Source: Synechococcus sp. CBW1108 | GTDB taxonomy: Bacteria > Cyanobacteriota > Cyanobacteriia > PCC-6307 > Cyanobiaceae | Length of the DNA: 64,000 nt | Reading direction: 5' to 3' | Assembly (NCBI RefSeq): GCF_015840335.1 | Contig: NZ_CP060395.1 | Location: forward strand, 248,001-312,000 | Part shown: piece after piece, positions 1-64,000 of the stretch | Position numbering within the stretch: the stretch's first letter is position 1 | How the letters are laid out: each line of letters starts with the position of its first letter | Program-made: the position numbers and the translations under genes | Notes under the pieces: generated by a model | Told to the model about the DNA's origin: nothing | Databases searched by the model: none | The model's input: the letters and a program-made list of their open reading frames with translations, nothing else

Positions 1-1461
1 GAGCAGGGAAGCCAGGCCCCTGCGGCTCGGATCGGCATCCTGACCCTGGGAGAACTTCTCCACATCGGCCGCCTCGGGCGTCGGCTCCTTGACACCGCAG
101 ACATCGCGGTACATGGCGTCGTATTCCAGGGCGGAACGGGCCCAGCTGAAGTCCACCGCCATGGCGCGCCGCTGCAGCTCCTGCCAGCTCTTCTGGTGGC
201 GGTAGGCCTCCCAGGAGCGCACAATCGCGGTGTAGAAGTCGATCGGCTCGTAGCGATCAAAGCCATAGCCCATGCCGGTGCCGGCCAGGGGATCGTTGGG
301 CGGCACCGTATCGACCAAGCCCCCCACCATCCGCACCACCGGAATCGAGCCATAGCGCATCGCCAGCATCTGGCTGATGCCGCAGGGTTCGAAGCGGCTG
401 GGCATCAAGAAGGCATCACAACCGCCGTAGACCAGGCGGGAGAGGGCGTCGTCGTAGGTGAGAAAAACGGCAAACCGGCCGGGATGCTGGGAGGCCATCT
501 GCCACAGACCGGATTCCAGCATCCGATCGCCGGTGCCGAGCACGAGGATCTGGCTGTCGGTGTAGGCCAACACCCGATCGGCCACCTGGAGCAGCAGATC
601 CACCCCCTTCTGGTCCACCAGCCGGCTCACCATGCCCAGCAGATAGGAGCGGGGACTCATTGCCAGGCCGAAGCGTTCCTGCAGGGCCTGCTTGTTAAGG
701 GCGCGGGGCGCCAGATCCGTGGCCGAGAATTGGGCCGGCAGGCTGGCATCGCTGGCCGGATTCCAGTCTTCGGTGTCAATGCCATTGAGAATGCCGCGCA
801 GCTTGCCACTGATGAAGTTGAGCAGGCCGTCGAGGTGTTCGCCGTACTGGGGCGTGCGGATCTCCATCGCATAGGTGGGGGACACCGCATTGACCCGGTC
901 GGCATAGAGCAGGGCCGCCGCCATGGTGTGGTCCCCCTGCATATACCAGGGACACCAGGTCATGCGGTCGAGCTTCCAGCGCCAGGGCCCCTGATATTTG
1001 AGGTTGTGGATGGTGAATACGGTGCTGATCTCCGGGTCTTGGTGCATCCACACCGGCAACATGCCCGTATGCCAGTCGTGGCAGTGCAGCACCTGGGGCT
1101 TCCAGTGGTGCCAGCAGAATTCGGCCGTGGCGCTGGCAAAGAAGGTGAAGCGCCAGTCTTCATCCTCACCGCCATAGATGCGCTCCGGGTCAAATACCGG
1201 ATGGCCCACCAGATAGAGGAGCAAGCCATTGGTGGGATGACGCGCCTCAAACACGGCGAAGTCATTGCCCATGGTGTGGCCGCGCCAGATCGGCTCGGGC
1301 GACACCTGCAACCGCGACCACAACTTGCCGTAGCCGGGAAGCATGATCCGCACGTCGTGGCCCAGGGCCGCCAGGGCCGGCGGCAGGGATCCGACCACAT
1401 CTCCCATCCCGCCGACCTTGATCATCGGGGCGCATTCGGCCGCAGCAAACAAGACCCGCAT
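1..1461 (-). CDS. glgA: Glycogen synthase GlgA, C-terminus cut by window edge
   Basis: Transfers glucose from ADP-glucose onto growing alpha-1,4-glucan in glycogen synthesis (GT5, GT-B fold). The reading frame is open from the ATG at 1459-1461 to the left edge, 487 codons without a stop, so only the extreme C-terminus is missing. The N-terminal ADP-glucose loop reads [13 protein letters not shown] at about residues 15-27. The C-terminal domain carries the conserved [15 protein letters not shown] segment followed by [16 protein letters not shown]. The branching enzyme gene glgB lies about 33 kb away, so the two are not in one operon here. Identification is secure. Confidence 0.96.
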
Positions 1462-1500
1462 CCCAGTCCCACCTGAAGTGGCCGAAACTCTACGGGCGGC

Positions 1501-2032
1501 CTATGGCAGCACCTTCACCGGGGTGCCCATCTCAACCAGCTCAAACAATTCGCGCACGTGCTCATCCAGCAGGCGCACGCAGCCATGGGAGACGGCCTGG
1601 CCCACACTGGAGCGGTGGGGGGTGCCGTGGAAGCCGGCACTCACGCAGCCCTTCACCACCAGGTGCTCGCGGCCATTGAAACCGGCCCGGCCCTTGCAGT
1701 CACGGTGGAAGCCGATCCAGCGGCTGCCGAGGGGATTGGCCGGACCAGGCGGAATCCGCTGGCCGGTGACGGGATGTTCCCAGGTGGGATCGCGGGCCAA
1801 CTCGATCACCTCAAAGCGGCCCACCGGGGTCTCCCAGCCGGGGCGGCCCACCCCCACCGGAAAGCGGCGCAGTTCCTGGCCCCCTTCCAGCACCAGCAGC
1901 AGGCGCTCGCGCCGATCGAGCACCAGGTAGGGGCCGCTGGGGGGCGGGGTTTCGCTGAGCCCGGGGGCGGCGGCGCCCAACAACAGGCCGGCGGCGAGGG
2001 GCCAGGCCCCCCAGGGCACAAGCCAGCGCAGT

Positions 2033-2052
<20 letters not shown>
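1501..2052 (-). CDS. L,D-transpeptidase (YkuD family), exported
   Basis: Predicted periplasmic L,D-transpeptidase that forms 3-3 peptidoglycan cross-links or attaches proteins to peptidoglycan. The C-terminal third carries the YkuD signature SHGCVRL with the catalytic Cys, preceded by a conserved His-containing stretch ([14 protein letters not shown]). The chosen ATG at 2052 gives a 183-residue protein opening with a signal-like hydrophobic segment ([19 protein letters not shown]). A longer frame to 2181 would run far into menB and is less likely. The start overlaps the menB stop by 20 bases, so it is probably the last gene of a menD-menB-ldt unit. Confidence 0.85.
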
Positions 2053-2889
<837 letters not shown>

Positions 2890-2893
<4 letters not shown>

Positions 2894-4692
2894 GGCTGCA
2901 GCATGGCTGTGGTGGCCATTCTGCGCAGGGCCTGGCGCAGGCTGGCGTCGGAGCGGCGGTCGGTGAGCAGCTCCAGCATGGCCATGGGCTGCTGCAGGGC
3001 CCAAGCCAGTTGGTGGGCCAGCTCAGCCGCTAGATCACCGGCCAGATCCCCGGCCGCCCCCACCCTGCGTCCCGGCACCCCATAGGCGGCCGCCAGGGCC
3101 AGCGGATCGAGGGGCTGGGGCATGGCGAACAGCCGCTCGAAATCGAGGGCCGCCGCCGGCATGGTGCGGATCGGCAGCTGCTCAAAGATGCCGCCGCCGC
3201 CATTGTTGATCAGGATCACGGTGAGTCGGCCCTGGAGTTGGCGCTGCCACAGCCAGCCGTGGCTGTCGTGCAGCAGCGCCAGATCACCGCTGAGCAACAC
3301 CGCCTGACCCAGGGCCTCGGCCACACCGCAGGCACTCGAGAGGGTGCCATCGATGCCGGAAGCCCCCCGGAAGCTGTACACGGGCCGCCAGGGCGCGGCT
3401 GGATCCCCGAAGCTCTCCCAGTCGCGCACGGGGCTGCTGTTGGCGATCACCAGGGGCACGCCCGCCGGCAGGGCATGGCCCAGCAGCCGCGCCAGGGCCG
3501 GCTCCGCCGCCGCCGCGGGCAGGGCGCCGGCGAGCAAGGTCTGCAGGTCCCCCTCCCGCCGCCGCCAGGCCGCAGCCAACTCCAGGCAGGCCGGGTCGGG
3601 CCTGGCCTGCCAGCAGGCGTCTGGCCAGAGCGCCATCCAGCCGGCGAGCCCCGCCGCGCTCTGCTGGCAGCCGCTGCCGAGGGGATCGAGGCAGCGGGAA
3701 TCGGCCTCACTCACCAACCACTGGGGGCCGCCCAGCTCTGCCAGCCAGCGCTGCAGGCGCCGGCTGGCCGGCAGGGGACCCAGCCGCAGCACCTGGGCTG
3801 GCCGCAGGTCTGGATCGAGGCAATGGTCGGGGCAATCCAGCAGCAGGTCGTAGCCCGCCACCAGCTCCAGCTGGGCCTGGCCACGCAGGCCGCTGAGGCC
3901 ATCGGCCAGCAGGGGCCAACCCGTGCGCCTTTGCCAGCGACCCAGGGCCTCCACGTGGGCCTGCCAGTGCTGGGGGAAGCCGCGCCAGGGGCCCGCCACC
4001 ACCAGGCCGGGGCGATCGAGGTCGGGCAGCGGCCCAGGCAAGACCGGAGCTGGCGAGGCGAGTGAAGCCGCCACGGCAGCTGGCGGGGGCGGCGGTGCGG
4101 CTTCAAGGGCTGCCCTGGCCTGGAGCAGGGCAGGACCGTCGGCGTGGAGCGGCTCGGCAAAGGGAAGGTTGAGATGCACCGGCCCCGGGGCCTGGCTGGA
4201 GCCCCGGGCGGCCAGCAGGGCGGCGTGGGCCAGCTCGGCGATGGCCCCATCGGCCATGGCGGCCAGGCCAGCGCCAGCGCCCTGGCCCAGCCAGCGCACA
4301 CTCGCCGCCAGGAAACACTCCTGGTTGACACTTTGGTTGGCGCCGCAGCCCTTGAGCTGGTCGGGCCGATCCGCCGTGATCAACAGCAGGGGGATGGCGC
4401 CGTAATCGGCCTCCACCGCTGCCGGCAGCAGGTTGGCGACGGCAGTTCCGGAGGTGGTGATCACCGCTGCCGCCTGGCCCGAGGCCCGGCCCAGCCCCAG
4501 GGCAAAAAAGGCGGCGGAGCGCTCATCCACGCAGGTGTATAGACCGAGCCCATGGGCCTCCAGTAGGCCGGCTGCCTGGGCCAGGGCTGCGGAGCGGCTG
4601 CCCGGGCAGAGCACCACCTGGGACAAGCCATGGCGCATGAGCGCCGCCAGGAGCACCAGCGCCGCCTCCAGGTTGCGGGGGGCCAACGCCAC
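2890..4692 (-). CDS. menD: SEPHCHC synthase MenD
   Basis: Thiamine-diphosphate enzyme that condenses 2-oxoglutarate with isochorismate, the first committed step of the phylloquinone/menaquinone pathway. The N-terminus has [11 protein letters not shown], then [18 protein letters not shown] and LLLITADRP, all typical of MenD. The C-terminal ThDP-binding motif reads [11 protein letters not shown] through [12 protein letters not shown]. The frame is open upstream to 4962, but that extension overlaps lepB. The GTG at 4690-4692 gives 600 residues starting [14 protein letters not shown], where homology should begin. The stop overlaps the menB start, and lepB starts 16 bases away in the opposite direction. 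Confidence 0.95.
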
Positions 4693-4708
4693 GCCGGTGC
4701 CATACAGG

Positions 4709-5347
4709 ATGGAAGGCCCATCCTCGCCTGCGCCCTTGGCTCCCCCCCCTGACCGAGCCGCGAATGCCGGCCCCCTGGCAAGCCTGCGCCGCCAGCTGGG
4801 GCCCTTGCTGGTGTGGGTGGCGCTGGCCCTGGTGCTGCGCTGGGTCGCGCTCGAACCCCGCTGGATTCCCTCCGGCTCGATGCTGCCAAGCCTCCAGCTC
4901 CAGGACCGGGTGCTGGTGGAGAAGTTGCGCGCCCGCCTGCATCGGCCCCTGCCGGTCGGCACCGTGGTGGTGTTCCACCCGCCAGCGGCCCTGCTCGATG
5001 CTGGCTACGACCCAAATGCTGCCCTGATCAAACGGGTGGTGGCCGAGGCGGGGGATCGGGTCGAAGTGCGCGATGGGGTGCTCTGGCGCAACGGGGCACC
5101 GGCGCCGCTCGACTGGTCGGCCGAACCGATGGGCTACACACTCCCACCGCTCAACGTGCCCCCAGGCCACCTGTTGGTGCTGGGGGACAACCGCAATGCC
5201 AGCCTGGATTCCCACCTCTGGGGGGCCCTGCCCCAGGAGGCGGTGATCGGCACTGCCGTGCTGCGCTACTGGCCCCCCAACCGAATCGGCTGGTTACGGT
5301 TCTCCAACCCCGGACATCCCCCTGGTGGAGCCGGAGAGGTGGGGTAG
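4709..5347 (+). CDS. lepB: Type I signal peptidase LepB
   Basis: Membrane-anchored serine protease that removes Sec and Tat signal peptides on the outer face of the plasma or thylakoid membrane. One N-terminal membrane segment (LLVWVALALVLRWVAL) is followed by SGSMLPSL with catalytic Ser near residue 57. The catalytic Lys lies in ALIKRVV near 108, and the box GDNRNASLDSHLWG near 159-172. The ATG at 4709 gives 212 residues, normal for the family; the open frame upstream lies inside menD. The divergent menD start is only 16 bases away, so each promoter must lie inside the neighbouring coding sequence or be very compact. Confidence 0.95.
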   Translation: MEGPSSPAPLAPPPDRAANAGPLASLRRQLGPLLVWVALALVLRWVALEPRWIPSGSMLPSLQLQDRVLVEKLRARLHRPLPVGTVVVFHPPAALLDAGYDPNAALIKRVVAEAGDRVEVRDGVLWRNGAPAPLDWSAEPMGYTLPPLNVPPGHLLVLGDNRNASLDSHLWGALPQEAVIGTAVLRYWPPNRIGWLRFSNPGHPPGGAGEVG

Positions 5348-5377
5348 GGTGCAGGCCGGCCGCAGCGCGCACCGGCG

Positions 5378-5737
5378 ATGTTCAACCCGGAGTTCCTGAC
5401 CACCGACAACGAGGCGATCAGCGGTAACTCGCTGATCCAGTACCTCCAGGAACAATCGCCGGACGTGCTGCAGCGCGTGGCCCGTTCCGCCAGTGGTGAC
5501 ATCCAGGACATCATCCGCCACAACGTGCAGGGGTTGCTGGGCATGCTGCCCGGCGAACAATTTGAGGTGAAGATCCAAACCAGCCGGGACAACCTGGCCG
5601 GCCTGCTCGCCTCGGCGATGATGACCGGTTACTTCCTGCGCCAGATGGAACAGCGGATGGAGCTGGATACCAGCCTGCTGGGCTGTGGCGATCTGGATAC
5701 GGAACTGGACGCCGATCCCGGCGAACTCAGGTCTTAG
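5378..5737 (+). CDS. DUF760 domain protein
   Basis: A 119-residue soluble protein matching the DUF760 family, which occurs in cyanobacteria and plastids and has no established enzymatic role. Family-like features are the opening MFNPEFLTTDN, the run SLIQYLQEQSPDVLQRVA and the later NLAGLLASAMMTGYFLRQMEQR. It starts 30 bases after lepB on the same strand, so the two may be co-transcribed. Its last four bases overlap the end of the convergent DUF4336 gene. No transmembrane or signal segment is visible. Family assignment is by recognised sequence pattern only. Confidence 0.85.
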   Translation: MFNPEFLTTDNEAISGNSLIQYLQEQSPDVLQRVARSASGDIQDIIRHNVQGLLGMLPGEQFEVKIQTSRDNLAGLLASAMMTGYFLRQMEQRMELDTSLLGCGDLDTELDADPGELRS

Positions 5738-6912
5738 GCCGTAGGCCGCTCCTGAGCCGCAACGGCAGGCCTCGCCGGCACCACGCCCCAGCGCACTAGG
5801 GCCCGATCGATGCCCGCCAGGTATGCCCAGCTACCGCCATCGGGTGCCCAGGGCCGCCCTTCCAGCTCTGCCGCCAGCTCCAGCAGCTGCTCCGCTCTGC
5901 AGGCCAGCGGCGCTTCGTAGTGGGCCGGCACCAGCCAGCGCAGCTGCGGTTCCCGAGCCAGGCAGCGAATCCAGGCCAGCAGGGCGGACTGGCAACGGGG
6001 AAACACCAGCCGCTCCAGCACCGGAGCAACCTGCAGAGTCGGCTGCTCGCCCGGCACCAGTCGGTGGAATTCGGCCTGCCAGCCTGGCTGCCAGCGGAAG
6101 GGGTAGAGGCCGAAGTAGGCCCCTGGGCTGCGCAGCCCAGGGGCCAGCAGCCCGCCCAGCAGCTCTCGCCAGCCAGCAACATCCAGCGGAGCGGGCCGCA
6201 GGTAGGAGGCAAACAGCACCAGCCGCTGCCAGCCGCGACGGCGTTGGTCCGGCGTATCGGTGAGCGGCTCCTCGCCCCGCTCCCGGGCGTGGAAGAGCAG
6301 GGGGGTGGGGTCGGCGCCAAACAGCTCCGGCGGCTCGGCGCCGATCGCCACCAGGGCATCGGTGACCAGCAGGCAGCCACTGGTCCGGTGCAGGCAGGCC
6401 ACCTCCATGAAGGTGCCCAGGCCCAGATCCAGGGGGCCCAGGGGTATCCAAGCGAGTTCGTCGCTGTGGGGCAGGCCCTGCTCAAACAGCACCCGAGTGC
6501 GGCCGGCCGGGAAGCCAAGCCAGCTCAGGGGCAGGGGCAGGGGAAAACTCCACTGCCGGGGCGTCACCCACACCTGGGCCTGCGGAAAGGCCCGGGCCAT
6601 GGCCGGCACCGGCAATTTGTGTTCCAGGCCTGAGCTGGTGGGCAGCACGATGGTGCGCACCTGGCCGTGCTGACGCTCCAGCTCGGCCAGGGCGGCCCGA
6701 ACCTCCCCGGTGGGGGGCACCGGGGCGTAGAGCAACAGCCCGGCTTGCAGCCGCAGCACCGTCATCCGGATCGGCACGGCCACATAGAACACCCCCTGCA
6801 GCTGCTCCAGGCTCCAGACCTGGCCTGGAATCAGCTCGCGCACCAGGGTGCGGCGACGACCGTAGGGATAGAGCGGCAACAGGGGCCACCAGGCCCAGAA
6901 CTGGTCGGACAC
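5734..6912 (-). CDS. DUF4336 domain protein
   Basis: A 392-residue protein of the DUF4336 family, widespread in cyanobacteria and plants and thought to have a metallo-beta-lactamase-like fold. The N-terminus reads WAWWPLLPLYPYGRRRTLVRELIPGQVW and then YVAVPIRMTVLRL, the characteristic opening. A His-containing strand follows (VLPTSSGLEHKLPVPAMARAFP). The start is GTG at 6910-6912. Its end overlaps DUF760 convergently, and the mntB stop is two bases upstream of its start. It may therefore ride on the manganese transporter transcript, although no functional link is known. Biochemical function unknown. Confidence 0.85.
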   Translation of the reverse strand: MSDQFWAWWPLLPLYPYGRRRTLVRELIPGQVWSLEQLQGVFYVAVPIRMTVLRLQAGLLLYAPVPPTGEVRAALAELERQHGQVRTIVLPTSSGLEHKLPVPAMARAFPQAQVWVTPRQWSFPLPLPLSWLGFPAGRTRVLFEQGLPHSDELAWIPLGPLDLGLGTFMEVACLHRTSGCLLVTDALVAIGAEPPELFGADPTPLLFHARERGEEPLTDTPDQRRRGWQRLVLFASYLRPAPLDVAGWRELLGGLLAPGLRSPGAYFGLYPFRWQPGWQAEFHRLVPGEQPTLQVAPVLERLVFPRCQSALLAWIRCLAREPQLRWLVPAHYEAPLACRAEQLLELAAELEGRPWAPDGGSWAYLAGIDRALVRWGVVPARPAVAAQERPTA

Positions 6913-6914
6913 GC

Positions 6915-7754
6915 CTAGGGAGCCTGGGGGCCGGAACCCCTCAGGATGCCGTAACGGGGGGCCAGCAAAAAGGCCAGCAGAAACAGACCTGTCTGCACCA
7001 GGACGACGCAGCCGGCGGTGGAACTATCGGTCCAATAGCTGATGTAAACCCCAAGCAAGCTGGAGAGGATGCTGCTGCCGATGGCGAGCAGGGTCATGCG
7101 ATCGAAGCGATCGGTGAGCAGGTAGGCCGTAGCTCCCGGGGTGACCAGCATCGCCACCACCAGGATCACCCCCACGGTCTGCAACCCAGCCACGGCCGCC
7201 AGGGAAAGCACCGACAGCAGGGTGTAGTGCAGCAGGCCGGTATTGATGCCGATCGAGCGGGCATGGGTGGGATCGAAACAGAACAGCAGCAGATCCCGCC
7301 GCAGCACCAGCAGCACGGCCACCACCAGAGCCGAAATCAGCAGGGTCTGCCAAATGTCGGCCAGGGAGATACCCAGCACATTGCCAAAAAGGATGTGGGT
7401 GAGATCGATATTGCTGCGCACCTTGGACACCAGAACAAGGCCAAGGGCAAAGAAACCGGTGAAAACCAGCCCGATCACCGTGTCCTCTTTTATTCGCGAC
7501 TTCTGCTTGACGAAGCCGATCAATGCCACCGATCCCACCCCGAAGATAAACGCCCCTAGGGAGAACGGCAGCCCCAGGGAGTAAGCAAGAACCACCCCAG
7601 GCATTACCGCATGGGAGACGGCATCGCCCATCAGGGCCCAGCCTTTAAGGGTCATGTAGCAGGAGAGCAGACCGCAGCAGCCGCCAACCAGGGCACTGAC
7701 CAGTAGGGCCCGCACCATGAAGGCGTGACTGAGGGGCTCCAACAACCAGTTCAT
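6915..7754 (-). CDS. mntB: Manganese/zinc-type ABC transporter permease (MntB-like)
   Basis: Integral membrane permease of the ABC-3 family for Mn2+/Zn2+/Fe-chelate uptake. It has many hydrophobic helices and the family-typical opening HAFMVRALLVSALVGGCCGLLSCYMTLKGWALMGDAVSHAVMPG. The ATG at 7754 overlaps the ATPase stop as ATGA; a slightly longer frame is not needed. Gene order (binding protein, ATPase, permease) matches the cyanobacterial mntCAB arrangement, and the binding protein carries a manganese-type ligand set. Manganese is needed for the photosystem II oxygen-evolving cluster. Substrate is inferred from the partner protein. Confidence 0.88.
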   Translation of the reverse strand: MNWLLEPLSHAFMVRALLVSALVGGCCGLLSCYMTLKGWALMGDAVSHAVMPGVVLAYSLGLPFSLGAFIFGVGSVALIGFVKQKSRIKEDTVIGLVFTGFFALGLVLVSKVRSNIDLTHILFGNVLGISLADIWQTLLISALVVAVLLVLRRDLLLFCFDPTHARSIGINTGLLHYTLLSVLSLAAVAGLQTVGVILVVAMLVTPGATAYLLTDRFDRMTLLAIGSSILSSLLGVYISYWTDSSTAGCVVLVQTGLFLLAFLLAPRYGILRGSGPQAP

Positions 7755-8512
7755 GGGCCCGTTTCCCCACACCTGGCGGTCGCCCCCACCAGCAGATCCG
7801 CTGGCAGACCGCCAAAGGTAAGGGCCAGATTTTCGGGGGTGAATACCTTGGCGGTCTCGCCGAAGGCGAGCACGGTCTTGTTGATCAAAACGACCAGATC
7901 ACAAAAATCGCGCACGTGCTCTAGGTCGTGAGTTGAGATCAGGATCGTGCTTCCCTCCTGGCGCAACTGGAGAAGCAGCCCGGCCATCAGCTTCTCGGTG
8001 CGGACGTCCACGCCGTTGAAGGGTTCGTCTAGCAAAAGCACAGAGGCTCCCTGGGCGATAGCGCGGGCCAGAAAAGCCCGCTTGCGCTGCCCGCCGGAGA
8101 GGGAGCCGATTGGCCGGTCGCGCAGATCGAGCAGCTCAACCCTCTCCAGGGCTTCCCGCACTGCCAGCCGATCCGCGGAACGGGGCAGGCGCAGCAGGTT
8201 CATCGCACCGTATCGACCCATCATCACCACCTCCCAGACCGAGATGGGAAAACTGCAGTCGATACCCTCGTTCTGGGGCACGTAGGCCACCGCCTGGTGC
8301 CGCTGGGCCTGGGCAACGCTCTGGCCATTGATGAGGACGCGGCCCCTAGAGGGGCGCACAAAGCCAGTAAGGCATTTGAATAAAGTGGACTTGCCTGCGC
8401 CGTTCATACCTACGAGGCCGCAGATGCAACCGGCGGGCAGCCGCAGCGAAGCATCGAATAGGGCCACGATGCCGTTGTAGTCGACGTAGAGGTGGTCGGC
8501 TTCGATGCGCAT
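7751..8512 (-). CDS. mntA: Manganese/zinc-type ABC transporter ATPase (MntA-like)
   Basis: Cytoplasmic ATP-binding subunit that powers the permease encoded next to it. Walker A is GMNGAGKST, the Q-loop lies in VAYVPQNEGIDCSFP, the signature is LSGGQRKRAFLARAIAQG, Walker B ends LLLDEPF, and the H-loop is STHDLEHV. At 253 residues it is a standard single-domain ABC subunit. ATGA overlaps join it to the binding-protein gene upstream and to the permease gene downstream, so the three are probably translated as one coupled unit. Confidence 0.92.
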   Translation of the reverse strand: MRIEADHLYVDYNGIVALFDASLRLPAGCICGLVGMNGAGKSTLFKCLTGFVRPSRGRVLINGQSVAQAQRHQAVAYVPQNEGIDCSFPISVWEVVMMGRYGAMNLLRLPRSADRLAVREALERVELLDLRDRPIGSLSGGQRKRAFLARAIAQGASVLLLDEPFNGVDVRTEKLMAGLLLQLRQEGSTILISTHDLEHVRDFCDLVVLINKTVLAFGETAKVFTPENLALTFGGLPADLLVGATARCGETGP

Positions 8513-9528
8513 CAGCGGCCAGCTGCGCTGGGTCCAAGACCCTTGACGATCAGATCGACGTTGTGACGCTGCAGCTTCAGCAAGGTGGGAGCGGGGCCAG
8601 AAGCATCCGAGAGCGAGTCCACGTAGAAGGTACCGCCGAAGCGGGCACCAGCTGCTCGGGCAACCTCTCGCTGGGCATTGGCATTCACCGTGCTCTCACA
8701 GAACACAGTGGGCACCCGACGCCGGCGCACCGTCTCGATCAGACGGGCCATGCGTCGGGGAGTGACCTGACTCTCCGCATTCACCGGCCAGAGATAGGCC
8801 TCCTCAAGCCCGTAGTCGTGGGCCAGATAGGAGAAGGCACCCTCACAGCTGACCAGGAGGCGCTGGGCGGGCGGAACCCTTGCCAGGGCGGTCCGGAGGT
8901 CCGCATCCAGCTGACCCAGCTGGCGCTTGTAGGCCTCGCCATTGGCCCGAAAGGTCGCAGCTCCGGCGGGATCGAGGGCTGAGAAGGCCTGTACCAGCCG
9001 GTTCACGTAATGCTGGGCGCGTTGGGGGGACATCCAGGCGTGGGGATTGGGCTTGCCGGCATAGGCATCGCCCTCAATCAAAAGGGGCCTCATTCCCTCA
9101 CTGAGGGTGACCTCGGCTCGATTGTCAGCGGATTGGATGAAGCGATCGGCCCAGCGCTCCAGCCCCAGCCCGTTCCTGACGATGAGGTCTGCCCCTTGGG
9201 CGGCCTCCAGGTCACTAGGGCTGGGTTCGTAGCCGTGGATTTCAGCCCCCAGCCGGGTGATCGAACGCACCTGCAAGCGTTCCCCGGCCACATTACGGGC
9301 CATATCGGCCAGCACGGTGAAGGTGGTGAGAACAAGGGGGCGTGCGTCGCTGGGGTTAGCAAGGGGGCTGGCACGTGGGGGCGAGGGCTGTCTACAGCCA
9401 ACCAGCAGACCGGCCAGCAGAGCGACCAGCAGACCTTGGAACCCTGCGGGCAACGCGGCACAGCCACTCGGGGGAGTCTTATGGGGGTTCTGGGTAAGGG
9501 CCTTAAGCACCGATAGCAGCCACCCCAT
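8512..9528 (-). CDS. mntC: Manganese-binding ABC transporter lipoprotein (MntC-like)
   Basis: Periplasmic metal-binding protein of the ZnuA/MntC (cluster A-I) family. The lipobox is LLVGC, followed by a Pro/Ser-rich linker. Likely metal ligands are His in EIHGYEPSPSD, His in PNPHAWMSP, Glu in PVNAESQVTP and Asp in YVDSLSD, a His-His-Glu-Asp set that favours Mn2+ over Zn2+; there is no His-rich zinc loop. The ATG at 9528 overlaps the upstream DUF697 gene by 26 bases. An in-frame GTG at 9510 would cut the overlap to 8 bases and still leave a complete signal sequence. Confidence 0.88.
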   Translation of the reverse strand: MGWLLSVLKALTQNPHKTPPSGCAALPAGFQGLLVALLAGLLVGCRQPSPPRASPLANPSDARPLVLTTFTVLADMARNVAGERLQVRSITRLGAEIHGYEPSPSDLEAAQGADLIVRNGLGLERWADRFIQSADNRAEVTLSEGMRPLLIEGDAYAGKPNPHAWMSPQRAQHYVNRLVQAFSALDPAGAATFRANGEAYKRQLGQLDADLRTALARVPPAQRLLVSCEGAFSYLAHDYGLEEAYLWPVNAESQVTPRRMARLIETVRRRRVPTVFCESTVNANAQREVARAAGARFGGTFYVDSLSDASGPAPTLLKLQRHNVDLIVKGLGPSAAGR

Positions 9529-10849
9529 CCCCAGCCTGAGCGCCCAGCCACTGGCGCCCCTGGTCGAGGAAGGCAGACCAATCCAGCTTCTCGGCCTCCG
9601 CGGCCCTGGCCACCAGCAGGGGGGCCTGGCGCTTGATCGCCTCGAGATCCGGTTCCGGCACCCCCACCGAGAGGGCCAGCATGTCGGCCATGGCAGCGGC
9701 CACCACCCGGGTGAGGTAGGCGGCGCTGAGGGCCTGCAGCGCACTGCCCACCAGCCAGGTGGCCCCATGCCATTTCACCAGGGCGGCCAGGGCCTGGCTG
9801 CTCCACTCCACCACCCCCAGCGCCAGGGAGGCCCTGGCGAGCTCCGCGGCGGCGGCCTGGAGCTGCTCCAGGTTCCAGGGGCAATCCCAGAGCCGGGCCA
9901 TCTCCTTGAGCATCAGCCCATTGGCCGCCGCGAGCACCAGCAGGTCGAGGCTGGGCAGGGGGGCAGCCACCACACCGGCGGCCACCAGCCACTGGGTGCG
10001 GCGCTGCAGGGGCAGGAAATGCTGACGTCGCAGGCGCTCAAGATCCCCCTGCCAGCTTGCGTGCAGCTGCTCGAGCCGACGCAGCTGGCGGGCCTGGCGC
10101 AGGCCTGGGGCCCCGCTGGCCAGCTGGGCGGCCAGGGGCGCCAGGCTGACGGCCAGGGCCTCGGGCTCCCCGTTCCAGAACAGCAGTTGCTGGGCAAGCC
10201 CTGGCCCCAGCTGGGAGCGCACTTCCAGGGCCAGGGCCTCAAGGGCCGGTCCCGCCTGGCTGGTTTGGACCAGCAACCAGGCGGGCTGGCCGGCAGGCAG
10301 GGCCTCCAGCCAGCGCAGGTCAGCGGCCGAAAGGGGCGTGCGCAGGTGGTGCAGCAGGCCATCGCAGGCCTCAAATGGCTCTGGCCAGCGCCAGGCGGCA
10401 CTCCAGGCCGGCAGGGGGTGAGCCCAGTGCAGTAGCAGGGGCTCAGAGCCCCGCAGCGCCTCCACCAGCACCGGCTGGAGCTCCGCTGGCGGGGGGCTGG
10501 TGCCCACCAGGGCCAGCAGCAGCCCGCCACGCCCGAGCTCGGCACGCAGCCCGGCCAATTGCTCGGCACGCTGGGGGGCGGGCTCCTCCTCAAGCCGGCC
10601 GAACTGGGTCTGCAGCTGCTCCAACCGCTCCAGCCAGCCGGCCACATCGGTGTCCCGGGCTGCCGGAGTCCGGCGGGGCCGGCGCAGCCACCAGGCTCCC
10701 CCCAGCAGAACCGCCAGGCTGAAACCGGGGGAGAGGGGCAGGTGGCTGAGCCGCAGCAGGGCATCTGTAGCAAGCCAACCCCCCAGGGCCGCTGCCGCGG
10801 CCGGAAGCCAGGGCCGCAGGGGGGCCGGGATGGACTGACGCAGGCTCAA
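9503..10849 (-). CDS. DUF697-type membrane protein (YcjF-like)
   Basis: A 448-residue protein with a hydrophobic N-terminal hairpin (about residues 10-58), a variable cytoplasmic middle rich in Leu, Gln and Ala, and a C-terminal DUF697-like domain. The latter shows a hydrophobic stretch (WLVAAGVVAAPLPSLDLLVLAAANGLMLKEMA) and long amphipathic helices up to about residue 395. Related DUF697 proteins are often joined to or next to Era-like GTPases; no GTPase motif is present here. The start appears to be TTG at 10847-10849. It overlaps mntC by 26 bases. Role unknown. Confidence 0.72.
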   Translation of the reverse strand: MSLRQSIPAPLRPWLPAAAAALGGWLATDALLRLSHLPLSPGFSLAVLLGGAWWLRRPRRTPAARDTDVAGWLERLEQLQTQFGRLEEEPAPQRAEQLAGLRAELGRGGLLLALVGTSPPPAELQPVLVEALRGSEPLLLHWAHPLPAWSAAWRWPEPFEACDGLLHHLRTPLSAADLRWLEALPAGQPAWLLVQTSQAGPALEALALEVRSQLGPGLAQQLLFWNGEPEALAVSLAPLAAQLASGAPGLRQARQLRRLEQLHASWQGDLERLRRQHFLPLQRRTQWLVAAGVVAAPLPSLDLLVLAAANGLMLKEMARLWDCPWNLEQLQAAAAELARASLALGVVEWSSQALAALVKWHGATWLVGSALQALSAAYLTRVVAAAMADMLALSVGVPEPDLEAIKRQAPLLVARAAEAEKLDWSAFLDQGRQWLGAQAGDGVAAIGA

Positions 10850-10921
10850 CGGCTCAGGCTGGGCTAGAGCATCTTTAGCTCAACTCATGGCGCTGCGCCG
10901 GCGCTAATACCTTCTAGCTTG

Positions 10922-11860
10922 ATGTTCAGTTGGGGGCGTGCCTTGCCAGCGCCGGGGCTGAACGACAACCGCCTCCAGGTGAAGCGGGTGCTGTTGGTGG
11001 CCCTGGCCGTCAACATCAGCATGACCCTGCTGAAGTTGGTGCTGGGCTTGCTCACCGGATCCCTGGCGGTGCTTGCCGATGCCATGCACAGCGCCACCGA
11101 CGGGTTTTCGAGCCTGCTGGGCCTGCTGACCAACGGGTTGTCCGATCCCGAACCGGACCGGGACCACCCCTACGGTCACCACAAATACGAGGCCATCGGG
11201 GCCCTGGCGATCGCCGCCTTCATCCTTTTCACGGCCTTTGAAATCCTGCAGACGGCCGTCGATCGACTACTTGCCGGGCTCCAACCCCTGCGGCTCGAGG
11301 GCCAGGAGTTGTGGCTGCTGCTAATGGTGCTGGGCTTCAACATCCTGCTGGCCAGCTACGAGCGCTCCGAGGGCAGTCGGCTGGGCAGCCAACTGCTCAA
11401 GGCCGATGCAGCCCACACCAGCAGCGACGTCTGGACCACCGCCGTGGTGCTGGTTGGGCTCTCCGCTGCGGTGTGGCTGAAGCTGCCCTGGCTGGATGTG
11501 GCCCTGGCCATCCCCCTGTGCCTGTTGCTGGTGAGGGTGTGTTGGACCGTGCTGCGCACCAATCTGCCGCTGCTGGTCGATCAGATCGCCATTGCCCCTG
11601 AGGCGATTCACCAGGTGGCCATGGACGTGCCGGGGGTGCTCAACTGCCACGACATCGCCAGTCGGGGGGTGCTGGGCCAACAGGTGTTCATCGACATGCA
11701 CATGGTGGTGGATGCCAACGACCTGCCCACCGCCCATCGGATCACCGAGCTGGTGGAGGAACACCTGGAGGCCAGATTCGGCCGGGTGCGCTGCACTATC
11801 CACCTCGAACCGCGGGAATATGCCAGCGCTGCGATCACCTTCAAGGGGACCCATGGCTGA
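10922..11860 (+). CDS. Cation diffusion facilitator (CDF) metal exporter
   Basis: Proton-coupled divalent metal antiporter of the CDF/ZitB family. The protein has six predicted membrane helices and the paired metal-site motifs: HSATDGFSSLLGLL in helix II and HTSSDVWTTAVVL in helix V. The family sequence DRDHPYGHHKYE lies between helices II and III. The C-terminal cytoplasmic domain includes VLNCHDIASRGVLGQQVFIDMHMVVD. A TTG lies just before the ATG at 10922, which I take as the start. Its stop overlaps the next gene by 8 bases. The metal cannot be named from sequence alone; the opposing mntCAB importer nearby is suggestive only. Confidence 0.93.
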   Translation: MFSWGRALPAPGLNDNRLQVKRVLLVALAVNISMTLLKLVLGLLTGSLAVLADAMHSATDGFSSLLGLLTNGLSDPEPDRDHPYGHHKYEAIGALAIAAFILFTAFEILQTAVDRLLAGLQPLRLEGQELWLLLMVLGFNILLASYERSEGSRLGSQLLKADAAHTSSDVWTTAVVLVGLSAAVWLKLPWLDVALAIPLCLLLVRVCWTVLRTNLPLLVDQIAIAPEAIHQVAMDVPGVLNCHDIASRGVLGQQVFIDMHMVVDANDLPTAHRITELVEEHLEARFGRVRCTIHLEPREYASAAITFKGTHG

Positions 11861-12365
11861 GCTGCTGGACGGTCTGACAAGCCGGCAACGCAGCCAGATC
11901 CGGGCCTGGGCCGCGGAACTGGAGGCCGCACCGAGCTGGTGCGGCAGCTTGCCGGTGGCCGTGTTGGAGCGCTGCTGGCTGCGGCTACGGCGGGTACCCG
12001 TGGAGCAACTGGCGACGCTTCTGCCGCCAGATGCCAGTGGCGAGGCACCCGAGCTGGTGCGCTATCGGGGCTGGATCGCAGCCGGCCAGCCGGCCTGGTC
12101 GGCCCAGTTGCGCTGCTGGCAGGAATTCGGCCAACCGGCCTGCCAGCAGGCCCTGCGGCACTTCTGGAGCCAGCAGGAGTGGGGCAACCACGGCTGGACC
12201 CTGGCCGCCTATCTGCAGTGGCTTGCCACCTATCGGCATCAGTTTGAAGCTGGTGCCAGCCGCGCCCTGCCCCTGATTGTGCTGGCCCGGCCAGGCCAGG
12301 CAGGGGGCCATAAACTCCACTGGCTTACCCCCCTGGGCCAGCCGATGCGGCACACTTGCCCCTGA
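11853..12365 (+). CDS. Uncharacterised protein following CDF transporter
   Basis: A 170-residue protein rich in Trp, Leu, Gln and Arg, with no signal peptide or clear membrane helix. Visible features are an N-terminal amphipathic stretch (LTSRQRSQIRAWAAELEA) and repeated Trp/Gln pairs in the middle. It starts at the ATG inside the CDF stop region (8-base overlap), which supports its being expressed and translationally coupled. I do not recognise a family. The frame runs to 12365, just before the next gene. Confidence 0.65.
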   Translation: MAELLDGLTSRQRSQIRAWAAELEAAPSWCGSLPVAVLERCWLRLRRVPVEQLATLLPPDASGEAPELVRYRGWIAAGQPAWSAQLRCWQEFGQPACQQALRHFWSQQEWGNHGWTLAAYLQWLATYRHQFEAGASRALPLIVLARPGQAGGHKLHWLTPLGQPMRHTCP

Positions 12366-12370
12366 TTGCA

Positions 12371-12904
12371 ATGGCTGCGGCGATGGCCGATGACACCCCA
12401 CCTAGCCAACCCCGCACCGATCGGGGTGGCCGTTCCGGCGGCAACAGACCGGCGGGCAACCGGGAGCCGGGCGGATTCCGGATCCGTCTGAGCGACAACG
12501 AAATGCGGGCCGCCCAGGCCATCCAGGAAAGTTTTGGCCTGCGCTCCACCGTGGCCGCCCTGGGCTTTGCGATTCGCACCGTTGCCCAACTGCTCGAGGA
12601 GGGCCAGCTCGAAGGGCTGGTCGCCCAGCAGCGGGCCCAGGGGGACCGCCCCCAAGGGGAGAGGTCCCAGGGGGAGAGGCGCTCCGGGGCCGGCGATGGC
12701 CGGCCAAGCCGCCAGGAGCGCGCGCCCCGCATCGACCCCTTCGCCAGGCCCAGTAAGCCCGCGCCCCCCATTCCTGAGCCAGAGGCTTCCAGCCCTGAAC
12801 CAGAGGCTCCCAGTCCTGAGCAAACAGATGGGGCCCTGCCGGCCGAGGAGATTCCTGGCAGCCCAGAGCCCCAGGAGCCCAGCTCCGAAACCAGCGAGGG
12901 CTGA
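12371..12904 (+). CDS. Ribbon-helix-helix-like protein with disordered tail
   Basis: A 177-residue protein in two parts. Residues near 35-90 (GFRIRLSDNEMRAAQAIQE followed by FGLRSTVAALGFAIRTVAQLLEEG) have the basic beta strand plus two helices pattern of a ribbon-helix-helix DNA-binding fold. The rest is low complexity, first Gly/Arg/Gln (DRPQGERSQGERR) and then Pro/Glu/Ser (PEPEASSPEPEAPSPEQ), and is probably disordered. The ATG at 12371 was chosen; ATG at 12383 is also possible. It sits five bases upstream of trpS. DNA binding is an inference from the pattern. Confidence 0.66.
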   Translation: MAAAMADDTPPSQPRTDRGGRSGGNRPAGNREPGGFRIRLSDNEMRAAQAIQESFGLRSTVAALGFAIRTVAQLLEEGQLEGLVAQQRAQGDRPQGERSQGERRSGAGDGRPSRQERAPRIDPFARPSKPAPPIPEPEASSPEPEAPSPEQTDGALPAEEIPGSPEPQEPSSETSEG

Positions 12905-12909
12905 GGCCG

Positions 12910-13938
12910 ATGCCACGGCCAAGGGTTCTCTCCGGGGTCCAGCCCACCGGGGCCTTGCACCTCGGCAACTGGCTGGGGGCTATCCGCAACTGGGTCGCCC
13001 TGCAGGAGAGCCACGACACCTACTTCTGCGTGGTGGATCTCCATGCCATCACCGTGCCCCATGAGCCGGCCAGGCTCGCCGAGGACACCCTGCGCACCGC
13101 CGCCCTCTACCTGGCCTGTGGCATCGACCCCCAGCGCGCCACGGTTTTTGTCCAGAGCCATGTCAGCGCCCACAGCGAACTGGCCTGGCTGCTGAACTGC
13201 GTCACGCCGCTCAACTGGCTCGAGCGCATGATCCAGTTCAAGGAAAAGGCCATCAAGCAGGGCGACCAGGTGTCGGTGGGTCTGCTCGATTACCCGGTGC
13301 TGATGGCCGCTGACATTCTTCTCTACGACGCCGACCTGGTGCCGGTGGGTGAAGACCAGAAACAACACCTGGAACTCGCCCGCGACATTGCCCAGCAACG
13401 CATCAACGCCCGCTTCGCGCCAAGGGATGGGGCGGGGGAGCCGATCCCCCTGCTCCAGGTGCCCAAACCCCTGATCCTCCAGCAGGGTGCCCGGGTGATG
13501 AGCCTCACCGACGGCACGGCCAAAATGAGCAAAAGTGATCCGAATGAGGGCTCCCGGATCAACCTGCTGGATCCGCCCGAACTGATCAGCAAGAAGATCA
13601 AGCGCGCCAAAACCGACCCCACCATGGGGCTGGAATTCGGCAACCCGGAGCGGCCGGAAGCCGACAACCTGCTTGGCCTCTACGCCCTGCTGGCCGGCAG
13701 GAGCCGGGAGCAGGCGGCCGTGGAATGCGGCTCCATGGGCTGGGGCAGCTTCAAGCCCCTGCTGGCCGACGCGGCCGTCGAAGCCCTGCGGCCAGTGCAG
13801 GAGCACTACCTCCACTGGCGCCAGCAGCCCGGAGCGGTTGAAACCGTGCTGCGCGATGGCCAGGCCCGGGCCACTGCGGTGGCAGAGGCAACCCTCGAGC
13901 GGGTGCGCCGGGCCCTGGGATTTCTGCCCCCCAGCTGA
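12910..13938 (+). CDS. trpS: Tryptophanyl-tRNA synthetase TrpS
   Basis: Class Ic aminoacyl-tRNA synthetase charging tRNA-Trp. Opening VLSGVQPTGALHLGNWLGAIRNW carries the HIGH-type motif as HLGN, and KMSKSDPNE is the KMSKS loop near residue 200. GEDQKQHLELARDIA and DYPVLMAADILLYDADLVPVG are family-typical. Length 342 residues is normal. The ATG at 12910 follows the RHH-like gene by five bases, suggesting co-transcription. Confidence 0.98.
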   Translation: MPRPRVLSGVQPTGALHLGNWLGAIRNWVALQESHDTYFCVVDLHAITVPHEPARLAEDTLRTAALYLACGIDPQRATVFVQSHVSAHSELAWLLNCVTPLNWLERMIQFKEKAIKQGDQVSVGLLDYPVLMAADILLYDADLVPVGEDQKQHLELARDIAQQRINARFAPRDGAGEPIPLLQVPKPLILQQGARVMSLTDGTAKMSKSDPNEGSRINLLDPPELISKKIKRAKTDPTMGLEFGNPERPEADNLLGLYALLAGRSREQAAVECGSMGWGSFKPLLADAAVEALRPVQEHYLHWRQQPGAVETVLRDGQARATAVAEATLERVRRALGFLPPS

Positions 13939-13965
13939 ACGCCCCCGCCGAAGCCGGCCGGCCGC

Positions 13966-14412
13966 TCATGGTTCCCGGTACACAACCCTGCCCCGTTCGT
14001 CATTGCCGACATCGAGCAGCTGGGCGTGGAGCAACCGCTCAATTTCCTGGCGCACCTCGGGGCTCTCGACCCCGGCGGGTAGCTCCAGCTCCAACAGGGC
14101 GTCGTTGAGGCTGAAACCCGCCGCGCCACTGCGGCGGGCCAGTTGCACCAACTGCCTTTCCACGGAGAGGCTGGGCTTGAGCGGCAACCAGCTGGCATTG
14201 GCCTGGTCGACCAGCTCGGGCATCAACAGCAGATCCACCAGCTGCCCCACAAAGCAGAGGCCGAAGGTCAGCAGCCAGAGGGTGCCACTGAGGGGCTTGC
14301 GGTTGTAGAGGCGATGTACCCCGCAAACCCCCACCAGGCCGAGGGCCCAGAGGCCATAGGCCAGGGCCAGATTGCGGCGCTCCGGGGGCGGGAGCCGTCG
14401 ACTACTGCCCAT
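13966..14412 (-). CDS. TM2 domain membrane protein
   Basis: A 148-residue protein with a TM2-type membrane hairpin near residues 14-60: LALAYGLWALGLVGVCGVHRLYNRK, then GTLWLLTFGLCFVGQLVDLLLMP. The G..G.HR.Y.....G...LLT.G..G.GQ..D pattern is that of TM2. The C-terminal half (about residues 75-148) is soluble and resembles a small winged-helix: SLNDALLELELPAGVESPEVRQEIERLLHAQLLDVG. The ATG at 14412 avoids a long extension over the upstream DUF2605 gene, whose stop lies five bases away. The pair is probably one operon. Confidence 0.82.
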   Translation of the reverse strand: MGSSRRLPPPERRNLALAYGLWALGLVGVCGVHRLYNRKPLSGTLWLLTFGLCFVGQLVDLLLMPELVDQANASWLPLKPSLSVERQLVQLARRSGAAGFSLNDALLELELPAGVESPEVRQEIERLLHAQLLDVGNDERGRVVYREP

Positions 14413-14416
14413 ATGG

Positions 14417-14800
14417 CTAGGCCCCGGGGCGCCCAGGCCCCTCGTCAGCGGGCGGCTCCGGCAGGGATACGCCACTGAGACGCAAGGAGGCGGAAAGATC
14501 CCACACGCTGACCACCAGCTGGTGCCAGGGCGCGAGGGTTTCCATCTCCAGGGCCATCGGGATCGGCGCCGCCTGGCGCAGGCTGGTGGCGGCGCCGAGC
14601 TCCTTACGGGCCAGCTCGATCCGGGCGCGTAAGGAGTTCTGCTGCTCCGCCGGCATCACCGCCTCGGGGCAATGGTCAAGCAGCACCAGGCCCCGCTCAA
14701 ACCAGCTGCTGAAGTCGCCCATCAGGGAAGCCAGCAACTGATCGAGCAGCTCCCCATCTGAGGCCGAGGGGGGAAAGGGGAATGGTGAATCAGATCCCAT
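14417..14800 (-). CDS. DUF2605 family protein
   Basis: A 127-residue acidic soluble protein recognised as the cyanobacterial DUF2605 family, with the central pattern ELLDQLLASLMGDFSSWFERGLVLLDHCPEAVMPAEQQ. Function is unknown. The ATG at 14798-14800 is the natural start. The next gene on this strand encodes a TM2 protein five bases downstream, and this pairing suggests a shared, possibly membrane-associated role. It is divergent from thrS with about 60 bases between starts, so that gap should hold both promoters. Confidence 0.75.
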   Translation of the reverse strand: MGSDSPFPFPPSASDGELLDQLLASLMGDFSSWFERGLVLLDHCPEAVMPAEQQNSLRARIELARKELGAATSLRQAAPIPMALEMETLAPWHQLVVSVWDLSASLRLSGVSLPEPPADEGPGRPGA

Positions 14801-14859
14801 CTGGCCAGCCTAGGAGCGCTGCGTAGGATTCCAGATCGCCCTGTTGAGCTGCGCGATTC

Positions 14860-16659
14860 GTGCCCGTGACCACCAGCAGCCCCGAACCAGCAGCGATCAC
14901 CCTGCCCAAAACCAGCGAGAGCGAGCAGCTGCTGCGCATCCGCCACTCGATGAGCCACGTGATGGCCATGGCGGTGCAGAAGCTGTTTCCCCAGGCCCAG
15001 GTGACCATCGGCCCCTGGACCGAGAGCGGCTTCTACTACGACTTCGACAGCCCCGATCCCTTCAGCGAGGCCGATCTCAAGGCGATCAAGAAGGAGATGG
15101 TCAAGATCATCAACAAGAAGCTTCCGCTCGAGCGCCTAGAGGTGAGCCGCGCTGAGGCCGAACGGCGGATCCAGGCCATCAACGAGCCCTACAAGCTGGA
15201 GATCCTGGCGGGGATCAAAGAGCCGATCAGCCTCTACACCCTGGGGGACCAGTGGTGGGACCTCTGCGCCGGCCCCCACGTGGCCCACACCGGCGAGCTC
15301 AACGCCAAGGCCTTCGAGCTCGAAAGCGTGGCCGGTGCCTACTGGCGCGGCGATGAAACCAAGGCCCAGCTGCAGCGCATCTACGGCACCGCCTGGGAAA
15401 CCCACGAGCAGCTGGCCGAACACCAGCGCCGCAAAGCCGAGGCGAAACGGCGCGACCATCGGCGCCTGGGCACCGATCTGAATCTGTTTTCAATCGAGGA
15501 TGAAGCCGGCGCCGGGCTGGTCTTCTGGCATCCGCGTGGCGCCCGCATGCGCCTGCTGATCGAAGACTTCTGGCGCCAGGCCCACTTCGATGCCGGCTAC
15601 GAGCTGCTCTACACCCCCCACGTGGCCGACATCAGCCTCTGGAAGACCTCCGGCCACCTCGACTTCTACGCCGAGAGCATGTTTGGCCCGATGCAGGTGG
15701 ATGAGCGCCAATACCAGCTCAAGCCGATGAACTGCCCGTTCCACGTGCTCACCTATGCCTCCGCCCTGCGCAGCTACCGGGAGCTGCCGATCCGCTGGGC
15801 CGAGCTGGGGACGGTATATCGCTACGAGCGCCCCGGCGTGATGCATGGCCTGATGCGGGTGCGCGGCTTCACCCAGGACGACGCCCACGTGTTCTGCCTG
15901 CCGGAGCAGATCACAGCTGAAATCGTGGCCATTCTCGATCTCACCGAACAGATTCTTTCCACCTTCGATTTCCGCAGCTACGAGATCAACCTCTCGACCC
16001 GGCCGGCCAAATCGATCGGCGAGGACGCCGTATGGGAACTCGCCACCAACGGCCTGATCGGGGCGCTGGAGCGCAAGGGCTGGGCCTACAAGGTCGACGA
16101 GGGAGGCGGCGCCTTCTACGGCCCCAAGATCGACCTCAAGATCGAAGACGCCATCGGCCGGATGTGGCAGTGCTCCACGATCCAGCTCGACTTCAACCTG
16201 CCCGAGCGCTTCCAGCTGGAGTATGTGGCGGCCGATGGATCGCGCCGTCAACCGATCATGATCCACCGGGCCATCTTCGGCTCGCTGGAGAGGTTCTTCG
16301 GGATCATGACCGAGAACTACGCCGGCGATTTCCCCTTCTGGCTCGCGCCCGAGCAGATCCGCCTGCTGCCGGTGACCGATGAGGTGCGGGGCTATGCCGA
16401 GGAGGTGCTGGGCCAGCTGAAGCGAGCCGGCGTGCGGGCCACGCTGGACCAATCCGGCGAGCGCCTGGCCAAATTGATTCGCAACGGCGAGCAGATGAAG
16501 ATCCCGGTGCTGGCGGTGATCGGCACCACGGAAGCCGAAGGGGGAAGCCTCAGCCTGCGCAGCCGCCGCGAGGGGGATCTGGGCACCATGGCGGTGGCCA
16601 AGCTGATCGAAGTCGCCAGCCTGGCCAATGCGGCCCGCTCCGCCGGCCTGCAGCCATGA
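14860..16659 (+). CDS. thrS: Threonyl-tRNA synthetase ThrS, without TGS domain
   Basis: Class II synthetase charging tRNA-Thr. The editing domain shows HSMSH near residues 29-33 and DLCAGPH. The catalytic core has motif 2 (GTVYRYERPGVMHGLMRVRGFTQDDAH), zinc-ligand region MNCPFHV, and motif 3 (HRAIFGSLERFFGIMTE). The C-terminal anticodon domain runs from about 490. The start is GTG at 14860, giving 599 residues. The protein begins almost directly at the editing domain, so the N-terminal ubiquitin-like TGS domain of the E. coli type enzyme is absent. Its stop overlaps glk as ATGA. Confidence 0.97.
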   Translation: MPVTTSSPEPAAITLPKTSESEQLLRIRHSMSHVMAMAVQKLFPQAQVTIGPWTESGFYYDFDSPDPFSEADLKAIKKEMVKIINKKLPLERLEVSRAEAERRIQAINEPYKLEILAGIKEPISLYTLGDQWWDLCAGPHVAHTGELNAKAFELESVAGAYWRGDETKAQLQRIYGTAWETHEQLAEHQRRKAEAKRRDHRRLGTDLNLFSIEDEAGAGLVFWHPRGARMRLLIEDFWRQAHFDAGYELLYTPHVADISLWKTSGHLDFYAESMFGPMQVDERQYQLKPMNCPFHVLTYASALRSYRELPIRWAELGTVYRYERPGVMHGLMRVRGFTQDDAHVFCLPEQITAEIVAILDLTEQILSTFDFRSYEINLSTRPAKSIGEDAVWELATNGLIGALERKGWAYKVDEGGGAFYGPKIDLKIEDAIGRMWQCSTIQLDFNLPERFQLEYVAADGSRRQPIMIHRAIFGSLERFFGIMTENYAGDFPFWLAPEQIRLLPVTDEVRGYAEEVLGQLKRAGVRATLDQSGERLAKLIRNGEQMKIPVLAVIGTTEAEGGSLSLRSRREGDLGTMAVAKLIEVASLANAARSAGLQP

Positions 16660-17648
16660 CCGCCATCCTGGCCGGCGATATCGGCGGCACCAAGACCCTG
16701 CTGGCCCTCTACCGTCTTGGCCCGGCCGGAGAACTGGAGCTCCAGCGCAGCGAGCGCTACATCTCGGCCGACTGGAGCGGTCTGGAGCCGATGGTGCGCA
16801 CCTTTCTGGGCGGGGAAGCCCCGCCCCCGGCGGCCGCCTGTCTGGCCGTGGCGGGGCCGGTGGCGGGGGGCCGGGCCCAGCTCACCAACCTCAGCTGGCA
16901 ACTCGACGAGGTCAGGCTGCAGCTCGAAACTGCCATCCCCCGGGTGGAGCTGGTGAATGATTTCGCCGTGCTGATCCATGGCCTGGCCCATCTGGTCCCG
17001 CACCAGCAGGCCCAGATCCGGGCCGGCACTGCCCAGGACCAGGCCCCCCTGCTGGTGCTCGGGGCTGGCACGGGCCTCGGGGTGGCCTATGGGGTGCCCA
17101 GCCCGGCCGGCCTGGTGGCCATGGCCAGCGAGGCCGCCCACGGGGAATTCGCCCCCCGCAGCCAGGCCGAATGGGAGCTCAAGCAATGGCTTGGCCGCGA
17201 ACTGGGGCTGGAGCGGGTGTCGATCGAGCGGGTGGTGAGCGGCACGGGGCTGGGGGATCTGGCTCGCTGGCTGCTGCATTGCCACCATCCCAGCGGGGAT
17301 CACCCCCTCTGCCACCTGCCCCAGCCCAGCGACCTGCCCGCGGCGGTCGCCTCAGCCGCCAGCCGGGGCGATCGCCTGGCGGCTGAGGCCCTTGGGATCT
17401 GGATCAGCTGCTACGGCAGCGTCTGCGGCGATCTGGCCCTGGCTGGCCTGAGCCACGGTGGCATCTGGCTGGCTGGCGGAACGGCCGCCAAACTGCTCGA
17501 TCAGCTCCGCTCTGCGGGCTTCCTGGCAGCCTTCCTGGCCAAGGGCCGGCTGGCTCCCGTACTGGCCCAGATGCCGATCACCGCCGTGATCGATCCGGAG
17601 ATCGGCCAGTTCAGCGCGGCCTGCCGGGCTCGCATGCTGGTGGCCTGA
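16656..17648 (+). CDS. glk: Glucokinase Glk
   Basis: ATP-dependent glucokinase of the bacterial Glk family (Pfam Glucokinase), making glucose-6-phosphate in the cytoplasm. The phosphate loop is LAGDIGGTKTLLALY; the sugar-binding region is VELVNDFAVLIHGL, with a catalytic Asp in NDF; the glycine-rich LGAGTGLGVAYG and the SEAAHGEFAPRS loop follow. At 330 residues it has normal length. It overlaps thrS by ATGA and is likely co-transcribed. A second, ROK-type sugar kinase lies at 25.9-26.8 kb, so two sugar kinase lineages coexist. Confidence 0.93.
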   Translation: MTAILAGDIGGTKTLLALYRLGPAGELELQRSERYISADWSGLEPMVRTFLGGEAPPPAAACLAVAGPVAGGRAQLTNLSWQLDEVRLQLETAIPRVELVNDFAVLIHGLAHLVPHQQAQIRAGTAQDQAPLLVLGAGTGLGVAYGVPSPAGLVAMASEAAHGEFAPRSQAEWELKQWLGRELGLERVSIERVVSGTGLGDLARWLLHCHHPSGDHPLCHLPQPSDLPAAVASAASRGDRLAAEALGIWISCYGSVCGDLALAGLSHGGIWLAGGTAAKLLDQLRSAGFLAAFLAKGRLAPVLAQMPITAVIDPEIGQFSAACRARMLVA

Positions 17649-17675
17649 GACACTGGGCCGAATCGTAGTGTTCGC

Positions 17676-18686
17676 ATGGCGCGCCCCCGGGTAGGCCAAG
17701 GGGTTCTGGTTCATGTACCCGCCACCACCGCCAACGTGGGGCCTGGTTTTGACTGCCTGGGCGCGGCCCTGGAACTGGACAATGTCTTCCAGATGCGCTG
17801 CATCGAGGGCGGCAGCGAGCGCTTTGATCTGATCATTGAGGGCAGCGAGGGGGCCCACCTGCGCGGCGGACCCGACAACCTCGTGTACCGCTCGGCCCAA
17901 CGGGTGTGGAAGGAAGCCGGCGAGGAACCGGTGGCCCTTGAGGCCAGGGTGCGGCTGGCGGTGCCGCCGGCCAGAGGGCTGGGCAGCAGCGCCACCGCGA
18001 TCGTGGCGGGCCTGATCGGCGCCAATGCGCTGGTGGGGGAGCCCCTCAGCCGCGAGAAGCTGCTGGAGCTGGCCATCGATATCGAAGGCCACCCCGACAA
18101 CGTGGTGCCCTCCCTTGTGGGGGGGCTCTGCATGACCGCCAAGGCCGCTTCCCACCGCTGGCGGGTGGTGCGCTGCGAGTGGTCGAGCGAGGTGCAGGCG
18201 GTTGTGGCCATCCCCGCCATCCGGCTCACCACCAGTGAGGCCCGACGGGCCATGCCCAAGTCCATACCCGTGGGCGATGCGGTGATCAACCTGGGGGCCC
18301 TGACCCTGCTGCTGCAGGGCCTGCGCACGGGCAACGGCGACCTGATCACCGATGGCATGCACGACCGACTGCACGAGCCCTACCGCTGGGGCTTGATCCT
18401 GGGCGGCCGGGCCGTGCGGGAGGCCGCCATCGCGGCGGGGGCCTGGGGCTGCGTGATCAGCGGGGCGGGCCCCAGCCTGCTGGCCCTCTGCCCCAGGCCG
18501 GTGGCCGAGGCCGTTGGCCAGGCAATGGTGCGGGCCTGGCACCAGGCCGGGGTTGAATCCCACGCCCACGCCCTGGCCATCCAGCACCGGGGCAGCAGCT
18601 GGGAGAACCTGCCCGACCGGAGCCCGGCCAGCCCGGACGAGCCTGGGGCTGGCCCTAGGCCTGGCCCTGCTCCTCGGCAGCCCTAG
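17676..18686 (+). CDS. thrB: Homoserine kinase ThrB
   Basis: GHMP-family kinase phosphorylating homoserine for threonine synthesis. The signature PPARGLGSSATAIVAGLIGAN is the GHMP ATP loop near residues 100-120. The N-terminal VHVPATTANVGPGFDCLGAALEL and the C-terminal CVISGAGPSLLALC are the conserved flanking motifs. About 25 C-terminal residues are Pro/Ser-rich and probably disordered. It follows glk by 27 bases. Its stop codon lies within an 18-bp perfect palindrome. Confidence 0.95.
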   Translation: MARPRVGQGVLVHVPATTANVGPGFDCLGAALELDNVFQMRCIEGGSERFDLIIEGSEGAHLRGGPDNLVYRSAQRVWKEAGEEPVALEARVRLAVPPARGLGSSATAIVAGLIGANALVGEPLSREKLLELAIDIEGHPDNVVPSLVGGLCMTAKAASHRWRVVRCEWSSEVQAVVAIPAIRLTTSEARRAMPKSIPVGDAVINLGALTLLLQGLRTGNGDLITDGMHDRLHEPYRWGLILGGRAVREAAIAAGAWGCVISGAGPSLLALCPRPVAEAVGQAMVRAWHQAGVESHAHALAIQHRGSSWENLPDRSPASPDEPGAGPRPGPAPRQP

Positions 18687-18700
18687 GTAGATCTACCTAG
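18683..18700. promoter_or_regulatory. 18-bp perfect palindrome over the thrB stop codon
   Basis: CTAGGTAGATCTACCTAG is identical to its own reverse complement; the thrB TAG lies at 18684-18686. It could be a dimeric regulator operator for the ndhD promoter about 90 bases downstream or a transcript hairpin. No T-run follows, so a classic intrinsic terminator is unlikely. Confidence 0.5.
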
Positions 18701-18793
18701 CGCCCCCTGGGCGGCTGATACATTGCTCCCGAGACTTGCGGTGCCTGATCCCGGCCCTGCCGAACGTACCCCCAGACCTGCAACCGGGCCGTG

Positions 18794-20386
18794 ATGGACG
18801 CCAACTTTGCCCTGCTCGCCGCCTCCAGCGAAGCCAGCTTTCCCTGGCTCAGCCTGATAGTGCTGCTCCCCGCAGCGGTGGCCCTGTTGATGCCCCTGCT
18901 GCCAGGCGATGGCAGCGATCCGAAATGGCCCCGCAGCCTGGCCCTCGCCACCCTGGGGGTCGACCTGGCACTGATGCTGGTGTGCTTCAGCCAGCACTTC
19001 GACGGGTCGGTCAGCGATCTTCAGCTGGTGGAACGGGTGAGCTGGGTGCCGGCCCTCGGCCTGGAGTGGTCCCTGGCGGCCGATGGGCTCTCGGCGCCGC
19101 TGGTGCTGCTTTCCGGGCTGGTGACCCTGCTTTCGGTGGCCGCCAGCTGGAACATCAAGAGCAAAACCCGCCTCTACTTCGCCCTGATGCTCGTGCAGGC
19201 CTCGGCCCAGGGGCTCGTTTTTCTCTCCCAAGACTTCCTGCTCTTCTTCCTGGCCTGGGAGTTGGAACTGGTGCCGGTCTACCTGCTGATCGCCATCTGG
19301 GGGGGCAAGCAGCGCCAGTACGCCGCCACCAAATTCATCCTCTACACCGCCACCGCCTCCCTGCTTATCCTGCTCAGCGGCCTGGCCCTGGCCTTCTCCG
19401 GCGACAGCTTCAGCTTCAACCTCACGGAGCTCTCAACCCGCTCCCCCGGCGGCAGCTTCGGCCTGCTCTGCTATCTCGGTTTCCTGGTGGGCTTTGGCGT
19501 CAAGCTGCCCATGTTCCCCCTGCACACCTGGCTGCCCGATGCCCACGGTGAGGCCAATGCGCCTGTGTCGATGCTGCTTGCGGGGGTGCTGCTGAAGATG
19601 GGCGGCTATGCCCTGCTGCGCTTCAACGTGCAGATGTTGCCGGAGATCCACCTGCAGCTGGCCCCAGCTTTGGTGGTGCTGGGGATCGTCAACATCGTCT
19701 ACGGGGCCCTAAATGCCTTTGCCCAAGACAACGTCAAACGGCGAATCGCCTGCAGCTCGGTGAGCCACATGGGCTTCGTGCTGCTTGGCATCGGGGCGAT
19801 CGATGCCCTCGGCATCAGTGGCGCCATGTTGCAGATGATCAGCCACGGCCTGATCGCCGCGGCCATGTTCTTTGTCACCGGGGTGTTCTACGAGCGCACC
19901 GAAACCCTCTCGATCCCAAACATGGGCGGCCTGGCCAAGGCCCTGCCGATCACCTTCGCCTTCTTTCTGGCCAGCTCCCTGGCCTCCTTGGCCCTGCCGG
20001 GCATGAGCGGGTTTGTCAGTGAAATCACCGTATTTCTCGGCATCACCGCCAACGACGGCTTCACCATTGGCTTCCGCGTGATCACGATCGTGCTGGCCGC
20101 CATCGGCCTGGTGCTGACACCGGTGTATCTGCTCAGTCTCTGCAGGCGGGTGTTCTTCGGGCCCAGGATTCCGGCCCTGGCAGCCATCGGCGACATGCGG
20201 CCCAGGGAACTTCTGATCGGCCTCACCCTGCTGGTGCCGACCCTGGCCATCGGCTTCTGGCCGCGCCTGGCGATCGACGTCTACGAAGCAACCACCAATG
20301 GCCTGGCGGAGCGGCTCCAGGCCACCGCCCTGCTGGCTACAACCCTGCAGACCATCTCCCTGCAGACCGCAGCCCAGATCGGCTGA
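18794..20386 (+). CDS. ndhD: NAD(P)H-quinone oxidoreductase subunit 4 (NdhD)
   Basis: Proton-pumping membrane subunit of the thylakoid NDH-1 complex, which runs respiratory and cyclic photosystem I electron flow; NdhD forms also define carbon-uptake variants. The protein has about 14 hydrophobic helices. Diagnostic segments are [21 protein letters not shown] with the conserved Glu, [28 protein letters not shown], and [16 protein letters not shown] at 18791 directly precedes the chosen ATG at 18794. The length of 530 residues fits the NdhD1/D2 type, but I cannot assign the paralogue. It lies one base before the M3 peptidase gene. Confidence 0.95.
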
Positions 20387-20387
20387 A

Positions 20388-22520
20388 ATGGGAGAAGTCA
20401 CCCCAGCCGCCATGGTCCAAACAGCTGCCCCGCCCCTTTTAACCGGCCGGGGCCTGCCCCAGTTTGGGGCGATCACAGCGGAGCAGGTGGAGCAGGCAAT
20501 CCCCCTGCTGCTCGAGGAGCTGCACGCCCAACTCACGGCCCTGGAGGCAAACCTGGAGCGCCGCCTGGCCATGGGCGAGGCCGCCCCCATGGGCTGGGAA
20601 GACATTGGCTGGGAAGAGCTGATGGATCCGCTGCACCAGCTGGGCGAAAGGCTGCGCTGGAGCTGGGGGGTGGTCAGCCACCTCAACGGCGTCTGCAACA
20701 CGCCCGAGCTGCGCGCCGCCCACCAAGGGCAGCAGGGGGCGGTGGTGCAGTTCGGCAACCGGGCCGGCCAGTCTCGGCCCATCTACCTGGCCCTGGAAGC
20801 CCTGCAGCGGAGATCGGCCAGCCTCGATCCCAGCCAGCGCCGCATCCTGGAGGCCGAACTGCGGGACATGCGCCTGCGCGGCGTGGGTCTGGAGGGGGCC
20901 GAACAGGACGACTTCAATGCCGCCAGCGAGCGACTGGCCGAGCTGGCCACCGCCTTCGGCAACCACGTGCTGGATGCCACCAACGGCTGGAGCCTCACCC
21001 TCACCCAGGAAGAGGAGCTCGACGGCCTGCCCACCAGCCTGTGGGAGCTGCTGGCCCAGGCGGCCCGGGATAGGGGCGAAGAGGGTTGGCGGCTTGGGCT
21101 GGACATGCCGCGGGTGGTGCCCTTCCTCAAATACAGCCGCCGCCGCGATCTGCGCGAGCACCTCTATCGGGCCCAGGTGAGCCGCGCCTCCAGCGGCGAG
21201 CTAGACAACCGCCCCCTGATCGAGCAGATCCTGGGACTCAAACTGGCCCAGGCCCGGCGGCTGGGCTACCCCAACTGGGCCGAGGTGAGCCTGGCCTCAA
21301 AAATGGCCGGATCGGTGGCCGAGGTGGAAGCCCTGCTGGAGCAGCTGCGGGCCGCCGCCTACCCCGTTGCCCAGCGGGAACTCGAAGCGCTTGCAGCCTG
21401 CGCCGCCCGGCACGGGGCCGCCGAGGCCAGCGGGATCATGCCCTGGGACGTCAGTTACTGGGCCGAGGTGCTGCGCCAAGAGAGCTTCGATCTAGACAGC
21501 GAGGCCCTGCGGCCCTGGTTTTCACTTGAGCAGGTGCTGGACGGCCTGTTTGGCCTCTGCCAGCGGCTGTTCGACATCCGCATCGTGGCCACCGAAGCGG
21601 GGGAAGCACCGCTCTGGCACAGCGATGTGCGCTACTTCAGGGTGGATGATGCCAGCAGCGGTGAGCCCCTGGCTGGCTTCTACCTGGATCCCTACAGCCG
21701 CCCGGGTAGCAAGCGGGGTGGGGCCTGGATGGATGAGTGCCTGGGCCGCTCCCGCACCCCAGCGGGGGAGCAGGTGCTGCCGGTGGCCTACCTGATCTGC
21801 AACCAGAGCCCGCCGGTGGGGGAGACCCCCAGCCTGATGACCTTCGAGGAAGTGGAAACCCTCTTCCATGAATTCGGCCACGGCCTGCAGCACATGCTCA
21901 CCACGGTCGATCGCCCCCAGGCCGCTGGCATCAACAACGTGGAGTGGGATGCGGTGGAGCTGCCCAGCCAGTTCATGGAGAACTGGTGCTACGACCGGGC
22001 CACCCTGATGGGCATGGCCCGCCACTGGCAGAGCGGCGAGCCCCTGCCCGAAAGCGAATACCGGAAGCTCCTGGCGGCCCGCACCTTCATGGGCGGCAGC
22101 GCCACCCTGCGCCAGGTTCACTTCGCCCTCACCGACCTGCGCCTGCATAGCCAGTGGACCCCCGCCTGTGGCGAGAGCCCCGAGCAGCTGCGCCGCCGGA
22201 TCGCCGCCACCACCACGGTGCTCGAGCCGATCCCCGAGGACGCCTTTCTCTGCGCCTTCAGCCACATCTTCGCCGGCGGCTATGCGGCCGGCTACTACTC
22301 CTACAAGTGGGCCGAGGTACTCAGTGCCGACGCCTTCAGCGCCTTCGAGGAGGTGGGGCTCGACCAGGAGGAGGAGATCGTGGCCACCGGTCGTCGCTTC
22401 CGCGACACCGTGCTCAGCCTGGGTGGCAGCCGCTCTCCAGCCGAGGTGTTCGAGGCCTTCCGAGGCCGCGGACCCAGCAGTGGGGCCCTTATCCGCCACT
22501 CCGGGCTGGCGGCCGGTTGA
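20388..22520 (+). CDS. M3 family oligopeptidase (PrlC/OpdA-like)
   Basis: Cytoplasmic zinc metallopeptidase degrading short peptides, related to oligopeptidase A. The zinc motif HEFGH is in VETLFHEFGHGLQHML, followed by the downstream Glu-containing segment WDAVELPSQFMENW. The C-terminal FSHIFAGGYAAGYYSYKWAEVLSADAF is also family-typical. The ATG at 20388 gives 710 residues; ATG at 20412 is an alternative, and the longer frame from 20298 lies in ndhD. It begins one base after the ndhD stop and overlaps the next gene by one base. Confidence 0.92.
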   Translation: MGEVTPAAMVQTAAPPLLTGRGLPQFGAITAEQVEQAIPLLLEELHAQLTALEANLERRLAMGEAAPMGWEDIGWEELMDPLHQLGERLRWSWGVVSHLNGVCNTPELRAAHQGQQGAVVQFGNRAGQSRPIYLALEALQRRSASLDPSQRRILEAELRDMRLRGVGLEGAEQDDFNAASERLAELATAFGNHVLDATNGWSLTLTQEEELDGLPTSLWELLAQAARDRGEEGWRLGLDMPRVVPFLKYSRRRDLREHLYRAQVSRASSGELDNRPLIEQILGLKLAQARRLGYPNWAEVSLASKMAGSVAEVEALLEQLRAAAYPVAQRELEALAACAARHGAAEASGIMPWDVSYWAEVLRQESFDLDSEALRPWFSLEQVLDGLFGLCQRLFDIRIVATEAGEAPLWHSDVRYFRVDDASSGEPLAGFYLDPYSRPGSKRGGAWMDECLGRSRTPAGEQVLPVAYLICNQSPPVGETPSLMTFEEVETLFHEFGHGLQHMLTTVDRPQAAGINNVEWDAVELPSQFMENWCYDRATLMGMARHWQSGEPLPESEYRKLLAARTFMGGSATLRQVHFALTDLRLHSQWTPACGESPEQLRRRIAATTTVLEPIPEDAFLCAFSHIFAGGYAAGYYSYKWAEVLSADAFSAFEEVGLDQEEEIVATGRRFRDTVLSLGGSRSPAEVFEAFRGRGPSSGALIRHSGLAAG

Positions 22521-23608
22521 TGGCTGCTGCCGCACCGGAACTGGTGGCCATCGCCGAAGCCTTTGCCCTGCCCGGGCCTGTCACCGCGATTGCGCCGCTG
22601 GGCAACGGCAACGTCAATGCCACCTACCGGGTGGACACCGCCAGCGGCGAAAGCTTCGTGCTGCAAAGGCTCAACACAGCGGTGTTTGCCGAGCCGGAGC
22701 TGGTGATGGCCAACCTGCAGTCGCTTAGCACCCACGCCCAGCAACGGCCCCTGGCCGGCCAGCGCTGGGAGGTGCCGCGGGTGATCCAGCACCGCCACAG
22801 CGGCCAGCCCTGGCTGAAGGCAGGCGGCGAGTTTTGGCGGCTGACCAGCTTCGTCAACGACGCCGTGACGCTGGATGCCATTGCCACCCCCGCCCAGGCG
22901 ATGCAGGTGGGTAGGGGGCTGGGCCTGTTCCACAACCTGATCAGCGACCTGCCCACCGATCGACTGGCCGACACCCTGCCGGGGTTCCACATCACTCCCA
23001 CCTACCTGGCGGCCTACGACCAGATCCTGCAGTCCAGCCAGCTCCAACGCTGCGAGCGGACCGGGTGGTGCACTGCTTTCATTGCGGCGCGACGGGGGCT
23101 GGCGACGGTGCTGGAGACGGCCAAGGCCGAGGGCAGGCTCCTGCTGCGGCCCATCCATGGCGACCCCAAGGTGAACAACGTGATGCTCTGCGCCCGTACC
23201 GGGGTGGCGGTGAGCCTGGTGGACCTGGACACGGTCAAGCCAGGGCTGGTGCATTACGACATCGGTGACTGCCTGCGCTCGGCCTGCAATCCGGCGGGGG
23301 AAGAGGCGCCCCCTGGCGCTCCCATCCACTTCGACCTCGAACTCTGCCAGGCCGTGCTGGAGGGCTACCTGGGCGCGGCGCGAGCCTGCCTAAGTGAGGT
23401 CGACATCGACCATATCTTTGCTGCCGCCAGGCTGATCAGCTTCGAGCTGGGCCTGCGCTTCTTCAGCGACCATCTGGCCGGAGACATCTATTTCCGCAGC
23501 CAGCGCCCCGGCCACAACCTGGAGCGGGCCCTGGTGCAGTTCAAGCTCACCGAGAGCATCGAAGCCCAGGAGCAGGCAATCCGCACGATCGTGGAGGGCT
23601 TGCGGTGA
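22520..23608 (+). CDS. APH-fold small-molecule kinase, substrate unknown
   Basis: A 362-residue protein with an aminoglycoside phosphotransferase/choline-kinase-like fold. The N-lobe has LGNGNVNATYRVDTASGESFVLQRLN, with a nucleotide-binding glycine loop and strand. The catalytic loop is HGDPKVNNVM, and the metal-binding Asp follows in VSLVDLDTVKPG. It resembles the group including N-acetylhexosamine kinase-type enzymes, so a sugar substrate is possible but unproven. The start ATG overlaps the peptidase stop as TGATG, and its stop overlaps the next gene as GTGA, so the cluster is coupled. Confidence 0.8.
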   Translation: MAAAAPELVAIAEAFALPGPVTAIAPLGNGNVNATYRVDTASGESFVLQRLNTAVFAEPELVMANLQSLSTHAQQRPLAGQRWEVPRVIQHRHSGQPWLKAGGEFWRLTSFVNDAVTLDAIATPAQAMQVGRGLGLFHNLISDLPTDRLADTLPGFHITPTYLAAYDQILQSSQLQRCERTGWCTAFIAARRGLATVLETAKAEGRLLLRPIHGDPKVNNVMLCARTGVAVSLVDLDTVKPGLVHYDIGDCLRSACNPAGEEAPPGAPIHFDLELCQAVLEGYLGAARACLSEVDIDHIFAAARLISFELGLRFFSDHLAGDIYFRSQRPGHNLERALVQFKLTESIEAQEQAIRTIVEGLR

Positions 23609-24153
23609 ACTGCCAGAACTTCAGCCTGGTTCCCTTCGGGCCCAGTTCCACCAACCTGACCATCTGCGGGGATCTGGCCCTCCACGCCGGGGTGATGGAG
23701 GTTGTCTTCAAGCTGGAAGGCGATCTCAGCGCCATCCGGATCGCCCCGCCGGCAATGGCTGGTGAACGCCGCGATCTGCTCTGGCAGACCACCTGCCTGG
23801 AAGTGTTCCTGGCCCACCGGGGAGCTGGGCCCTACTGGGAATTCAACCTTTCCCCGGCTGGCCACTGGAACGTCTACCGCCTGGAGAGTTACCGCCAGGG
23901 GCTGGCCCCGGAGCCTGCCTACGCCCAGCTTCCCTTCAGGGTGCAGCGCCACCTCCAACAACTCAGCCTGAGCCTGCGCTGCGGCCTGCCACCGGCCCTG
24001 GCGCTGCCAGCAACAGCTGACCTGGAAGCCGCCATCACCGCCGTGATCCAGCACAGCGATGGGAGCCTCAGCTACTGGGCCCTGCACCATCCCGCCGCCG
24101 AAGCTGATTTCCATCACCGCGATGGCTTCTGCCTCCAGCTGGGCCGGGCCTGA
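23605..24153 (+). CDS. DOMON-like domain protein
   Basis: A 182-residue, mainly beta-strand protein recognised as the DOMON-like family common in cyanobacteria. Family-like segments are MAGERRDLLWQTTCLEVFL, YWEFNLSPAGHWNVYRLESYR, and the C-terminal SYWALHHPAAEADFHHRDGF. DOMON-type folds bind heme or sugars in other proteins, but no ligand can be deduced here. The start is GTG overlapping the kinase stop. The gene ends three bases from the convergent folB stop. Confidence 0.8.
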   Translation: MNCQNFSLVPFGPSSTNLTICGDLALHAGVMEVVFKLEGDLSAIRIAPPAMAGERRDLLWQTTCLEVFLAHRGAGPYWEFNLSPAGHWNVYRLESYRQGLAPEPAYAQLPFRVQRHLQQLSLSLRCGLPPALALPATADLEAAITAVIQHSDGSLSYWALHHPAAEADFHHRDGFCLQLGRA

Positions 24154-24156
24154 GGC

Positions 24157-24543
24157 TCAGCAAGGCAGCCCGGCTTCACGCCAGCGCCGCTGGCGCCGAA
24201 CCGCCACCCGACCGCCGAAGCCAGGCACCGGGGCCTGGCATTTGGCCAGATCCAGCCGCAGTGGAATCAGGCCATAGAGCGTTTCAAGGCAATCGAGCAC
24301 CAACTCGCTGTAGTGCTCAATCGTGAGGCAGCACACCTGGCGGGCCTGACACTGCAGGGCCGTGATCGCGAGGGCGTAGTCAAAGCTGGCGGCCAGCCGA
24401 TCGCTGCGGGCCGCTTCAGCCAGATCGCCCGCCAGCCAGAACTCCAGCTCAAACCACTGGCCCTGGGCCCTCTCCAGCTCCAGTACCCCCACATGGGCCC
24501 AGAGGCGCAGGCCCTGCACATGGATCCAGTCTGGATGGGTCAC
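24157..24543 (-). CDS. folB: Dihydroneopterin aldolase FolB
   Basis: Folate-pathway enzyme converting 7,8-dihydroneopterin to 6-hydroxymethyl-dihydropterin and glycolaldehyde. Matches are [33 protein letters not shown] with the family Gly-Val-Leu-Glu-Glu-type loop, [13 protein letters not shown], and a Glu in [14 protein letters not shown]. The C-terminus has the Lys-containing strand [18 protein letters not shown]. At 128 residues the size is right. The GTG start overlaps the proA stop as GTGA, so folB is probably translated after proA. Confidence 0.9.
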
Positions 24544-25853
24544 AGCGGCAAGCTCCTGTGGCTGAACTGGCGGACTCCGCTGGCGTAATCGGCGGCGATA
24601 TGGCCCTCCCCCCGCAGCCGGTAGCGGTAGGTGACCAGCCCCTCCAGCCCCACCGGCCCCCGGGGGGGGAGGGTCTGGGTGGAGATGCCAACCTCGGCGC
24701 CGAAGCCGTAGCGGTATCCATCGGCGAAGCGGGTGGAACAGTTGAGGTACACCCCGGCACTGTTGACCGCAGCCAGGAAGCGGTCTGCCGTCGCCGGATC
24801 GGTGGTGCAGATGGCATCGGTGTGGCGGGAGCCGTAGCGGGCGATGTGCTCCAGGGCCGCCTCGAGGTCGGGCACCACCTTCACACTCAAGATCAGGTCG
24901 GAATATTCCGTGCTCCAGTCGGCTTCGCTGGCCCCCTGGCCCACCCCCAGGGCCTGGGAGGCGGCATCGCCGCGCAATTGGACACCAGCCTCGGCAAACG
25001 CATCGATGGCAAGCGGCAGGAACGCAGGGGCGATCGCCCCATCAACCAGCAGGGTTTCGATCGCATTACAGGCAGCCGGGTACTGGGTTTTGGAATCCAG
25101 GGCCACCCGCAGGGCCTGCTGGAGGTCTGCGGCCCGATCCACAAACAGGTGGCAGATTCCGTCGGCGTGGCCGAGCACCGGGATGCGGGTGTGGTCCTGA
25201 ATGAAGCGCACCAGTTCGTTGGAGCCCCGGGGAATGATCAGATCAACCAGGCCGTCAAGTTTCAGCAGCCCCAGGCTCTCCTCCCGGCTGGTGAGCAGCT
25301 CCAGGGCATCAGGGAGGTCCTCGGGGGCCACCTCACTGGCGGCCAGCCCTTGGCGCAGGGCCGTGAGGATGGCGGCGCAGCTGCCCCTGGCCTCCCGGCC
25401 CCCCTTGAGCAGGGCCCCGTTGCCGGAGCGGATCGCCAGGGAGGCGATCTGCATCACCGCATCGGGCCGGGCCTCAAAGATCACGCCCAGCACCCCGAGG
25501 GGCACCGTCACCCGCTCCAGCACCAGGCCCTGATCGAGCTCGGTATGCAGCTGGCGTCTGCCCAGCGGGTCGGCCAGCTCCGCCACCTGGCGCACGCCGG
25601 CGATGGCGCCATCGAGCTTGGTGCCATCGAGCTTCAACCGGGCCACCAAAGCCGGAGCCAGCCCCTCGGCCGCCGCGGCCTCCAGGTCGGCCTGGTTGGC
25701 GGCCAGGATCGCGGCACGGTTTTGCTCCAGGCCAGCGGCCATGGCCCGCACCGCCTGGCGCCTCAGGCCATCGCCCAACTGGCCAAGAACCATGGCCCTG
25801 CGGCGCACCTGGGCCGCCCGGGCGAGCAAATCTGGAGAGGGATCGGCAATCAT
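24540..25853 (-). CDS. proA: Gamma-glutamyl phosphate reductase ProA
   Basis: NADPH-dependent enzyme reducing gamma-glutamyl phosphate to the semialdehyde in proline synthesis. The aldehyde dehydrogenase-like fold shows [34 protein letters not shown] and the active-site Cys in [15 protein letters not shown]-terminal [20 protein letters not shown] is also typical. Length 437 residues is normal and the start is ATG at 25853, seven bases from the stop of the upstream ROK gene. Confidence 0.97.
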
Positions 25854-25860
25854 CTGCCCA

Positions 25861-26757
25861 TCATCCCAAGCTGGAGGCCAGCCGCTCGAGGGCCAGGCGC
25901 GCCGCCCCGAGCCGCCCAGCTCCGTTGCCCAGGCTGCAGGGCCGGATCGCCAACCCCTCCCGGCTGACCGGCTGCACCCGCTGCTCCACCTCGCCCCACA
26001 GCGCCGGCAGGAAGTGGGCGCTGGCAGCGCTGATCCCGCCGCCGATTAACACCAGCTCCGGGGTGAACACATAGAGCAGGGAGCTGACACCGATGCCGAG
26101 CAGGCGGCCATAGGCCCGCCACACCTCCAGGGCCTCGGCGTCGCCGCCATCGGCCCGCCGGCAGAGTTCGGCCGGATCCAGCCCAGAGAGGCGGGCCAGA
26201 CCGCGGCGGCTGCAATAAGACTCAATCGAGCCGCTGTTGCCGCTGTTGCAGGGCGGGCCCTCGGGATCGATGCCGATCAGCCCGGGCTCGGCCGCCGCAC
26301 CGTGGCGACCCGTGAACAGCCGGCCGTCGATCAGCACCGCCCCGCCCACCCCGGTGCCGAGGGTGAGAAGTAACACATCGCGCCTGTCGCGGGCCGCCCC
26401 CAGCCAGTGCTCGCCAAGCAGGGCGCAGTTGGCATCGTTGGCCAGGGTGACGCGGCGAGCCAGCAGGGGTTCGAGCCAGTCGGCCAGCGGCACCTCCCGC
26501 CAGCCCGGCAGGTTGATGGCGATCCGCGCCACCCGGCCCGCCCCATCGCTGGGGCCGGGATGGCCTACCCCCACCCGATCGGCCAGGTGCTCGGGGTCAA
26601 GCTGCTGCACCGCCTCCACAATCGCCGTGGTCACGGCCCCTGGCAAAGACGGCTGGGGCGTAGGCACCTCAAGGCCGGCGAGCAACTCTCCGGCCAGGCT
26701 GAAGCGCCCCAGCTTAAGGGCGCTGCCGCCCAGGTCCACGCCGATCAGCTGGTTCAT
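25861..26757 (-). CDS. ROK family sugar kinase-like protein
   Basis: A 298-residue ASKHA-fold protein of the ROK family (kinases, repressors). The N-terminal phosphate loop is [16 protein letters not shown]. The catalytic Asp is in [17 protein letters not shown], then [18 protein letters not shown], then the [17 protein letters not shown] His region. The ROK zinc motif is degenerate: [13 protein letters not shown] replaces the usual CxCGxxGCxE, so most zinc Cys are gone. No N-terminal helix-turn-helix is present, so this is an enzyme-like rather than repressor ROK. Its ATG overlaps the tamB-like stop as ATGA. Substrate unknown; glucose is plausible. Confidence 0.85.
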
Positions 26758-29700
26758 CAGAAGCGGAAGAAGAGCTGCAGCTGGCTCTGCCAGGCCCCCT
26801 GGCTGTCCACCGATCCCTGCAGGTTGAGCAGCTCGGAGGCCCTGTAGTTGAGGTTGAGTTGGGGTGGCACGTCGGAGCGGTTCGGGGCAGCCAGCACCGA
26901 GGCATTAAAGCGCTCGTCTATGTCCAGGCCGATCTCGGCCCCCAGCACCAGCTGGGGCGGCACCCGCCCGGAGCGCCGCTCGGCGCCGCTGTTGACCGCC
27001 TGGTTCACGTAGGTGGGATAGAGGGCGAAGCTCAGCCGCTGCCCAAACACATCGCTGAAACTGCCCAGCAAGGGCGAAAGCAGGGTCTGGCCCAGGGCGG
27101 TGGCCAGCACGGCGGTGCCGCCTCCACCGGCCAGCCCGACCAGGGTGTTGCCACCGATCAGGGCCAGGAGCCGGTCCTGCGAAAGGGGGGGCGAACTGCG
27201 CAGCACCAGGTTGTCGGCGAGACGATCCGCCGGGCCGCTGACACTGAGGTAGACCCGCACCAGATTCAGCTGGTCGAGGCTGTTGGTTGCTCCCTCGGCC
27301 TGATAGTTCTGCAGCGACAGGTTGTCGGCCGGCCCAATCCCACTGGCCACCGGCAGGCTGTCGGGAACCCTGGTGCGCAAGGAGATGTCGAGATACGGGA
27401 TCAGGCCCATGGAGGGGGTGAACACGGCCACGTTGGGGGAATCCGGGTCCAGGCCAAAGGTGGAGGTGAAAAGGTTGAGGCGCCCCCGCAGCAGGCGCAC
27501 CACGCCCTGGAGTCGCAGGCTGGGGTCGAGCCGCCCATCTATCCGCAACAGGCCGCTGCTGTTGAAACTGGCCAGGTTGGGCACCCCCACGGTGAGGTCT
27601 GGGCCCAGGCTGAGCCGCAGGTTGTCAAAGCCCACAAACCTGACGTTGGGGACACTGGCACGCAGAAGCCCACTGGCATCACCCTCCACCTCCGGCCCGA
27701 GCAGCACCAGCGGTTGCTGGAAGTTCCAGCTGGATTCGATCAACTCCGGCACGCTGGCCACGCTCACCCCAGGCGCCTTCTCACTGGCCAGGCGGCCGGG
27801 CTGCACGTTGATATTGCCCCGGGCAATCGAGAGCTCCCCGCCAATATCCATGGCGTTGAGGCTGCCGCCGATGCGCAGCTGGCCTGCGGCCACGGCCCGG
27901 ATCCGCGGCATGGCGAAGGGAACCGCGGCCAGCTCCACGGCCAGGCTGGCTTCCTGACCATCGGCCGTCTTGCCGGGCCGCAGCAGGCCCAGCGAACCGC
28001 TGCCCCGCACCGAGCCCTTCTCCCCCACCCTGGCGCTGAACTCCTGCAGCAGTAGCTGCTCGAAGTCGAACAGCACGATCGCCTCAACCTCCTGCAACCG
28101 CTGGCCGATGAACTGCAGCTGGCCGCCACGCAGGCGCAGGAAACCGTTGGCAATGGGCTCGGCCACACTGCCGCGCACCAGCAGCTGCAGGTCGCCGCTG
28201 CCCTCTTTCCACTCCAGGGCAGGTTGGGCCAGCCCGGTGAGGAAGCGCAGGCCATCATTCCGACTGGCCAGCCTCAGCTCGACGCCCTCCTGGCTCGGAT
28301 CGAGGGGCACGGTGCCGGCCAGATCCACACTGCTGGCAGCCCCGGCCGCCCGCAGGGAGAGGTTAACCAGCAGCCGTCCCTGCTGGAGCTCGATCAGGCC
28401 CCGCTCCAAATCGAGGGGAGTTTGCTGCAGCCTGGCGTCCTTCAGAGCCAGGTTAAGGCTGAGCTCGGGCCTGGAGCCGCCGAGGCTGTAGCTCCCCCGG
28501 GCGGAGGCCAAGCCGCCGAGGCCAGCGGGCATAGGCGTCAGCAAGGCCAACAGCTCCAGGGGCAGGTTGGCCAGGCTGAAGCTGCCTGTGCCCTGGCGCA
28601 GGGGGCCCTGGAAACGGGCCTGCAGGGGCTGCTGGGTGAGGGCCTGGTCCCGATCCGTGCCGACTGACCAGAGATGGGCGCGGGCATCGAGGTCGGCGCG
28701 GGCCGCCAGCAGGGTGGGGCCCTCAAGATCCAGATCCACATCGACACTGCCGGCCAAGCGCTGCAGCTTTTCCAGGGGGGTGCGCAGCCGCTCCCGCTCG
28801 GCCCGATCTACCGCCAGCCGTTGGCGGGCCAGGTTCAGGGCCTGCAGGTGGTCGTCCAGGGTGCCGCCGAAGATATCGATCAGCAGGGTGCCGATATCAC
28901 TGGCGCTGCCGACCCTTGGCGGCCCCTCGCCCCGCCACTGGGGCCAGGCACGGCCCAGCTGCTGTAAGAAAATTGTCGATAACTGGCGGCCTTCAAGCCT
29001 GGACCTGAACGGCCCGTTCCAGAGTCCCGACCAATCGAGCTCCAGCTGTCCTCCCGCCAGGGGCGAAAGGGCTGCCTGGGCCTGATAGCGGCGGTTCCTG
29101 TAGTGGAAGGTGGCCTGGGCCGTCTTCCCCCAGACGCCAAGAAAAACCGGTCGATCCAGGCTCACATCGCCACTGAAGGCCAGGGGCTGCAACTCAAGCT
29201 GGCCCTGGCCGCTGAGCTGCCCCTGCAAGGGTTGGCGGCGGCCCCTGGGACCGAGGGCCAACTGCAGGCCCTCCAGGGACAGGCCGCTGGCCTGCCAGCG
29301 ATAGCCCCGGGGCCGGCCGACGAGCTCCAGCCAGCCGCCATCTCGCTCGAGGCGCACCTGACGGGGCACCCAACGGGTATCGAAGCGGGCCACCAACTCG
29401 CCGTTCGGGGCGGGGGCAAGGGCCTCCATGGCCAGCCTGCCGCCGCCGGCCCGATCGCCGAACCATTGGCCCTGCCAGGTTTCCCGCAAACTGATCGGCC
29501 CTGCTCCGGGCTGGTCGATCTGGAGATCCAGGTCGGGTGTGAGGGCGCTAAGGGGTCCGCGAACCCGGCCTGAGGCCCCCAACACCCCCTGCAGCGGACT
29601 GCCCACCAGCAGACCCAGGCGGGAAAGCGGGTAGCGCCGCAGGTCCAGCTGCAGATCCAGGGGGCCTGGCACCAGCCCCTTCCCCTGGCGCAGGGCCAGG

Positions 29701-31013
29701 GGCAAAACGCCTCGGGCCCTTAGATAGGCATTGCTGAATTGCTGCAGGGCGAGGCGACCCTGGCGCCAGTCGAGGCTGGCGCTCCAGGGACCCAAAAGGG
29801 GGTTTTCAGACTGGCCGAAACGGGCCTGGAGCTCGGGCTGGCGCCAGGGGCCCCTGGCCTCCACGCTGCCGCCCAGCAGCTGGTCGAGCAGCCAGGCGGG
29901 CCGGCCGGCCTGGAGCGGCAGATCGCGGGGGCTGAGGCGCCAGCGGCCGCGGAGGTCCAGTCGTTGATTGAGGTGGCCGCCCAATCGCACCCAGGAGGCG
30001 CCACGGCGCAGCTCCAGCTGAGTCAGGGCCAGACCACCGGGCTCCACCAGGCCAGTTGCCTCGACCGTGCCCTGGAGCCTGAGGACGCCCGGCCCAACCC
30101 AGCGCCAGTTGCTGCGAGCCAGATCCAACCGTTGCCCCTGGCAGCGCAGCGGCGCCGCAGCCAGCTCCAGCCGGGTGCCCCCCGGGCCGGGGCGCCACTG
30201 GATCTGACCTAACTGCAGCTGGCCCTGACAGGAGCGCTGGGCACCGCGCCAGCTCAGGCCAACCCGACCATCGAGGCGACCGAAGAGCTGGCCTGGAACA
30301 GGCAAGGGCCCCTGCAGGGCCGCCAGCGGAAAGGCCTGGCTGCGCAGGTTGGCCTGCCAGCGCCTCTCCTGCCAATTGCCCTCCAGCCGCAGGGCCATCT
30401 GGCCGCCGCCGCGGGCGGGCCGCAGCCGACCATCGATCTCCAGGCTGCGGCGATGGGGCCTCAGGCCAAGCCGGGCGGCGAGGCGAAAGCTCTGCCCCCC
30501 CTGCGCCAGCGTCACCAGGGCAGGATCGGCCAGGCGCAGGCGCAGATCCAGACGGGGAGGGGAGACACCCGGTGCCAGACGCCCAGGCACCCAGTACTGA
30601 CCCTGGCGATTGCGGCGCAGGTCGGCCCGCACCCCCGCCAGGGTCACGTGCAACACAGGCAGGCGCAGGCGCAGGCTGGCTAGGGGATCGAGGCTCACAG
30701 CCACGGATCGCACCGCCACGCTGGAGGCATCGGTGGGGCCTGCCCCAATCCGGCTGGGTCCTAGCCGCAGCCCGGCCCAAGCCAGCCCCTGGTAGGGGCC
30801 CAGCTCAAGGGGATGGCCCAGCACCCTGCCCAGGGATTGCTCCAGCCGGGGCTGCCAATGCTGGTAGAGCCGGCGCAGGGCCTGGTCACCCCCCCAGCAC
30901 AGCAAAGCCAGCCCGGCACCGCTGAGGGCCAAGACCGCCCCGATCCGGCCCAGCTTTGGTAAGGGGTGAGGCGACTGGGGGGGGCCGGAATCCTTATGGG
31001 GCAACACCGCCAT
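26757..31013 (-). CDS. tamB: TamB-like translocation/assembly module protein (DUF490)
   Basis: A very large envelope protein (1418 residues) of the TamB/DUF490 family, thought to form a periplasmic hydrophobic groove for lipid or protein transfer between membranes. A single N-terminal membrane anchor (GAVLALSGAGLALLCWG) is followed by repetitive beta-strand segments. The C-terminal domain carries the family pattern ending in LNYRASELLNLQGSVDSQGAWQSQLQLFFRF. The ATG at 31013 starts at MAVLPHKDSG; an upstream extension would run into the divergent ycf51 region. Plant and cyanobacterial homologues are linked to chloroplast/outer-envelope biogenesis; the exact cargo here is unknown. Confidence 0.9.
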   Translation of the reverse strand: MAVLPHKDSGPPQSPHPLPKLGRIGAVLALSGAGLALLCWGGDQALRRLYQHWQPRLEQSLGRVLGHPLELGPYQGLAWAGLRLGPSRIGAGPTDASSVAVRSVAVSLDPLASLRLRLPVLHVTLAGVRADLRRNRQGQYWVPGRLAPGVSPPRLDLRLRLADPALVTLAQGGQSFRLAARLGLRPHRRSLEIDGRLRPARGGGQMALRLEGNWQERRWQANLRSQAFPLAALQGPLPVPGQLFGRLDGRVGLSWRGAQRSCQGQLQLGQIQWRPGPGGTRLELAAAPLRCQGQRLDLARSNWRWVGPGVLRLQGTVEATGLVEPGGLALTQLELRRGASWVRLGGHLNQRLDLRGRWRLSPRDLPLQAGRPAWLLDQLLGGSVEARGPWRQPELQARFGQSENPLLGPWSASLDWRQGRLALQQFSNAYLRARGVLPLALRQGKGLVPGPLDLQLDLRRYPLSRLGLLVGSPLQGVLGASGRVRGPLSALTPDLDLQIDQPGAGPISLRETWQGQWFGDRAGGGRLAMEALAPAPNGELVARFDTRWVPRQVRLERDGGWLELVGRPRGYRWQASGLSLEGLQLALGPRGRRQPLQGQLSGQGQLELQPLAFSGDVSLDRPVFLGVWGKTAQATFHYRNRRYQAQAALSPLAGGQLELDWSGLWNGPFRSRLEGRQLSTIFLQQLGRAWPQWRGEGPPRVGSASDIGTLLIDIFGGTLDDHLQALNLARQRLAVDRAERERLRTPLEKLQRLAGSVDVDLDLEGPTLLAARADLDARAHLWSVGTDRDQALTQQPLQARFQGPLRQGTGSFSLANLPLELLALLTPMPAGLGGLASARGSYSLGGSRPELSLNLALKDARLQQTPLDLERGLIELQQGRLLVNLSLRAAGAASSVDLAGTVPLDPSQEGVELRLASRNDGLRFLTGLAQPALEWKEGSGDLQLLVRGSVAEPIANGFLRLRGGQLQFIGQRLQEVEAIVLFDFEQLLLQEFSARVGEKGSVRGSGSLGLLRPGKTADGQEASLAVELAAVPFAMPRIRAVAAGQLRIGGSLNAMDIGGELSIARGNINVQPGRLASEKAPGVSVASVPELIESSWNFQQPLVLLGPEVEGDASGLLRASVPNVRFVGFDNLRLSLGPDLTVGVPNLASFNSSGLLRIDGRLDPSLRLQGVVRLLRGRLNLFTSTFGLDPDSPNVAVFTPSMGLIPYLDISLRTRVPDSLPVASGIGPADNLSLQNYQAEGATNSLDQLNLVRVYLSVSGPADRLADNLVLRSSPPLSQDRLLALIGGNTLVGLAGGGGTAVLATALGQTLLSPLLGSFSDVFGQRLSFALYPTYVNQAVNSGAERRSGRVPPQLVLGAEIGLDIDERFNASVLAAPNRSDVPPQLNLNYRASELLNLQGSVDSQGAWQSQLQLFFRF

Positions 31014-31079
31014 TGCCCTGGGCTGCCCCTTGCTGTGTCTGGCGCAATATAGAAGCCATGACGCGAAGAACCAGCCCCA

Positions 31080-31547
31080 ATGGCCGCTGAACCGATCCTG
31101 CTGACAGCGGGCCAATGGCTGGGCGCCGCCAGCGGCCTGCTAGCCATCACCACCATGGTCGGCTACCTGGGCCGCTGGGGGGTTCGCTTCCGCCTGGTGG
31201 GCATCACCAGCTTCACAGCCCTGCTGGCAATCTCCTGCCTGGCCTTCTCGGTGAGCTACACCCAGCGGGTAAGCCTGGAGGGAGCTGTGACCGTGCCGGT
31301 TGTCTATGACAATGGCGGCGATCTGCTTGTGGCGGCCGCCCCGGCCGATCTCCCCGAGGGCGCCGCAGGGCCCAGCGTGCAGCAGCTGGCCGAGAACCTG
31401 CGAACCAGTGGCCGCAACAGCGCCGAAGGCCTGGTGCACGTGCGGCTGCGACGGGTGGAAGCGGTGGCGCCGGGGCTGAGCAAGCCAGTCGTGCTGGCGG
31501 AAGCCAGCCGCAGCCTGGCCACTGGCAGAGTGGAACTCCAGCCCTGA
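31080..31547 (+). CDS. ycf51: Ycf51 family membrane protein (DUF2518)
   Basis: A 155-residue protein of the Ycf51/DUF2518 family, conserved in cyanobacteria and some red-lineage plastids, with unknown function. Two N-terminal hydrophobic segments (LGAASGLLAITTMVGYLG, GITSFTALLAISCLAFSV) are followed by a soluble domain with SYTQRVSLEGAVTVPVVYDNGG. The start ATG at 31080 is divergent from tamB with 66 bases between. It is followed after two bases by the DUF4332-like gene. Confidence 0.78.
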   Translation: MAAEPILLTAGQWLGAASGLLAITTMVGYLGRWGVRFRLVGITSFTALLAISCLAFSVSYTQRVSLEGAVTVPVVYDNGGDLLVAAAPADLPEGAAGPSVQQLAENLRTSGRNSAEGLVHVRLRRVEAVAPGLSKPVVLAEASRSLATGRVELQP

Positions 31548-31549
31548 CC

Positions 31550-31933
31550 ATGTGGCAGCTGCCGGCCCACTTTGAGCGCGAGCAAGTTCAGTTAAAGGCA
31601 AGTGGCATTGAGGGTTGGGCCCAGATGGCAGTGCTCGAAGACGCAGACCTGCGCCGCATCGGCGCCAGGGGCGGAGCCAGTGAGGCCAGGCTGATCAAGC
31701 TGCGCGGCCAGGCCCGGCTGGTGGTGGAGGTGGATCTGCAACCCGCCGAAGCGGCCCTGCTGCTCTATGCCGGCATTGCCAGCCCCAAGGGCCTGGCAAT
31801 GGCCGATCCCCAGCAGCTACTGGTGCAGATGGGCAGGTTGCAGCGCAGCCTCACCGGCAGGGCAGCCCCAACCTTTGACCTCCCGACCCTGCGTAGCTGG
31901 ATCAAGCGGGCCCAGCGCCGCCCCACAAACTGA
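31550..31933 (+). CDS. DUF4332-like helix-hairpin-helix protein
   Basis: A 127-residue protein resembling DUF4332, a helix-hairpin-helix type domain. The region GIEGWAQMAVLEDADLRRIGARGGASEARLIKLRGQARLVVEVDL and LYAGIASPKGLAMADPQQLLVQMGRLQRSL have the paired hairpin pattern (AGI.S...LA..DP..L). Such domains often bind DNA or mediate protein contacts; neither is shown here. It starts two bases after ycf51. Confidence 0.68.
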   Translation: MWQLPAHFEREQVQLKASGIEGWAQMAVLEDADLRRIGARGGASEARLIKLRGQARLVVEVDLQPAEAALLLYAGIASPKGLAMADPQQLLVQMGRLQRSLTGRAAPTFDLPTLRSWIKRAQRRPTN

Positions 31934-31985
31934 TCCAGCCCCCTCGCAATCGCCCATCCCAGCAAACTGAAATGGGAGTAACCGA

Positions 31986-32291
31986 TTGTTGATCGTGAAA
32001 TCCCGCCCCCGAGCCGGGCAGCTCGCCTGGGTGGCGGCGGCGCTGGTCTTGGCGGCCAGCCCGTTTGCCCCTGGGGCCCAGGCCCAGTCCCAACTGCTGG
32101 AGTCCGTCAAGCAGAACCCCGACCGGGCCAAGGCCCTCTGCGCCCAGCTGCGCAACCTCAACGCCCAGGGGCTCTCAGCCACCTCCCAGCAGGCCGTCGC
32201 CCAAATTGCCCGACAGGAAAACCTCAGCCCCATGGACGCCGAAGTGCTCACCACTTATGTGATCGGGCTCTACTGCCCAGATGTGCGCTGA
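31986..32291 (+). CDS. Small secreted protein, uncharacterised
   Basis: A 101-residue protein with a signal peptide (LAWVAAALVLAASPFAPGAQAQS, cleavage probably after AQA). The mature part is helical and Gln/Asn-rich, with one Cys in KALCAQLRNLN and a second near the C-terminus (GLYCPDVR). I choose TTG at 31986 because GGGAG lies seven bases upstream; no ATG is available nearby. It directly abuts the hydrolase gene downstream. No known family recognised. Confidence 0.7.
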   Translation: MLIVKSRPRAGQLAWVAAALVLAASPFAPGAQAQSQLLESVKQNPDRAKALCAQLRNLNAQGLSATSQQAVAQIARQENLSPMDAEVLTTYVIGLYCPDVR

Positions 32292-33947
32292 GTGAAGGCC
32301 CCGCCCCCTGGCCCCTACGGGGTGCGCTGGCAAGACCAAGTGCGCTGGCAAGACCAAGGGATGACCTGTCGCGATGGCACCAGCCTGGCCAGTCGCATCT
32401 GGAGCCCGCAGGCACCAGGCCCCTGGCCCGTGCTGCTGATGCGCCAGCCCTACTGGCGGGCAATCGCCTCCACCATCACCTACGCCCACCCCAGCTGGTA
32501 TGCCTCCCACGGCTTCCAGGTGGTGGTGCAGGACGTGCGGGGCAAGGGGGACTCCGGCGGCGAGTTCGGGGGATTTGCCCAGGAAGCCGCCGATGGGGCG
32601 GACAGCATCCGCTGGGCCCGCCAGCTTGAGGGCAGCAACGGCCAGGTGGGCTGCTACGGCTTTTCCTACCAGGGCCTGACCCAGCTGCTCAGCGACGACC
32701 CCACGGCAATCCCCGATTGCCTGGCGCCGGCCATGACCGGCCTGAACGAGTGCTGCGACTGGGCCGTGACAGGGGGCGCCCACTGGTGGGCCCTGGGCCT
32801 GGGCTGGGGGCTGCAACTGGCGGCCCAGCGCTGCCAGAGGCGGGGCGATGGCAGCGGTTGGCGCGCGATCAGGCGCAGCCTGGAAACGGGCAGCTTTCTG
32901 GAAGAGGGGCTGGAACTGCTGGAGCGCCATGATCCCGAGGGCATGGCCAGGCGCTGGCTGCTGGAGCCTGCAAACGGCAACTGGCCCTGCCATCGGCCGC
33001 CCCCAACCCTGCTGCGCCAACCGATGCTGCTGATCGGAGGCTGGTGGGACCCCCACCTGGGCGGGATCCTGGACCTCTGGGCCCAATCCCGCCTCGCCGG
33101 CGGCCTGCCCACCCTGCGGATCGGCGCCTGGAGCCATACCAATTGGCAGGGGGGCATCGATCGCCTGCAACTGGCCTTCTTCCAACACCATCTGCAGCGC
33201 CAGCCCCTCCCCCCTGAGCTGGGCGCCCCAGCCCTGCTGGAAGATGCCAGAAGCCACCGCTGGCAAGCGCCGGCAGCACCATCAATCCAGCCGGTCTGGG
33301 GCTTGGCGAGCGGCGGACTCGCTGCCATCGATTCCCAGGAGGGCCAGCTGGTTTCACCACAGGCCAGCTGGGGCGAGGTGACCCTGGTGCACGATCCCTG
33401 GCGACCAGTTCCGGGCAGGGGGGGGCACCTGGGGCTCGACCCGGGACCCTGCCAGCGGGGCGACATCGACCAACGTGGGGATGTGGCCTGCTTCACCAGC
33501 GCGCCCCTGCCCCGGCCGCTGCGGCTTGAGGGCCGGCCGCGGCTGAGCATTGCCGTGGAGGCCGATCAGCCGAGCTTCGACCTCTGCGCAGCCCTTTCGG
33601 TGCTGGACAGCACCGACGCCAGCGTCCTCCAGCTCAGCACCGGCATGGCCCGCTGCCACCGGCAGCCCGGCCGAAGCTCGGTGTTGCAGTTACAACTGCA
33701 GCCCCTGCTGGCAACCCTGGCCGCCGGCCAGCGGCTGCGGCTCTCCCTGGCGGGGGCGGCCTGGCCCCAGATCGCCGTCAACCCTGGCCATGGCGACGAT
33801 CCCCCTGGGCCCAGCGGCCCCGGCCACCGGGTGATCAGCCTCAGGCTGGATCTCCAGCAGTCGAGCCTGCAACTGATGCCGCTGCTGGATCTAGATCCTG
33901 GTGCTGATGGAGACCTTGGGCCAATTGGAGAGCCTGGGGCAAACTGA
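32292..33947 (+). CDS. CocE/NonD family alpha/beta hydrolase
   Basis: A 551-residue hydrolase of the CocE/NonD (X-Pro dipeptidyl-peptidase S15-like) family acting on esters or peptides. The nucleophile elbow is GCYGFSYQGLTQ with the catalytic Ser. The acid/base region includes GGWWDPHLGGILDLW and IGAWSHTNW with a His. The jelly-roll C-terminal domain runs from about residue 330. GTG at 32292 abuts the preceding stop and is the longest reasonable start; in-frame ATG at 32361 is possible. Two perfect 18-bp repeats lie between these starts and encode VRWQDQ twice. Substrate unknown. Confidence 0.85.
   Translation: MKAPPPGPYGVRWQDQVRWQDQGMTCRDGTSLASRIWSPQAPGPWPVLLMRQPYWRAIASTITYAHPSWYASHGFQVVVQDVRGKGDSGGEFGGFAQEAADGADSIRWARQLEGSNGQVGCYGFSYQGLTQLLSDDPTAIPDCLAPAMTGLNECCDWAVTGGAHWWALGLGWGLQLAAQRCQRRGDGSGWRAIRRSLETGSFLEEGLELLERHDPEGMARRWLLEPANGNWPCHRPPPTLLRQPMLLIGGWWDPHLGGILDLWAQSRLAGGLPTLRIGAWSHTNWQGGIDRLQLAFFQHHLQRQPLPPELGAPALLEDARSHRWQAPAAPSIQPVWGLASGGLAAIDSQEGQLVSPQASWGEVTLVHDPWRPVPGRGGHLGLDPGPCQRGDIDQRGDVACFTSAPLPRPLRLEGRPRLSIAVEADQPSFDLCAALSVLDSTDASVLQLSTGMARCHRQPGRSSVLQLQLQPLLATLAAGQRLRLSLAGAAWPQIAVNPGHGDDPPGPSGPGHRVISLRLDLQQSSLQLMPLLDLDPGADGDLGPIGEPGAN
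32322..32357 (+). repeat. Two perfect 18-bp tandem repeats at hydrolase N-terminus
   Basis: GTGCGCTGGCAAGACCAA occurs twice without a gap (32322-32339 and 32340-32357). The length is a multiple of three, so the reading frame is preserved and encodes VRWQDQ VRWQDQ. It looks like a recent slippage or duplication event. Confidence 0.9.
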
Positions 33948-33959
33948 GCCTCTCCCACT

Positions 33960-34754
33960 GTGTATCCGATGCTGATGCGCCACCTGCGCTCCCCTCGCCA
34001 CCCAGCCAGCCTCGCTCTTCTAGCCCTGGCCACCGCCATCTGCATGGGAGCTGGGCCAGAGCTTCCGGCCACCGGGCTGGCGGCCCAGGAGCAGGCCGCT
34101 GAAAGCAAGCTGCCGGGCCTCAGTGTGGAGGAGGCCCGGGCGGCTGCGAACCGGATCCTGAAGGCGGTGCAGAGCAGGGATGCCAACCTGCGCTACAGCC
34201 AGTTTTCCCCTGAACTGAAGGCGGCCAGCAGCCCATCGATGGTGGCTGCCACCATTCGCACCCAACCCAAACTGCTGAGCTGGAACCTGCTCAGCATCCA
34301 GCGCGGCCTGCGCACCACCACCGTGGAGGCCAGCCTCACCACGAGCGCCGGCAAGCAGGATGTGTTCCTGGTGCTGAATGGCGCCGGTCAGATCAGCGGA
34401 TATCACATCGACTTAACCGATCAGGCCCCAAGCCTGGTGGCCAGGAAGTTTGTGGCGGCCCTCAGCTCTGGCCACTTCATCTCCGCCCGCGGCTTTTTGA
34501 GTCTGGAGTTGCAAAAGGAAATCAGCGTCGCCAGCCTCCAATCCCGGTGGCAGCAGCTGCAACGCCAGACCGGCGACTTCGTGCGCATCAAGCGGGCTGT
34601 CGAGAAAGGCAGCTCCAGTGACCAACACCTGGTTCTGGTCTTTACCGAATTCAACCGACTGACCGACAGCCTGTTTGTGATTCTCGACAACAACAATCAG
34701 ATTATTGGCGTCGACTTCCCCAGCGACCCGATCACCCCCCAGCCGGTTCGCTGA
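33960..34754 (+). CDS. Secreted protein with DUF3887-like domain
   Basis: A 264-residue exported protein. The N-terminus has a basic region, then LALLALATAICMGAG, a likely signal peptide. Mature sequence has two similar alpha+beta halves: one around residues 60-150, the other 155-260, each with an amphipathic helix followed by strands such as DVFLVLNGAGQISGYHI and HLVLVFTEFNRLTDSLFVILDNNNQIIGV. The pattern resembles DUF3887, which has no defined activity. Start is GTG at 33960 or ATG at 33969/33975; I could not decide from a ribosome site. Confidence 0.68.
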   Translation: MYPMLMRHLRSPRHPASLALLALATAICMGAGPELPATGLAAQEQAAESKLPGLSVEEARAAANRILKAVQSRDANLRYSQFSPELKAASSPSMVAATIRTQPKLLSWNLLSIQRGLRTTTVEASLTTSAGKQDVFLVLNGAGQISGYHIDLTDQAPSLVARKFVAALSSGHFISARGFLSLELQKEISVASLQSRWQQLQRQTGDFVRIKRAVEKGSSSDQHLVLVFTEFNRLTDSLFVILDNNNQIIGVDFPSDPITPQPVR

Positions 34755-34796
34755 GCCCCCGGCAGCTTAAGCTCCCGAATCGCTCGCTGCTTGTTC

Positions 34797-37079
34797 ATGT
34801 CCGTGCTCAGCCTTGATTGGATGGTGCAGGACGCCGAGCGGTTGGCCGAATGCCGCCACGACTATCCCTTCGCCGTGCTGGGCCCCCAGCCCCTGGAGAG
34901 CGCAGGCTGGGTGGTGAGGATCTGGATGCCTGAGGCCGAAACCGTCGAGCTGCTGGTCGACGGACAGGCCCTGGCGATGCAGACCCCCAACCATCCCTGG
35001 ATCCATGAGGTCGAACTGGGCAGCGATCCGGGCATGGGCTACCAGGTGCGGGTGGTGCGGGGCGGGATTGAACATGTCCAGCACGATCCCTGGTCTTTCC
35101 GTGGTGAGTGGATGGGTGAACTTGATCGGCTGCTATTCGCCGAGGGGAATCACCATCACATCTGGCGTAAAATGGGCGCCCACGCGGTGGAGCAGAACGG
35201 CGTCAGCGGCGTGCAGTTCTGCCTGTGGGCACCCAATGCCCGCAGCGTGGCTGTACTCGGCAACTTCAACAGCTGGGATGGGCGGCACCATCCGATGCAG
35301 AGTCGGATGGGCGGCTGCTGGGAGCTGTTCATCCCCGGGCTCAAGCCTGGTGAGATCTACAAATACGAGGTACGCGCCCAGAACGGCCACTGCTATCAGA
35401 AGGCAGACCCCTACGGCTTCCGCCATGAGGTGCGCCCCAACAACGGCTCGATCGTGGAAACCCTCGCCGGCTACAGCTGGGGCGATGCCGGCTGGATGGA
35501 AGAGCGCGACAGCCGCAATCCGCTCGATCAACCCGTGGCGGTGTACGAGATGCACCTGGGCAGCTGGATGCACGCCGCCGCCGACCAGCCCTACATCGAA
35601 CCCGATGGCACCCCCCGCCCGCCGGTGCCCGCGGCCGATCTCAAGCCGGGCGCCCGCCTGCTCACCTATCCGGAGCTCGCCGATCGGTTGATCCCCTACG
35701 TCAAGGCCCGCGGCTTCACCCACATCGAGCTGATGCCGATCTCTGAGCATCCCTTCGATGGCTCCTGGGGCTACCAGGTGACTGGCTGGTATGCCCCCAC
35801 CAGCCGCTTCGGCAGCCCGGATGAATTCCGCGCCTTCGTAGACCGTTGCCACAGCGAAGGCATCGGCGTGATCCTCGACTGGGTGCCGGGCCACTTCCCC
35901 AAGGACGCCCACGGCCTGGCCTTCTTTGATGGGGCCCACCTCTACGAGCACGCCGACCCGCGGATCGGCGAGCATAAGGAATGGGGCACCCTGATCTTCA
36001 ACTACAGCCGCAATGAAGTTCGTAACTTCCTGGTGGCCAACCTGGTGTATTGGTTCGAGCAATTCCACATCGATGGCATCCGCGTCGATGCGGTGGCCTC
36101 GATGCTCTATCGCGACTACCTGCGCCCCGATGGTGAGTGGCTGCCCAACGAACACGGTGGCCGTGAAAACACCGAAGCGGTGCGTTTCCTCCAGCAGGCC
36201 AACCACGTGCTGTTTGAGCACTTCCCGGGCGCCCTTTCGATCGCTGAGGAATCCACCACCTGGCCCATGGTGACCCAGCCCACCAACATCGGCGGTCTGG
36301 GCTTCAACCTCAAATGGAACATGGGCTGGATGCACGACATGCTCGATTATTTCGAGCTGGATCCCTGGTTCCGCCAGTTCCACCAGAACAATGTGACATT
36401 CTCGATCTGGTATGCCTTCACCGAGAACTTCATGTTGGCGCTCAGCCACGACGAAGTGGTGCACGGCAAGAGCAATCTGCTCCACAAAATGCCGGGCGAC
36501 GACTGGCAGAAATTCGCCAACGTGCGGGCCCTGCTGGCCTACATGTGGACCCACCCCGGCAAGAAGACCATCTTCATGGGGATGGAATTTGGCCAGCGCG
36601 CCGAATGGAATGTCTGGGGTGATTTACAGTGGGAGCTGCTCGAATACGACGCCCATCAGGGCCTGCAGCGCCTGGTGGACGACCTGAACGTCTTCTACAA
36701 GTCTGAGCGAGCCCTCTGGGGCGATGACTTCAGCGAATTCGGCTTCCAGTGGATCGATTGCAACGACAACCGCCACTCGATCATCAGCTTTATGCGCCGC
36801 GAAAGCGCCACCGGCTCCTGGCTGGTGGTGGTGGCCAACTTCACCCCCCAGAGCCATTCCCATTACCGGGTAGGCGTGCCGTTGGAAGGCTTCTACACAG
36901 AGGCGTTCAACACCGACGCCGAGCGCTATGGCGGCAGCAACCTGGGCAACCTGGGCGGCAAGTTCACCGACGAGTGGGGCATCCACGGCTACGAGCACTC
37001 GTTGGATCTCTGCCTGCCGCCCCTGAGCGTGTTGGTATTCCGCCGCGACGAAAAACGCAGCGTCATCTCGCTCGGGTAG
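34797..37079 (+). CDS. glgB: 1,4-alpha-glucan branching enzyme GlgB
   Basis: GH13 enzyme that cuts alpha-1,4 chains and reattaches them by alpha-1,6 bonds to branch glycogen. An N-terminal CBM48 domain ([20 protein letters not shown]) precedes the (beta/alpha)8 barrel. Catalytic Asp is in [17 protein letters not shown], Glu in ALSIAEES, and the transition-state Asp in [13 protein letters not shown]. The C-terminal beta domain ends in [10 protein letters not shown]. At 760 residues it has a duplicated N-terminal CBM48-like region, typical of cyanobacteria. ATG at 34797 was chosen over TTG at 34791. glgA is separate at the left edge. Confidence 0.97.
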
Positions 37080-37105
37080 GTTCGCGCTCCGTGCCGCTTT
37101 CAGCC

Positions 37106-38164
37106 ATGACCGAAACCGCCCCCCTGCTGCTGCGCGCCGCCCGAGGTGAGCAGGTCGAGCGGCCGCCGGTGTGGATGATGCGCCAGGCCGGCCGTTACAT
37201 GAAGGTCTACCGCGACCTGCGCGACCGCCACCCCGGCTTCCGCGAACGCTCGGAGAACCCCGATCTCTCCTTTGAGATCTCGATGCAGCCCTTCCACGCC
37301 TTCCAACCCGACGGCGTGATCCTCTTCTCCGACATCCTGACGCCGCTGCCGGGCATGGGGATCAACTTCGACATCGTCGAGAGCCAGGGCCCCCTGATCC
37401 AGGAGCCCATCCGCAGCCTGGCCCAGGTGGAGGCCCTGCGGCCGTTGCAGCCGGCCGAGACCATGTCTTTTGTCGGCGATGTGCTTACTCGCCTGCGCCA
37501 GGCGGTGGGCAACGAGGCCGCCGTGCTGGGTTTTGTGGGCGCCCCATGGACCCTGGCCGCCTACGTGGTGGAGGGCAAGAGCAGCAAGAATTATGCGGTG
37601 ATCAAGGCCATGGCCTTCCGCGAGCCTGTGCTGCTGCACAAGCTGCTCGATCACTTCGCCGAATCGATCGCCGCCTACCTGCGCTTCCAGATCGATTCAG
37701 GCGCCCAGGTGGTGCAGATGTTCGATTCCTGGGCCGGCCAGCTCAGCCCAATGGATTACGACACCTTCGCGGCGCCCTACCAGAAGAAGGTGGTGGATCT
37801 GGTCAAGCAGACCCATCCAGATACCCCCTTTATCCTCTACATCTCCGGCAGCGCCGGCGTGCTTGAGCGCATGGCCCGCACAGGCGTAGACATTATTTCG
37901 CTGGACTGGACCGTGGACATGGCTGAGGGCCTGGCCCGCCTCCCCGAGCACCTGGGCGTGCAGGGCAACGTGGACCCCGGCTTGCTGTTTGGCACCCCAG
38001 AGGCCATCCGCGATCGCATCGACGACACCGTGCGCAAGGCCCGCGGCCGCAGGCACATCCTCAACCTCGGCCACGGCATCCTGCCGGGTACCCCGGAAGA
38101 GAATGGCCGCGCCTTTTTTGAGGCAGGTAAATCGGTGATGGAGCGCCTCGGAGCCCTGGCTTGA
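37106..38164 (+). CDS. hemE: Uroporphyrinogen decarboxylase HemE
   Basis: Removes four acetate carboxyls from uroporphyrinogen III to make coproporphyrinogen III in heme and chlorophyll synthesis. The N-terminal motif [21 protein letters not shown] and [17 protein letters not shown] are diagnostic; the conserved Asp lies in [12 protein letters not shown]. Length 352 residues. The ATG at 37106 was chosen; an upstream GTG at 37091 is also in frame. Its stop overlaps the next gene's TTG start. Confidence 0.97.
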
Positions 38165-39171
38165 AGGCCGCCCCAGCCCGGATCCTGATCACCGGGGCAT
38201 CGGGCTGCGTCGGCCAGCACATCGCCGCCCAGCTCTACCGCGACACCGACGCCGAGCTGCTGCTGCTGCTGCGCGATCCGGCCAAGCTCACCGCCGTTCC
38301 GGCCAACGATCCCCGGATCACCCTGCTGGTGGCAGACCTGCGGGAGCTCACCCCCCACGCCGGGGCGATCGCCACCGCCACCCGGGTGATTCACACGGCC
38401 ACGGCCTGGGGCGACCCGGAGCGGGCCATGGCGGTGAATGTGGTGGCCGTGAAGCAGCTGCTGGCCTTCACCAGCCCGGAGTGGCTTGAGCAGGTGATCT
38501 ATTTCTCAACCGCTTCCCTACTCAACCGGCAGCTGGGGCTACTGCCCGAGGCCCTCAGCGAGGGCACCGAATACATCCAAACCAAGGCCCTTTGCCTGCA
38601 GCAGCTGGAGCAGCACCCCCTGGCCGAGCGGATCGTGGCGGTCTTTCCCACCCTGGTGTTCGGCGGTGCGGTGGATGGCAAGGGGCCCTTCCCCACCAGC
38701 TATCTCACGGCGGGGCTGAGCGAGGCCTGTCGCTGGCTGTGGCTGGCGAAATGGCTGCGGGCCGATGCCAGCTTCCACTTCATCCACGCCGCCGACATCG
38801 CTCAGGTGTGCTGTCATCTGGCCACCAGGCCCCACCAGAGCAACCCGGAGCCGGGTCAGGGTGCGTTGCGGCGCCTGGTGCTGGGCCAGCCCGCCATCAG
38901 CGTCGATGCCACGGTCAGCCAGCTGTGCCGCTGGCGCCGCAGCTGGCGGCCGCCCCTGGGCCTCAATCTCCAGGGGGCTCTGATCGAGGCCCTGATCAAG
39001 CTGCTGCGCATCGAGGTCAACGCCTGGGATCGCTTCTCGATTCGCCAGCGCCATTTCGTCCACGAACCGGTGAGTCCGCCGGAGCGCTTCGGCCTGGTGA
39101 GCCATGCCGCCAGCCTGGCGGCGGTATTTGAGCAGGCCCGGCTTCCCCACCGGGGGCGGCCAGGCTCCTGA
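38161..39171 (+). CDS. Extended SDR / NAD-dependent epimerase-dehydratase
   Basis: A 336-residue extended short-chain dehydrogenase. The nucleotide loop is [15 protein letters not shown] (GxxGxxG type), and ADLRELTP marks the following strand. The active-site Tyr-Lys pair is [10 protein letters not shown], with Ser in IYFSTASLL. The substrate domain at the C-terminus is not diagnostic. TTG at 38161 overlaps the hemE stop and gives a full-length N-terminus, so coupling to hemE is likely. The substrate is unknown. Confidence 0.85.
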
Positions 39172-39275
39172 GCCGGCCCTGGGTGGCAAATGTTGCGAAC
39201 CTGATTGCCTGGGGTCACAACAGGCCCCATCACCACTTAATTTTGACAAGTAGCCCATGCTTTAAGCGCCCTCCC

Positions 39276-39617
39276 ATGCGCCGACTCCTCTCTTTGATTG
39301 CCCTCTGCCTGGCGCTCGTGCTGGGTGCCTCCCCGAGCTTCGCCGCCGATGCGGCCCACGGCGGCCAGATCTTCTCCGCCAACTGCGCGGCTTGTCACAT
39401 GGGTGGCGGCAACGTGGTGAATGCCGAGCGCACCCTCAAGCAGGATGCCCTCGAGGCCTACCTGGCCAACTACGCCAGCGACCATGAATCCGCCATTGCC
39501 TATCAGGTGACCAACGGCAAAAACGCCATGCCTGCCTTCGGTGGCAAGCTCAGTGAAGGTGACATCGCCGATGTGGCCGCCTACGTCGAAGAGATGTCCG
39601 CCAAGGGCTGGGCCTGA
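39276..39617 (+). CDS. petJ: Cytochrome c6 (PetJ)
   Basis: Soluble thylakoid-lumen c-type cytochrome carrying electrons from cytochrome b6f to photosystem I or oxidase, replacing plastocyanin when copper is scarce. Signal peptide is MRRLLSLIALCLALVLGASPSFA; mature protein starts ADAAHGGQIFSANCAACH. Heme attaches to C37 and C40 with H41 as axial ligand, and M85 in NAMPAFGG is the second ligand. The precursor is 113 residues. A strong terminator follows the stop. An upstream in-frame extension to 39183 lacks a signal peptide at its start and is rejected. Confidence 0.95.
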   Translation: MRRLLSLIALCLALVLGASPSFAADAAHGGQIFSANCAACHMGGGNVVNAERTLKQDALEAYLANYASDHESAIAYQVTNGKNAMPAFGGKLSEGDIADVAAYVEEMSAKGWA

Positions 39618-39638
39618 TCAGCTTCACCGCATCAGCGA

Positions 39639-39664
39639 AGCCCCGGCAACAGCCGGGGCTTTTT
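39639..39664 (+). terminator. Rho-independent terminator of petJ
   Basis: A perfect 9-bp stem (AGCCCCGGC / GCCGGGGCT) with loop AACA is followed by a T run. It starts about 20 bases after the petJ stop. Confidence 0.9.
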
Positions 39665-39697
39665 AATGGGGCTGGTGCCTGGCCTGGAGCGCCTAAA

Positions 39698-39889
39698 TCA
39701 CTCCCGGCCGCGCCTGGCAGCCAGAACGGCCAGATAGAGATCTTCAGGAACCTCGCGGATGTCGTACTCGCTGGGGAGCACCCCATGCACATGGCGATGG
39801 ACAACCATCCAGCAATTGCGTTCAGGGTCTCGGGCGGTGGAGTCAAACTCGCAGGATTCGGCAGCAAGCCGCTCAATTAACGGATCCAT
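39698..39889 (-). CDS. Small uncharacterised protein
   Basis: A 63-residue protein from ATG at 39889, with an acidic Asp/Glu-rich composition and a His pair in MVVHRHVHGVLPSEYD. It ends EDLYLAVLAARRGRE. The frame remains open far upstream through clpB antisense, but only this part resembles a real small protein. It lies opposite the petJ terminator. No family recognised. Confidence 0.55.
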   Translation of the reverse strand: MDPLIERLAAESCEFDSTARDPERNCWMVVHRHVHGVLPSEYDIREVPEDLYLAVLAARRGRE

Positions 39890-39957
39890 TACGTCTGCCA
39901 ACGCCAGCAATCCCGGTGCTAGGCCAGAGTGGCCTGAGTCCCAACCCTCTGTAAAGC

Positions 39958-40221
39958 ATGCAGGCTGCCCTGATTGGTCTGGCCGCCCTGCTCGCCAGCG
40001 CCGCCCCAGCCCTGGCCCAATCCCCCATCGGTGACTCCTGTCCCCTGGTGGTTCCGCCAGGCCAGCGCTTGCTCCAACCCAGAAGGATCCAGCCCGATCA
40101 GGTGAAGGCCAAGAACGCCATGGGCTGCCTCTCCCCCGCCGATGCGGTGTATGGGGCCGATGGCTGTCCGCTCCGCCTCTGCAATCCCGATGCCGGGGTG
40201 ATACAGCTCCCGCTTCCATAG
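39958..40221 (+). CDS. Small secreted Cys-containing protein
   Basis: An 87-residue protein with a clear signal peptide (MQAALIGLAALLASAAPALA, cleavage after ALA). The mature part has four Cys (SCPLVV, GCLSPADAV, GCPLRLC) that could form disulfides. No known family. It lies 106 bases upstream of clpB on the same strand and has its own ATG at 39958. A similar small Cys-containing exported protein lies at 45790-46038, but they do not align closely by eye. Confidence 0.68.
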   Translation: MQAALIGLAALLASAAPALAQSPIGDSCPLVVPPGQRLLQPRRIQPDQVKAKNAMGCLSPADAVYGADGCPLRLCNPDAGVIQLPLP

Positions 40222-40327
40222 ACCGCTCCATAGGCCGGTTCTCACGCCCAGCTGATTCGGCCTCCCGGGGTGCCAGCTTCTGGCTCTGCCCATAGCTTTG
40301 AAGCACGGCTCCATTCCAGAGGTTCCC

Positions 40328-42952
40328 ATGCATCCCACCGCCGAACTGTTCACCGAAAAGGCCTGGGGCGCCGTGGTCGCCGCCCAGCAGCTGGCCCAGC
40401 AGAAGCGCCAGCAGCAGATGGAAAGCGAGCACCTGCTTGCCGCCCTGCTGGCCCAACAGGGCTTGGCAGGCCGCATCCTGGAGAAGGCCGCCGTCGATGT
40501 GGGCACCCTGAGCCAGAAGGTGGAGGCCTGGATCGACGGCCAGCCAAGTTTGGGCGCAGCACCAGACACCGTCTACCTGGGTAAGGGGCTCAATACCGTG
40601 CTCGATCAGGCAGACAGCCTCAAGGGGGCCTACGGCGACAGCTACATCGCCATCGAGCACCTGCTGCTGGCCCTGGCCATCGATGAGCGCTGCGGCAAGC
40701 AGCTGCTTTCGCAGGCCGGCACCAATGCCGACAAACTCAAGGAAGCAGTACAGGCCATCCGAGGCAGCCAGAAGGTGAGTGACCAGAACCCCGAAGGAAC
40801 CTACGAATCCCTGGAGAAATACGGGCGCGACCTGACCCAGGCGGCCCGCGAAGGCAAGCTCGACCCGGTAATCGGCCGCGACGAGGAGATCCGCCGCACG
40901 ATCCAGATTCTCAGCCGCCGCACCAAGAACAATCCGGTGCTGATCGGCGAGCCCGGCGTGGGCAAAACCGCGATCGTGGAGGGGCTGGCCCAGCGGATCG
41001 TCAATGGCGACGTGCCCCAGGCCCTGCAGAACCGCCAGCTCGTGTCGCTGGACATGGGCGCCCTGATCGCCGGCGCCAAGTATCGCGGCGAGTTTGAGGA
41101 GCGGCTCAAGGCCGTGCTCAAGGAGGTCACCGCCTCCGAAGGGCAGATAGTGCTGTTCATCGACGAGATCCACACCGTGGTGGGGGCCGGTGCCACCGGC
41201 GGAGCCATGGATGCCAGCAACCTGCTCAAACCAATGCTGGCCAGAGGCGAACTGCGCTGCATCGGCGCCACCACCCTCGATGAGCACCGCCAGCACATCG
41301 AAAAGGATCCTGCCCTGGAGCGACGCTTCCAGCAGGTGTTCGTGGATCAGCCCACGGTGGAAGACACCATCTCGATCCTGCGGGGTCTCAAGGAGCGCTA
41401 TGAGGTGCACCACGGCGTGCGCATCGCCGACAACGCCCTGGTGGCCGCCGCCGTGCTCAGCAGCCGCTATATCGCCGATCGCTTCCTGCCGGATAAGGCC
41501 ATCGACCTGATGGATGAATCGGCCGCCCGCCTGAAGATGGAGATCACCTCCAAGCCTGAGGAAATCGACGAACTAGATCGCCGCATCCTCCAGCTGGAGA
41601 TGGAAAAACTCTCTTTGGGGCGCGAATCCGATGCCGCCAGCCGCGATCGGCTCGAGCGACTCGAAAAAGAGCTCGCCGACCTGAGCGAGCAGCAGAGCGC
41701 CCTCAATGCCCAGTGGCAAAAAGAGAAGGGTTCGATCGATGAACTCGGCGCCATCAAGGAGGAGATCGAGCAGGTGCAGCTGCAGGTGGAGCAGGCCAAG
41801 CGCAACTACGACCTCAACAAGGCCGCCGAACTCGAATACGGCACCCTGGCCGGCCTCCACAAGAAGCTCGCCGCCAAGGAGGAGGAGCTCAATGCAGGCG
41901 GTGCCCCCGGAGAGAAGAGTCTGCTGCGCGAGGAGGTCACCGAAGATGACATCGCTGAGGTGATCGCCAAGTGGACCGGCATCCCGGTGGCCAAGCTGGT
42001 GCAGAGCGAGATGGAGAAACTCCTTCAGCTGGAAGATGAGCTGCACACTCGCGTGATCGGCCAGGCCCAGGCCGTAACGGCCGTGGCCGATGCGATCCAG
42101 CGCTCCCGGGCGGGCCTGAGCGATCCAAATCGGCCCATTGCGTCCTTCCTGTTCCTCGGCCCCACCGGCGTGGGCAAAACCGAGCTCTCCAAGGCCCTGG
42201 CTTCCCAGCTGTTCGATGCCGAGGAGGCGATGGTGCGCATCGACATGAGCGAATACATGGAGAAGCACGCCGTGAGCCGCCTAATCGGCGCGCCTCCGGG
42301 CTACGTGGGCTACGAGGAAGGGGGCCAGCTCACCGAAGCGGTGCGGCGCCGGCCCTACGCGGTGATCCTGTTTGACGAGGTGGAGAAGGCCCACCCCGAT
42401 GTGTTCAACGTGATGCTGCAGATCCTCGATGACGGCCGCGTCACCGATGGTCAGGGCCGCACGGTGGATTTCACCAACACGGTGCTGATCCTCACCAGCA
42501 ACATCGGCAGCAGCTCCATTCTCGATCTAGCCGGGGATCCAGCTCGCCACGGCGAGATGGAAGCCCGGGTAAATGAGGCCCTGCGGGGCCACTTCCGGCC
42601 CGAATTCCTCAACCGGCTGGATGAAACAATCATCTTCCACAGCCTCAAGCAGGAGGAACTCCGCCAGATCGTGGAGCTGCAGGTGAAACGCCTGGCCCGG
42701 CGCCTGGAAGATAAAAAGCTGACGCTCCAGCTCAACGCCGATGCTCTCGACTGGCTGGCAGGAGTGGGCTACGACCCCGTCTATGGGGCCCGGCCACTCA
42801 AGCGCGCCATCCAGCGGGAACTGGAAACCCCGATCGCCAAGGGCATCCTGGGCGGCCAATTCAGCGGCGGCCACACAATCGCCGTGGCGGTGGAGCAGGA
42901 GCGGCTGCGCTTCCAGCAGATCGATCCGGCCAAGCTGCCGTTGCTGGTTTAG
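40328..42952 (+). CDS. clpB: ClpB disaggregase
   Basis: Hexameric AAA+ chaperone that extracts proteins from aggregates together with DnaK. The N-domain runs to about residue 145. The first nucleotide domain has Walker [14 protein letters not shown] and Walker [11 protein letters not shown]. The coiled-coil middle domain lies near 400-525 ([21 protein letters not shown]). The second domain has [14 protein letters not shown] and [11 protein letters not shown]. The ATG at 40328 gives 874 residues, the usual ClpB1 length. I see no CIRCE element upstream. A C-terminal convergent overlap exists with the small gene at 42949. Confidence 0.97.
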
Positions 42953-43236
42953 AAAGCGAGGGCCTGGCTGACGGAATAGGCGGTGGTGCGAGCCTGCTCC
43001 GCCGGGCTCTCCAGCTCATCAATCGGTGTGTGGGTGTGCCGCCAGCTCATCAGCAGAGCGATCAAGTCGGTGAAGGCCAGGCCGGGATGGGTGACCTGGG
43101 CTGGATCCCGCGCCAATCGCTTGCGGCAGAACTGCATTGGCCGCGAGGTGCGCAGCCGATGGGATGACAAGAAAACGTTATCCGCCGAATGGCCCGCCCC
43201 CAGGGCCAGATCCGCCAATTCAAGAACCTGCTGCAC
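42949..43236 (-). CDS. Uncharacterised small protein after clpB
   Basis: A 95-residue frame ending inside the clpB stop region. The chosen start is GTG at 43236; the frame opens upstream with [12 protein letters not shown] but without a standard start, so the gene could be slightly longer. Composition is Leu/Ala/Thr-rich with a His-containing stretch ([16 protein letters not shown]). No family recognised. It may be a degraded gene. Confidence 0.4.
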
Positions 43237-43456
43237 ATGCTCGATGATGGCAATTTTATCGAGTTAGCGAAAGCCCATAACGGGTGCAATAGCAGCATTA
43301 CGATTCTAATCAGCACCCCCGAAATTCACACAAAACCTTGACCAATGATCCAGGCCGTGGGGTCGGCTTGGCATGACGCCAGCAGATCAGAAGTTGCTGG
43401 CGATGCGACAGGAGAAGTCGAAGAGTGGAAGTTCGGCCGGAAGGGCATTGGCCTGC

Positions 43457-43942
43457 TCAGGAGTGAGGGAAATGCCAGCAATGGGGTTCGGGGTTCGAAG
43501 CCAGCAGCTGCCGGCCCCGGGCCACCAGCGCCGCCACCGCAACCGGATCGGCAGGGGGGCGCTCACCCCGCTCCACCGCCCGGTAGTGATCCGCCACCGA
43601 CCAGGCGGCTGTGTGGGGATCCCCACCAAAGCGGGGAATCAGGTGCAGGTGGAGATGGGGCGCCCCCTCGCCGAAGGCGATCGCATACACCCGCTCGCAG
43701 CCCGTCAGCTCCCTCACAAGGGTGCTGGCCCACTGCACCGCTGGCCCCCAGGCCGAGGCCTCGGCGGCCGTGAAATCAGCCGGCCCGCCAAGGTGACGCA
43801 CGCTGTCAAGCAGCAACCAGCCAGGCAGCGGAGCGGGATCGAGATGGTGGCGCAGCAGCCAGAGGCCACCCCGACCGATTTCGTAGGAGCCGGCGGCGCA
43901 ACCCTGCCGGTGGAGATGGCAGATGGCACAGGTTTCGACCAT
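43457..43942 (-). CDS. HIT family protein
   Basis: A 161-residue histidine-triad protein: HLHLHLIPR near residue 97 is the triad H-phi-H-phi-H, acting in nucleotide hydrolysis or transfer. An N-terminal CAICH motif is typical of HIT proteins that bind zinc. The start ATG is at 43942; upstream codons (MFLGSTNSC) add little. A frame change after about 43500 would give a different C-terminus, but the in-frame end is plausible. Confidence 0.85.
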   Translation of the reverse strand: MVETCAICHLHRQGCAAGSYEIGRGGLWLLRHHLDPAPLPGWLLLDSVRHLGGPADFTAAEASAWGPAVQWASTLVRELTGCERVYAIAFGEGAPHLHLHLIPRFGGDPHTAAWSVADHYRAVERGERPPADPVAVAALVARGRQLLASNPEPHCWHFPHS

Positions 43943-44029
43943 GGCTGGGCAGCTGTTTGTTGAACCTAAAAACACAACACCACCTCAGCTTCCATGGAGC
44001 AGCTTGTGCCTTTGCAGCCTCCTGAGCAC

Positions 44030-44482
44030 TCACTCCCCAAGCAGGTGACAGGCGATCCGGCGCTGTTGGGGTGATGCCCTGTGCTCCCAGAGATAGACAG
44101 CTTGCCAGGTGCCGAGCACGAGCCGACCACGGTCGAAGCTAAGTTGCAGGCTGGTGGTGGTTAGGGCCGTGCGGATGTGGGCCGGCATGTCGTCGGGGCC
44201 CTCGTCATCGTGGGCGTAGGGCCGCAGCTCGCCGCGGCCGCTGATCGGCCGCACCCCCTCCTGGGGCACCAGGGCCCGCAGATAGGCCGCCAGATCCTCC
44301 AGCACCCGGGGGTCGGCGTTCTCATTCACCGTGAGCGAGCAGCTGCTGTGGAGACAGACCAGGGCCGCCAGCCCCTGCTGCAAGCCGCTGGCGGCGATCT
44401 CGGCGTCAAGAGCGGCGGTGATGTTGATGAAGCCTTCGCCGCGGGTGGCGAGGCTGAGCATCTGTAGGTGTTGACGCAGCAC
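44030..44482 (-). CDS. YjbQ family protein (UPF0047)
   Basis: A 150-residue protein of the YjbQ/UPF0047 family; some members have been reported with weak thiamine-phosphate synthase activity. Signature segments are LVCLHSSCSLTVNENADPRVLEDLAAYL, then AHDDEGPDDMPAHIRTALTTTSL, then LGTWQAVYLWEHR. These include the metal-binding His and Asp. The GTG at 44482 starts at the usual N-terminus just before MLSLATRGEGF. The gene is divergent from the DCC-family gene. Confidence 0.88.
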   Translation of the reverse strand: MLRQHLQMLSLATRGEGFINITAALDAEIAASGLQQGLAALVCLHSSCSLTVNENADPRVLEDLAAYLRALVPQEGVRPISGRGELRPYAHDDEGPDDMPAHIRTALTTTSLQLSFDRGRLVLGTWQAVYLWEHRASPQQRRIACHLLGE

Positions 44483-44610
44483 GGCCCTGCTCCTCTGGGC
44501 ACCCTGCCTAGCATCAGGCCAGCCACCGCCGTTCCGATACGGGTTCCCTTGCACAAGTCCCTGCTGCTGCTTGCTCTCGCCCACGGCAGGGCCTGCCGCA
44601 ATAAGTGGTG

Positions 44611-45057
44611 ATGACGGAAACACTTATTGCCGCATCTTCCACGGCTGCGCCAGGCCTCACGCTGCTCTATGACGGCGGCTGCCCGCTCTGCCTGCGGGAG
44701 GTGCGGTTTCTGGGGGCGCGCGATCAGCGCCTCCACGCCGCATCGCCCCGGCTCACCTTCGTCGACATCGACGCCCCGGACTACGACCCCGGCGCCCACG
44801 CTGGCATCAGCTACCGCGAGGCGATGGGGCGCATCCACGCCATCACCGGCAAGGGGCAGGTACTGCGCGATGTGGCCGTATTCCGGGAGGCCTACAGGCT
44901 GGTCGGCCTGGGCTGGCTGTATGCGCCCACCGCCTGGCCTTTACTGGGTTCGCTGGTGGAGCAGGCCTACGCCCTCTGGGCCGACTGGCGCCTGCGCCTC
45001 ACCGGACGGCCCAGCCTCGACCAGCTCTGCCAGCAGCGCTGCCGCCTGCCTGAATGA
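44611..45057 (+). CDS. DCC family protein (DUF393)
   Basis: A 148-residue protein of the DUF393/DCC family with the thioredoxin-like motif DGGCPLCLREV, in which Cys-Pro-Leu-Cys is the characteristic pair. DCC proteins are called thiol-disulfide oxidoreductase-like, but biochemistry is scarce. Later elements are FVDIDAPDYDP, IHAITGKGQVLRDVAVF and a hydrophobic C-terminal helix. GTGs at 44605 and 44608 precede the chosen ATG at 44611. It is divergent from yjbQ. Confidence 0.88.
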   Translation: MTETLIAASSTAAPGLTLLYDGGCPLCLREVRFLGARDQRLHAASPRLTFVDIDAPDYDPGAHAGISYREAMGRIHAITGKGQVLRDVAVFREAYRLVGLGWLYAPTAWPLLGSLVEQAYALWADWRLRLTGRPSLDQLCQQRCRLPE

Positions 45058-45419
45058 GTCCGCGGCGCATCTCCTGGGCCATGTAGCCCGAGAACTTCAC
45101 TGCAGATAGGCAGGAGTGGCTTGGGTGGATGGTGCCTTCGCGGGCAGTTCCATCAGCCCTGATTTGGCGTTACACAAACATAGACCTGGGCAAGGTATAA
45201 GCATGGATCAGCTCGCCAGGAGCAAGAATGCAAGCTCTGCAGATATGTATGTCCCACTGGAGCTTTCCATCCCCCTGCCATCAATGTGCAGGCCGAAAGT
45301 GAACTCGCCCTTTCGCCTTAACACCCAGCCGTTGAACTCTTTCAGGTGTCATCGATTCTGTACAGCTGTACGGAAACAACGACAGTGCCAATGCGCCTCC
45401 TCAACCTCATTGCGCGCAA
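45058..45419. other. Intergenic stretch with no recognised gene
   Basis: Between the DCC gene and the small minus-strand gene I see no convincing protein frame (the plus-strand frame at 45116-45454 overlaps a likely real minus-strand gene and is unlike known proteins). No tRNA, clear terminator or long repeat was recognised. Confidence 0.55.
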
Positions 45420-45620
45420 TCACGCTGCCTGCTGCTCCTGCTGCTGGCCGATGAGATCCCACAGGTGCCGGTAGGCGTCTGTTTGCTCCTGCGTCCAAAC
45501 CTTGAATTTGGTGCGGCGGCGGGCAGCAAAAGCCAGGTCATTGTGGTTTCTGGGCACCCGGTCGGTGTCGAGCCTCAACATCTTCAATGCAGAAACCGTG
45601 ATCGGGTTGAGCTTCGCCAT
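45420..45620 (-). CDS. Small uncharacterised basic protein
   Basis: A 66-residue protein from ATG at 45620. The sequence MAKLNPITVSALKMLRLD then AARRRTKFKVWTQEQTDAYRHLWDLIGQQQEQQAA suggests one or two helices with a basic middle. A frame extends upstream to 45656 but the ATG is preferred. No family recognised. It stands between two intergenic stretches and is not clearly part of an operon. Confidence 0.58.
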   Translation of the reverse strand: MAKLNPITVSALKMLRLDTDRVPRNHNDLAFAARRRTKFKVWTQEQTDAYRHLWDLIGQQQEQQAA

Positions 45621-45789
45621 CGCGCTGCCTCCTGGCTGGTGCGTTTCGCCCACCAAAGCGTCGGATCAGGCCTGCTTCAAGCGTCTGACGCAGATCTGCA
45701 GCATGGTCATCACATCATTTGAGAAACATATGGGGGGCCGTCGGTAGGTGGCCCTCCGTAGCATCAGACAACCCGCTTGCCAGCTCCCC

Positions 45790-46038
45790 ATGCCAGCCCG
45801 TCGCGTACTGCTTTCCCTTCTCGTTGTGATCCCTGGCTTGGGCTGGAGTTCGCCGCCAGCCCAGGCCCAGCGCCAGGTGCCCAAGATCGGCAGCATCTGC
45901 CCCCTTGGCTACGTGGACATGCTCAACGGCAAGTGCAGCACCCTCGGCCTGATGACCTACACGGTTCAACCCACCAAGGGCGAGGCCTGCCCCGAGGGCT
46001 GGATGAACGTGGGGGGCGGCTACTGCCGCAAAAAGTGA
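45790..46038 (+). CDS. Small secreted Cys-containing protein
   Basis: An 82-residue protein with a signal peptide (RRVLLSLLVVIPGLGWSSPPAQAQ). The mature part has four Cys in CPLGY, KCST, CPEG and YCRK, spaced as in small disulfide-bonded exported proteins of picocyanobacteria. The ATG at 45790 is chosen because it begins directly at the signal peptide; an ATG upstream is not needed. Its convergent partner is the photolyase-family gene 57 bases away. Confidence 0.72.
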   Translation: MPARRVLLSLLVVIPGLGWSSPPAQAQRQVPKIGSICPLGYVDMLNGKCSTLGLMTYTVQPTKGEACPEGWMNVGGGYCRKK

Positions 46039-46094
46039 GCCCTCCAACGGCCCCCACTCGCGGAAAGTTGCAGCGGACAGTTGCAGCCAAGGGC

Positions 46095-47651
46095 TCAGCC
46101 CAGATCCAGGCCCAATTGATCTATCCCGGAATACATGCCCCCGGTGGAGCGGGATCCGGATGGACGGCTGCTGGCCCGAAGGCCCGAGCGCCGCGAGCCA
46201 TGGCGCTGCTGAATCGCAGCGGCCGTGGCGGCAAATCCCTGCTGGTGCCGCAGGGCCCAGAGCCGCTCGCGGGCCGTGGCCGCCGCAGAGGCCCAGTCGA
46301 CAATCGGTTGGGGATAGTCGGCGCCAAGCGCCCAGCCCAGCCGCTCCTGGGTGGCCCCATCCATCATCCAGGGTTGGTGCAGAAACACCGCCGGCACCGC
46401 CGCCAGCTCGGGCAGCCAGCGGCGAATGAACAGGCCATCGGGGTCGTGATCGACACCCTGCTTGATCGGGTTGTAGATGCGGATCGTATTGATGCCGGTG
46501 GTGCCCGACTGCATCTGGCACTGACTCCAGTGGATTCCCGGTTCGTAATCAACGAATAGCCGGGCCAGGTGCAAGCCGCTGTCGCGCCAGGGCAGCCAGA
46601 GCTGGTAGCTGGCCACCGACACCAACATGGCTCGCATGCGGAAGTTGAGCCAACCGGTGGCGATCAGGGCCCGCATGCAGGCATCCACAAAGGGCAGGCC
46701 CGTCCGCCCTGCGGCCCAGGCCGCCAGGCGCTCGTCGCTGCCCGGGCCCTCCCGCTCGCGCAGGCCCGCGGTGAGGGGATGGAGCTCCTGAAACTCCAAA
46801 CTCGGCTGGCTCTCCAGCTTCTGGATGAAGTGGCAGTGCCAGTGCAGGCGCTCATCGAAGCGCTGCAGAGCCCGGCGCCAGGAGACCGCCGTGAGCAACT
46901 GGCGCCGCTGGCGATTCCCCTGCACCACCTCCCGCAGCGACAGGGTGCCCCAGCTCAGGTGGGGAGAGAGCCGCGAACAGCTGGCAAAGGCCGTGTTCGG
47001 ACTCGACAGGCCGCTCTGGTAGGCGCGACTGCGCCGATCTAGAAAACTCTCCAGCAGCGCCAGCCCCTGGGGGCGGCCGCCAAGCTGGCGCCCCGGGCAG
47101 GGATCCGGCACCAGGGCGAGCTCCTCAGCGCTGGGAATGGCACCGGGATCCAGGCCAGCCAAAGGCTCCAAGCGCAGTGGCGCCGGAGCGATCGGCTCGG
47201 CCATGCGCTCCTCCCACCGGCGCGCCCAACCCTGGCGCTGCGCCAGGCGACGACTGACCCCGAACTGGGGGATCTCGTGCCACCTGATGGCGTGCTGCCG
47301 GGCCCAGGCCGCGACCCGCAGGTCGCGGGCGTAGGTCCAGCCATTGCCGGTTTCCTGATGACTCCAGAGGCCGCCGATGCCGAATTGGCGCCGGGCCCGC
47401 TCGAGCACCTGCTCCACCACACCGACCCGCACCACCAGGGGTTGGCCCAGGCGGGCCAGGGCAGAGCGCAGCTCCAGCAAACTTTCGCGGCAGAACAGCC
47501 ATTGGCGAGCCGAACTGTCAGGCTGCTGCCAGTAGTCCGGCTCCACCACATAGAGGGGCAGCAGGGCTCCGTGCCGGCTGGCCTCCAGCAGGGGGAGGTG
47601 ATCTGCAGGGCGCAGATCCCGCTTAAACCACACTATTTGTAGCCCATTCAC
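46095..47651 (-). CDS. Cryptochrome/photolyase family protein
   Basis: A 518-residue flavoprotein of the cryptochrome/photolyase family. The N-terminal antenna domain starts LQIVWFKRDLRPADHLPLL. The FAD domain includes TAFASCSRLSPHLSWGTLSLREV, LHWHCHFIQKLE, GRTGLPFVDACMRALIATGWLNFRMR and IRIYNPIKQG with the Asn facing the flavin in related enzymes. Where class I photolyases have a W-QW-ASTG-D stretch, this protein has HWSQCQMQSGTTGIN, so activity may differ. The start is GTG at 47651. It may be a repair enzyme or a light sensor. The C-terminal 30 residues are Ser/Arg-rich. Confidence 0.85.
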   Translation of the reverse strand: MNGLQIVWFKRDLRPADHLPLLEASRHGALLPLYVVEPDYWQQPDSSARQWLFCRESLLELRSALARLGQPLVVRVGVVEQVLERARRQFGIGGLWSHQETGNGWTYARDLRVAAWARQHAIRWHEIPQFGVSRRLAQRQGWARRWEERMAEPIAPAPLRLEPLAGLDPGAIPSAEELALVPDPCPGRQLGGRPQGLALLESFLDRRSRAYQSGLSSPNTAFASCSRLSPHLSWGTLSLREVVQGNRQRRQLLTAVSWRRALQRFDERLHWHCHFIQKLESQPSLEFQELHPLTAGLREREGPGSDERLAAWAAGRTGLPFVDACMRALIATGWLNFRMRAMLVSVASYQLWLPWRDSGLHLARLFVDYEPGIHWSQCQMQSGTTGINTIRIYNPIKQGVDHDPDGLFIRRWLPELAAVPAVFLHQPWMMDGATQERLGWALGADYPQPIVDWASAAATARERLWALRHQQGFAATAAAIQQRHGSRRSGLRASSRPSGSRSTGGMYSGIDQLGLDLG

Positions 47652-47738
47652 AACTGAAAACCCGCTTTAGAACTGGCTCCCAGACTGAGCCTGATCGAGC
47701 CTGACCGATCAGTCCAAGCTAGTTTTGCGCGCAGCAGC

Positions 47739-48915
47739 ATGGCCAAGGGCTGGAGCCTGCGAGAAGAACGGGGCCAGGTGCGGCTAGAGATGCGTCAGCC
47801 GCACCGCCCACGCGCCTCGGTGCTGTTGCCATTCCAGTGGAGCCGCCAGGACGTTGGGGCCATTTTGGCGAGGGTCCGCAACATCTATGTGCTGACACTC
47901 GACGAGCATGATCTGTCCGCAGCCGCCCAGATCGCTTCTGGCAAAGCGCTCCGAAGCCTGAGCACCTGGGAAGAGGCGCTAGAGCATTTCCGCGAGTTCA
48001 AGCTGCATCACGGCACCGCGATCAATCCCCGCACCTGGCAGCGCTACGACCAGGTTCTGCAGATGGTCATCCAGCTGATGACCATGCCCGACAAGCCCCC
48101 CCCGATTGACAGTGCCTCTCTGATCGACGCCTGCGTGAAGGACTGGCCACCGGGAATCCGGCAGCGTGAGGTCCGCGTTCAGTACATCGCCCAGTTCCTG
48201 CGCTTCTGCCGTGATCAAGAGCATTTCCCAGTGCAATGGCATCCTCCGACAGACCTGAAAGCCCAAATAGGCAGCCCCACCCAGGACCCTGCACCGGGCC
48301 ATATGAAGGGCAGTCCATTGAGCGATCAGGAAATTCTCGATCTGATTTATAGCCTTCCCGTAAACGAGGCGGGTCTGCGTTGGCGCGATGCGCTGCGATT
48401 GATGGCTGAACTGGGACTGCGGCCGTTGGAATTGCGCTACATGTCGGTCCGCAAGCATCACACCACTGGTGAGTTGATCTGGTGCTGCGACTACCGCAAA
48501 CGTGCGGGTGTGGGTATGACGTGCGGGCGTGGGCATGACAAAGCCCCGTCGTGCCTTTGCCCTCCCCCTGATGCATCAGGGTGGTGAACTGGTGCGTTGG
48601 AACCTGCTGGAGCGCTGGAATGCAGGATTGCTACAGCTGCCACCGCTGGGATCAACCCAACGCGTGAGCCGCACTGCCACCACCTACCTCTATAAGAAAC
48701 CCTGCTGGATCAGCCTGAAGCAACGGGCAGCAGCCAGAGGAGAGAGGGCTGTGATCTACAGCTTCCGTCACTCCTTCAGCCTGCGGGGTAATCAGCGCGG
48801 CAACGAGCCCGGCAGCATGGCTGGGGCAATGGGCCAAACCCAGGCCGTTCATCCACGCAGCTACCCCTGGGCATCCGAACAGACCACCGCATCGGCCTTT
48901 GCTCGGGCATCAGAG
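47739..48915 (+). pseudogene. Tyrosine-type integrase, frameshifted
   Basis: The first frame (47739-48587) has an N-terminal SAM-like domain (about residues 60-160) and the catalytic Arg box LRLMAELGLRPLELRYMSVR. The second frame (from 48529) continues with YSFRHSFSLRGNQRGNEPGSMAGAMGQTQAVHPRSYPWA, containing the second Arg and the catalytic Tyr. The frames are joined by an imperfect 19-bp tandem duplication that shifts the phase. Removing one copy restores YRKRAGVGMTKPRR, the expected sequence. So it was a phage- or island-type recombinase and is now broken. The remnant ends near 48915. Confidence 0.85.
48502..48539 (+). repeat. 19-bp tandem duplication that frameshifts the integrase
   Basis: Copies at 48502-48520 and 48521-48539 (GTGCGGGTGTGGGTATGAC and GTGCGGGCGTGGGCATGAC) differ at two positions, both T versus C. 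Nineteen is not a multiple of three, so the frame changes. Confidence 0.85.
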
Positions 48916-48954
48916 TCAATCAGTCCCGCAGAGGCGTTCAATAAGGTCACGCCC

Positions 48955-49419
48955 TATTGCACAGCCGTAAGCGGACCTGCCGCTCGCCCCATGCCGCTGC
49001 CGCTGCTCTGTTTGTCGAGCACATGCCCTTTGCAGCAATTCTCCGCCAACTTCGCCAGTCCCACCGGCTACCGTAGAGAAGACCTAAAGCAACTGGCGGC
49101 GATCGGACTGATTAAGGCCTCACGCCGCTACGACAGCAAGCAGGTGAATCGCAGCAGCTCCAACTTCAGCGCCTACGCCAGACCATTTGTGAACGGCGAG
49201 ATCACCCACTACCTGCGCGATAAGGGCTTTCTGATTTCGGTGCCAGGCCGCTGCCAGGAGCTGCATGCCAGGGGGCAGAAGTTGCTGCGGCAGGGCATAC
49301 CCGCCGATCAGATCCCCAAGCAGTTGGGGCCAATACCAGAGCGCTGGGCTGAGATTGCAGCGGCCTGCTCAGTGCGGGTGGTGGCGATGGCTTCCCCATA
49401 CCAGGAATTCGAGCACTAA
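48955..49419 (+). pseudogene. Truncated sigma-70 family factor remnant fused to integrase tail
   Basis: The open frame starting at 48529 continues past the integrase tail into sequence of a cyanobacterial group 3-like sigma factor. Region 2 appears as TGYRREDLKQLAAIGLIKASRRYD and FSAYARPFVNGEITHYLRDKGF, then LISVPGRCQELHARGQKLL and ERWAEIAAACSVRVVAM, which is region 3. Region 4 is missing. Upstream, the natural N-terminal sequence (LFVEHMPFAA) sits in another frame, so a frameshift lies near 49020-49040. The stop overlaps the toxin gene. I consider it decayed. Its boundary with the integrase is approximate. Confidence 0.65.
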
Positions 49420-49946
49420 ACCTCCTGGGCTTGCTTGAGAACCGCTGCCACCAATGCATCACTGAGGTAATAGCCCTGATCCCGCAGTGCATCTAGCAGA
49501 GGCGAACAAACCCTCACCAGGCCCCGTTCCTTTGCAAGCACAAGCACCGCAGCGGTGCCAATGATTGCCAGCCCCTGCTTTCGGGCTTCTGCGCGGCCGC
49601 AGCGGTCGTCTACTACCAAAAGAACCGACTGGCCGCCAGCCTGCTGGTTCAGGGCCAAGCCAATGGCGCTGGCCTCGCCTCCATCCACCCCGGGATTGAG
49701 CGGCCGATATGGATCAACGCCCTGCGCCAGAGCTGGCGCGATCTGCAGCCAGCCTTGCTCAAAGGCTCCCTGAAGTGACTCCACGCCTGGAAAGGCCGGG
49801 GTTCCCGCAGCGGCAGTCCCTAGGCCGATTTCTGCCGCGATTACCTCAGTGATCCAGACCTGGCCAAACAACCCAGCTAGTAACCCAAGCTGATCGATGC
49901 GGGCCAGTCCAATCAGCGGGCCCGCATCAGCAATCACAACCTTCAT
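49416..49946 (-). CDS. DUF3368 PIN-like toxin of a type II TA pair
   Basis: A 176-residue protein of the DUF3368 family, a PIN-like ribonuclease fold. The N-terminal VIADAGPLIGLARI carries the first acidic residue of the active site; another acidic region is DGGEASAIGLALNQQAGG and VDDRCGRAEARKQG. DUF3368 genes usually follow a UPF0175 antitoxin, and one does: it ends 12 bases before this start. RNase toxicity is inferred from the family. Both genes appear intact, unlike their surroundings. Confidence 0.85.
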   Translation of the reverse strand: MKVVIADAGPLIGLARIDQLGLLAGLFGQVWITEVIAAEIGLGTAAAGTPAFPGVESLQGAFEQGWLQIAPALAQGVDPYRPLNPGVDGGEASAIGLALNQQAGGQSVLLVVDDRCGRAEARKQGLAIIGTAAVLVLAKERGLVRVCSPLLDALRDQGYYLSDALVAAVLKQAQEV

Positions 49947-49958
49947 CAGTGCTGGCCG

Positions 49959-50309
49959 TCAGGGGTGCTCGCCAAACCAGCGACGTGCTGCAGCCAGATC
50001 GGCATCCAGTTCACCCTGCTCAGCGTCCACAACAGGGATCTTTAAAGAGGAGAGGATTTCCAGGAAACGAGGCAGGGGCAGCCCGGCGATTTGTGCTGCT
50101 GCTCCAACCGAGATCGAACCAGAGCGAAACAGAGACAGCGCCAGCCCCGAGCGCACCGCTGCCGTATCGGGTAGGCCCAGTCGGTCCAGTGCCACCACTA
50201 AGGCGGTGGGTTGCTGGTAGCTGGTCACCAAAGCCATGGCGTCAGCTTCTGCAGCCTTGAGGACTGTGGAAGGGTTGCTTTTGAGCTGGCGCACCGAAAA
50301 AGCCTGCAT
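49959..50309 (-). CDS. Phd-like/UPF0175 antitoxin of the TA pair
   Basis: A 116-residue protein that reads as two parts. Residues 1-41 (MQAFSVRQLKSNPSTVLKAA then VTSYQQPTALVVALD) look like a Phd/YefM-type antitoxin DNA-binding strand and helix. Residues 53-95 (RSGLALSLFRSGSISVGAAAQIAGLPLPRFLEILSSLKIPVVD) match UPF0175, a helix-turn-helix antitoxin family. Upstream ATG at 50309 was chosen; a longer frame to 50444 runs into noncoding sequence. It precedes the PIN-like toxin by 12 bases, as antitoxins usually do. Confidence 0.8.
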   Translation of the reverse strand: MQAFSVRQLKSNPSTVLKAAEADAMALVTSYQQPTALVVALDRLGLPDTAAVRSGLALSLFRSGSISVGAAAQIAGLPLPRFLEILSSLKIPVVDAEQGELDADLAAARRWFGEHP

Positions 50310-50425
50310 GATGTTCCTACGTGCTGTAGGCATTCTGCTGGGTTGGCTGCGAAATGGTGAAGTTCTCTCCTGGTTTAGGGAGGTCTTGGAGGCTGGCCGC
50401 GAGGCGGTGCTCTCCCTGCTCATAC

Positions 50426-50848
50426 ATGCTTCGGGTCGCTGCAACTGTCATCATCCCGACCCGGAACCGGGCCGATTAGATCGATGGCTGCCTCGGCGCC
50501 CTGGCCTGCCAATTCTTTGAACCCGGTTCGTTCGAGGTCGTTGTCGTCGACGATGGGAGTGACTCACCCTGACCTTCGATCCAAGACGTTGGTCGACGGC
50601 TTTCGCCTTGACCATCATCCGCCAGGAGAACAGCGGCCCCGGGGGAGCCCGAAACAGCGGCGTCGAGGCATGCCGTGGCGACCATCGTCGCGTTCACGGA
50701 CGATGATTGCCCTCCCGAGTCAAGCTGGCTCGAGATGCTCGTGACCGCGGTCAGGGCGAACCATGACGCACTGGTCGGTGGCTCGACCATGAACGGATTG
50801 CCGGAATCGCTGTTCGCCGAGACGAGTCAGTTGATCATCAATCTCGTT
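50426..50848 (+). pseudogene. Family 2 glycosyltransferase, decayed 5' part
   Basis: Translation from ATG at 50426 begins RVAATVIIPTRNRAD, the GT-A GT2 start, then stops (TAG at 50477). The same frame continues as IDGCLGALACQF and FEVVVVDDGSDSP, then another stop. After a frame change follows TIIRQENSGPGGARNSGVEACRGD. A further change gives VAFTDDDCPPESSWLEM with the DxD-type metal motif, and DALVGGSTMNGLPESLFAETSQLIINLV. Several stops and shifts show it is dead. The right side is cut by the IS at 50849. Confidence 0.85.
50841..50848 (+). repeat. Target site duplication, left copy
   Basis: ATCTCGTT directly precedes the left inverted repeat of the IS and is repeated exactly at 51879-51886 after the right inverted repeat. 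Confidence 0.9.
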
Positions 50849-50894
50849 CTTGATTACCCAGCTCGCTCCGCGCACCGCGAGCCTGGGCCGTAGA

Positions 50895-50912
50895 CTGGTA
50901 CGCACATACCAG
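50895..50912 (+). promoter_or_regulatory. Inverted repeat just before the transposase start
   Basis: CTGGTA CGCACA TACCAG forms a perfect 6-bp stem with a 6-base loop seven bases before the transposase ATG. It could limit translation or be a regulator site. Confidence 0.5.
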
Positions 50913-50919
50913 TTCAGTC

Positions 50920-51873
50920 ATGGCGCGCAACGTCATCCAGTTCCAGAAAGGCCTTTCACTGCCTGACTTCCAGCGGCTCTACGGCACCGAGGTGCAATGT
51001 GAGGCTGCTTTGGAGAAGGCGCGCTGGCCCGGTGGGTTCCGCTGTCCCCGCTGCAATGGCCATGAGCATGGGCTGGTCTATGGCCGCAGGCTCAAGCGCT
51101 ATCAGTGCCGCAGCTGCGGCCATCAGGCCACGCTCACGGCTGGCACGATCATGCAGGCCACGAAATTGCCTCTGACCACCTGGTTTCTGGCCTTTTACAT
51201 GATCGGGCAGGCCAAAACAGGGATCTCCTCGCTGGAGCTCAGCCGCCACCTGGGCGTGAACTACGACACCGCCTGGCTGCTGCACCACAAGATTCTGCGG
51301 GCGATGGCTGATCGGGAGGAGGCTTACCTGCTGCGGGGAAAAGTCCAGATCGATGATTCCTACCTCGGCGGAGAACTGCCGGGCGGCAAGGCAGGTCGGG
51401 GTTCAGAGAACAAGATCCCCATCGTCGCGGCCGTCTCCTTGAATGAGGCGGGCCGGCTGATTCACGCCAGGATCACAGCCGTGAGTGGCTTCAGCTCAGA
51501 GGCCATCGCTGAGTGGGCCAAGCGCCATCTGGCGCCCGGCAGTCAGGTGCTCTCCGATGGCCTGGCCTGCTTTCGTGCCGTGACCACGGCAGGCTGCAGC
51601 CATCACGCCATCGTCACCGGTGGGAAGCACCCAAACGACTTGCCGCAGTTCCGTTGGATCAACACCGTGCTGGGCAACCTCAAGACCGGCTTCAACGGCA
51701 CCTTCCACGCTTTCAATTTCGACAAGTACGCCAGGCGCTACCTGGGCGGCTTCTGCTTCCGGTTCAACCGGCGCTTCTCGATGGTTGCGATGACTGATCG
51801 CATTGCCAATGCGGTCTGTTGCTGCATGCCCTGCACGGAGCGGGATCTCAGGGTTGCGGAGGCTTATGGGTAA
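50920..51873 (+). CDS. IS1595 family transposase
   Basis: A 317-residue transposase. An N-terminal zinc ribbon has CPRCNGHEHGLVYGRRLKRYQCRSCG with two Cys pairs. The catalytic domain contains the first Asp in VQIDDSYLGGELPGG, the second Asp in VLSDGLACFR, and the NLKTGFNGTFHAFNFDKYARRYLGGFCFRFNRRF block that carries the remaining catalytic site. The gene fills almost the whole element; its TAA lies inside the right inverted repeat. Intact frame and perfect target duplication suggest recent insertion. Confidence 0.95.
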   Translation: MARNVIQFQKGLSLPDFQRLYGTEVQCEAALEKARWPGGFRCPRCNGHEHGLVYGRRLKRYQCRSCGHQATLTAGTIMQATKLPLTTWFLAFYMIGQAKTGISSLELSRHLGVNYDTAWLLHHKILRAMADREEAYLLRGKVQIDDSYLGGELPGGKAGRGSENKIPIVAAVSLNEAGRLIHARITAVSGFSSEAIAEWAKRHLAPGSQVLSDGLACFRAVTTAGCSHHAIVTGGKHPNDLPQFRWINTVLGNLKTGFNGTFHAFNFDKYARRYLGGFCFRFNRRFSMVAMTDRIANAVCCCMPCTERDLRVAEAYG

Positions 51874-51878
51874 TCAAG

Positions 51879-51886
51879 ATCTCGTT
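51879..51886 (+). repeat. Target site duplication, right copy
   Basis: Identical to 50841-50848. Confidence 0.9.
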
Positions 51887-51928
51887 TATGAGCACTTCAA
51901 CGCGAATCCGCGCACGCCTTTTTACAGC
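51879..51928 (+). pseudogene. Family 2 glycosyltransferase, 3' remnant after the IS
   Basis: Begins with the second target copy ATCTCGTT and continues YEHFNANPRTPFYS, joining the 5' part when the IS is removed. I cannot follow glycosyltransferase similarity past about 51928. Confidence 0.6.
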
Positions 51929-52040
51929 ATCCTCCATTTGGGCTGCTGCCGTGCAAGCCGCCGTGGGGCCCGGGGCAATGCAGGTAAGACTGGGAGCCCT
52001 GGAGCTTCCTGGACCCTACCTGAGCAGCTAGACCAACGCC

Positions 52041-52463
52041 ATGGGAACCCTTCTCCAACCCTTACTGCTGATCGTCAGCCTGGCCCTGTTCCACCTGGTA
52101 GGCCCGGTGCCGCCCGAGCTGGGCGTGCACAACGGAGCCCTGGCGCCCTGCCCGTCGCCGGCCCACTGCGCCCGGGCTGACTGGGCCGTGGCCGATCCTG
52201 ACTCCGCCCTGGCGCTGCTGGTGACCGTGGTGCAGGCCATGCCCCGAACCACGCTGGTGGAGCAAGGCGATGGCTACCTACATGCCACCGCCAGCAGCGC
52301 CCTGTTTGGCTTTGTCGACGACCTGGAGCTCTATGCAGACCAGACCCGGGGCCAGCTGCAGGCCAGGTCGGTGTCCCGCAGCGGCGATTCCGATCTGGGG
52401 GTGAATGGTCGCCGGCTTGCGCGCCTGGAACAGGCCCTTAACCAGGCCCTTGCCCAGCCCTAA
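52041..52463 (+). CDS. DUF1499 domain protein
   Basis: A 140-residue protein with an N-terminal membrane or signal segment (LLQPLLLIVSLALFHLVG) and a soluble DUF1499 domain. Family-like elements are AMPRTTLVEQGDGYLHATASSALFGFVDDLELYAD and SVSRSGDSDLGVNGRRLARLEQAL. Function of DUF1499 is unknown, though it is widespread. It is the first intact core gene after the accessory region, and its stop overlaps the GH57 stop convergently. Confidence 0.85.
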   Translation: MGTLLQPLLLIVSLALFHLVGPVPPELGVHNGALAPCPSPAHCARADWAVADPDSALALLVTVVQAMPRTTLVEQGDGYLHATASSALFGFVDDLELYADQTRGQLQARSVSRSGDSDLGVNGRRLARLEQALNQALAQP

Positions 52464-53938
52464 TTGCTGAGTAATTCCATGCCACGCCGGTGAATTTCTC
52501 TGGCGTAGTCGGTCCAGGTGCCCTGGCCCCAGTAGCGAAAGCAGCTTGTTTGCAGCAGCAGCAAGTGCAGCAGGCACTGCTGGTAGGCCGGGGTTTGGGT
52601 CAGGGCAGGGTCGGCCGCCACCAGGGGGTCGAAATGCCCGTGGAAGCGGGCGCTCAGCTGGTTGATCGGCTCGAGCACGTTGGCGTATCCCTCCACCCAG
52701 CTGAGGTTGTTGGTCCAGGAAGCCCCGGCCATTGAGAAGGAGGGATCGGCGGCCTGGAGCTGGGCAATGGCGGCCTGAACCGCTGCTGCCCCGGGCGGTT
52801 CGGAGCTGCCCTGGGGATCGAGCAGGGGCCAGAGCTTGTGCTGCTGCACCGCCTGAATCACCGGGAAGGCGGTGCTGTTTACCCCTGCCCCCTCGAGCAA
52901 CTCCAGGTACTCGCTGCCATTGATCGCCACGGTTTTACTTTCCTCAGCCGTATTGCTGGCGATGCGCTGGTGGGCCTGGATGAAAGCAGCAGGGAACTCG
53001 TTCATCATCACGCCGCCATTTTCGCCGTCGGCGATTTGACACACCAACGCCGGAATGGTGCCGGCGCCCAGGGGCTGGCGGCCGAGGCCAAGGGCCTCGT
53101 AGCAGGGCTGCATCTGACCCACCAGCTTGGTGTCGGAGCCCTGGGTTTTGATCAGGGCGGTGATGCTCACCGTGTCGCCGCTGGAGTTGCGGGCCACCAG
53201 GCGGTTGGGGATCAGGGTTTGCTCCCGGCTGAGGCTGGAGCCATCGGGATTCTCAACGCTGTGCTCCTGCACCAGCAACCAGCGGTAGCCACACTCCCCC
53301 AGGGCCTTGACAAGGGCATAGAGAGTGTCGGGGTGGTTGGGCAGGTGCATCTCCGGCGGCGAAAAACCCTTCACCCGTTGCAGGGCCTCGGGGCCAAACA
53401 GGGCTGCGAAATGGTGCTGCCAGGCCAGGATCTGCAACTTGAGATCGGGGATCGGCGTGGAGGGGGCCACCGCATGGCTCCAGAAGGTGCCGAGCCACTC
53501 CACATGGGGCTGCAGGCTCGGGTCGCAGGCGAGGGTTTTAAGGGCACTGAGGATGTCCTGGCGGCCCATCTGCTCGAAACCCCAAAGCAAATTGCCCGAA
53601 TAATCGAGCATGATCCGGGGATTGCAACCCTCGCCGATCAGCTGGGGAATGATCTCGGCAAGCCTTTTGTAGCAGTTGGCAAAGGCATCGGCGTTGTGGT
53701 TGTCACCCTCGCCCGGGTGCTCATACATGTATTGCAGATGGGAGATCAGCTCTCCGTTGGACCCGGCTGGAATCGAGGGCTGATGCATGTGGAGCGCACA
53801 GGCAAAAGCTGAATGGATCTGCTCCAGCTGGAGATTGGAGTGGGGAGCAAACACCGCTCCTGGCAGTTGCACCAAGGCAAGGATCTCCGCCTCATGGCCC
53901 GCGATCGGAGGGAGGCTGGGTCTGGGACTGGGGGGCAT
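52460..53938 (-). CDS. Glycoside hydrolase family 57
   Basis: A 492-residue GH57 protein, a retaining alpha-glucanase/transferase family. Family segments include FACALHMHQPSIPAGSNGELISHLQYMYEHPGEGDNHNADAFANCYKRL and ALVKALGECGYRWLLVQEHSV. The ADGENGGVMMNEFP region contains a conserved acidic motif. In cyanobacteria some GH57 members are branching enzymes or 4-alpha-glucanotransferases; the precise activity cannot be set here. It fits a glycogen remodelling context with glgA and glgB. The start is ATG at 53938. Confidence 0.88.
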   Translation of the reverse strand: MPPSPRPSLPPIAGHEAEILALVQLPGAVFAPHSNLQLEQIHSAFACALHMHQPSIPAGSNGELISHLQYMYEHPGEGDNHNADAFANCYKRLAEIIPQLIGEGCNPRIMLDYSGNLLWGFEQMGRQDILSALKTLACDPSLQPHVEWLGTFWSHAVAPSTPIPDLKLQILAWQHHFAALFGPEALQRVKGFSPPEMHLPNHPDTLYALVKALGECGYRWLLVQEHSVENPDGSSLSREQTLIPNRLVARNSSGDTVSITALIKTQGSDTKLVGQMQPCYEALGLGRQPLGAGTIPALVCQIADGENGGVMMNEFPAAFIQAHQRIASNTAEESKTVAINGSEYLELLEGAGVNSTAFPVIQAVQQHKLWPLLDPQGSSEPPGAAAVQAAIAQLQAADPSFSMAGASWTNNLSWVEGYANVLEPINQLSARFHGHFDPLVAADPALTQTPAYQQCLLHLLLLQTSCFRYWGQGTWTDYAREIHRRGMELLSN

Positions 53939-53974
53939 GGCAGGGGTGGGGGAGGTCAGCTTGCGACAGGGGGG

Positions 53975-54262
53975 ATGGACATCCCGCTGTTGGGCCCCAC
54001 TGGCATTACCTTGCTAGGGCTGATGTTTGCGATCCTGCCCTGGTGGGTGACCCAGCGTGCTGCCGATCCGATGAGCCCCCTGTTTCCCTGTTGCAGTTGT
54101 GGAGTGCAAATTGAGCGCTCGATCAAGCTATACCGACAGCGCAAGGGCAAGGTGCTTTGCTCCACTTGCCAGGACAGGGCTGAAGCCCTACAGGCCAAAG
54201 AGGCGGGAAGACCGGACCCCGGAGAAACCGGGGCCTCAAAAGTAGTAAAAGAAATCAGCTGA
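53975..54262 (+). CDS. Small membrane-linked Cys protein
   Basis: A 95-residue protein. One hydrophobic N-terminal segment (GPTGITLLGLMFAILPWWVT) is followed by a possible zinc ribbon-like motif: PCCSCGVQIERSIKLYRQRKGKVLCSTCQDRAEAL (CxxC...CxxC). The C-terminus is Glu/Gly-rich. The ATG at 53975 has a G-rich ribosome-binding stretch immediately upstream. The gene faces divergently away from GH57 and convergently toward the cyAbrB gene. No family name recognised. Confidence 0.7.
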   Translation: MDIPLLGPTGITLLGLMFAILPWWVTQRAADPMSPLFPCCSCGVQIERSIKLYRQRKGKVLCSTCQDRAEALQAKEAGRPDPGETGASKVVKEIS

Positions 54263-54294
54263 GGCAGCCAGAAGCCAGCCTGGCTGGGACTATA

Positions 54295-54666
54295 TCACTC
54301 CTCTTCGTCAGCCCCACCGATGGGTACGAGCTTGATCTGCTTGCGGCCCAGCTTGATCTCAAATTCATCCCCGGGCTTGAGGTCGAGCATGGCGGTGTAG
54401 GCCTTGCCCACCAGCAGGTTGCCGTTGAACTGAATTTTTGTGGTGTAGCTCAGCTTGCGACCACCCTTGCCCGTACCCCTGCCAACACTATCGGTGCCAA
54501 GGCTTACACCCTTGGCACCGAGCAGGGCCTCGTAAAACGCCGTGAAATTGAGGCGCTCGCTACCATCTTTCTTAGTGCTCACATAGCCACAGCTACGGAC
54601 CAGATCTGATTTGGACACATCACCCAGCTCTTTGACCTTGGCGAGCAATTCGGAGCCTGTAAGCAT
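54295..54666 (-). CDS. Cyanobacterial AbrB-type regulator (cyAbrB)
   Basis: A 123-residue DNA-binding protein of the cyAbrB family, which regulates carbon/nitrogen balance genes in cyanobacteria. The conserved N-terminal domain GSELLAKVKELGDVSKSDLVRSCGYVSTKKDG and NFTAFYEALLGAKGVSLG is characteristic; the C-terminal AbrB-like part is IQFNGNLLVGKAYTAMLDLKPGDEFEIKLGRKQIKL. The ATG at 54666 was chosen over a TTG at 54684. I cannot separate cyAbrB1 from cyAbrB2. Confidence 0.9.
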   Translation of the reverse strand: MLTGSELLAKVKELGDVSKSDLVRSCGYVSTKKDGSERLNFTAFYEALLGAKGVSLGTDSVGRGTGKGGRKLSYTTKIQFNGNLLVGKAYTAMLDLKPGDEFEIKLGRKQIKLVPIGGADEEE

Positions 54667-54861
54667 GTGAAGTAGTTCGCTCAAGCCAAATAGTAGCAGC
54701 AGACCGCAGCAATTTGGTGATTATTGGTACTGATTGGACCCACCCAACTGACCCCAGCAAGCAAGCATGCGCACCCGAGCCGAACTATTGCCAGCCAAAA
54801 TGAGACCCTCCTCCAGCCGCTGAAACCGTAGGGATTGGTGGATGCTCGGCCCCAAGCCCCC

Positions 54862-55089
54862 TCACTTGCCACACTCTCTTTTAATCAAAAAGTAGAGATG
54901 GGAAGGATCACCGTACCGGTAGGGCAGGGCCTCATGCAGAGAAGAAAGGCGCCGCCAGCAGACGCTGCGGCGGATCTGGTTGATTGTCCTCTCCTCAAGG
55001 ACGAGGATACGAAGCGCCTTGCAATAGATCGAAAAACTTGTCTCCAGTTCAGCAATTGTGAGGTCAGTGGTAAAAGTTAGCTGACTCAT
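54862..55089 (-). CDS. Uncharacterised small protein
   Basis: A 75-residue protein from ATG at 55089, rich in Leu, Arg and Ser, beginning MSQLTFTTDLTIAELETSF with a helix that follows (YCKALRILVLEE). It looks coding-like: it starts with a good ATG and lies alone between the cyAbrB and aldose epimerase genes. No family recognised. Confidence 0.5.
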   Translation of the reverse strand: MSQLTFTTDLTIAELETSFSIYCKALRILVLEERTINQIRRSVCWRRLSSLHEALPYRYGDPSHLYFLIKRECGK

Positions 55090-55155
55090 GGCACCAACAT
55101 GGCAACGACGTCGTGGTCACCATGCAGATTCGACCAGCACCCCCAATTGCGTGAA

Positions 55156-55171
55156 GCCCCCGTTTGGGGGC
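55156..55171 (-). terminator. Candidate hairpin after the mutarotase gene
   Basis: GCCCCC GTTT GGGGGC forms a perfect 6-bp stem eight bases beyond the mutarotase stop. No T-run follows on that strand, so it is only a possible terminator. Confidence 0.4.
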
Positions 55172-55179
55172 AGTTGAAC

Positions 55180-56043
55180 TCAGGAACCTGTTGATGCCGT
55201 AAAGGCATAGCGAGTTCCGAGCCTGGTGCTGGCGCCCGGGCTCAATTCGAGCTTGCGATCCCCGCTGATCAGGGCCTGACGCGGCCCACTCCAGGGTTCC
55301 ATGCACACCATCGGCCGGGGCGGCTCCGTCCAGAGCACCACCAGATCCAGCGGGTGGCTGAGCTGGAGCTCAAGGCTAGTGCCGGCGCCAGTATCCACCA
55401 GCCGCACCGAACCTGTGGGTTTGACCAGCAGGTCGATGCCACTGGCCAACCGTTCCATCTGTTCGGCACTGGAGGCCCCCTCCATGGTGAGGTGGTTGAG
55501 ACACTGGGGAGGTAAGCCCTCAAACCGCACCGTCTCCAGGCTGGAAAGGTTGAAGTAGGGGTGCAGCCCGAAGCTGAACGGCATCACTTCGCTGCTCCGG
55601 TTTTGCACCACCGTGCTGATCTCCAGCGCCCCTGGCGCCAGCCGCACCTCCATGCTGAGCAGAAAGTTGAACGGATAGGCCTTCAGCGTTTCGGGGTTAT
55701 CTGACAACTGCAGCTGGACCCCCAGTCCATCGGCGAGGGGCTCCAGCTGCCAGGGCATCTGCCTGGCGAAGCCATGCTGGCCGAGACTGAATTCACCCTG
55801 GGGCAAGGGCAGCAGATTGCCCGGCAGACCGCCGGTGATCGGGAACAGCACCGGGAATCCACCCCGCACCGATTGAGCAGGGTCGAGAAAGCGCTCCAGA
55901 TCGAGGTAAACAACCTCATGGCCGGCGCAGCGCCAGCCGCTGATCAGGCCGCCGCGGTCGGGCACGATCCGCAGCAGGTCCCCCGTGGCCGAATCGCTGA
56001 ATTCCCAGTGGGGATAGGGCGTTTGACGCTGAATCAAGGCCAT
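55180..56043 (-). CDS. Aldose 1-epimerase family protein
   Basis: A 287-residue galactose mutarotase-like protein (aldose 1-epimerase / YeaD-type). Characteristic segments are GGFPVLFPITGGLPGNLLPLPQGEFSLGQHGFARQMPW with a His, FGLHPYFNL with the second His, and PLDLVVLWTEPPRPMVCMEPWSGP with the Glu near the end. Some family members work on glucose-6-phosphate. The ATG at 56043 is the best start; a longer frame to 56109 is not needed. Operon partners are not evident. Confidence 0.88.
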   Translation of the reverse strand: MALIQRQTPYPHWEFSDSATGDLLRIVPDRGGLISGWRCAGHEVVYLDLERFLDPAQSVRGGFPVLFPITGGLPGNLLPLPQGEFSLGQHGFARQMPWQLEPLADGLGVQLQLSDNPETLKAYPFNFLLSMEVRLAPGALEISTVVQNRSSEVMPFSFGLHPYFNLSSLETVRFEGLPPQCLNHLTMEGASSAEQMERLASGIDLLVKPTGSVRLVDTGAGTSLELQLSHPLDLVVLWTEPPRPMVCMEPWSGPRQALISGDRKLELSPGASTRLGTRYAFTASTGS

Positions 56044-56133
56044 GCGACTCCATCTTGGTCTGGGATGGGCATCAATCTGCCTGAAAGGGCCAGCAATGGA
56101 TGCCCCCAAGGGGGAACAGTCAGATTTGAACTA

Positions 56134-56829
56134 TCAGATTTGAACCATGCCGCAGCGCATTCCTTTGAGCACGGCCTGCAGCCGGTTGTGCACGTTGAGG
56201 GTCTGCAGCAGCCGCTTGGTGTAGGTGTGGGCCGTTTCATCACTGACTACAAGCCGTTTGGCGATCTGGCGATCGCTGAGGCCACTGGCGAGCAGGTCGA
56301 GCACCTCGTATTCCCGCGGCGTTAGCCGGGGGCAACTCAGGTAGGGCAGGATGCCCGTGCGCAGGGAGGGGCTGCGGTAGGAGTGGCCGCCCAGCACCGC
56401 CATCACCGCGGCCTGCAGTGGTTGCTGGTCATCGACAAAGTCAGCTTCTGCCACAACGGCCTCCAACCAGGGGGCATCAAGGCATTCGGCAGGGATCGAA
56501 TCCCCCAGGGCTAACACCACGGCATGGATGCGGGGGTGGAGCTCCCGTGCCTGGCGCACCAGGTCAAAACCGCTGCCGCTCTCGAGGTAGTCGGTGCAGA
56601 TCAGCAGTTGGTAAGGATCCCCAGCTTCCACAGCCAGGTAATCGAGACAGCTCTGTTGATCGGTGACCGCACAGGTGATCCGGGAGTAGCCCCCGAAGCT
56701 GCGGCAAAGGGCCCGCAGCATGAAGCGACCCTTTGCCGCCACCGCAATGCGGCCAGGAATCTCAATCGACTCCAACCCTTCCTCCTGGGCCCCATGGCCG
56801 CCATTGGTCAGAAATTGGGTGAGATCCAT
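56134..56829 (-). CDS. LuxR/NarL-type regulator with degenerate receiver
   Basis: A 231-residue protein: residues 26-145 resemble a receiver domain and residues 165-225 are a LuxR helix-turn-helix (RLTPREYEVLDLLASGLSDRQIAKRLVVSDETAHTYTKRLLQTLNVHNR). The receiver lacks the usual acidic pair after strand one (RIAVAAKGRF) and the conserved Lys near residue 133 (ADFVDDQQ), while one Asp remains (ICTDYLESGSG, D80). It is thus probably not controlled by ordinary phosphorylation. The ATG is at 56829. Target genes unknown; the CP12-like gene is its nearest upstream neighbour. Confidence 0.85.
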   Translation of the reverse strand: MDLTQFLTNGGHGAQEEGLESIEIPGRIAVAAKGRFMLRALCRSFGGYSRITCAVTDQQSCLDYLAVEAGDPYQLLICTDYLESGSGFDLVRQARELHPRIHAVVLALGDSIPAECLDAPWLEAVVAEADFVDDQQPLQAAVMAVLGGHSYRSPSLRTGILPYLSCPRLTPREYEVLDLLASGLSDRQIAKRLVVSDETAHTYTKRLLQTLNVHNRLQAVLKGMRCGMVQI

Positions 56830-56931
56830 TCTCCTGCGGTTGACCTGGCTGCGGTTGACCCTGGCTGGGGAGGCGAAGGGGGCCAAGCCAACCCTAGGAG
56901 TTGCGAATCCTGACCGGGAAGCAATTGCTAC

Positions 56932-57150
56932 TCAGTCGTCGTAGACGAGGCAGTTGATGTCCGAGGGGTTGAGGTCGCAGAACACCTCCAGCGGTGAGGG
57001 CGCAACGGCCTCATCGGGGTGGCGTTGCTGGAAATCCTCTAGGTCTTTGATTTGCTGTTCGATCTTGCGCGCGATCGCCTGATCACCCTTGGCCTGGGCC
57101 TCGGCGAGGGCGGTGCGATAGGTCTGGAGCTGGTCTCCGATGGTGGCCAT
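56932..57150 (-). CDS. CP12-like protein, short
   Basis: A 72-residue protein from ATG at 57150. The C-terminus EVFCDLNPSDINCLVYDD (C58, C67) matches the GAPDH-binding tail of CP12, the redox-regulated linker of PRK and GAPDH in the Calvin cycle. The N-terminal half is an amphipathic helix (ALAEAQAKGDQAIARKIEQQIKDLE), but the usual N-terminal Cys pair and the AWD-VEEL motif are absent. It is therefore a CP12-like variant, perhaps binding GAPDH only. An upstream frame to 57201 is less likely. Confidence 0.78.
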   Translation of the reverse strand: MATIGDQLQTYRTALAEAQAKGDQAIARKIEQQIKDLEDFQQRHPDEAVAPSPLEVFCDLNPSDINCLVYDD

Positions 57151-57279
57151 GAAACACACACCCGAGTGATGGGGCTGGATTGGCTCAGTGAATGTAGCCA
57201 TGCCACACCCCGAATGTTCTGCCGATCGGCTGCTTTGACGCGATCAGGCAGGCTGGGGCGGCCCTGAAGGATTGGTTCG

Positions 57280-57669
57280 ATGGCCGACGCTCCCTATCTG
57301 GTTGCCCTTGCGCTCGTTGAGATCTCAGGTAAGCGCGCCCTGCCACTCATCGGGAAATCCCAGGCTGCAGCTGCTTTAGAGGCTTCTGACCCCGGCGAGG
57401 CCGGCCGCAGCCTGGCGCTGGACCTGCTGCTGCGCCTCTGGCAGCGCAGCGATGAAGGCCCCCTGCAGAGGGCGGCGGCGGATGCCAGTTTGCTGCTGGT
57501 GGAAATACCTATGGAGGTGATGAGTGAGCAGCTGCCGCTACTGAAAGCAAGCTGGCTCTCCGGGGGTGAAACCCAGGTATTGCTTGACAGTCTGCAGGGC
57601 CTTGTGAGCAGGGCCTGGCGCATCTCGATAGCCAAATATGAACCGGTGAGTTTCACAGCCTGGCCCTGA
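57280..57669 (+). CDS. Uncharacterised 129-residue protein
   Basis: A helical, Leu/Ala-rich soluble protein starting MADAPYLVALALVEISGKRALPL. Several Leu-rich helices (LALDLLLRLWQRSDEGPLQRAAADASLLLVEI) are present. No transmembrane or signal segment. The ATG at 57280 is the only good start. No family recognised. It stands alone between divergent neighbours. Confidence 0.6.
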   Translation: MADAPYLVALALVEISGKRALPLIGKSQAAAALEASDPGEAGRSLALDLLLRLWQRSDEGPLQRAAADASLLLVEIPMEVMSEQLPLLKASWLSGGETQVLLDSLQGLVSRAWRISIAKYEPVSFTAWP

Positions 57670-57726
57670 CTGGGTTGGGCCGGGCTCAAAGAGCTGCGCC
57701 GGCGGCCAAAGCTCAGCTGAAGGGAG

Positions 57727-57849
57727 TTAGCTGAAGGCACTCAGCTGGGCGGCGCATTCGAGGCAGGTTGCGATGCAGGCCAGCGTGAGGGCGGCAGTCC
57801 AGGCCGAACGGATCAGCCTGGTGAGCACCAGAAAAATCGGCGTGATCAT
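57727..57849 (-). CDS. Small membrane protein overlapping upstream gene
   Basis: A 40-residue protein: MITPIFLVLTRLIRSAWTAA followed by LTLACIATCLECAAQLSAFS. It has one long hydrophobic segment and two Cys in the CIATCLEC stretch (three in total). The start overlaps the previous stop as ATGA (57846-57849), so the two are likely translated together, supporting both. Too short for family recognition. Confidence 0.55.
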   Translation of the reverse strand: MITPIFLVLTRLIRSAWTAALTLACIATCLECAAQLSAFS

Positions 57850-58034
57850 CGCAGGTTGCCCTGGTCGACGGGCGTGATCTCGGCGTGGGGAACCAAAAAG
57901 GTGGGAAACCGATGGCGGCTCAATGGCCAACGCCTGACCCAGGCTGAACCGGAGACCTCATCCAGGTTGACCACCTGGTAGAGCGCATCAGGCTTGGAGC
58001 GGAGACCGATGATTGATCCTGAGTGGAAGGTCAC
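57846..58034 (-). CDS. Small uncharacterised beta-rich protein
   Basis: A 62-residue protein from GTG at 58034: VTFHSGSIIGLRSKPDALYQ then VVNLDEVSGSAWVRRWPLSR and HRFPTFLVPHAEITPVDQGNLR. It has the strand-rich look of small SH3-like cyanobacterial proteins, with two strands around the conserved WVRRWPLSRH. A longer frame to 58199 is open, but the shorter start is preferred. It overlaps the small membrane protein by four bases (ATGA). Confidence 0.6.
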   Translation of the reverse strand: MTFHSGSIIGLRSKPDALYQVVNLDEVSGSAWVRRWPLSRHRFPTFLVPHAEITPVDQGNLR

Positions 58035-58167
58035 GGTCGCTGGGTTGATCTGGTACCAGCAAAACAGTACTTTTGACAATATGCCGCAATAATTTGAAAG
58101 CCCTGACATCCCCGCTCCCCCCTGGGGCCGGCGCTCGAGTCGAACCTGGGGGCTCAGGGCTGGGGGC

Positions 58168-58641
58168 TCAGGAGTAGGCGGGTCCTGCTGGGGCCGCAAA
58201 AAACCTCTGCATCACCTCGGCCAATCCATCGGCCAGGGGACGGTGGCCCTGCAGCCTTGGGCTCCAGATCGAGCCGCTGAGCAATTCTTGCGGCGACACC
58301 AGGGCCTTGTCCTGACCCTCCAGCAGCTGCAGCTGCGCCAAAGGCACTGTTAGCTGGCCGCAGAAGACATGGGCCCGGCGCCTGGGGTTGCGGTGCTCCA
58401 TGGCGTAGTGGAGCAGGTCCGCCTGCCAACCGATCTCCTCCAACAACTCACGCTGCAGGGCCTGCTCCGCTGTTTCACCCGGATCCAGATGGCCCCCGAA
58501 CAGGCCCCAACAGCCGGGGGCAACGATGCCGGGAATGTCGTCGCGCAGCTGCATCAGCCAGCAGCCGTCCTGCTCCAACATGGCAAGGGCAACCTCTACG
58601 GCCCGGTTATCACTTACAGCCCAGTTACCAATTTCAGCCAT
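58168..58641 (-). CDS. NUDIX hydrolase
   Basis: A 157-residue Nudix protein hydrolysing nucleoside diphosphates linked to other groups. The Nudix box is GGHLDPGETAEQALQRELLEEIG (the G..5E..7REUxEExGU pattern), near residues 49-71. Substrate cannot be set. The ATG is at 58641, nine bases downstream of the SDR gene stop, so they may be co-transcribed. Confidence 0.92.
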   Translation of the reverse strand: MAEIGNWAVSDNRAVEVALAMLEQDGCWLMQLRDDIPGIVAPGCWGLFGGHLDPGETAEQALQRELLEEIGWQADLLHYAMEHRNPRRRAHVFCGQLTVPLAQLQLLEGQDKALVSPQELLSGSIWSPRLQGHRPLADGLAEVMQRFFAAPAGPAYS

Positions 58642-58649
58642 AGCAATTC

Positions 58650-59567
58650 TCAGCTGGTGGGAGGTGCCGTGAGCTGCTCGCTCAGCTGCCACAGCTTCAG
58701 GCGCTGCTGGCCATCAGTGGCGGCAGGGGCCACAGGCACCTCCTTGGGGTGGCCGCGCATTCCCCCCAGCTGGTCGGGGCCGTAGTGGCCCCCGGGCCGG
58801 GCAGCGGGCGCCGTGGCAGCAAAGAGCTGGGGCAGGGCCCCCATGGCGGAGCTCTGCATCAGTGGACCCATGACTCGATAGGCCAGGGGTTCAAACCAGG
58901 AGCCGCTGGCAGCCACCGAAGCGGGCTGCAGGTTGGTGCGGGCGATGCCGGGATGGGCGGCCAGCGAAAGCACATCAGCACCGGCGGCCAGCAACTGCTG
59001 CTGCAGCTCCAGGGCGAACATCACATTGGCCAGCTTGCTCTGGCCATAGGCGGCCCAGCGGTCATAGCGGCGCTCCCCCTGCAGATCGTCAAAGGCGATG
59101 CGCCCGAAATACTGGGCCCCGGAGGTCACGGTCACGACCCGGCTCGCGGGGCGAGCTCGCAACAGCGGCAGCAGGGCCATGGTCAGGGCGAAGTGGCCCA
59201 GATGGTTCACCCCAAATTGCATCTCAAAACCATCACTAGTAAGGCTGCGGGGCAGGCCCATCACGCCGGCGTTGTTGATCAGAAGGTCAAGGCGGCCATA
59301 GCGATCGGCCAGGGCGCGGGCCGCGGCCCGCACCGAGACCAGATCGGCCAAGTCGAGATCGAGCAGATCGATCGCACCGCTCGCCTCGTCGGCCAGCAGG
59401 GAGGCGCGGGCCTGTTCAGAGCGCTGACGGCTGCGGCAGCCCAGCACCACCGTGGCACCGCGGCGCACCAAGGCCCGGGCAGTCTCCAGCCCCAGACCAC
59501 TGCTGGCGCCAGTGATCAGGGCCAGACGACCAGACTGGTCGGGAATGTCGGCAGCAGTCCAGGGCAT
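58650..59567 (-). CDS. Short-chain dehydrogenase/reductase
   Basis: A 305-residue SDR of the retinol dehydrogenase/protochlorophyllide-like subgroup. The cofactor loop is LALITGASSGLGLETARALVRRG, with DLDLADLVSVR and LLINNAGVMG following. The catalytic tetrad has Ser in VVTVTSGAQYFG and Tyr-Lys in AAYGQSKLANVMFALEL. C-terminal segments suggest a hydrophobic substrate. The ATG at 59567 was chosen. The malic enzyme gene ends 25 bases upstream of its start. Confidence 0.9.
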   Translation of the reverse strand: MPWTAADIPDQSGRLALITGASSGLGLETARALVRRGATVVLGCRSRQRSEQARASLLADEASGAIDLLDLDLADLVSVRAAARALADRYGRLDLLINNAGVMGLPRSLTSDGFEMQFGVNHLGHFALTMALLPLLRARPASRVVTVTSGAQYFGRIAFDDLQGERRYDRWAAYGQSKLANVMFALELQQQLLAAGADVLSLAAHPGIARTNLQPASVAASGSWFEPLAYRVMGPLMQSSAMGALPQLFAATAPAARPGGHYGPDQLGGMRGHPKEVPVAPAATDGQQRLKLWQLSEQLTAPPTS

Positions 59568-59591
59568 CGCAGGCCTCAGCGTGGCCAAATG

Positions 59592-61328
59592 CTACGGAAT
59601 ATGTAGCTGGTCAGCGCTGCTCGCCAGGGGCGGATAAGTCGGCAGCCAGCGGGCCTGCTGCAGCAGCAGGGGCACCTGCTCTTGGCTGATCCCTTCGCGG
59701 GCCAGCCCCTCCCGGACGCCTGCGCTGGCCACGGCCTGGGCCACCGCAGCGGCCACCGCCGCGCCATCGCCCAGGGATGGCATCAGAGGGGCCATCGGAT
59801 TGCGGCTGGCGGGGATCCACTCCGCCAGGGCCTGCAGCCCCGCATCGATCATCCCGTCGCTGATGGCCCGCAGGCCCAGGGCCACCGTGGCAAAGCCCAG
59901 CCCGGGAAACAGGAAACAGTTGTTGCACTGACCGATCACCCGCCGCCCCCCCGGCAGCTCAACAGGCGCAAAGGGACTGCCAGTCGCCACCAGGGCCCGA
60001 CCACCGGTCCAGGCGAGCAGGTCGGCAGGGACTGCCTCCGCCAGGCTGGTGGGGTTGGAGAGGGGCAGGATTACCGGGTGGGCGCAGTGGCGGGCCATCT
60101 CCTCCACCAGCTCTCGGCTGAAGGCCCCCGCCACGGTTGAAGTGCCGATCAAGACGGTGGGGTGCACCTGGGCCACCACGGCGGCCAGGTCAATCTGGCC
60201 CTCGCGATTGCGGCCAAAATCGCCCAGCTCCTGGGGATCCCGGGCCAGGGCGGCGGCGCCGGGATTTAGACCCGCCATCCCCTGCACCAGCAGACCATCC
60301 CGATCCACCGCCCAGATCCGCTCGCCGGCCTGCCCGGGGCTCAGGCCGGCCTTCTGCAGCAGGCGCAGCAGGCCCTCGGCAATACCGCAGCCAGCAGTGC
60401 CCGCACCGAACACCACGATGCGCTGGTCTGCCAGGGTCTGGCCCAGCCCCTGGCAGGCCGCCAGCACCGCCGCACTGACCACGCCGCTGGTGCCCTGGAT
60501 GTCGTCGTTGAAGCTCGGCAGCTTGTCGCGGTAGCGCTCCAGCAGCTGGCGGGCATGGCTGGTGCCGAAGTCTTCCCAGTGCAGGCAAGCGCCTGGACAC
60601 TCCAGCTGGACGGCCTCAACGAACTCATCGACGAAGCCCAGGTAGTCAGCCCCTGCCAGGCGGCGCTGGTGCAGGCCGGGGTAGAGGGGATCGGCCAGCA
60701 GGCTGGGCCGATTGGTGCCCACATCGAGGGCGACCGCCAGCACCCGCTCCGGGTTGAGGCCTGCGCAGAGGGTGTAGACGGCCAGCTTGCCCTGGCAGAT
60801 GTGGATTCCTCCCACCCCCTGATCTCCGATGCCAAGGATCCCCTCTGAATCGGTGACGAGCACCAGATCGATGGGGCCATTGATGCCATTGCGCAGCACC
60901 TGGCGCAGGCGACCCCGTTGGTCGGCACTGATGAATAGACCCTCGATGGGGGTGCGGTAACTGCGACTGAAGTCCTGAATCACTGCCCCCACGGTGGGGG
61001 TGTAGACGATCGGCAGCACCGCTTCGAGGTGGTCGCTGAGGAAGCGGTGAAAGAGCACCAGGTTGCTGCGGCGCAACCCCTCCACAAAGGCGTATCGCTC
61101 CAGGGGGGCCTCCAGCTGGCAGAAAGCGGCCCAACTGCGCTGCACCTGCAGGGCCAGGCTCTCAACCTGGGGCGGCAATAGCCCCTCGAGCCCAAAGGCA
61201 AGGCGCTGGGGCGCCGCAAAAGCGGTGCCCTGATTCAGTGCGGGATCCCGGAGCAGATCCAGCCCCCGTTTGCTGGTCAAACGCGGCGAGGGCGAGGATG
61301 GGGCGGCTGCCGCTGCCGGCTCATGCAT
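59592..61328 (-). CDS. NAD(P)-dependent malic enzyme
   Basis: Oxidatively decarboxylates malate to pyruvate and CO2. At 578 residues it belongs to the long malic enzyme type. The Tyr region is VLPIVYTPTVGAVIQDFS, the Lys-containing strand is GGIHICQGKLAVYTLCAGLNP, the metal-binding acids are in FEDFGTSHARQLLERY-like sequence (ACLHWEDFGTSHA) and SFNDDIQGTSGVV, and the nucleotide loop is IVVFGAGTAGCGIAEGLL. The C-terminus has FIPSLNNSR-type LPLSNPTSLAEAVPADLLAW. Cofactor preference is unresolved. Confidence 0.96.
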   Translation of the reverse strand: MHEPAAAAAPSSPSPRLTSKRGLDLLRDPALNQGTAFAAPQRLAFGLEGLLPPQVESLALQVQRSWAAFCQLEAPLERYAFVEGLRRSNLVLFHRFLSDHLEAVLPIVYTPTVGAVIQDFSRSYRTPIEGLFISADQRGRLRQVLRNGINGPIDLVLVTDSEGILGIGDQGVGGIHICQGKLAVYTLCAGLNPERVLAVALDVGTNRPSLLADPLYPGLHQRRLAGADYLGFVDEFVEAVQLECPGACLHWEDFGTSHARQLLERYRDKLPSFNDDIQGTSGVVSAAVLAACQGLGQTLADQRIVVFGAGTAGCGIAEGLLRLLQKAGLSPGQAGERIWAVDRDGLLVQGMAGLNPGAAALARDPQELGDFGRNREGQIDLAAVVAQVHPTVLIGTSTVAGAFSRELVEEMARHCAHPVILPLSNPTSLAEAVPADLLAWTGGRALVATGSPFAPVELPGGRRVIGQCNNCFLFPGLGFATVALGLRAISDGMIDAGLQALAEWIPASRNPMAPLMPSLGDGAAVAAAVAQAVASAGVREGLAREGISQEQVPLLLQQARWLPTYPPLASSADQLHIP

Positions 61329-61364
61329 GGAGTTGGCAGGCCTAAGGGGGCATAAATCTAGCTA

Positions 61365-61784
61365 CTAGCCTTCACACTCAATCTCCGCGTGGAGAATATC
61401 CATCACCCTGAGGATTTCGGAGCTAAGGGCGCTATCGAGCTCCAGAACAGCAGCGAGATTGATCAAGATATTTTGTTCATCATCCTGCAGGGGGCCATCG
61501 GAGCGCATTATTTCTGCCGCCACGGCAAAAGCGGCGCCCCGCTGTCTGGCATTTAACATTGCAGCGCCATCAACCATTAGATGCTGGGCTCCTTTTTCCC
61601 GCAATTGCTTGAGCAGGGAGTCCAACAATTGCATCATCTGGGCTTCGTCATAGTCACGAAATGGCATGCGGTAATCGAGGGCATGGCGCAGGGATCTGGA
61701 GCCAGCCATCGATAAAACACCATCCCAACAAACAGCTGCCAGGGCTACTGCAGCAAACGCATCGGCGGCGCTCATCGAATTCAT
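61365..61784 (-). CDS. TerB-like protein
   Basis: A 139-residue helical protein resembling the TerB/tellurite-resistance family (DjlA-like): MSAADAFAAVALAAVCWDGVLS, then DEAQMMQLLDSLLKQLREKG, then GAAFAVAAEIMRSDGPLQDDEQNILINLAAVLELD with the acidic pair pattern. The family often sits in stress or membrane-associated modules, but no role is established. ATG at 61784. It follows the malic enzyme region by 37 bases on the same strand in reverse order. Confidence 0.8.
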   Translation of the reverse strand: MNSMSAADAFAAVALAAVCWDGVLSMAGSRSLRHALDYRMPFRDYDEAQMMQLLDSLLKQLREKGAQHLMVDGAAMLNARQRGAAFAVAAEIMRSDGPLQDDEQNILINLAAVLELDSALSSEILRVMDILHAEIECEG

Positions 61785-61803
61785 TGGCCTAGGGGCGGGG
61801 TGA

Positions 61804-62076
61804 CTAGGTGGCGAGACCTAACAACAAGGGCTCGGCCTCACTTTTAACATCGCCCAGCTGCCAGTTGTGCAGCAGTAGGTGGCGCAGAAACTCAACTGCG
61901 GTCTCCTTAGCCTGAAAGTCGAGCTGCTCGATCACACACCCCAGTCCCTGACCAGACTGGAAGGTGGTGTGGATCGCAGCCAACTTCTTGCCTGGATTCA
62001 GAATCAAGCTCCAAGTGCCCTTGTAGGAGGCGCGTCCGTCCTCGAGGGTGATCAGTGCGAGGTCAGAACTGACCAT
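61804..62076 (-). CDS. Uncharacterised small protein
   Basis: A 90-residue protein from ATG at 62076; a GTG start at 62112 would add 12 residues. It contains strand-rich segments (LALITLEDGRASYKGTWSLIL, LAAIHTTFQSGQGLGCVIEQL) and a C-terminal helix (KETAVEFLRHLLLHNWQLG). No family recognised. It ends 19 bases from the TerB-like gene on the same strand, so they may share a transcript. Confidence 0.6.
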   Translation of the reverse strand: MVSSDLALITLEDGRASYKGTWSLILNPGKKLAAIHTTFQSGQGLGCVIEQLDFQAKETAVEFLRHLLLHNWQLGDVKSEAEPLLLGLAT

Positions 62077-62214
62077 GGGGCTTATCACGGGGCCAGGGCA
62101 GGAAATAACCACTGCAGCCGTTAGCCGGCAATGGCGCTGTGACTGTCGCGACAGATTTGCGATTCTTTACGCCTACCGCCTGGACTTACCCTTGGGGGCC
62201 AAGTGCGGCCATGT

Positions 62215-63192
62215 CTAGGGGTAGCAGTTGGGCACAAAAAACTGTTCATTCAGCGGGGGCCTCTGGTAGTCGCCACCGCCCAGGCGGGGGGGCAGTTCGA
62301 TCGGCTCAGGAGTCATGTCCACATAGGGAACCTTGCTGAGCAGGTGCTGGATGCAGTTGAGACGGGCACGGCGCTTGTCGTCAGCCTCAACCGTGAACCA
62401 GGGGGCTTCAGGAATGTTGGAGTGGGCGAACATCTCGTCCTTCGCTTTGGAAAACTCAACCCAGCGATCACGGGACTCCAGATCCATTGGGCTTAGCTTC
62501 CAGCGCCGGGCTGGGTCTTCAAGGCGGGAGCGGAAGCGGGCTTCCTGCTCCTCATCACTGACCGAGAACCAGTATTTCAATAACGTGATGCCGCTGCGCA
62601 CCAGCATGCGCTCAAATTCTGGACAGGATTGCCTGAACTCCTCAACCTGCTGGGGCGTGCAGAAGCCCATCACGTTTTCCACCCCGGCGCGGTTATACCA
62701 GCTGCGATCGAAGAGCAGAATCTCGCCAGCGGAGGGGAAGTGCTCCACATAGCGCTGGAAATACCACTGGGTCTTCTGCTGATCCGAGGGTGTGCCCAAG
62801 GCTACTACCCTGCAACCGCGGGGGTTGAGGGGCTCGGTTATCCGCTTGATCGTTCCGCCCTTACCAGCGGCGTCCCGTCCTTCAAAGAGCAGGATGATGC
62901 GATAGCCAGTGTGCTTGATCCAGTACTGCATCTTGACCAACTCCACCTGGAGCCGGGCCAATTCTTTTTCATATAGCTTGCGATCGAGCCTGGTTTTCTT
63001 GCCCTCCGAATTGACAGAAAAATCATCAAAGATTGGCGAGGGGAAATAGCGATCGCTCGGGCTGTCAGGCCTAGATTTACCTGCTTTAGCATGGGCAGCC
63101 GGGTTCTTTTTGGCCTCTTTTAACTTCTTTTTCAAGCTCTTTTTCTTCTTGCCGGCCTGCCCATCCGCTGGAATTGCCACCACATTGGTCAC
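62215..63192 (-). CDS. ppk2: Polyphosphate kinase 2 (PPK2)
   Basis: Transfers phosphate between polyphosphate and nucleotides (usually making GTP/ATP from polyphosphate). Walker A is EGRDAAGKGGT (about 104-114) and the Walker B-like segment is LLFDRSWYNRAG (159-170), with the lid KITEPLNPRG-type sequence RITEPLNPRGCRVVAL. The first 35 residues are strongly Lys-rich (KKKKSLKKKLKEAKK), a probable polyphosphate or membrane interaction tail. GTG at 63192. The direction (use or synthesis of polyphosphate) is not determined. Confidence 0.93.
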   Translation of the reverse strand: MTNVVAIPADGQAGKKKKSLKKKLKEAKKNPAAHAKAGKSRPDSPSDRYFPSPIFDDFSVNSEGKKTRLDRKLYEKELARLQVELVKMQYWIKHTGYRIILLFEGRDAAGKGGTIKRITEPLNPRGCRVVALGTPSDQQKTQWYFQRYVEHFPSAGEILLFDRSWYNRAGVENVMGFCTPQQVEEFRQSCPEFERMLVRSGITLLKYWFSVSDEEQEARFRSRLEDPARRWKLSPMDLESRDRWVEFSKAKDEMFAHSNIPEAPWFTVEADDKRRARLNCIQHLLSKVPYVDMTPEPIELPPRLGGGDYQRPPLNEQFFVPNCYP

Positions 63193-63274
63193 GGGAAACT
63201 ATCCATTACTCATGCTAGGCCTACCGCTTGCGGAGCAGGCCAATTGCAGCAAAGGCCACATAAGGGCGTGATTG

Positions 63275-63661
63275 TTATTTTTCTTTATGGAATACCGGCG
63301 CGGGCTGGGGCTCCGGCTGCTGAATAAGCGGCTGATCCAGCGTCTGGTCCAGAGACTGATCCAGAGACTGGTCCAGAGGCTGTTCCAGCAGAGCAACTAG
63401 TTCCCTGCGGGCGGGGCTAGCCCGATTCAACTCCCTCTCCAGGCTGGCAATGCGCATTTCACGCAGACAGTATTTGCAGCCACCGGTGGTTTGCAGATGC
63501 TTTTCAGGGGTAATCGAAATCTGCTTTACCGGATGGGTGGTGCAGCGAATTCGCACCGGTGTCTTGTAGCTTTTATAAATGATCTCAGCGTAATCATATT
63601 GATTGCCAAAGCGAAATCTGGCCCGCTCTAGGAAAAGCTCCCGACTGATTGGGTTGCCCAT
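63275..63661 (-). CDS. DUF723-like protein with LDQx repeat
   Basis: A 128-residue protein. The N-terminal half matches the DUF723-like pattern F..A...FG..YDY..v.Y, then I.C..H and HL....GC..C: FLERARFRFGNQYDYAEIIY then RIRCTTHPVKQISITPEKHL then TTGGCKYC. Such modules are found near homing-type nucleases but can stand alone. The C-terminal half contains a repeat tract encoding LDQP/LDQS/LDQT tetrapeptides from a 12-bp DNA repeat. ATG at 63661. Possibly a DNA-binding domain with an expanded linker. Confidence 0.72.
   Translation of the reverse strand: MGNPISRELFLERARFRFGNQYDYAEIIYKSYKTPVRIRCTTHPVKQISITPEKHLQTTGGCKYCLREMRIASLERELNRASPARRELVALLEQPLDQSLDQSLDQTLDQPLIQQPEPQPAPVFHKEK
63329..63388. 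repeat. Five imperfect 12-bp tandem repeats
   Basis: Units at 63329, 63341, 63353, 63365 and 63377 share the core CTG(A/G/T)TCCAG, for example AGACTGATCCAG and AGACTGGTCCAG. They encode the Leu-Asp-Gln-rich tract of the DUF723-like gene in frame, so copy number can change without a frameshift. Confidence 0.85.
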
Positions 63662-63782
63662 CGCCAGGCCCCTTCCGAAGTCTTAAGGGGCATAATTTAA
63701 ACAAGCACCGGCCCTATCCCGCAAGTTCCTGCCAAAGCGACACGTTGCTGCGATCCTGGCTAGCGATCTCCCGAAACGGATC

Positions 63783-63896
63783 ATGATTCCCGAGAAGCCC
63801 CAGCGGCCTGCCTGGCTGAACTGGTTGTTCCTGGCAGCCTTCCTCTGGAGCTCCTACCAGCTGGCAGGTTTCTGGATACAGCGCCTACATGGCTAG
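63783..63896 (+). CDS. Small membrane protein (37 residues)
   Basis: MIPEKPQRPAWLNWLFLAA followed by FLWSSYQLAGFWIQRLHG. It has one aromatic-rich hydrophobic helix after a short charged start. Very short proteins of this kind are common in cyanobacterial photosynthetic membranes, but I cannot name it. The ATG at 63783 is the only start in the frame. Confidence 0.5.
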   Translation: MIPEKPQRPAWLNWLFLAAFLWSSYQLAGFWIQRLHG

Positions 63897-63904
63897 GTGT
63901 CCGC

Positions 63905-64000
63905 TCAGGGACGAGCTGGTGGCTGGGGCCAGAGGGCCTGAATCAGGCGAATCAGAGCCAACACCACCAAAGCGACCGCCGCCGCCGCCGCAAGTACCAG
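63905..64000 (-). CDS. Membrane protein, C-terminal end cut by window edge
   Basis: An open frame enters from the right edge and ends with TGA at 63905: LVLAAAAAVALVVLALIRLIQA then LWPQPPARP. It is a hydrophobic transmembrane helix with a short Pro-rich tail. Nothing more can be said from 31 residues. Confidence 0.5.
   Translation of the reverse strand: MVLAAAAAVALVVLALIRLIQALWPQPPARP

Follow-up and report, generated by a model that had tools for sequence, protein, structure and literature searches.

An open frame across two pseudogenes of a decayed prophage in Synechococcus sp. CBW1108, and a related family of short sigma factors that may read late promoters with a -10-like element alone

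Judged from its sequence, the 296-codon open reading frame that joins an integrase tail to a sigma factor in the window (the whole stretch of DNA analysed, 64,000 nucleotides of Synechococcus sp. CBW1108) is no gene: two pseudogenes of a decayed prophage happen to be read through as one frame. Its sigma portion comes from a family of short proteins, here called mini-sigmas, which in intact prophages would act as late sigma factors on promoters consisting of a -10-like element only, in a manner resembling gp55 of phage T4. To this explanation as a whole, the relic together with the late sigma, we assign a probability of roughly 0.65.

The frame is present in the ORF list and translation of the window, at 48529-49419 on the plus strand, with a GTG start and 296 aa. 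A first-pass annotation had described it as running continuously from the integrase catalytic boxes into sigma regions 2 and 3, and frame, boxes and NCBIfam matches all agree with that description. Residues 1 to ~130 resemble the catalytic end of tyrosine integrases, with 55% and 52% identity to frames in genomes G003 and G004, respectively, and with the SFRHS..RG and Y boxes common to the window integrase and the aligned homologues; Pfam gave no match for the window integrase at E ≤ 1. Residues ~170-290 correspond to sigma-70 regions 2 and 3, and no region 4 is found downstream of the sigma piece. Domain searches upheld the sigma similarity claimed for the C-terminal part (NCBIfam PRK07408 at 3e-17 and SigBFG at 5e-17 for the last 147 aa), while Pfam Sigma70_r2 scored the frame at 23.1 bits, slightly below its 24-bit cut-off. 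A chance resemblance to sigma factors is out, given the NCBIfam matches to the C-terminal piece and the alignments with homologues.

Both genes are broken (Table 1). The integrase is frameshifted by a tandem duplication (copies at 48501-48519 and 48520-48538) and its stop is missing; in the intact relative L107, the stop falls a few codons past AFARA. As had been supposed, a different frame immediately upstream encodes the natural sigma N-terminus, at 48960-49036 in the same frame as the open frame beginning at 47739, and DNA and protein alignments with homologues reveal a 2-base deletion after 49036 that puts the remainder of the sigma into the reported frame. The joint between the two genes (48915-49036, 122 bp) has a chance of ~30-35% of being open, and thus the integrase-sigma fusion requires no selection; ORFs of at least 296 aa number 48 in the window.

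Table 1. Features of the inserted block, in window coordinates
Feature	Position	Strand	Evidence
Inserted block holding the relic, ~4.28 kb	47634..51914	.	blastn of window vs L134 (G015), end alignment
Integrase pseudogene, N-terminal and middle parts	47739..48527	+	tblastn, 53-54% to L010/L107 (G003), 37-39% to L011, L012
19-bp imperfect tandem duplication, integrase frameshift	48501..48538	+	sequence and positions
Integrase pseudogene, catalytic C-terminal part, in reported frame, stop missing	48529..48915	+	searches and alignment
Mini-sigma pseudogene, in two frames	48960..49419	+	alignments (DNA, protein) to L020 and further loci
DUF3368 gene (PIN-like toxin), probably prophage cargo	49416..49946	-	Pfam, 46.8 bits
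UPF0175 antitoxin-like gene	49959..50309	-	Pfam, 44.8 bits
IS1595-type transposase within block	50920..51873	+	Pfam DDE_Tnp_IS1595, 1.5e-33

The block that holds the pseudogenes is absent from G015, the closest relative located (its photolyase is 95% identical), in which 35 bp stand in its place between the counterparts of window 44363-47633 and 51915-57057. At window 47633-47651 the insertion starts at the extreme 5' end of the photolyase gene, the first codons of which are altered relative to G015. In addition to the features tabulated, the block holds a glycosyltransferase-like scrap (19.7 bits, under its cut-off), and no repeats of at least 8 bp are shared by its two 200-bp ends. The toxin-antitoxin pair matches, in its place and orientation beside the sigma, the cargo carried between sigma and portal in the prophages. 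Relatives of the DUF3368 protein at 43-44% identity occur in a mini-sigma prophage contig of G001 (43%; ~5 kb past the sigma and outside the sigma-portal interval) and elsewhere in the CBW1108 genome.

Sigma matches of at least 50% identity were found in 9 of 99 genomes, CBW1108 included, among the matches listed. CBW1108 itself carries a second, intact sigma copy (67% identity) that lies in an intact-looking prophage (L022). Integrase-plus-sigma neighbours could indeed be located in related genomes: G012, G014, G004 and G050 have both genes on the same strand, separated by 13.4, 14.2, 14.9 and 15.2 kb, respectively, and because four prophages share this arrangement at 13-15 kb, the most fitting reading of the window copy is a prophage relic without its middle. 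No 15-mer repeat of the tRNA region was detected in these four elements. None of 58 prophage gene clusters (searched with up to three representatives each) had a match in the window beyond the integrase and sigma pieces, and the set of integrase, large terminase, portal, scaffold and major head, found in one element in L036/G014 and in L022 of CBW1108, is absent as a set. Since the window has only integrase and sigma pieces, the locus is called a relic and not a prophage, and it is ordinary debris of a known kind. A relic prophage with terL, integrase and sigma has been described before in Synechococcus RS9917 (PMC2784084). Both loci are degraded picocyanobacterial prophages with an integrase and a sigma; the RS9917 relic, however, is reported there as a 42-kb island by tRNA-Ser, whereas the window retains integrase and sigma pieces, a toxin-antitoxin pair and an insertion sequence (PMC2784084).

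Several histories of the locus were weighed. A real, expressed fusion of an integrase tail with a sigma has in its favour a single open frame of 296 codons; however, the start of the sigma is read out of frame within this ORF, and the joint would be open by chance at about 0.3. Moreover, strong matches listed for the 99 genomes, CBW1108 included, fall on one part or the other and none spans both, those crossing the joint being weak (27-34% identity), and the same fused architecture thus did not turn up elsewhere as a strong match among those listed. On the frameshift alignment and the one-part matches a real fusion gene was rejected, and a fusion protein is extremely improbable. The first-pass annotation had offered two origins for the frame, of which insertion of an element into or near a sigma gene is rejected because the sigma homologues are prophage-linked and G015 lacks the 4.28-kb block in its entirety; the other, the remains of an element that had a sigma of its own, is borne out by the prophage linkage of homologous sigmas. 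Whether the two pieces derive from one prophage turns on the integrase, which belongs to another clade than the integrases of the four sigma-bearing elements, with only ~30% identity to them. Its closest intact relative, L107 (53% over 380 aa), shares a short contig with a major-head gene of the mini-sigma prophage family, head genes there preceding the integrase and not following it. Given the other clade and this order, two relics could have been joined, the integrase of one element and the mini-sigma of another being brought together with no collapse of a single prophage, and this would also fit the lack of any further prophage gene between the window integrase and sigma. Against such a joining, the closest intact relative adjoins head genes of the mini-sigma prophage family, and the four relatives keep the order and strand of integrase and sigma; in addition, phage integrases are often swapped between related phages. 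The joining of two relics is somewhat unlikely, and we favour the collapse of a single prophage, in which the ~14 kb that separate integrase and sigma in relatives would have been lost by deletion and the sequence beyond the sigma and its toxin-antitoxin cargo would likewise have been deleted.

Two further loci are of related interest. Near 3.07 Mb of the CBW1108 genome (G000:C1, L114) lies a 44% relative of the integrase. A primase belonging to the prophage family follows it after 4.6 kb, and the hits of that genome include no mini-sigma match at this place. A decayed copy in G007 (L028/L087, G007:C120, 1784-2349) has a tRNA-Ser followed directly by a mini-sigma without its 5' part, after which come portal and other late genes.

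The mini-sigma family comprises 75 loci in our scans, of which 21 come from viral contigs and the other 54 from named genomes, chiefly of Cyanobium, Synechococcus and Vulcanococcus; the 75 contain near-duplicates such as L032/L033/L053, L034/L055 and L036/L056. In all except two of these loci (L105 and L106, partial matches only), the protein ends no more than ~25 residues after a conserved AC.VRVVA stretch and before any region 4. The description of the window sigma as truncated was therefore right in that it stops before region 4 but mistaken in treating this as damage, since the stop is the normal state of the family (73/75 loci) and the damage consists of frameshifts. A family profile compared with PDB sequences matched sigma2 and sigma3 only (SigB 8x6g, 8e-15), and an intact copy matched NCBIfam SigF/SigBFG at 1e-19 to 4e-21. 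Across five intact homologues, Pfam Sigma70_r2 scored 29-45 bits in three prophage copies, all above the cut-off, and 18-39 in two phage ones. An AlphaFold model built from 53 sequences is helical (pLDDT 83.9, pTM 0.71), with residues 136-148 disordered, and the top PDB matches of the model in Foldseek are sigma factors, at weak scores (best E 2.4e-3). PHROG matches are to other phage sigma families (phrog_36098, 351, 21612). By these comparisons the mini-sigmas of the prophages class as SigB/F/G-type sigma factors with regions 2 and 3, naturally without region 4.

The intact elements share a usual order over the 75 loci: minus-strand early genes, helicase, primase, PD-(D/E)XK nuclease, a terS-like gene (our reading of cluster c8), terL and mini-sigma, followed by variable cargo, portal, c3, c2 (with LysM domains in one form) and scaffold, and farther on by endolysin and major head. 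Calls of the terL cluster were made in 65 of the loci, and of the portal cluster in 58. The interval from sigma to portal measures 37-6971 bp (57 loci), and ORFs in it are mostly on the minus strand (31,246 aa vs 9,591 aa on the plus strand). Ten large cargo proteins, picked from 25 listed, were scanned with PADLOC; four matched defence models at 5e-73 or better (HEC-04, HEC-01A, HEC-06 and AriA), three matched at weak to moderate levels and three had no match, one of these being a transposase. Across L032-L106 the interval is a cargo hotspot, and several of its large genes match antiphage-defence models that include AriA-like and GmrSD.

One such element has been described previously. The prophage locus phiSynAce1 of Synechococcus sp. 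CS-601/SynAce01 (65,524-73,790, 8.2-kb, replication-defective; PMC6337551) contains mini-sigma L079, at ~69,446-69,841 as computed here, and the available part of that description does not mention a sigma (PMC6337551). At L119 (7293-9413) and L118 (CBW1108 genome), nothing recognisable as a tail gene follows major head, and four proteins past the head gene of L119 have no PHROG match and are possibly unrecognised tail parts. Capsid-forming satellites are one possible identity for these elements, and phages with unfamiliar tail proteins another.

The late genes of these prophages are preceded by a candidate promoter motif. GGCAA[ATG][AG]G occurs upstream of the portal gene in 51/57 loci against 1.95 expected (the largest of 100 shuffles gave 6), and the surrounding DNA is otherwise variable cargo. 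In 31 of these sites the spacing to the called start is 28-32 nt, and in the remaining 20 it differs; the genes were called by a simple script, so that start positions are approximate. Counted over distinct upstream regions, [CT]GGCAAN[AG]G precedes portal (46/53), scaffold (31/34) and major head (8/10), and precedes none of terL (0/54), c2 (0/44), c5 (0/32), helicase (0/26) or primase (0/23). It was also found before c13 (14/16), c19 (7/8), c3 (21/42), c12 (8/18) and sigma (13/67), several of these sites, not all, being judged to lie within coding DNA. The strict form GGCAATAG precedes portal in 19/53, head in 7/10, scaffold in 8/34 and sigma in 0/68. Deduplication gave 40 distinct site contexts, 53 distinct portal upstreams and 34 diverged portal sites. 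In the last of these the motif core carries 1.0-2.1 bits and A occurs at +13 in 32/34, and no -35 appeared, with no position from -60 to -5 above 0.27 bits. We take the GG...A/TA form of the motif to resemble a -10 element, and GGCAATA presumably resembles the -10 of the Bacillus sigma-F type. The prophage and phage patterns were both read off the same data in which they were counted.

Relatives of the mini-sigma occur in cyanosiphoviruses. Among 80 phage records searched by tblastn, S-CBS2, S-CRES1-3 and P-SS2 match it; S-CBS2, S-CRES1 and P-SS2 have the order terS-terL-sigma, with sigmas at 31-36% identity to it. The P-SS2 protein has been described as a group 3 (type III) sigma likely reading a particular regulon, and the promoters listed in the available part of that report are of the sigma-70 type only (Sullivan et al. 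2009, PMC2784084). This group 3 sigma and its relatives in S-CBS2 and S-CRES1 fall in the SigB/F/G branch of the mini-sigma, directly after terS-terL (protein as described in PMC2784084). In the terL-linked sigmas of these phages, Pfam at E ≤ 0.1 found region 2 and not region 4, while the S-CBS3 sigma has regions 1.2, 2 and 4 above the Pfam cut-off; Pfam likewise missed region 4 in the RpoD-like sigma that S-CBS2 and P-SS2 each have as their second one. The terL-linked proteins are 206-244 aa long, longer than the prophage ones, with a tail in which no region 4 is recognised, and that of S-CBS2 aligns to position 199 of the 258-position SigF profile. Because of this length, this alignment and the failure of Pfam to see region 4 in the RpoD-like sigmas, the absence of region 4 is less firm than in the prophages, and the phage proteins may contain a diverged region 4. 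Two sigmas per phage were observed (GU936714 gp061/gp077; GQ334450 2091/98987; OQ587939 gp7/gp20), one RpoD-like in the early region and one adjoining terL, which suggests a middle/late division of labour.

The phage motif GG[ACT]ANNCTA was derived from a repeated element noticed in S-CBS2, and once P-SS2 had been viewed the pattern was relaxed to admit G, the narrow form having been counted for 20/55 genes in the structural part of S-CBS2 and 1/40 in P-SS2. At 26-37 nt before annotated starts, GG[ACT]ANNCTA has 50 sites in S-CBS2, S-CRES1 and P-SS2 where under 1 is expected: 19 in S-CBS2 (101 starts; 0.34 expected by position), 18 in S-CRES1 (111 starts; 0.31) and 13 in P-SS2 (113 starts in the first 100 kb; 0.12). 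Phages without a terL-linked sigma had none in place, namely S-CBS3 (46 starts), S-CBS1 (43) and S-CBS4 (62, first 50 kb). The striking aspect is this placement and not the whole-record count, which was higher than in every shuffle for two stretches only, the structural half of S-CBS2 and the final third of S-CRES1, and fell below the shuffle mean in P-SS2. No -35 is visible in 52 phage sites, and the prophage motif GGCAA[CT]AG has no site in place in the six phage records.

From the sequence patterns we infer that the mini-sigma reads the motif, and the sites are most likely late promoters with a -10-like element and without a -35, as for the T4 gp55 type. Late in infection the mini-sigma would displace the host sigma on RNA polymerase, dock by its region 2 and read a -10 element starting with GG (GGCAANRG in the prophages, GG[ACT]ANNCTA in the related phages), contact with a -35 being unneeded; the portal, scaffold and head operons would then start from promoters made of a -10-like element alone. 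The known precedent is gp55 of T4. This small protein, a diverged form of sigma2, acts at late promoters lacking a -35, in company with the sigma4 mimic gp33 and the clamp (PMC2988020). Like the mini-sigma, gp55 is a small member of the sigma family without a sigma4 domain, and its late promoters have no -35. The two differ in that gp55 is a highly diverged sigma2, whereas the mini-sigma is of the SigB/F/G type with sigma3, and in that gp55 has gp33 and the clamp as partners, for which the mini-sigma has no known counterpart (T4 features as described in PMC2988020). The proposed likeness is one of working, and we do not class the mini-sigma as a gp55 homologue.

It is possible, though unlikely, that the motif is read by another factor (a regulator of the phage, or the host sigma aided by an activator from the phage) and that the mini-sigma does something else, such as competing for core polymerase. 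The link between sigma and motif is one of sequence, and S-CBS2 and P-SS2 do possess a second, RpoD-like sigma; however, all three phages that have a terL-linked sigma carry the motif in place and the three that lack one do not, two of the latter have a full RpoD-like sigma, and the missing -35 signal fits a sigma without region 4. Even less probable is that the motif is a packaging site, an operator or a translation signal, and not a promoter. Its fixed spacing of ~28-32 nt to start codons would equally fit a signal at the RNA level, but it stands before several separate late genes in each phage, it is absent near the starts of terL, helicase and primase, and its form presumably marks it as -10-like. 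We thus prefer the reading in which the mini-sigma itself recognises the motif as a late promoter.

We lean towards a broader proposal for the lineage of cyanosiphoviruses and Cyanobium-group prophages, in which the SigB/F/G sigma without region 4 encoded after terL would be a dedicated -10-only late sigma and a second, apparently independent solution to the problem solved by gp55, with a site for antiphage-defence cargo located after the sigma gene and ahead of the earliest of the late promoters. No description of a terL-linked late sigma without region 4 and of -10-only promoters was found in the open-licence literature; this system appears to be a hitherto undescribed form of a familiar type, and the window prophage relic is of a known kind. 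The debris in the window nonetheless points to a sigma family for which, in the available part of the P-SS2 report, a group 3 regulon was predicted and not located (PMC2784084). Because there are many candidate promoters, each short and in a precise position, late-gene control in both temperate and lytic cyanosiphoviruses is open to experiment, and such work bears on whether a sigma that has only regions 2 and 3 is enough for a cyanobacterial core polymerase to initiate transcription when no -35 is contacted.

A sigma gene was also seen in the record of Microcystis phage MaAM05 (MW495066), where ribosomal proteins, ispH and trpS are annotated around it, and the stretch looks like host or other bacterial DNA, not phage.
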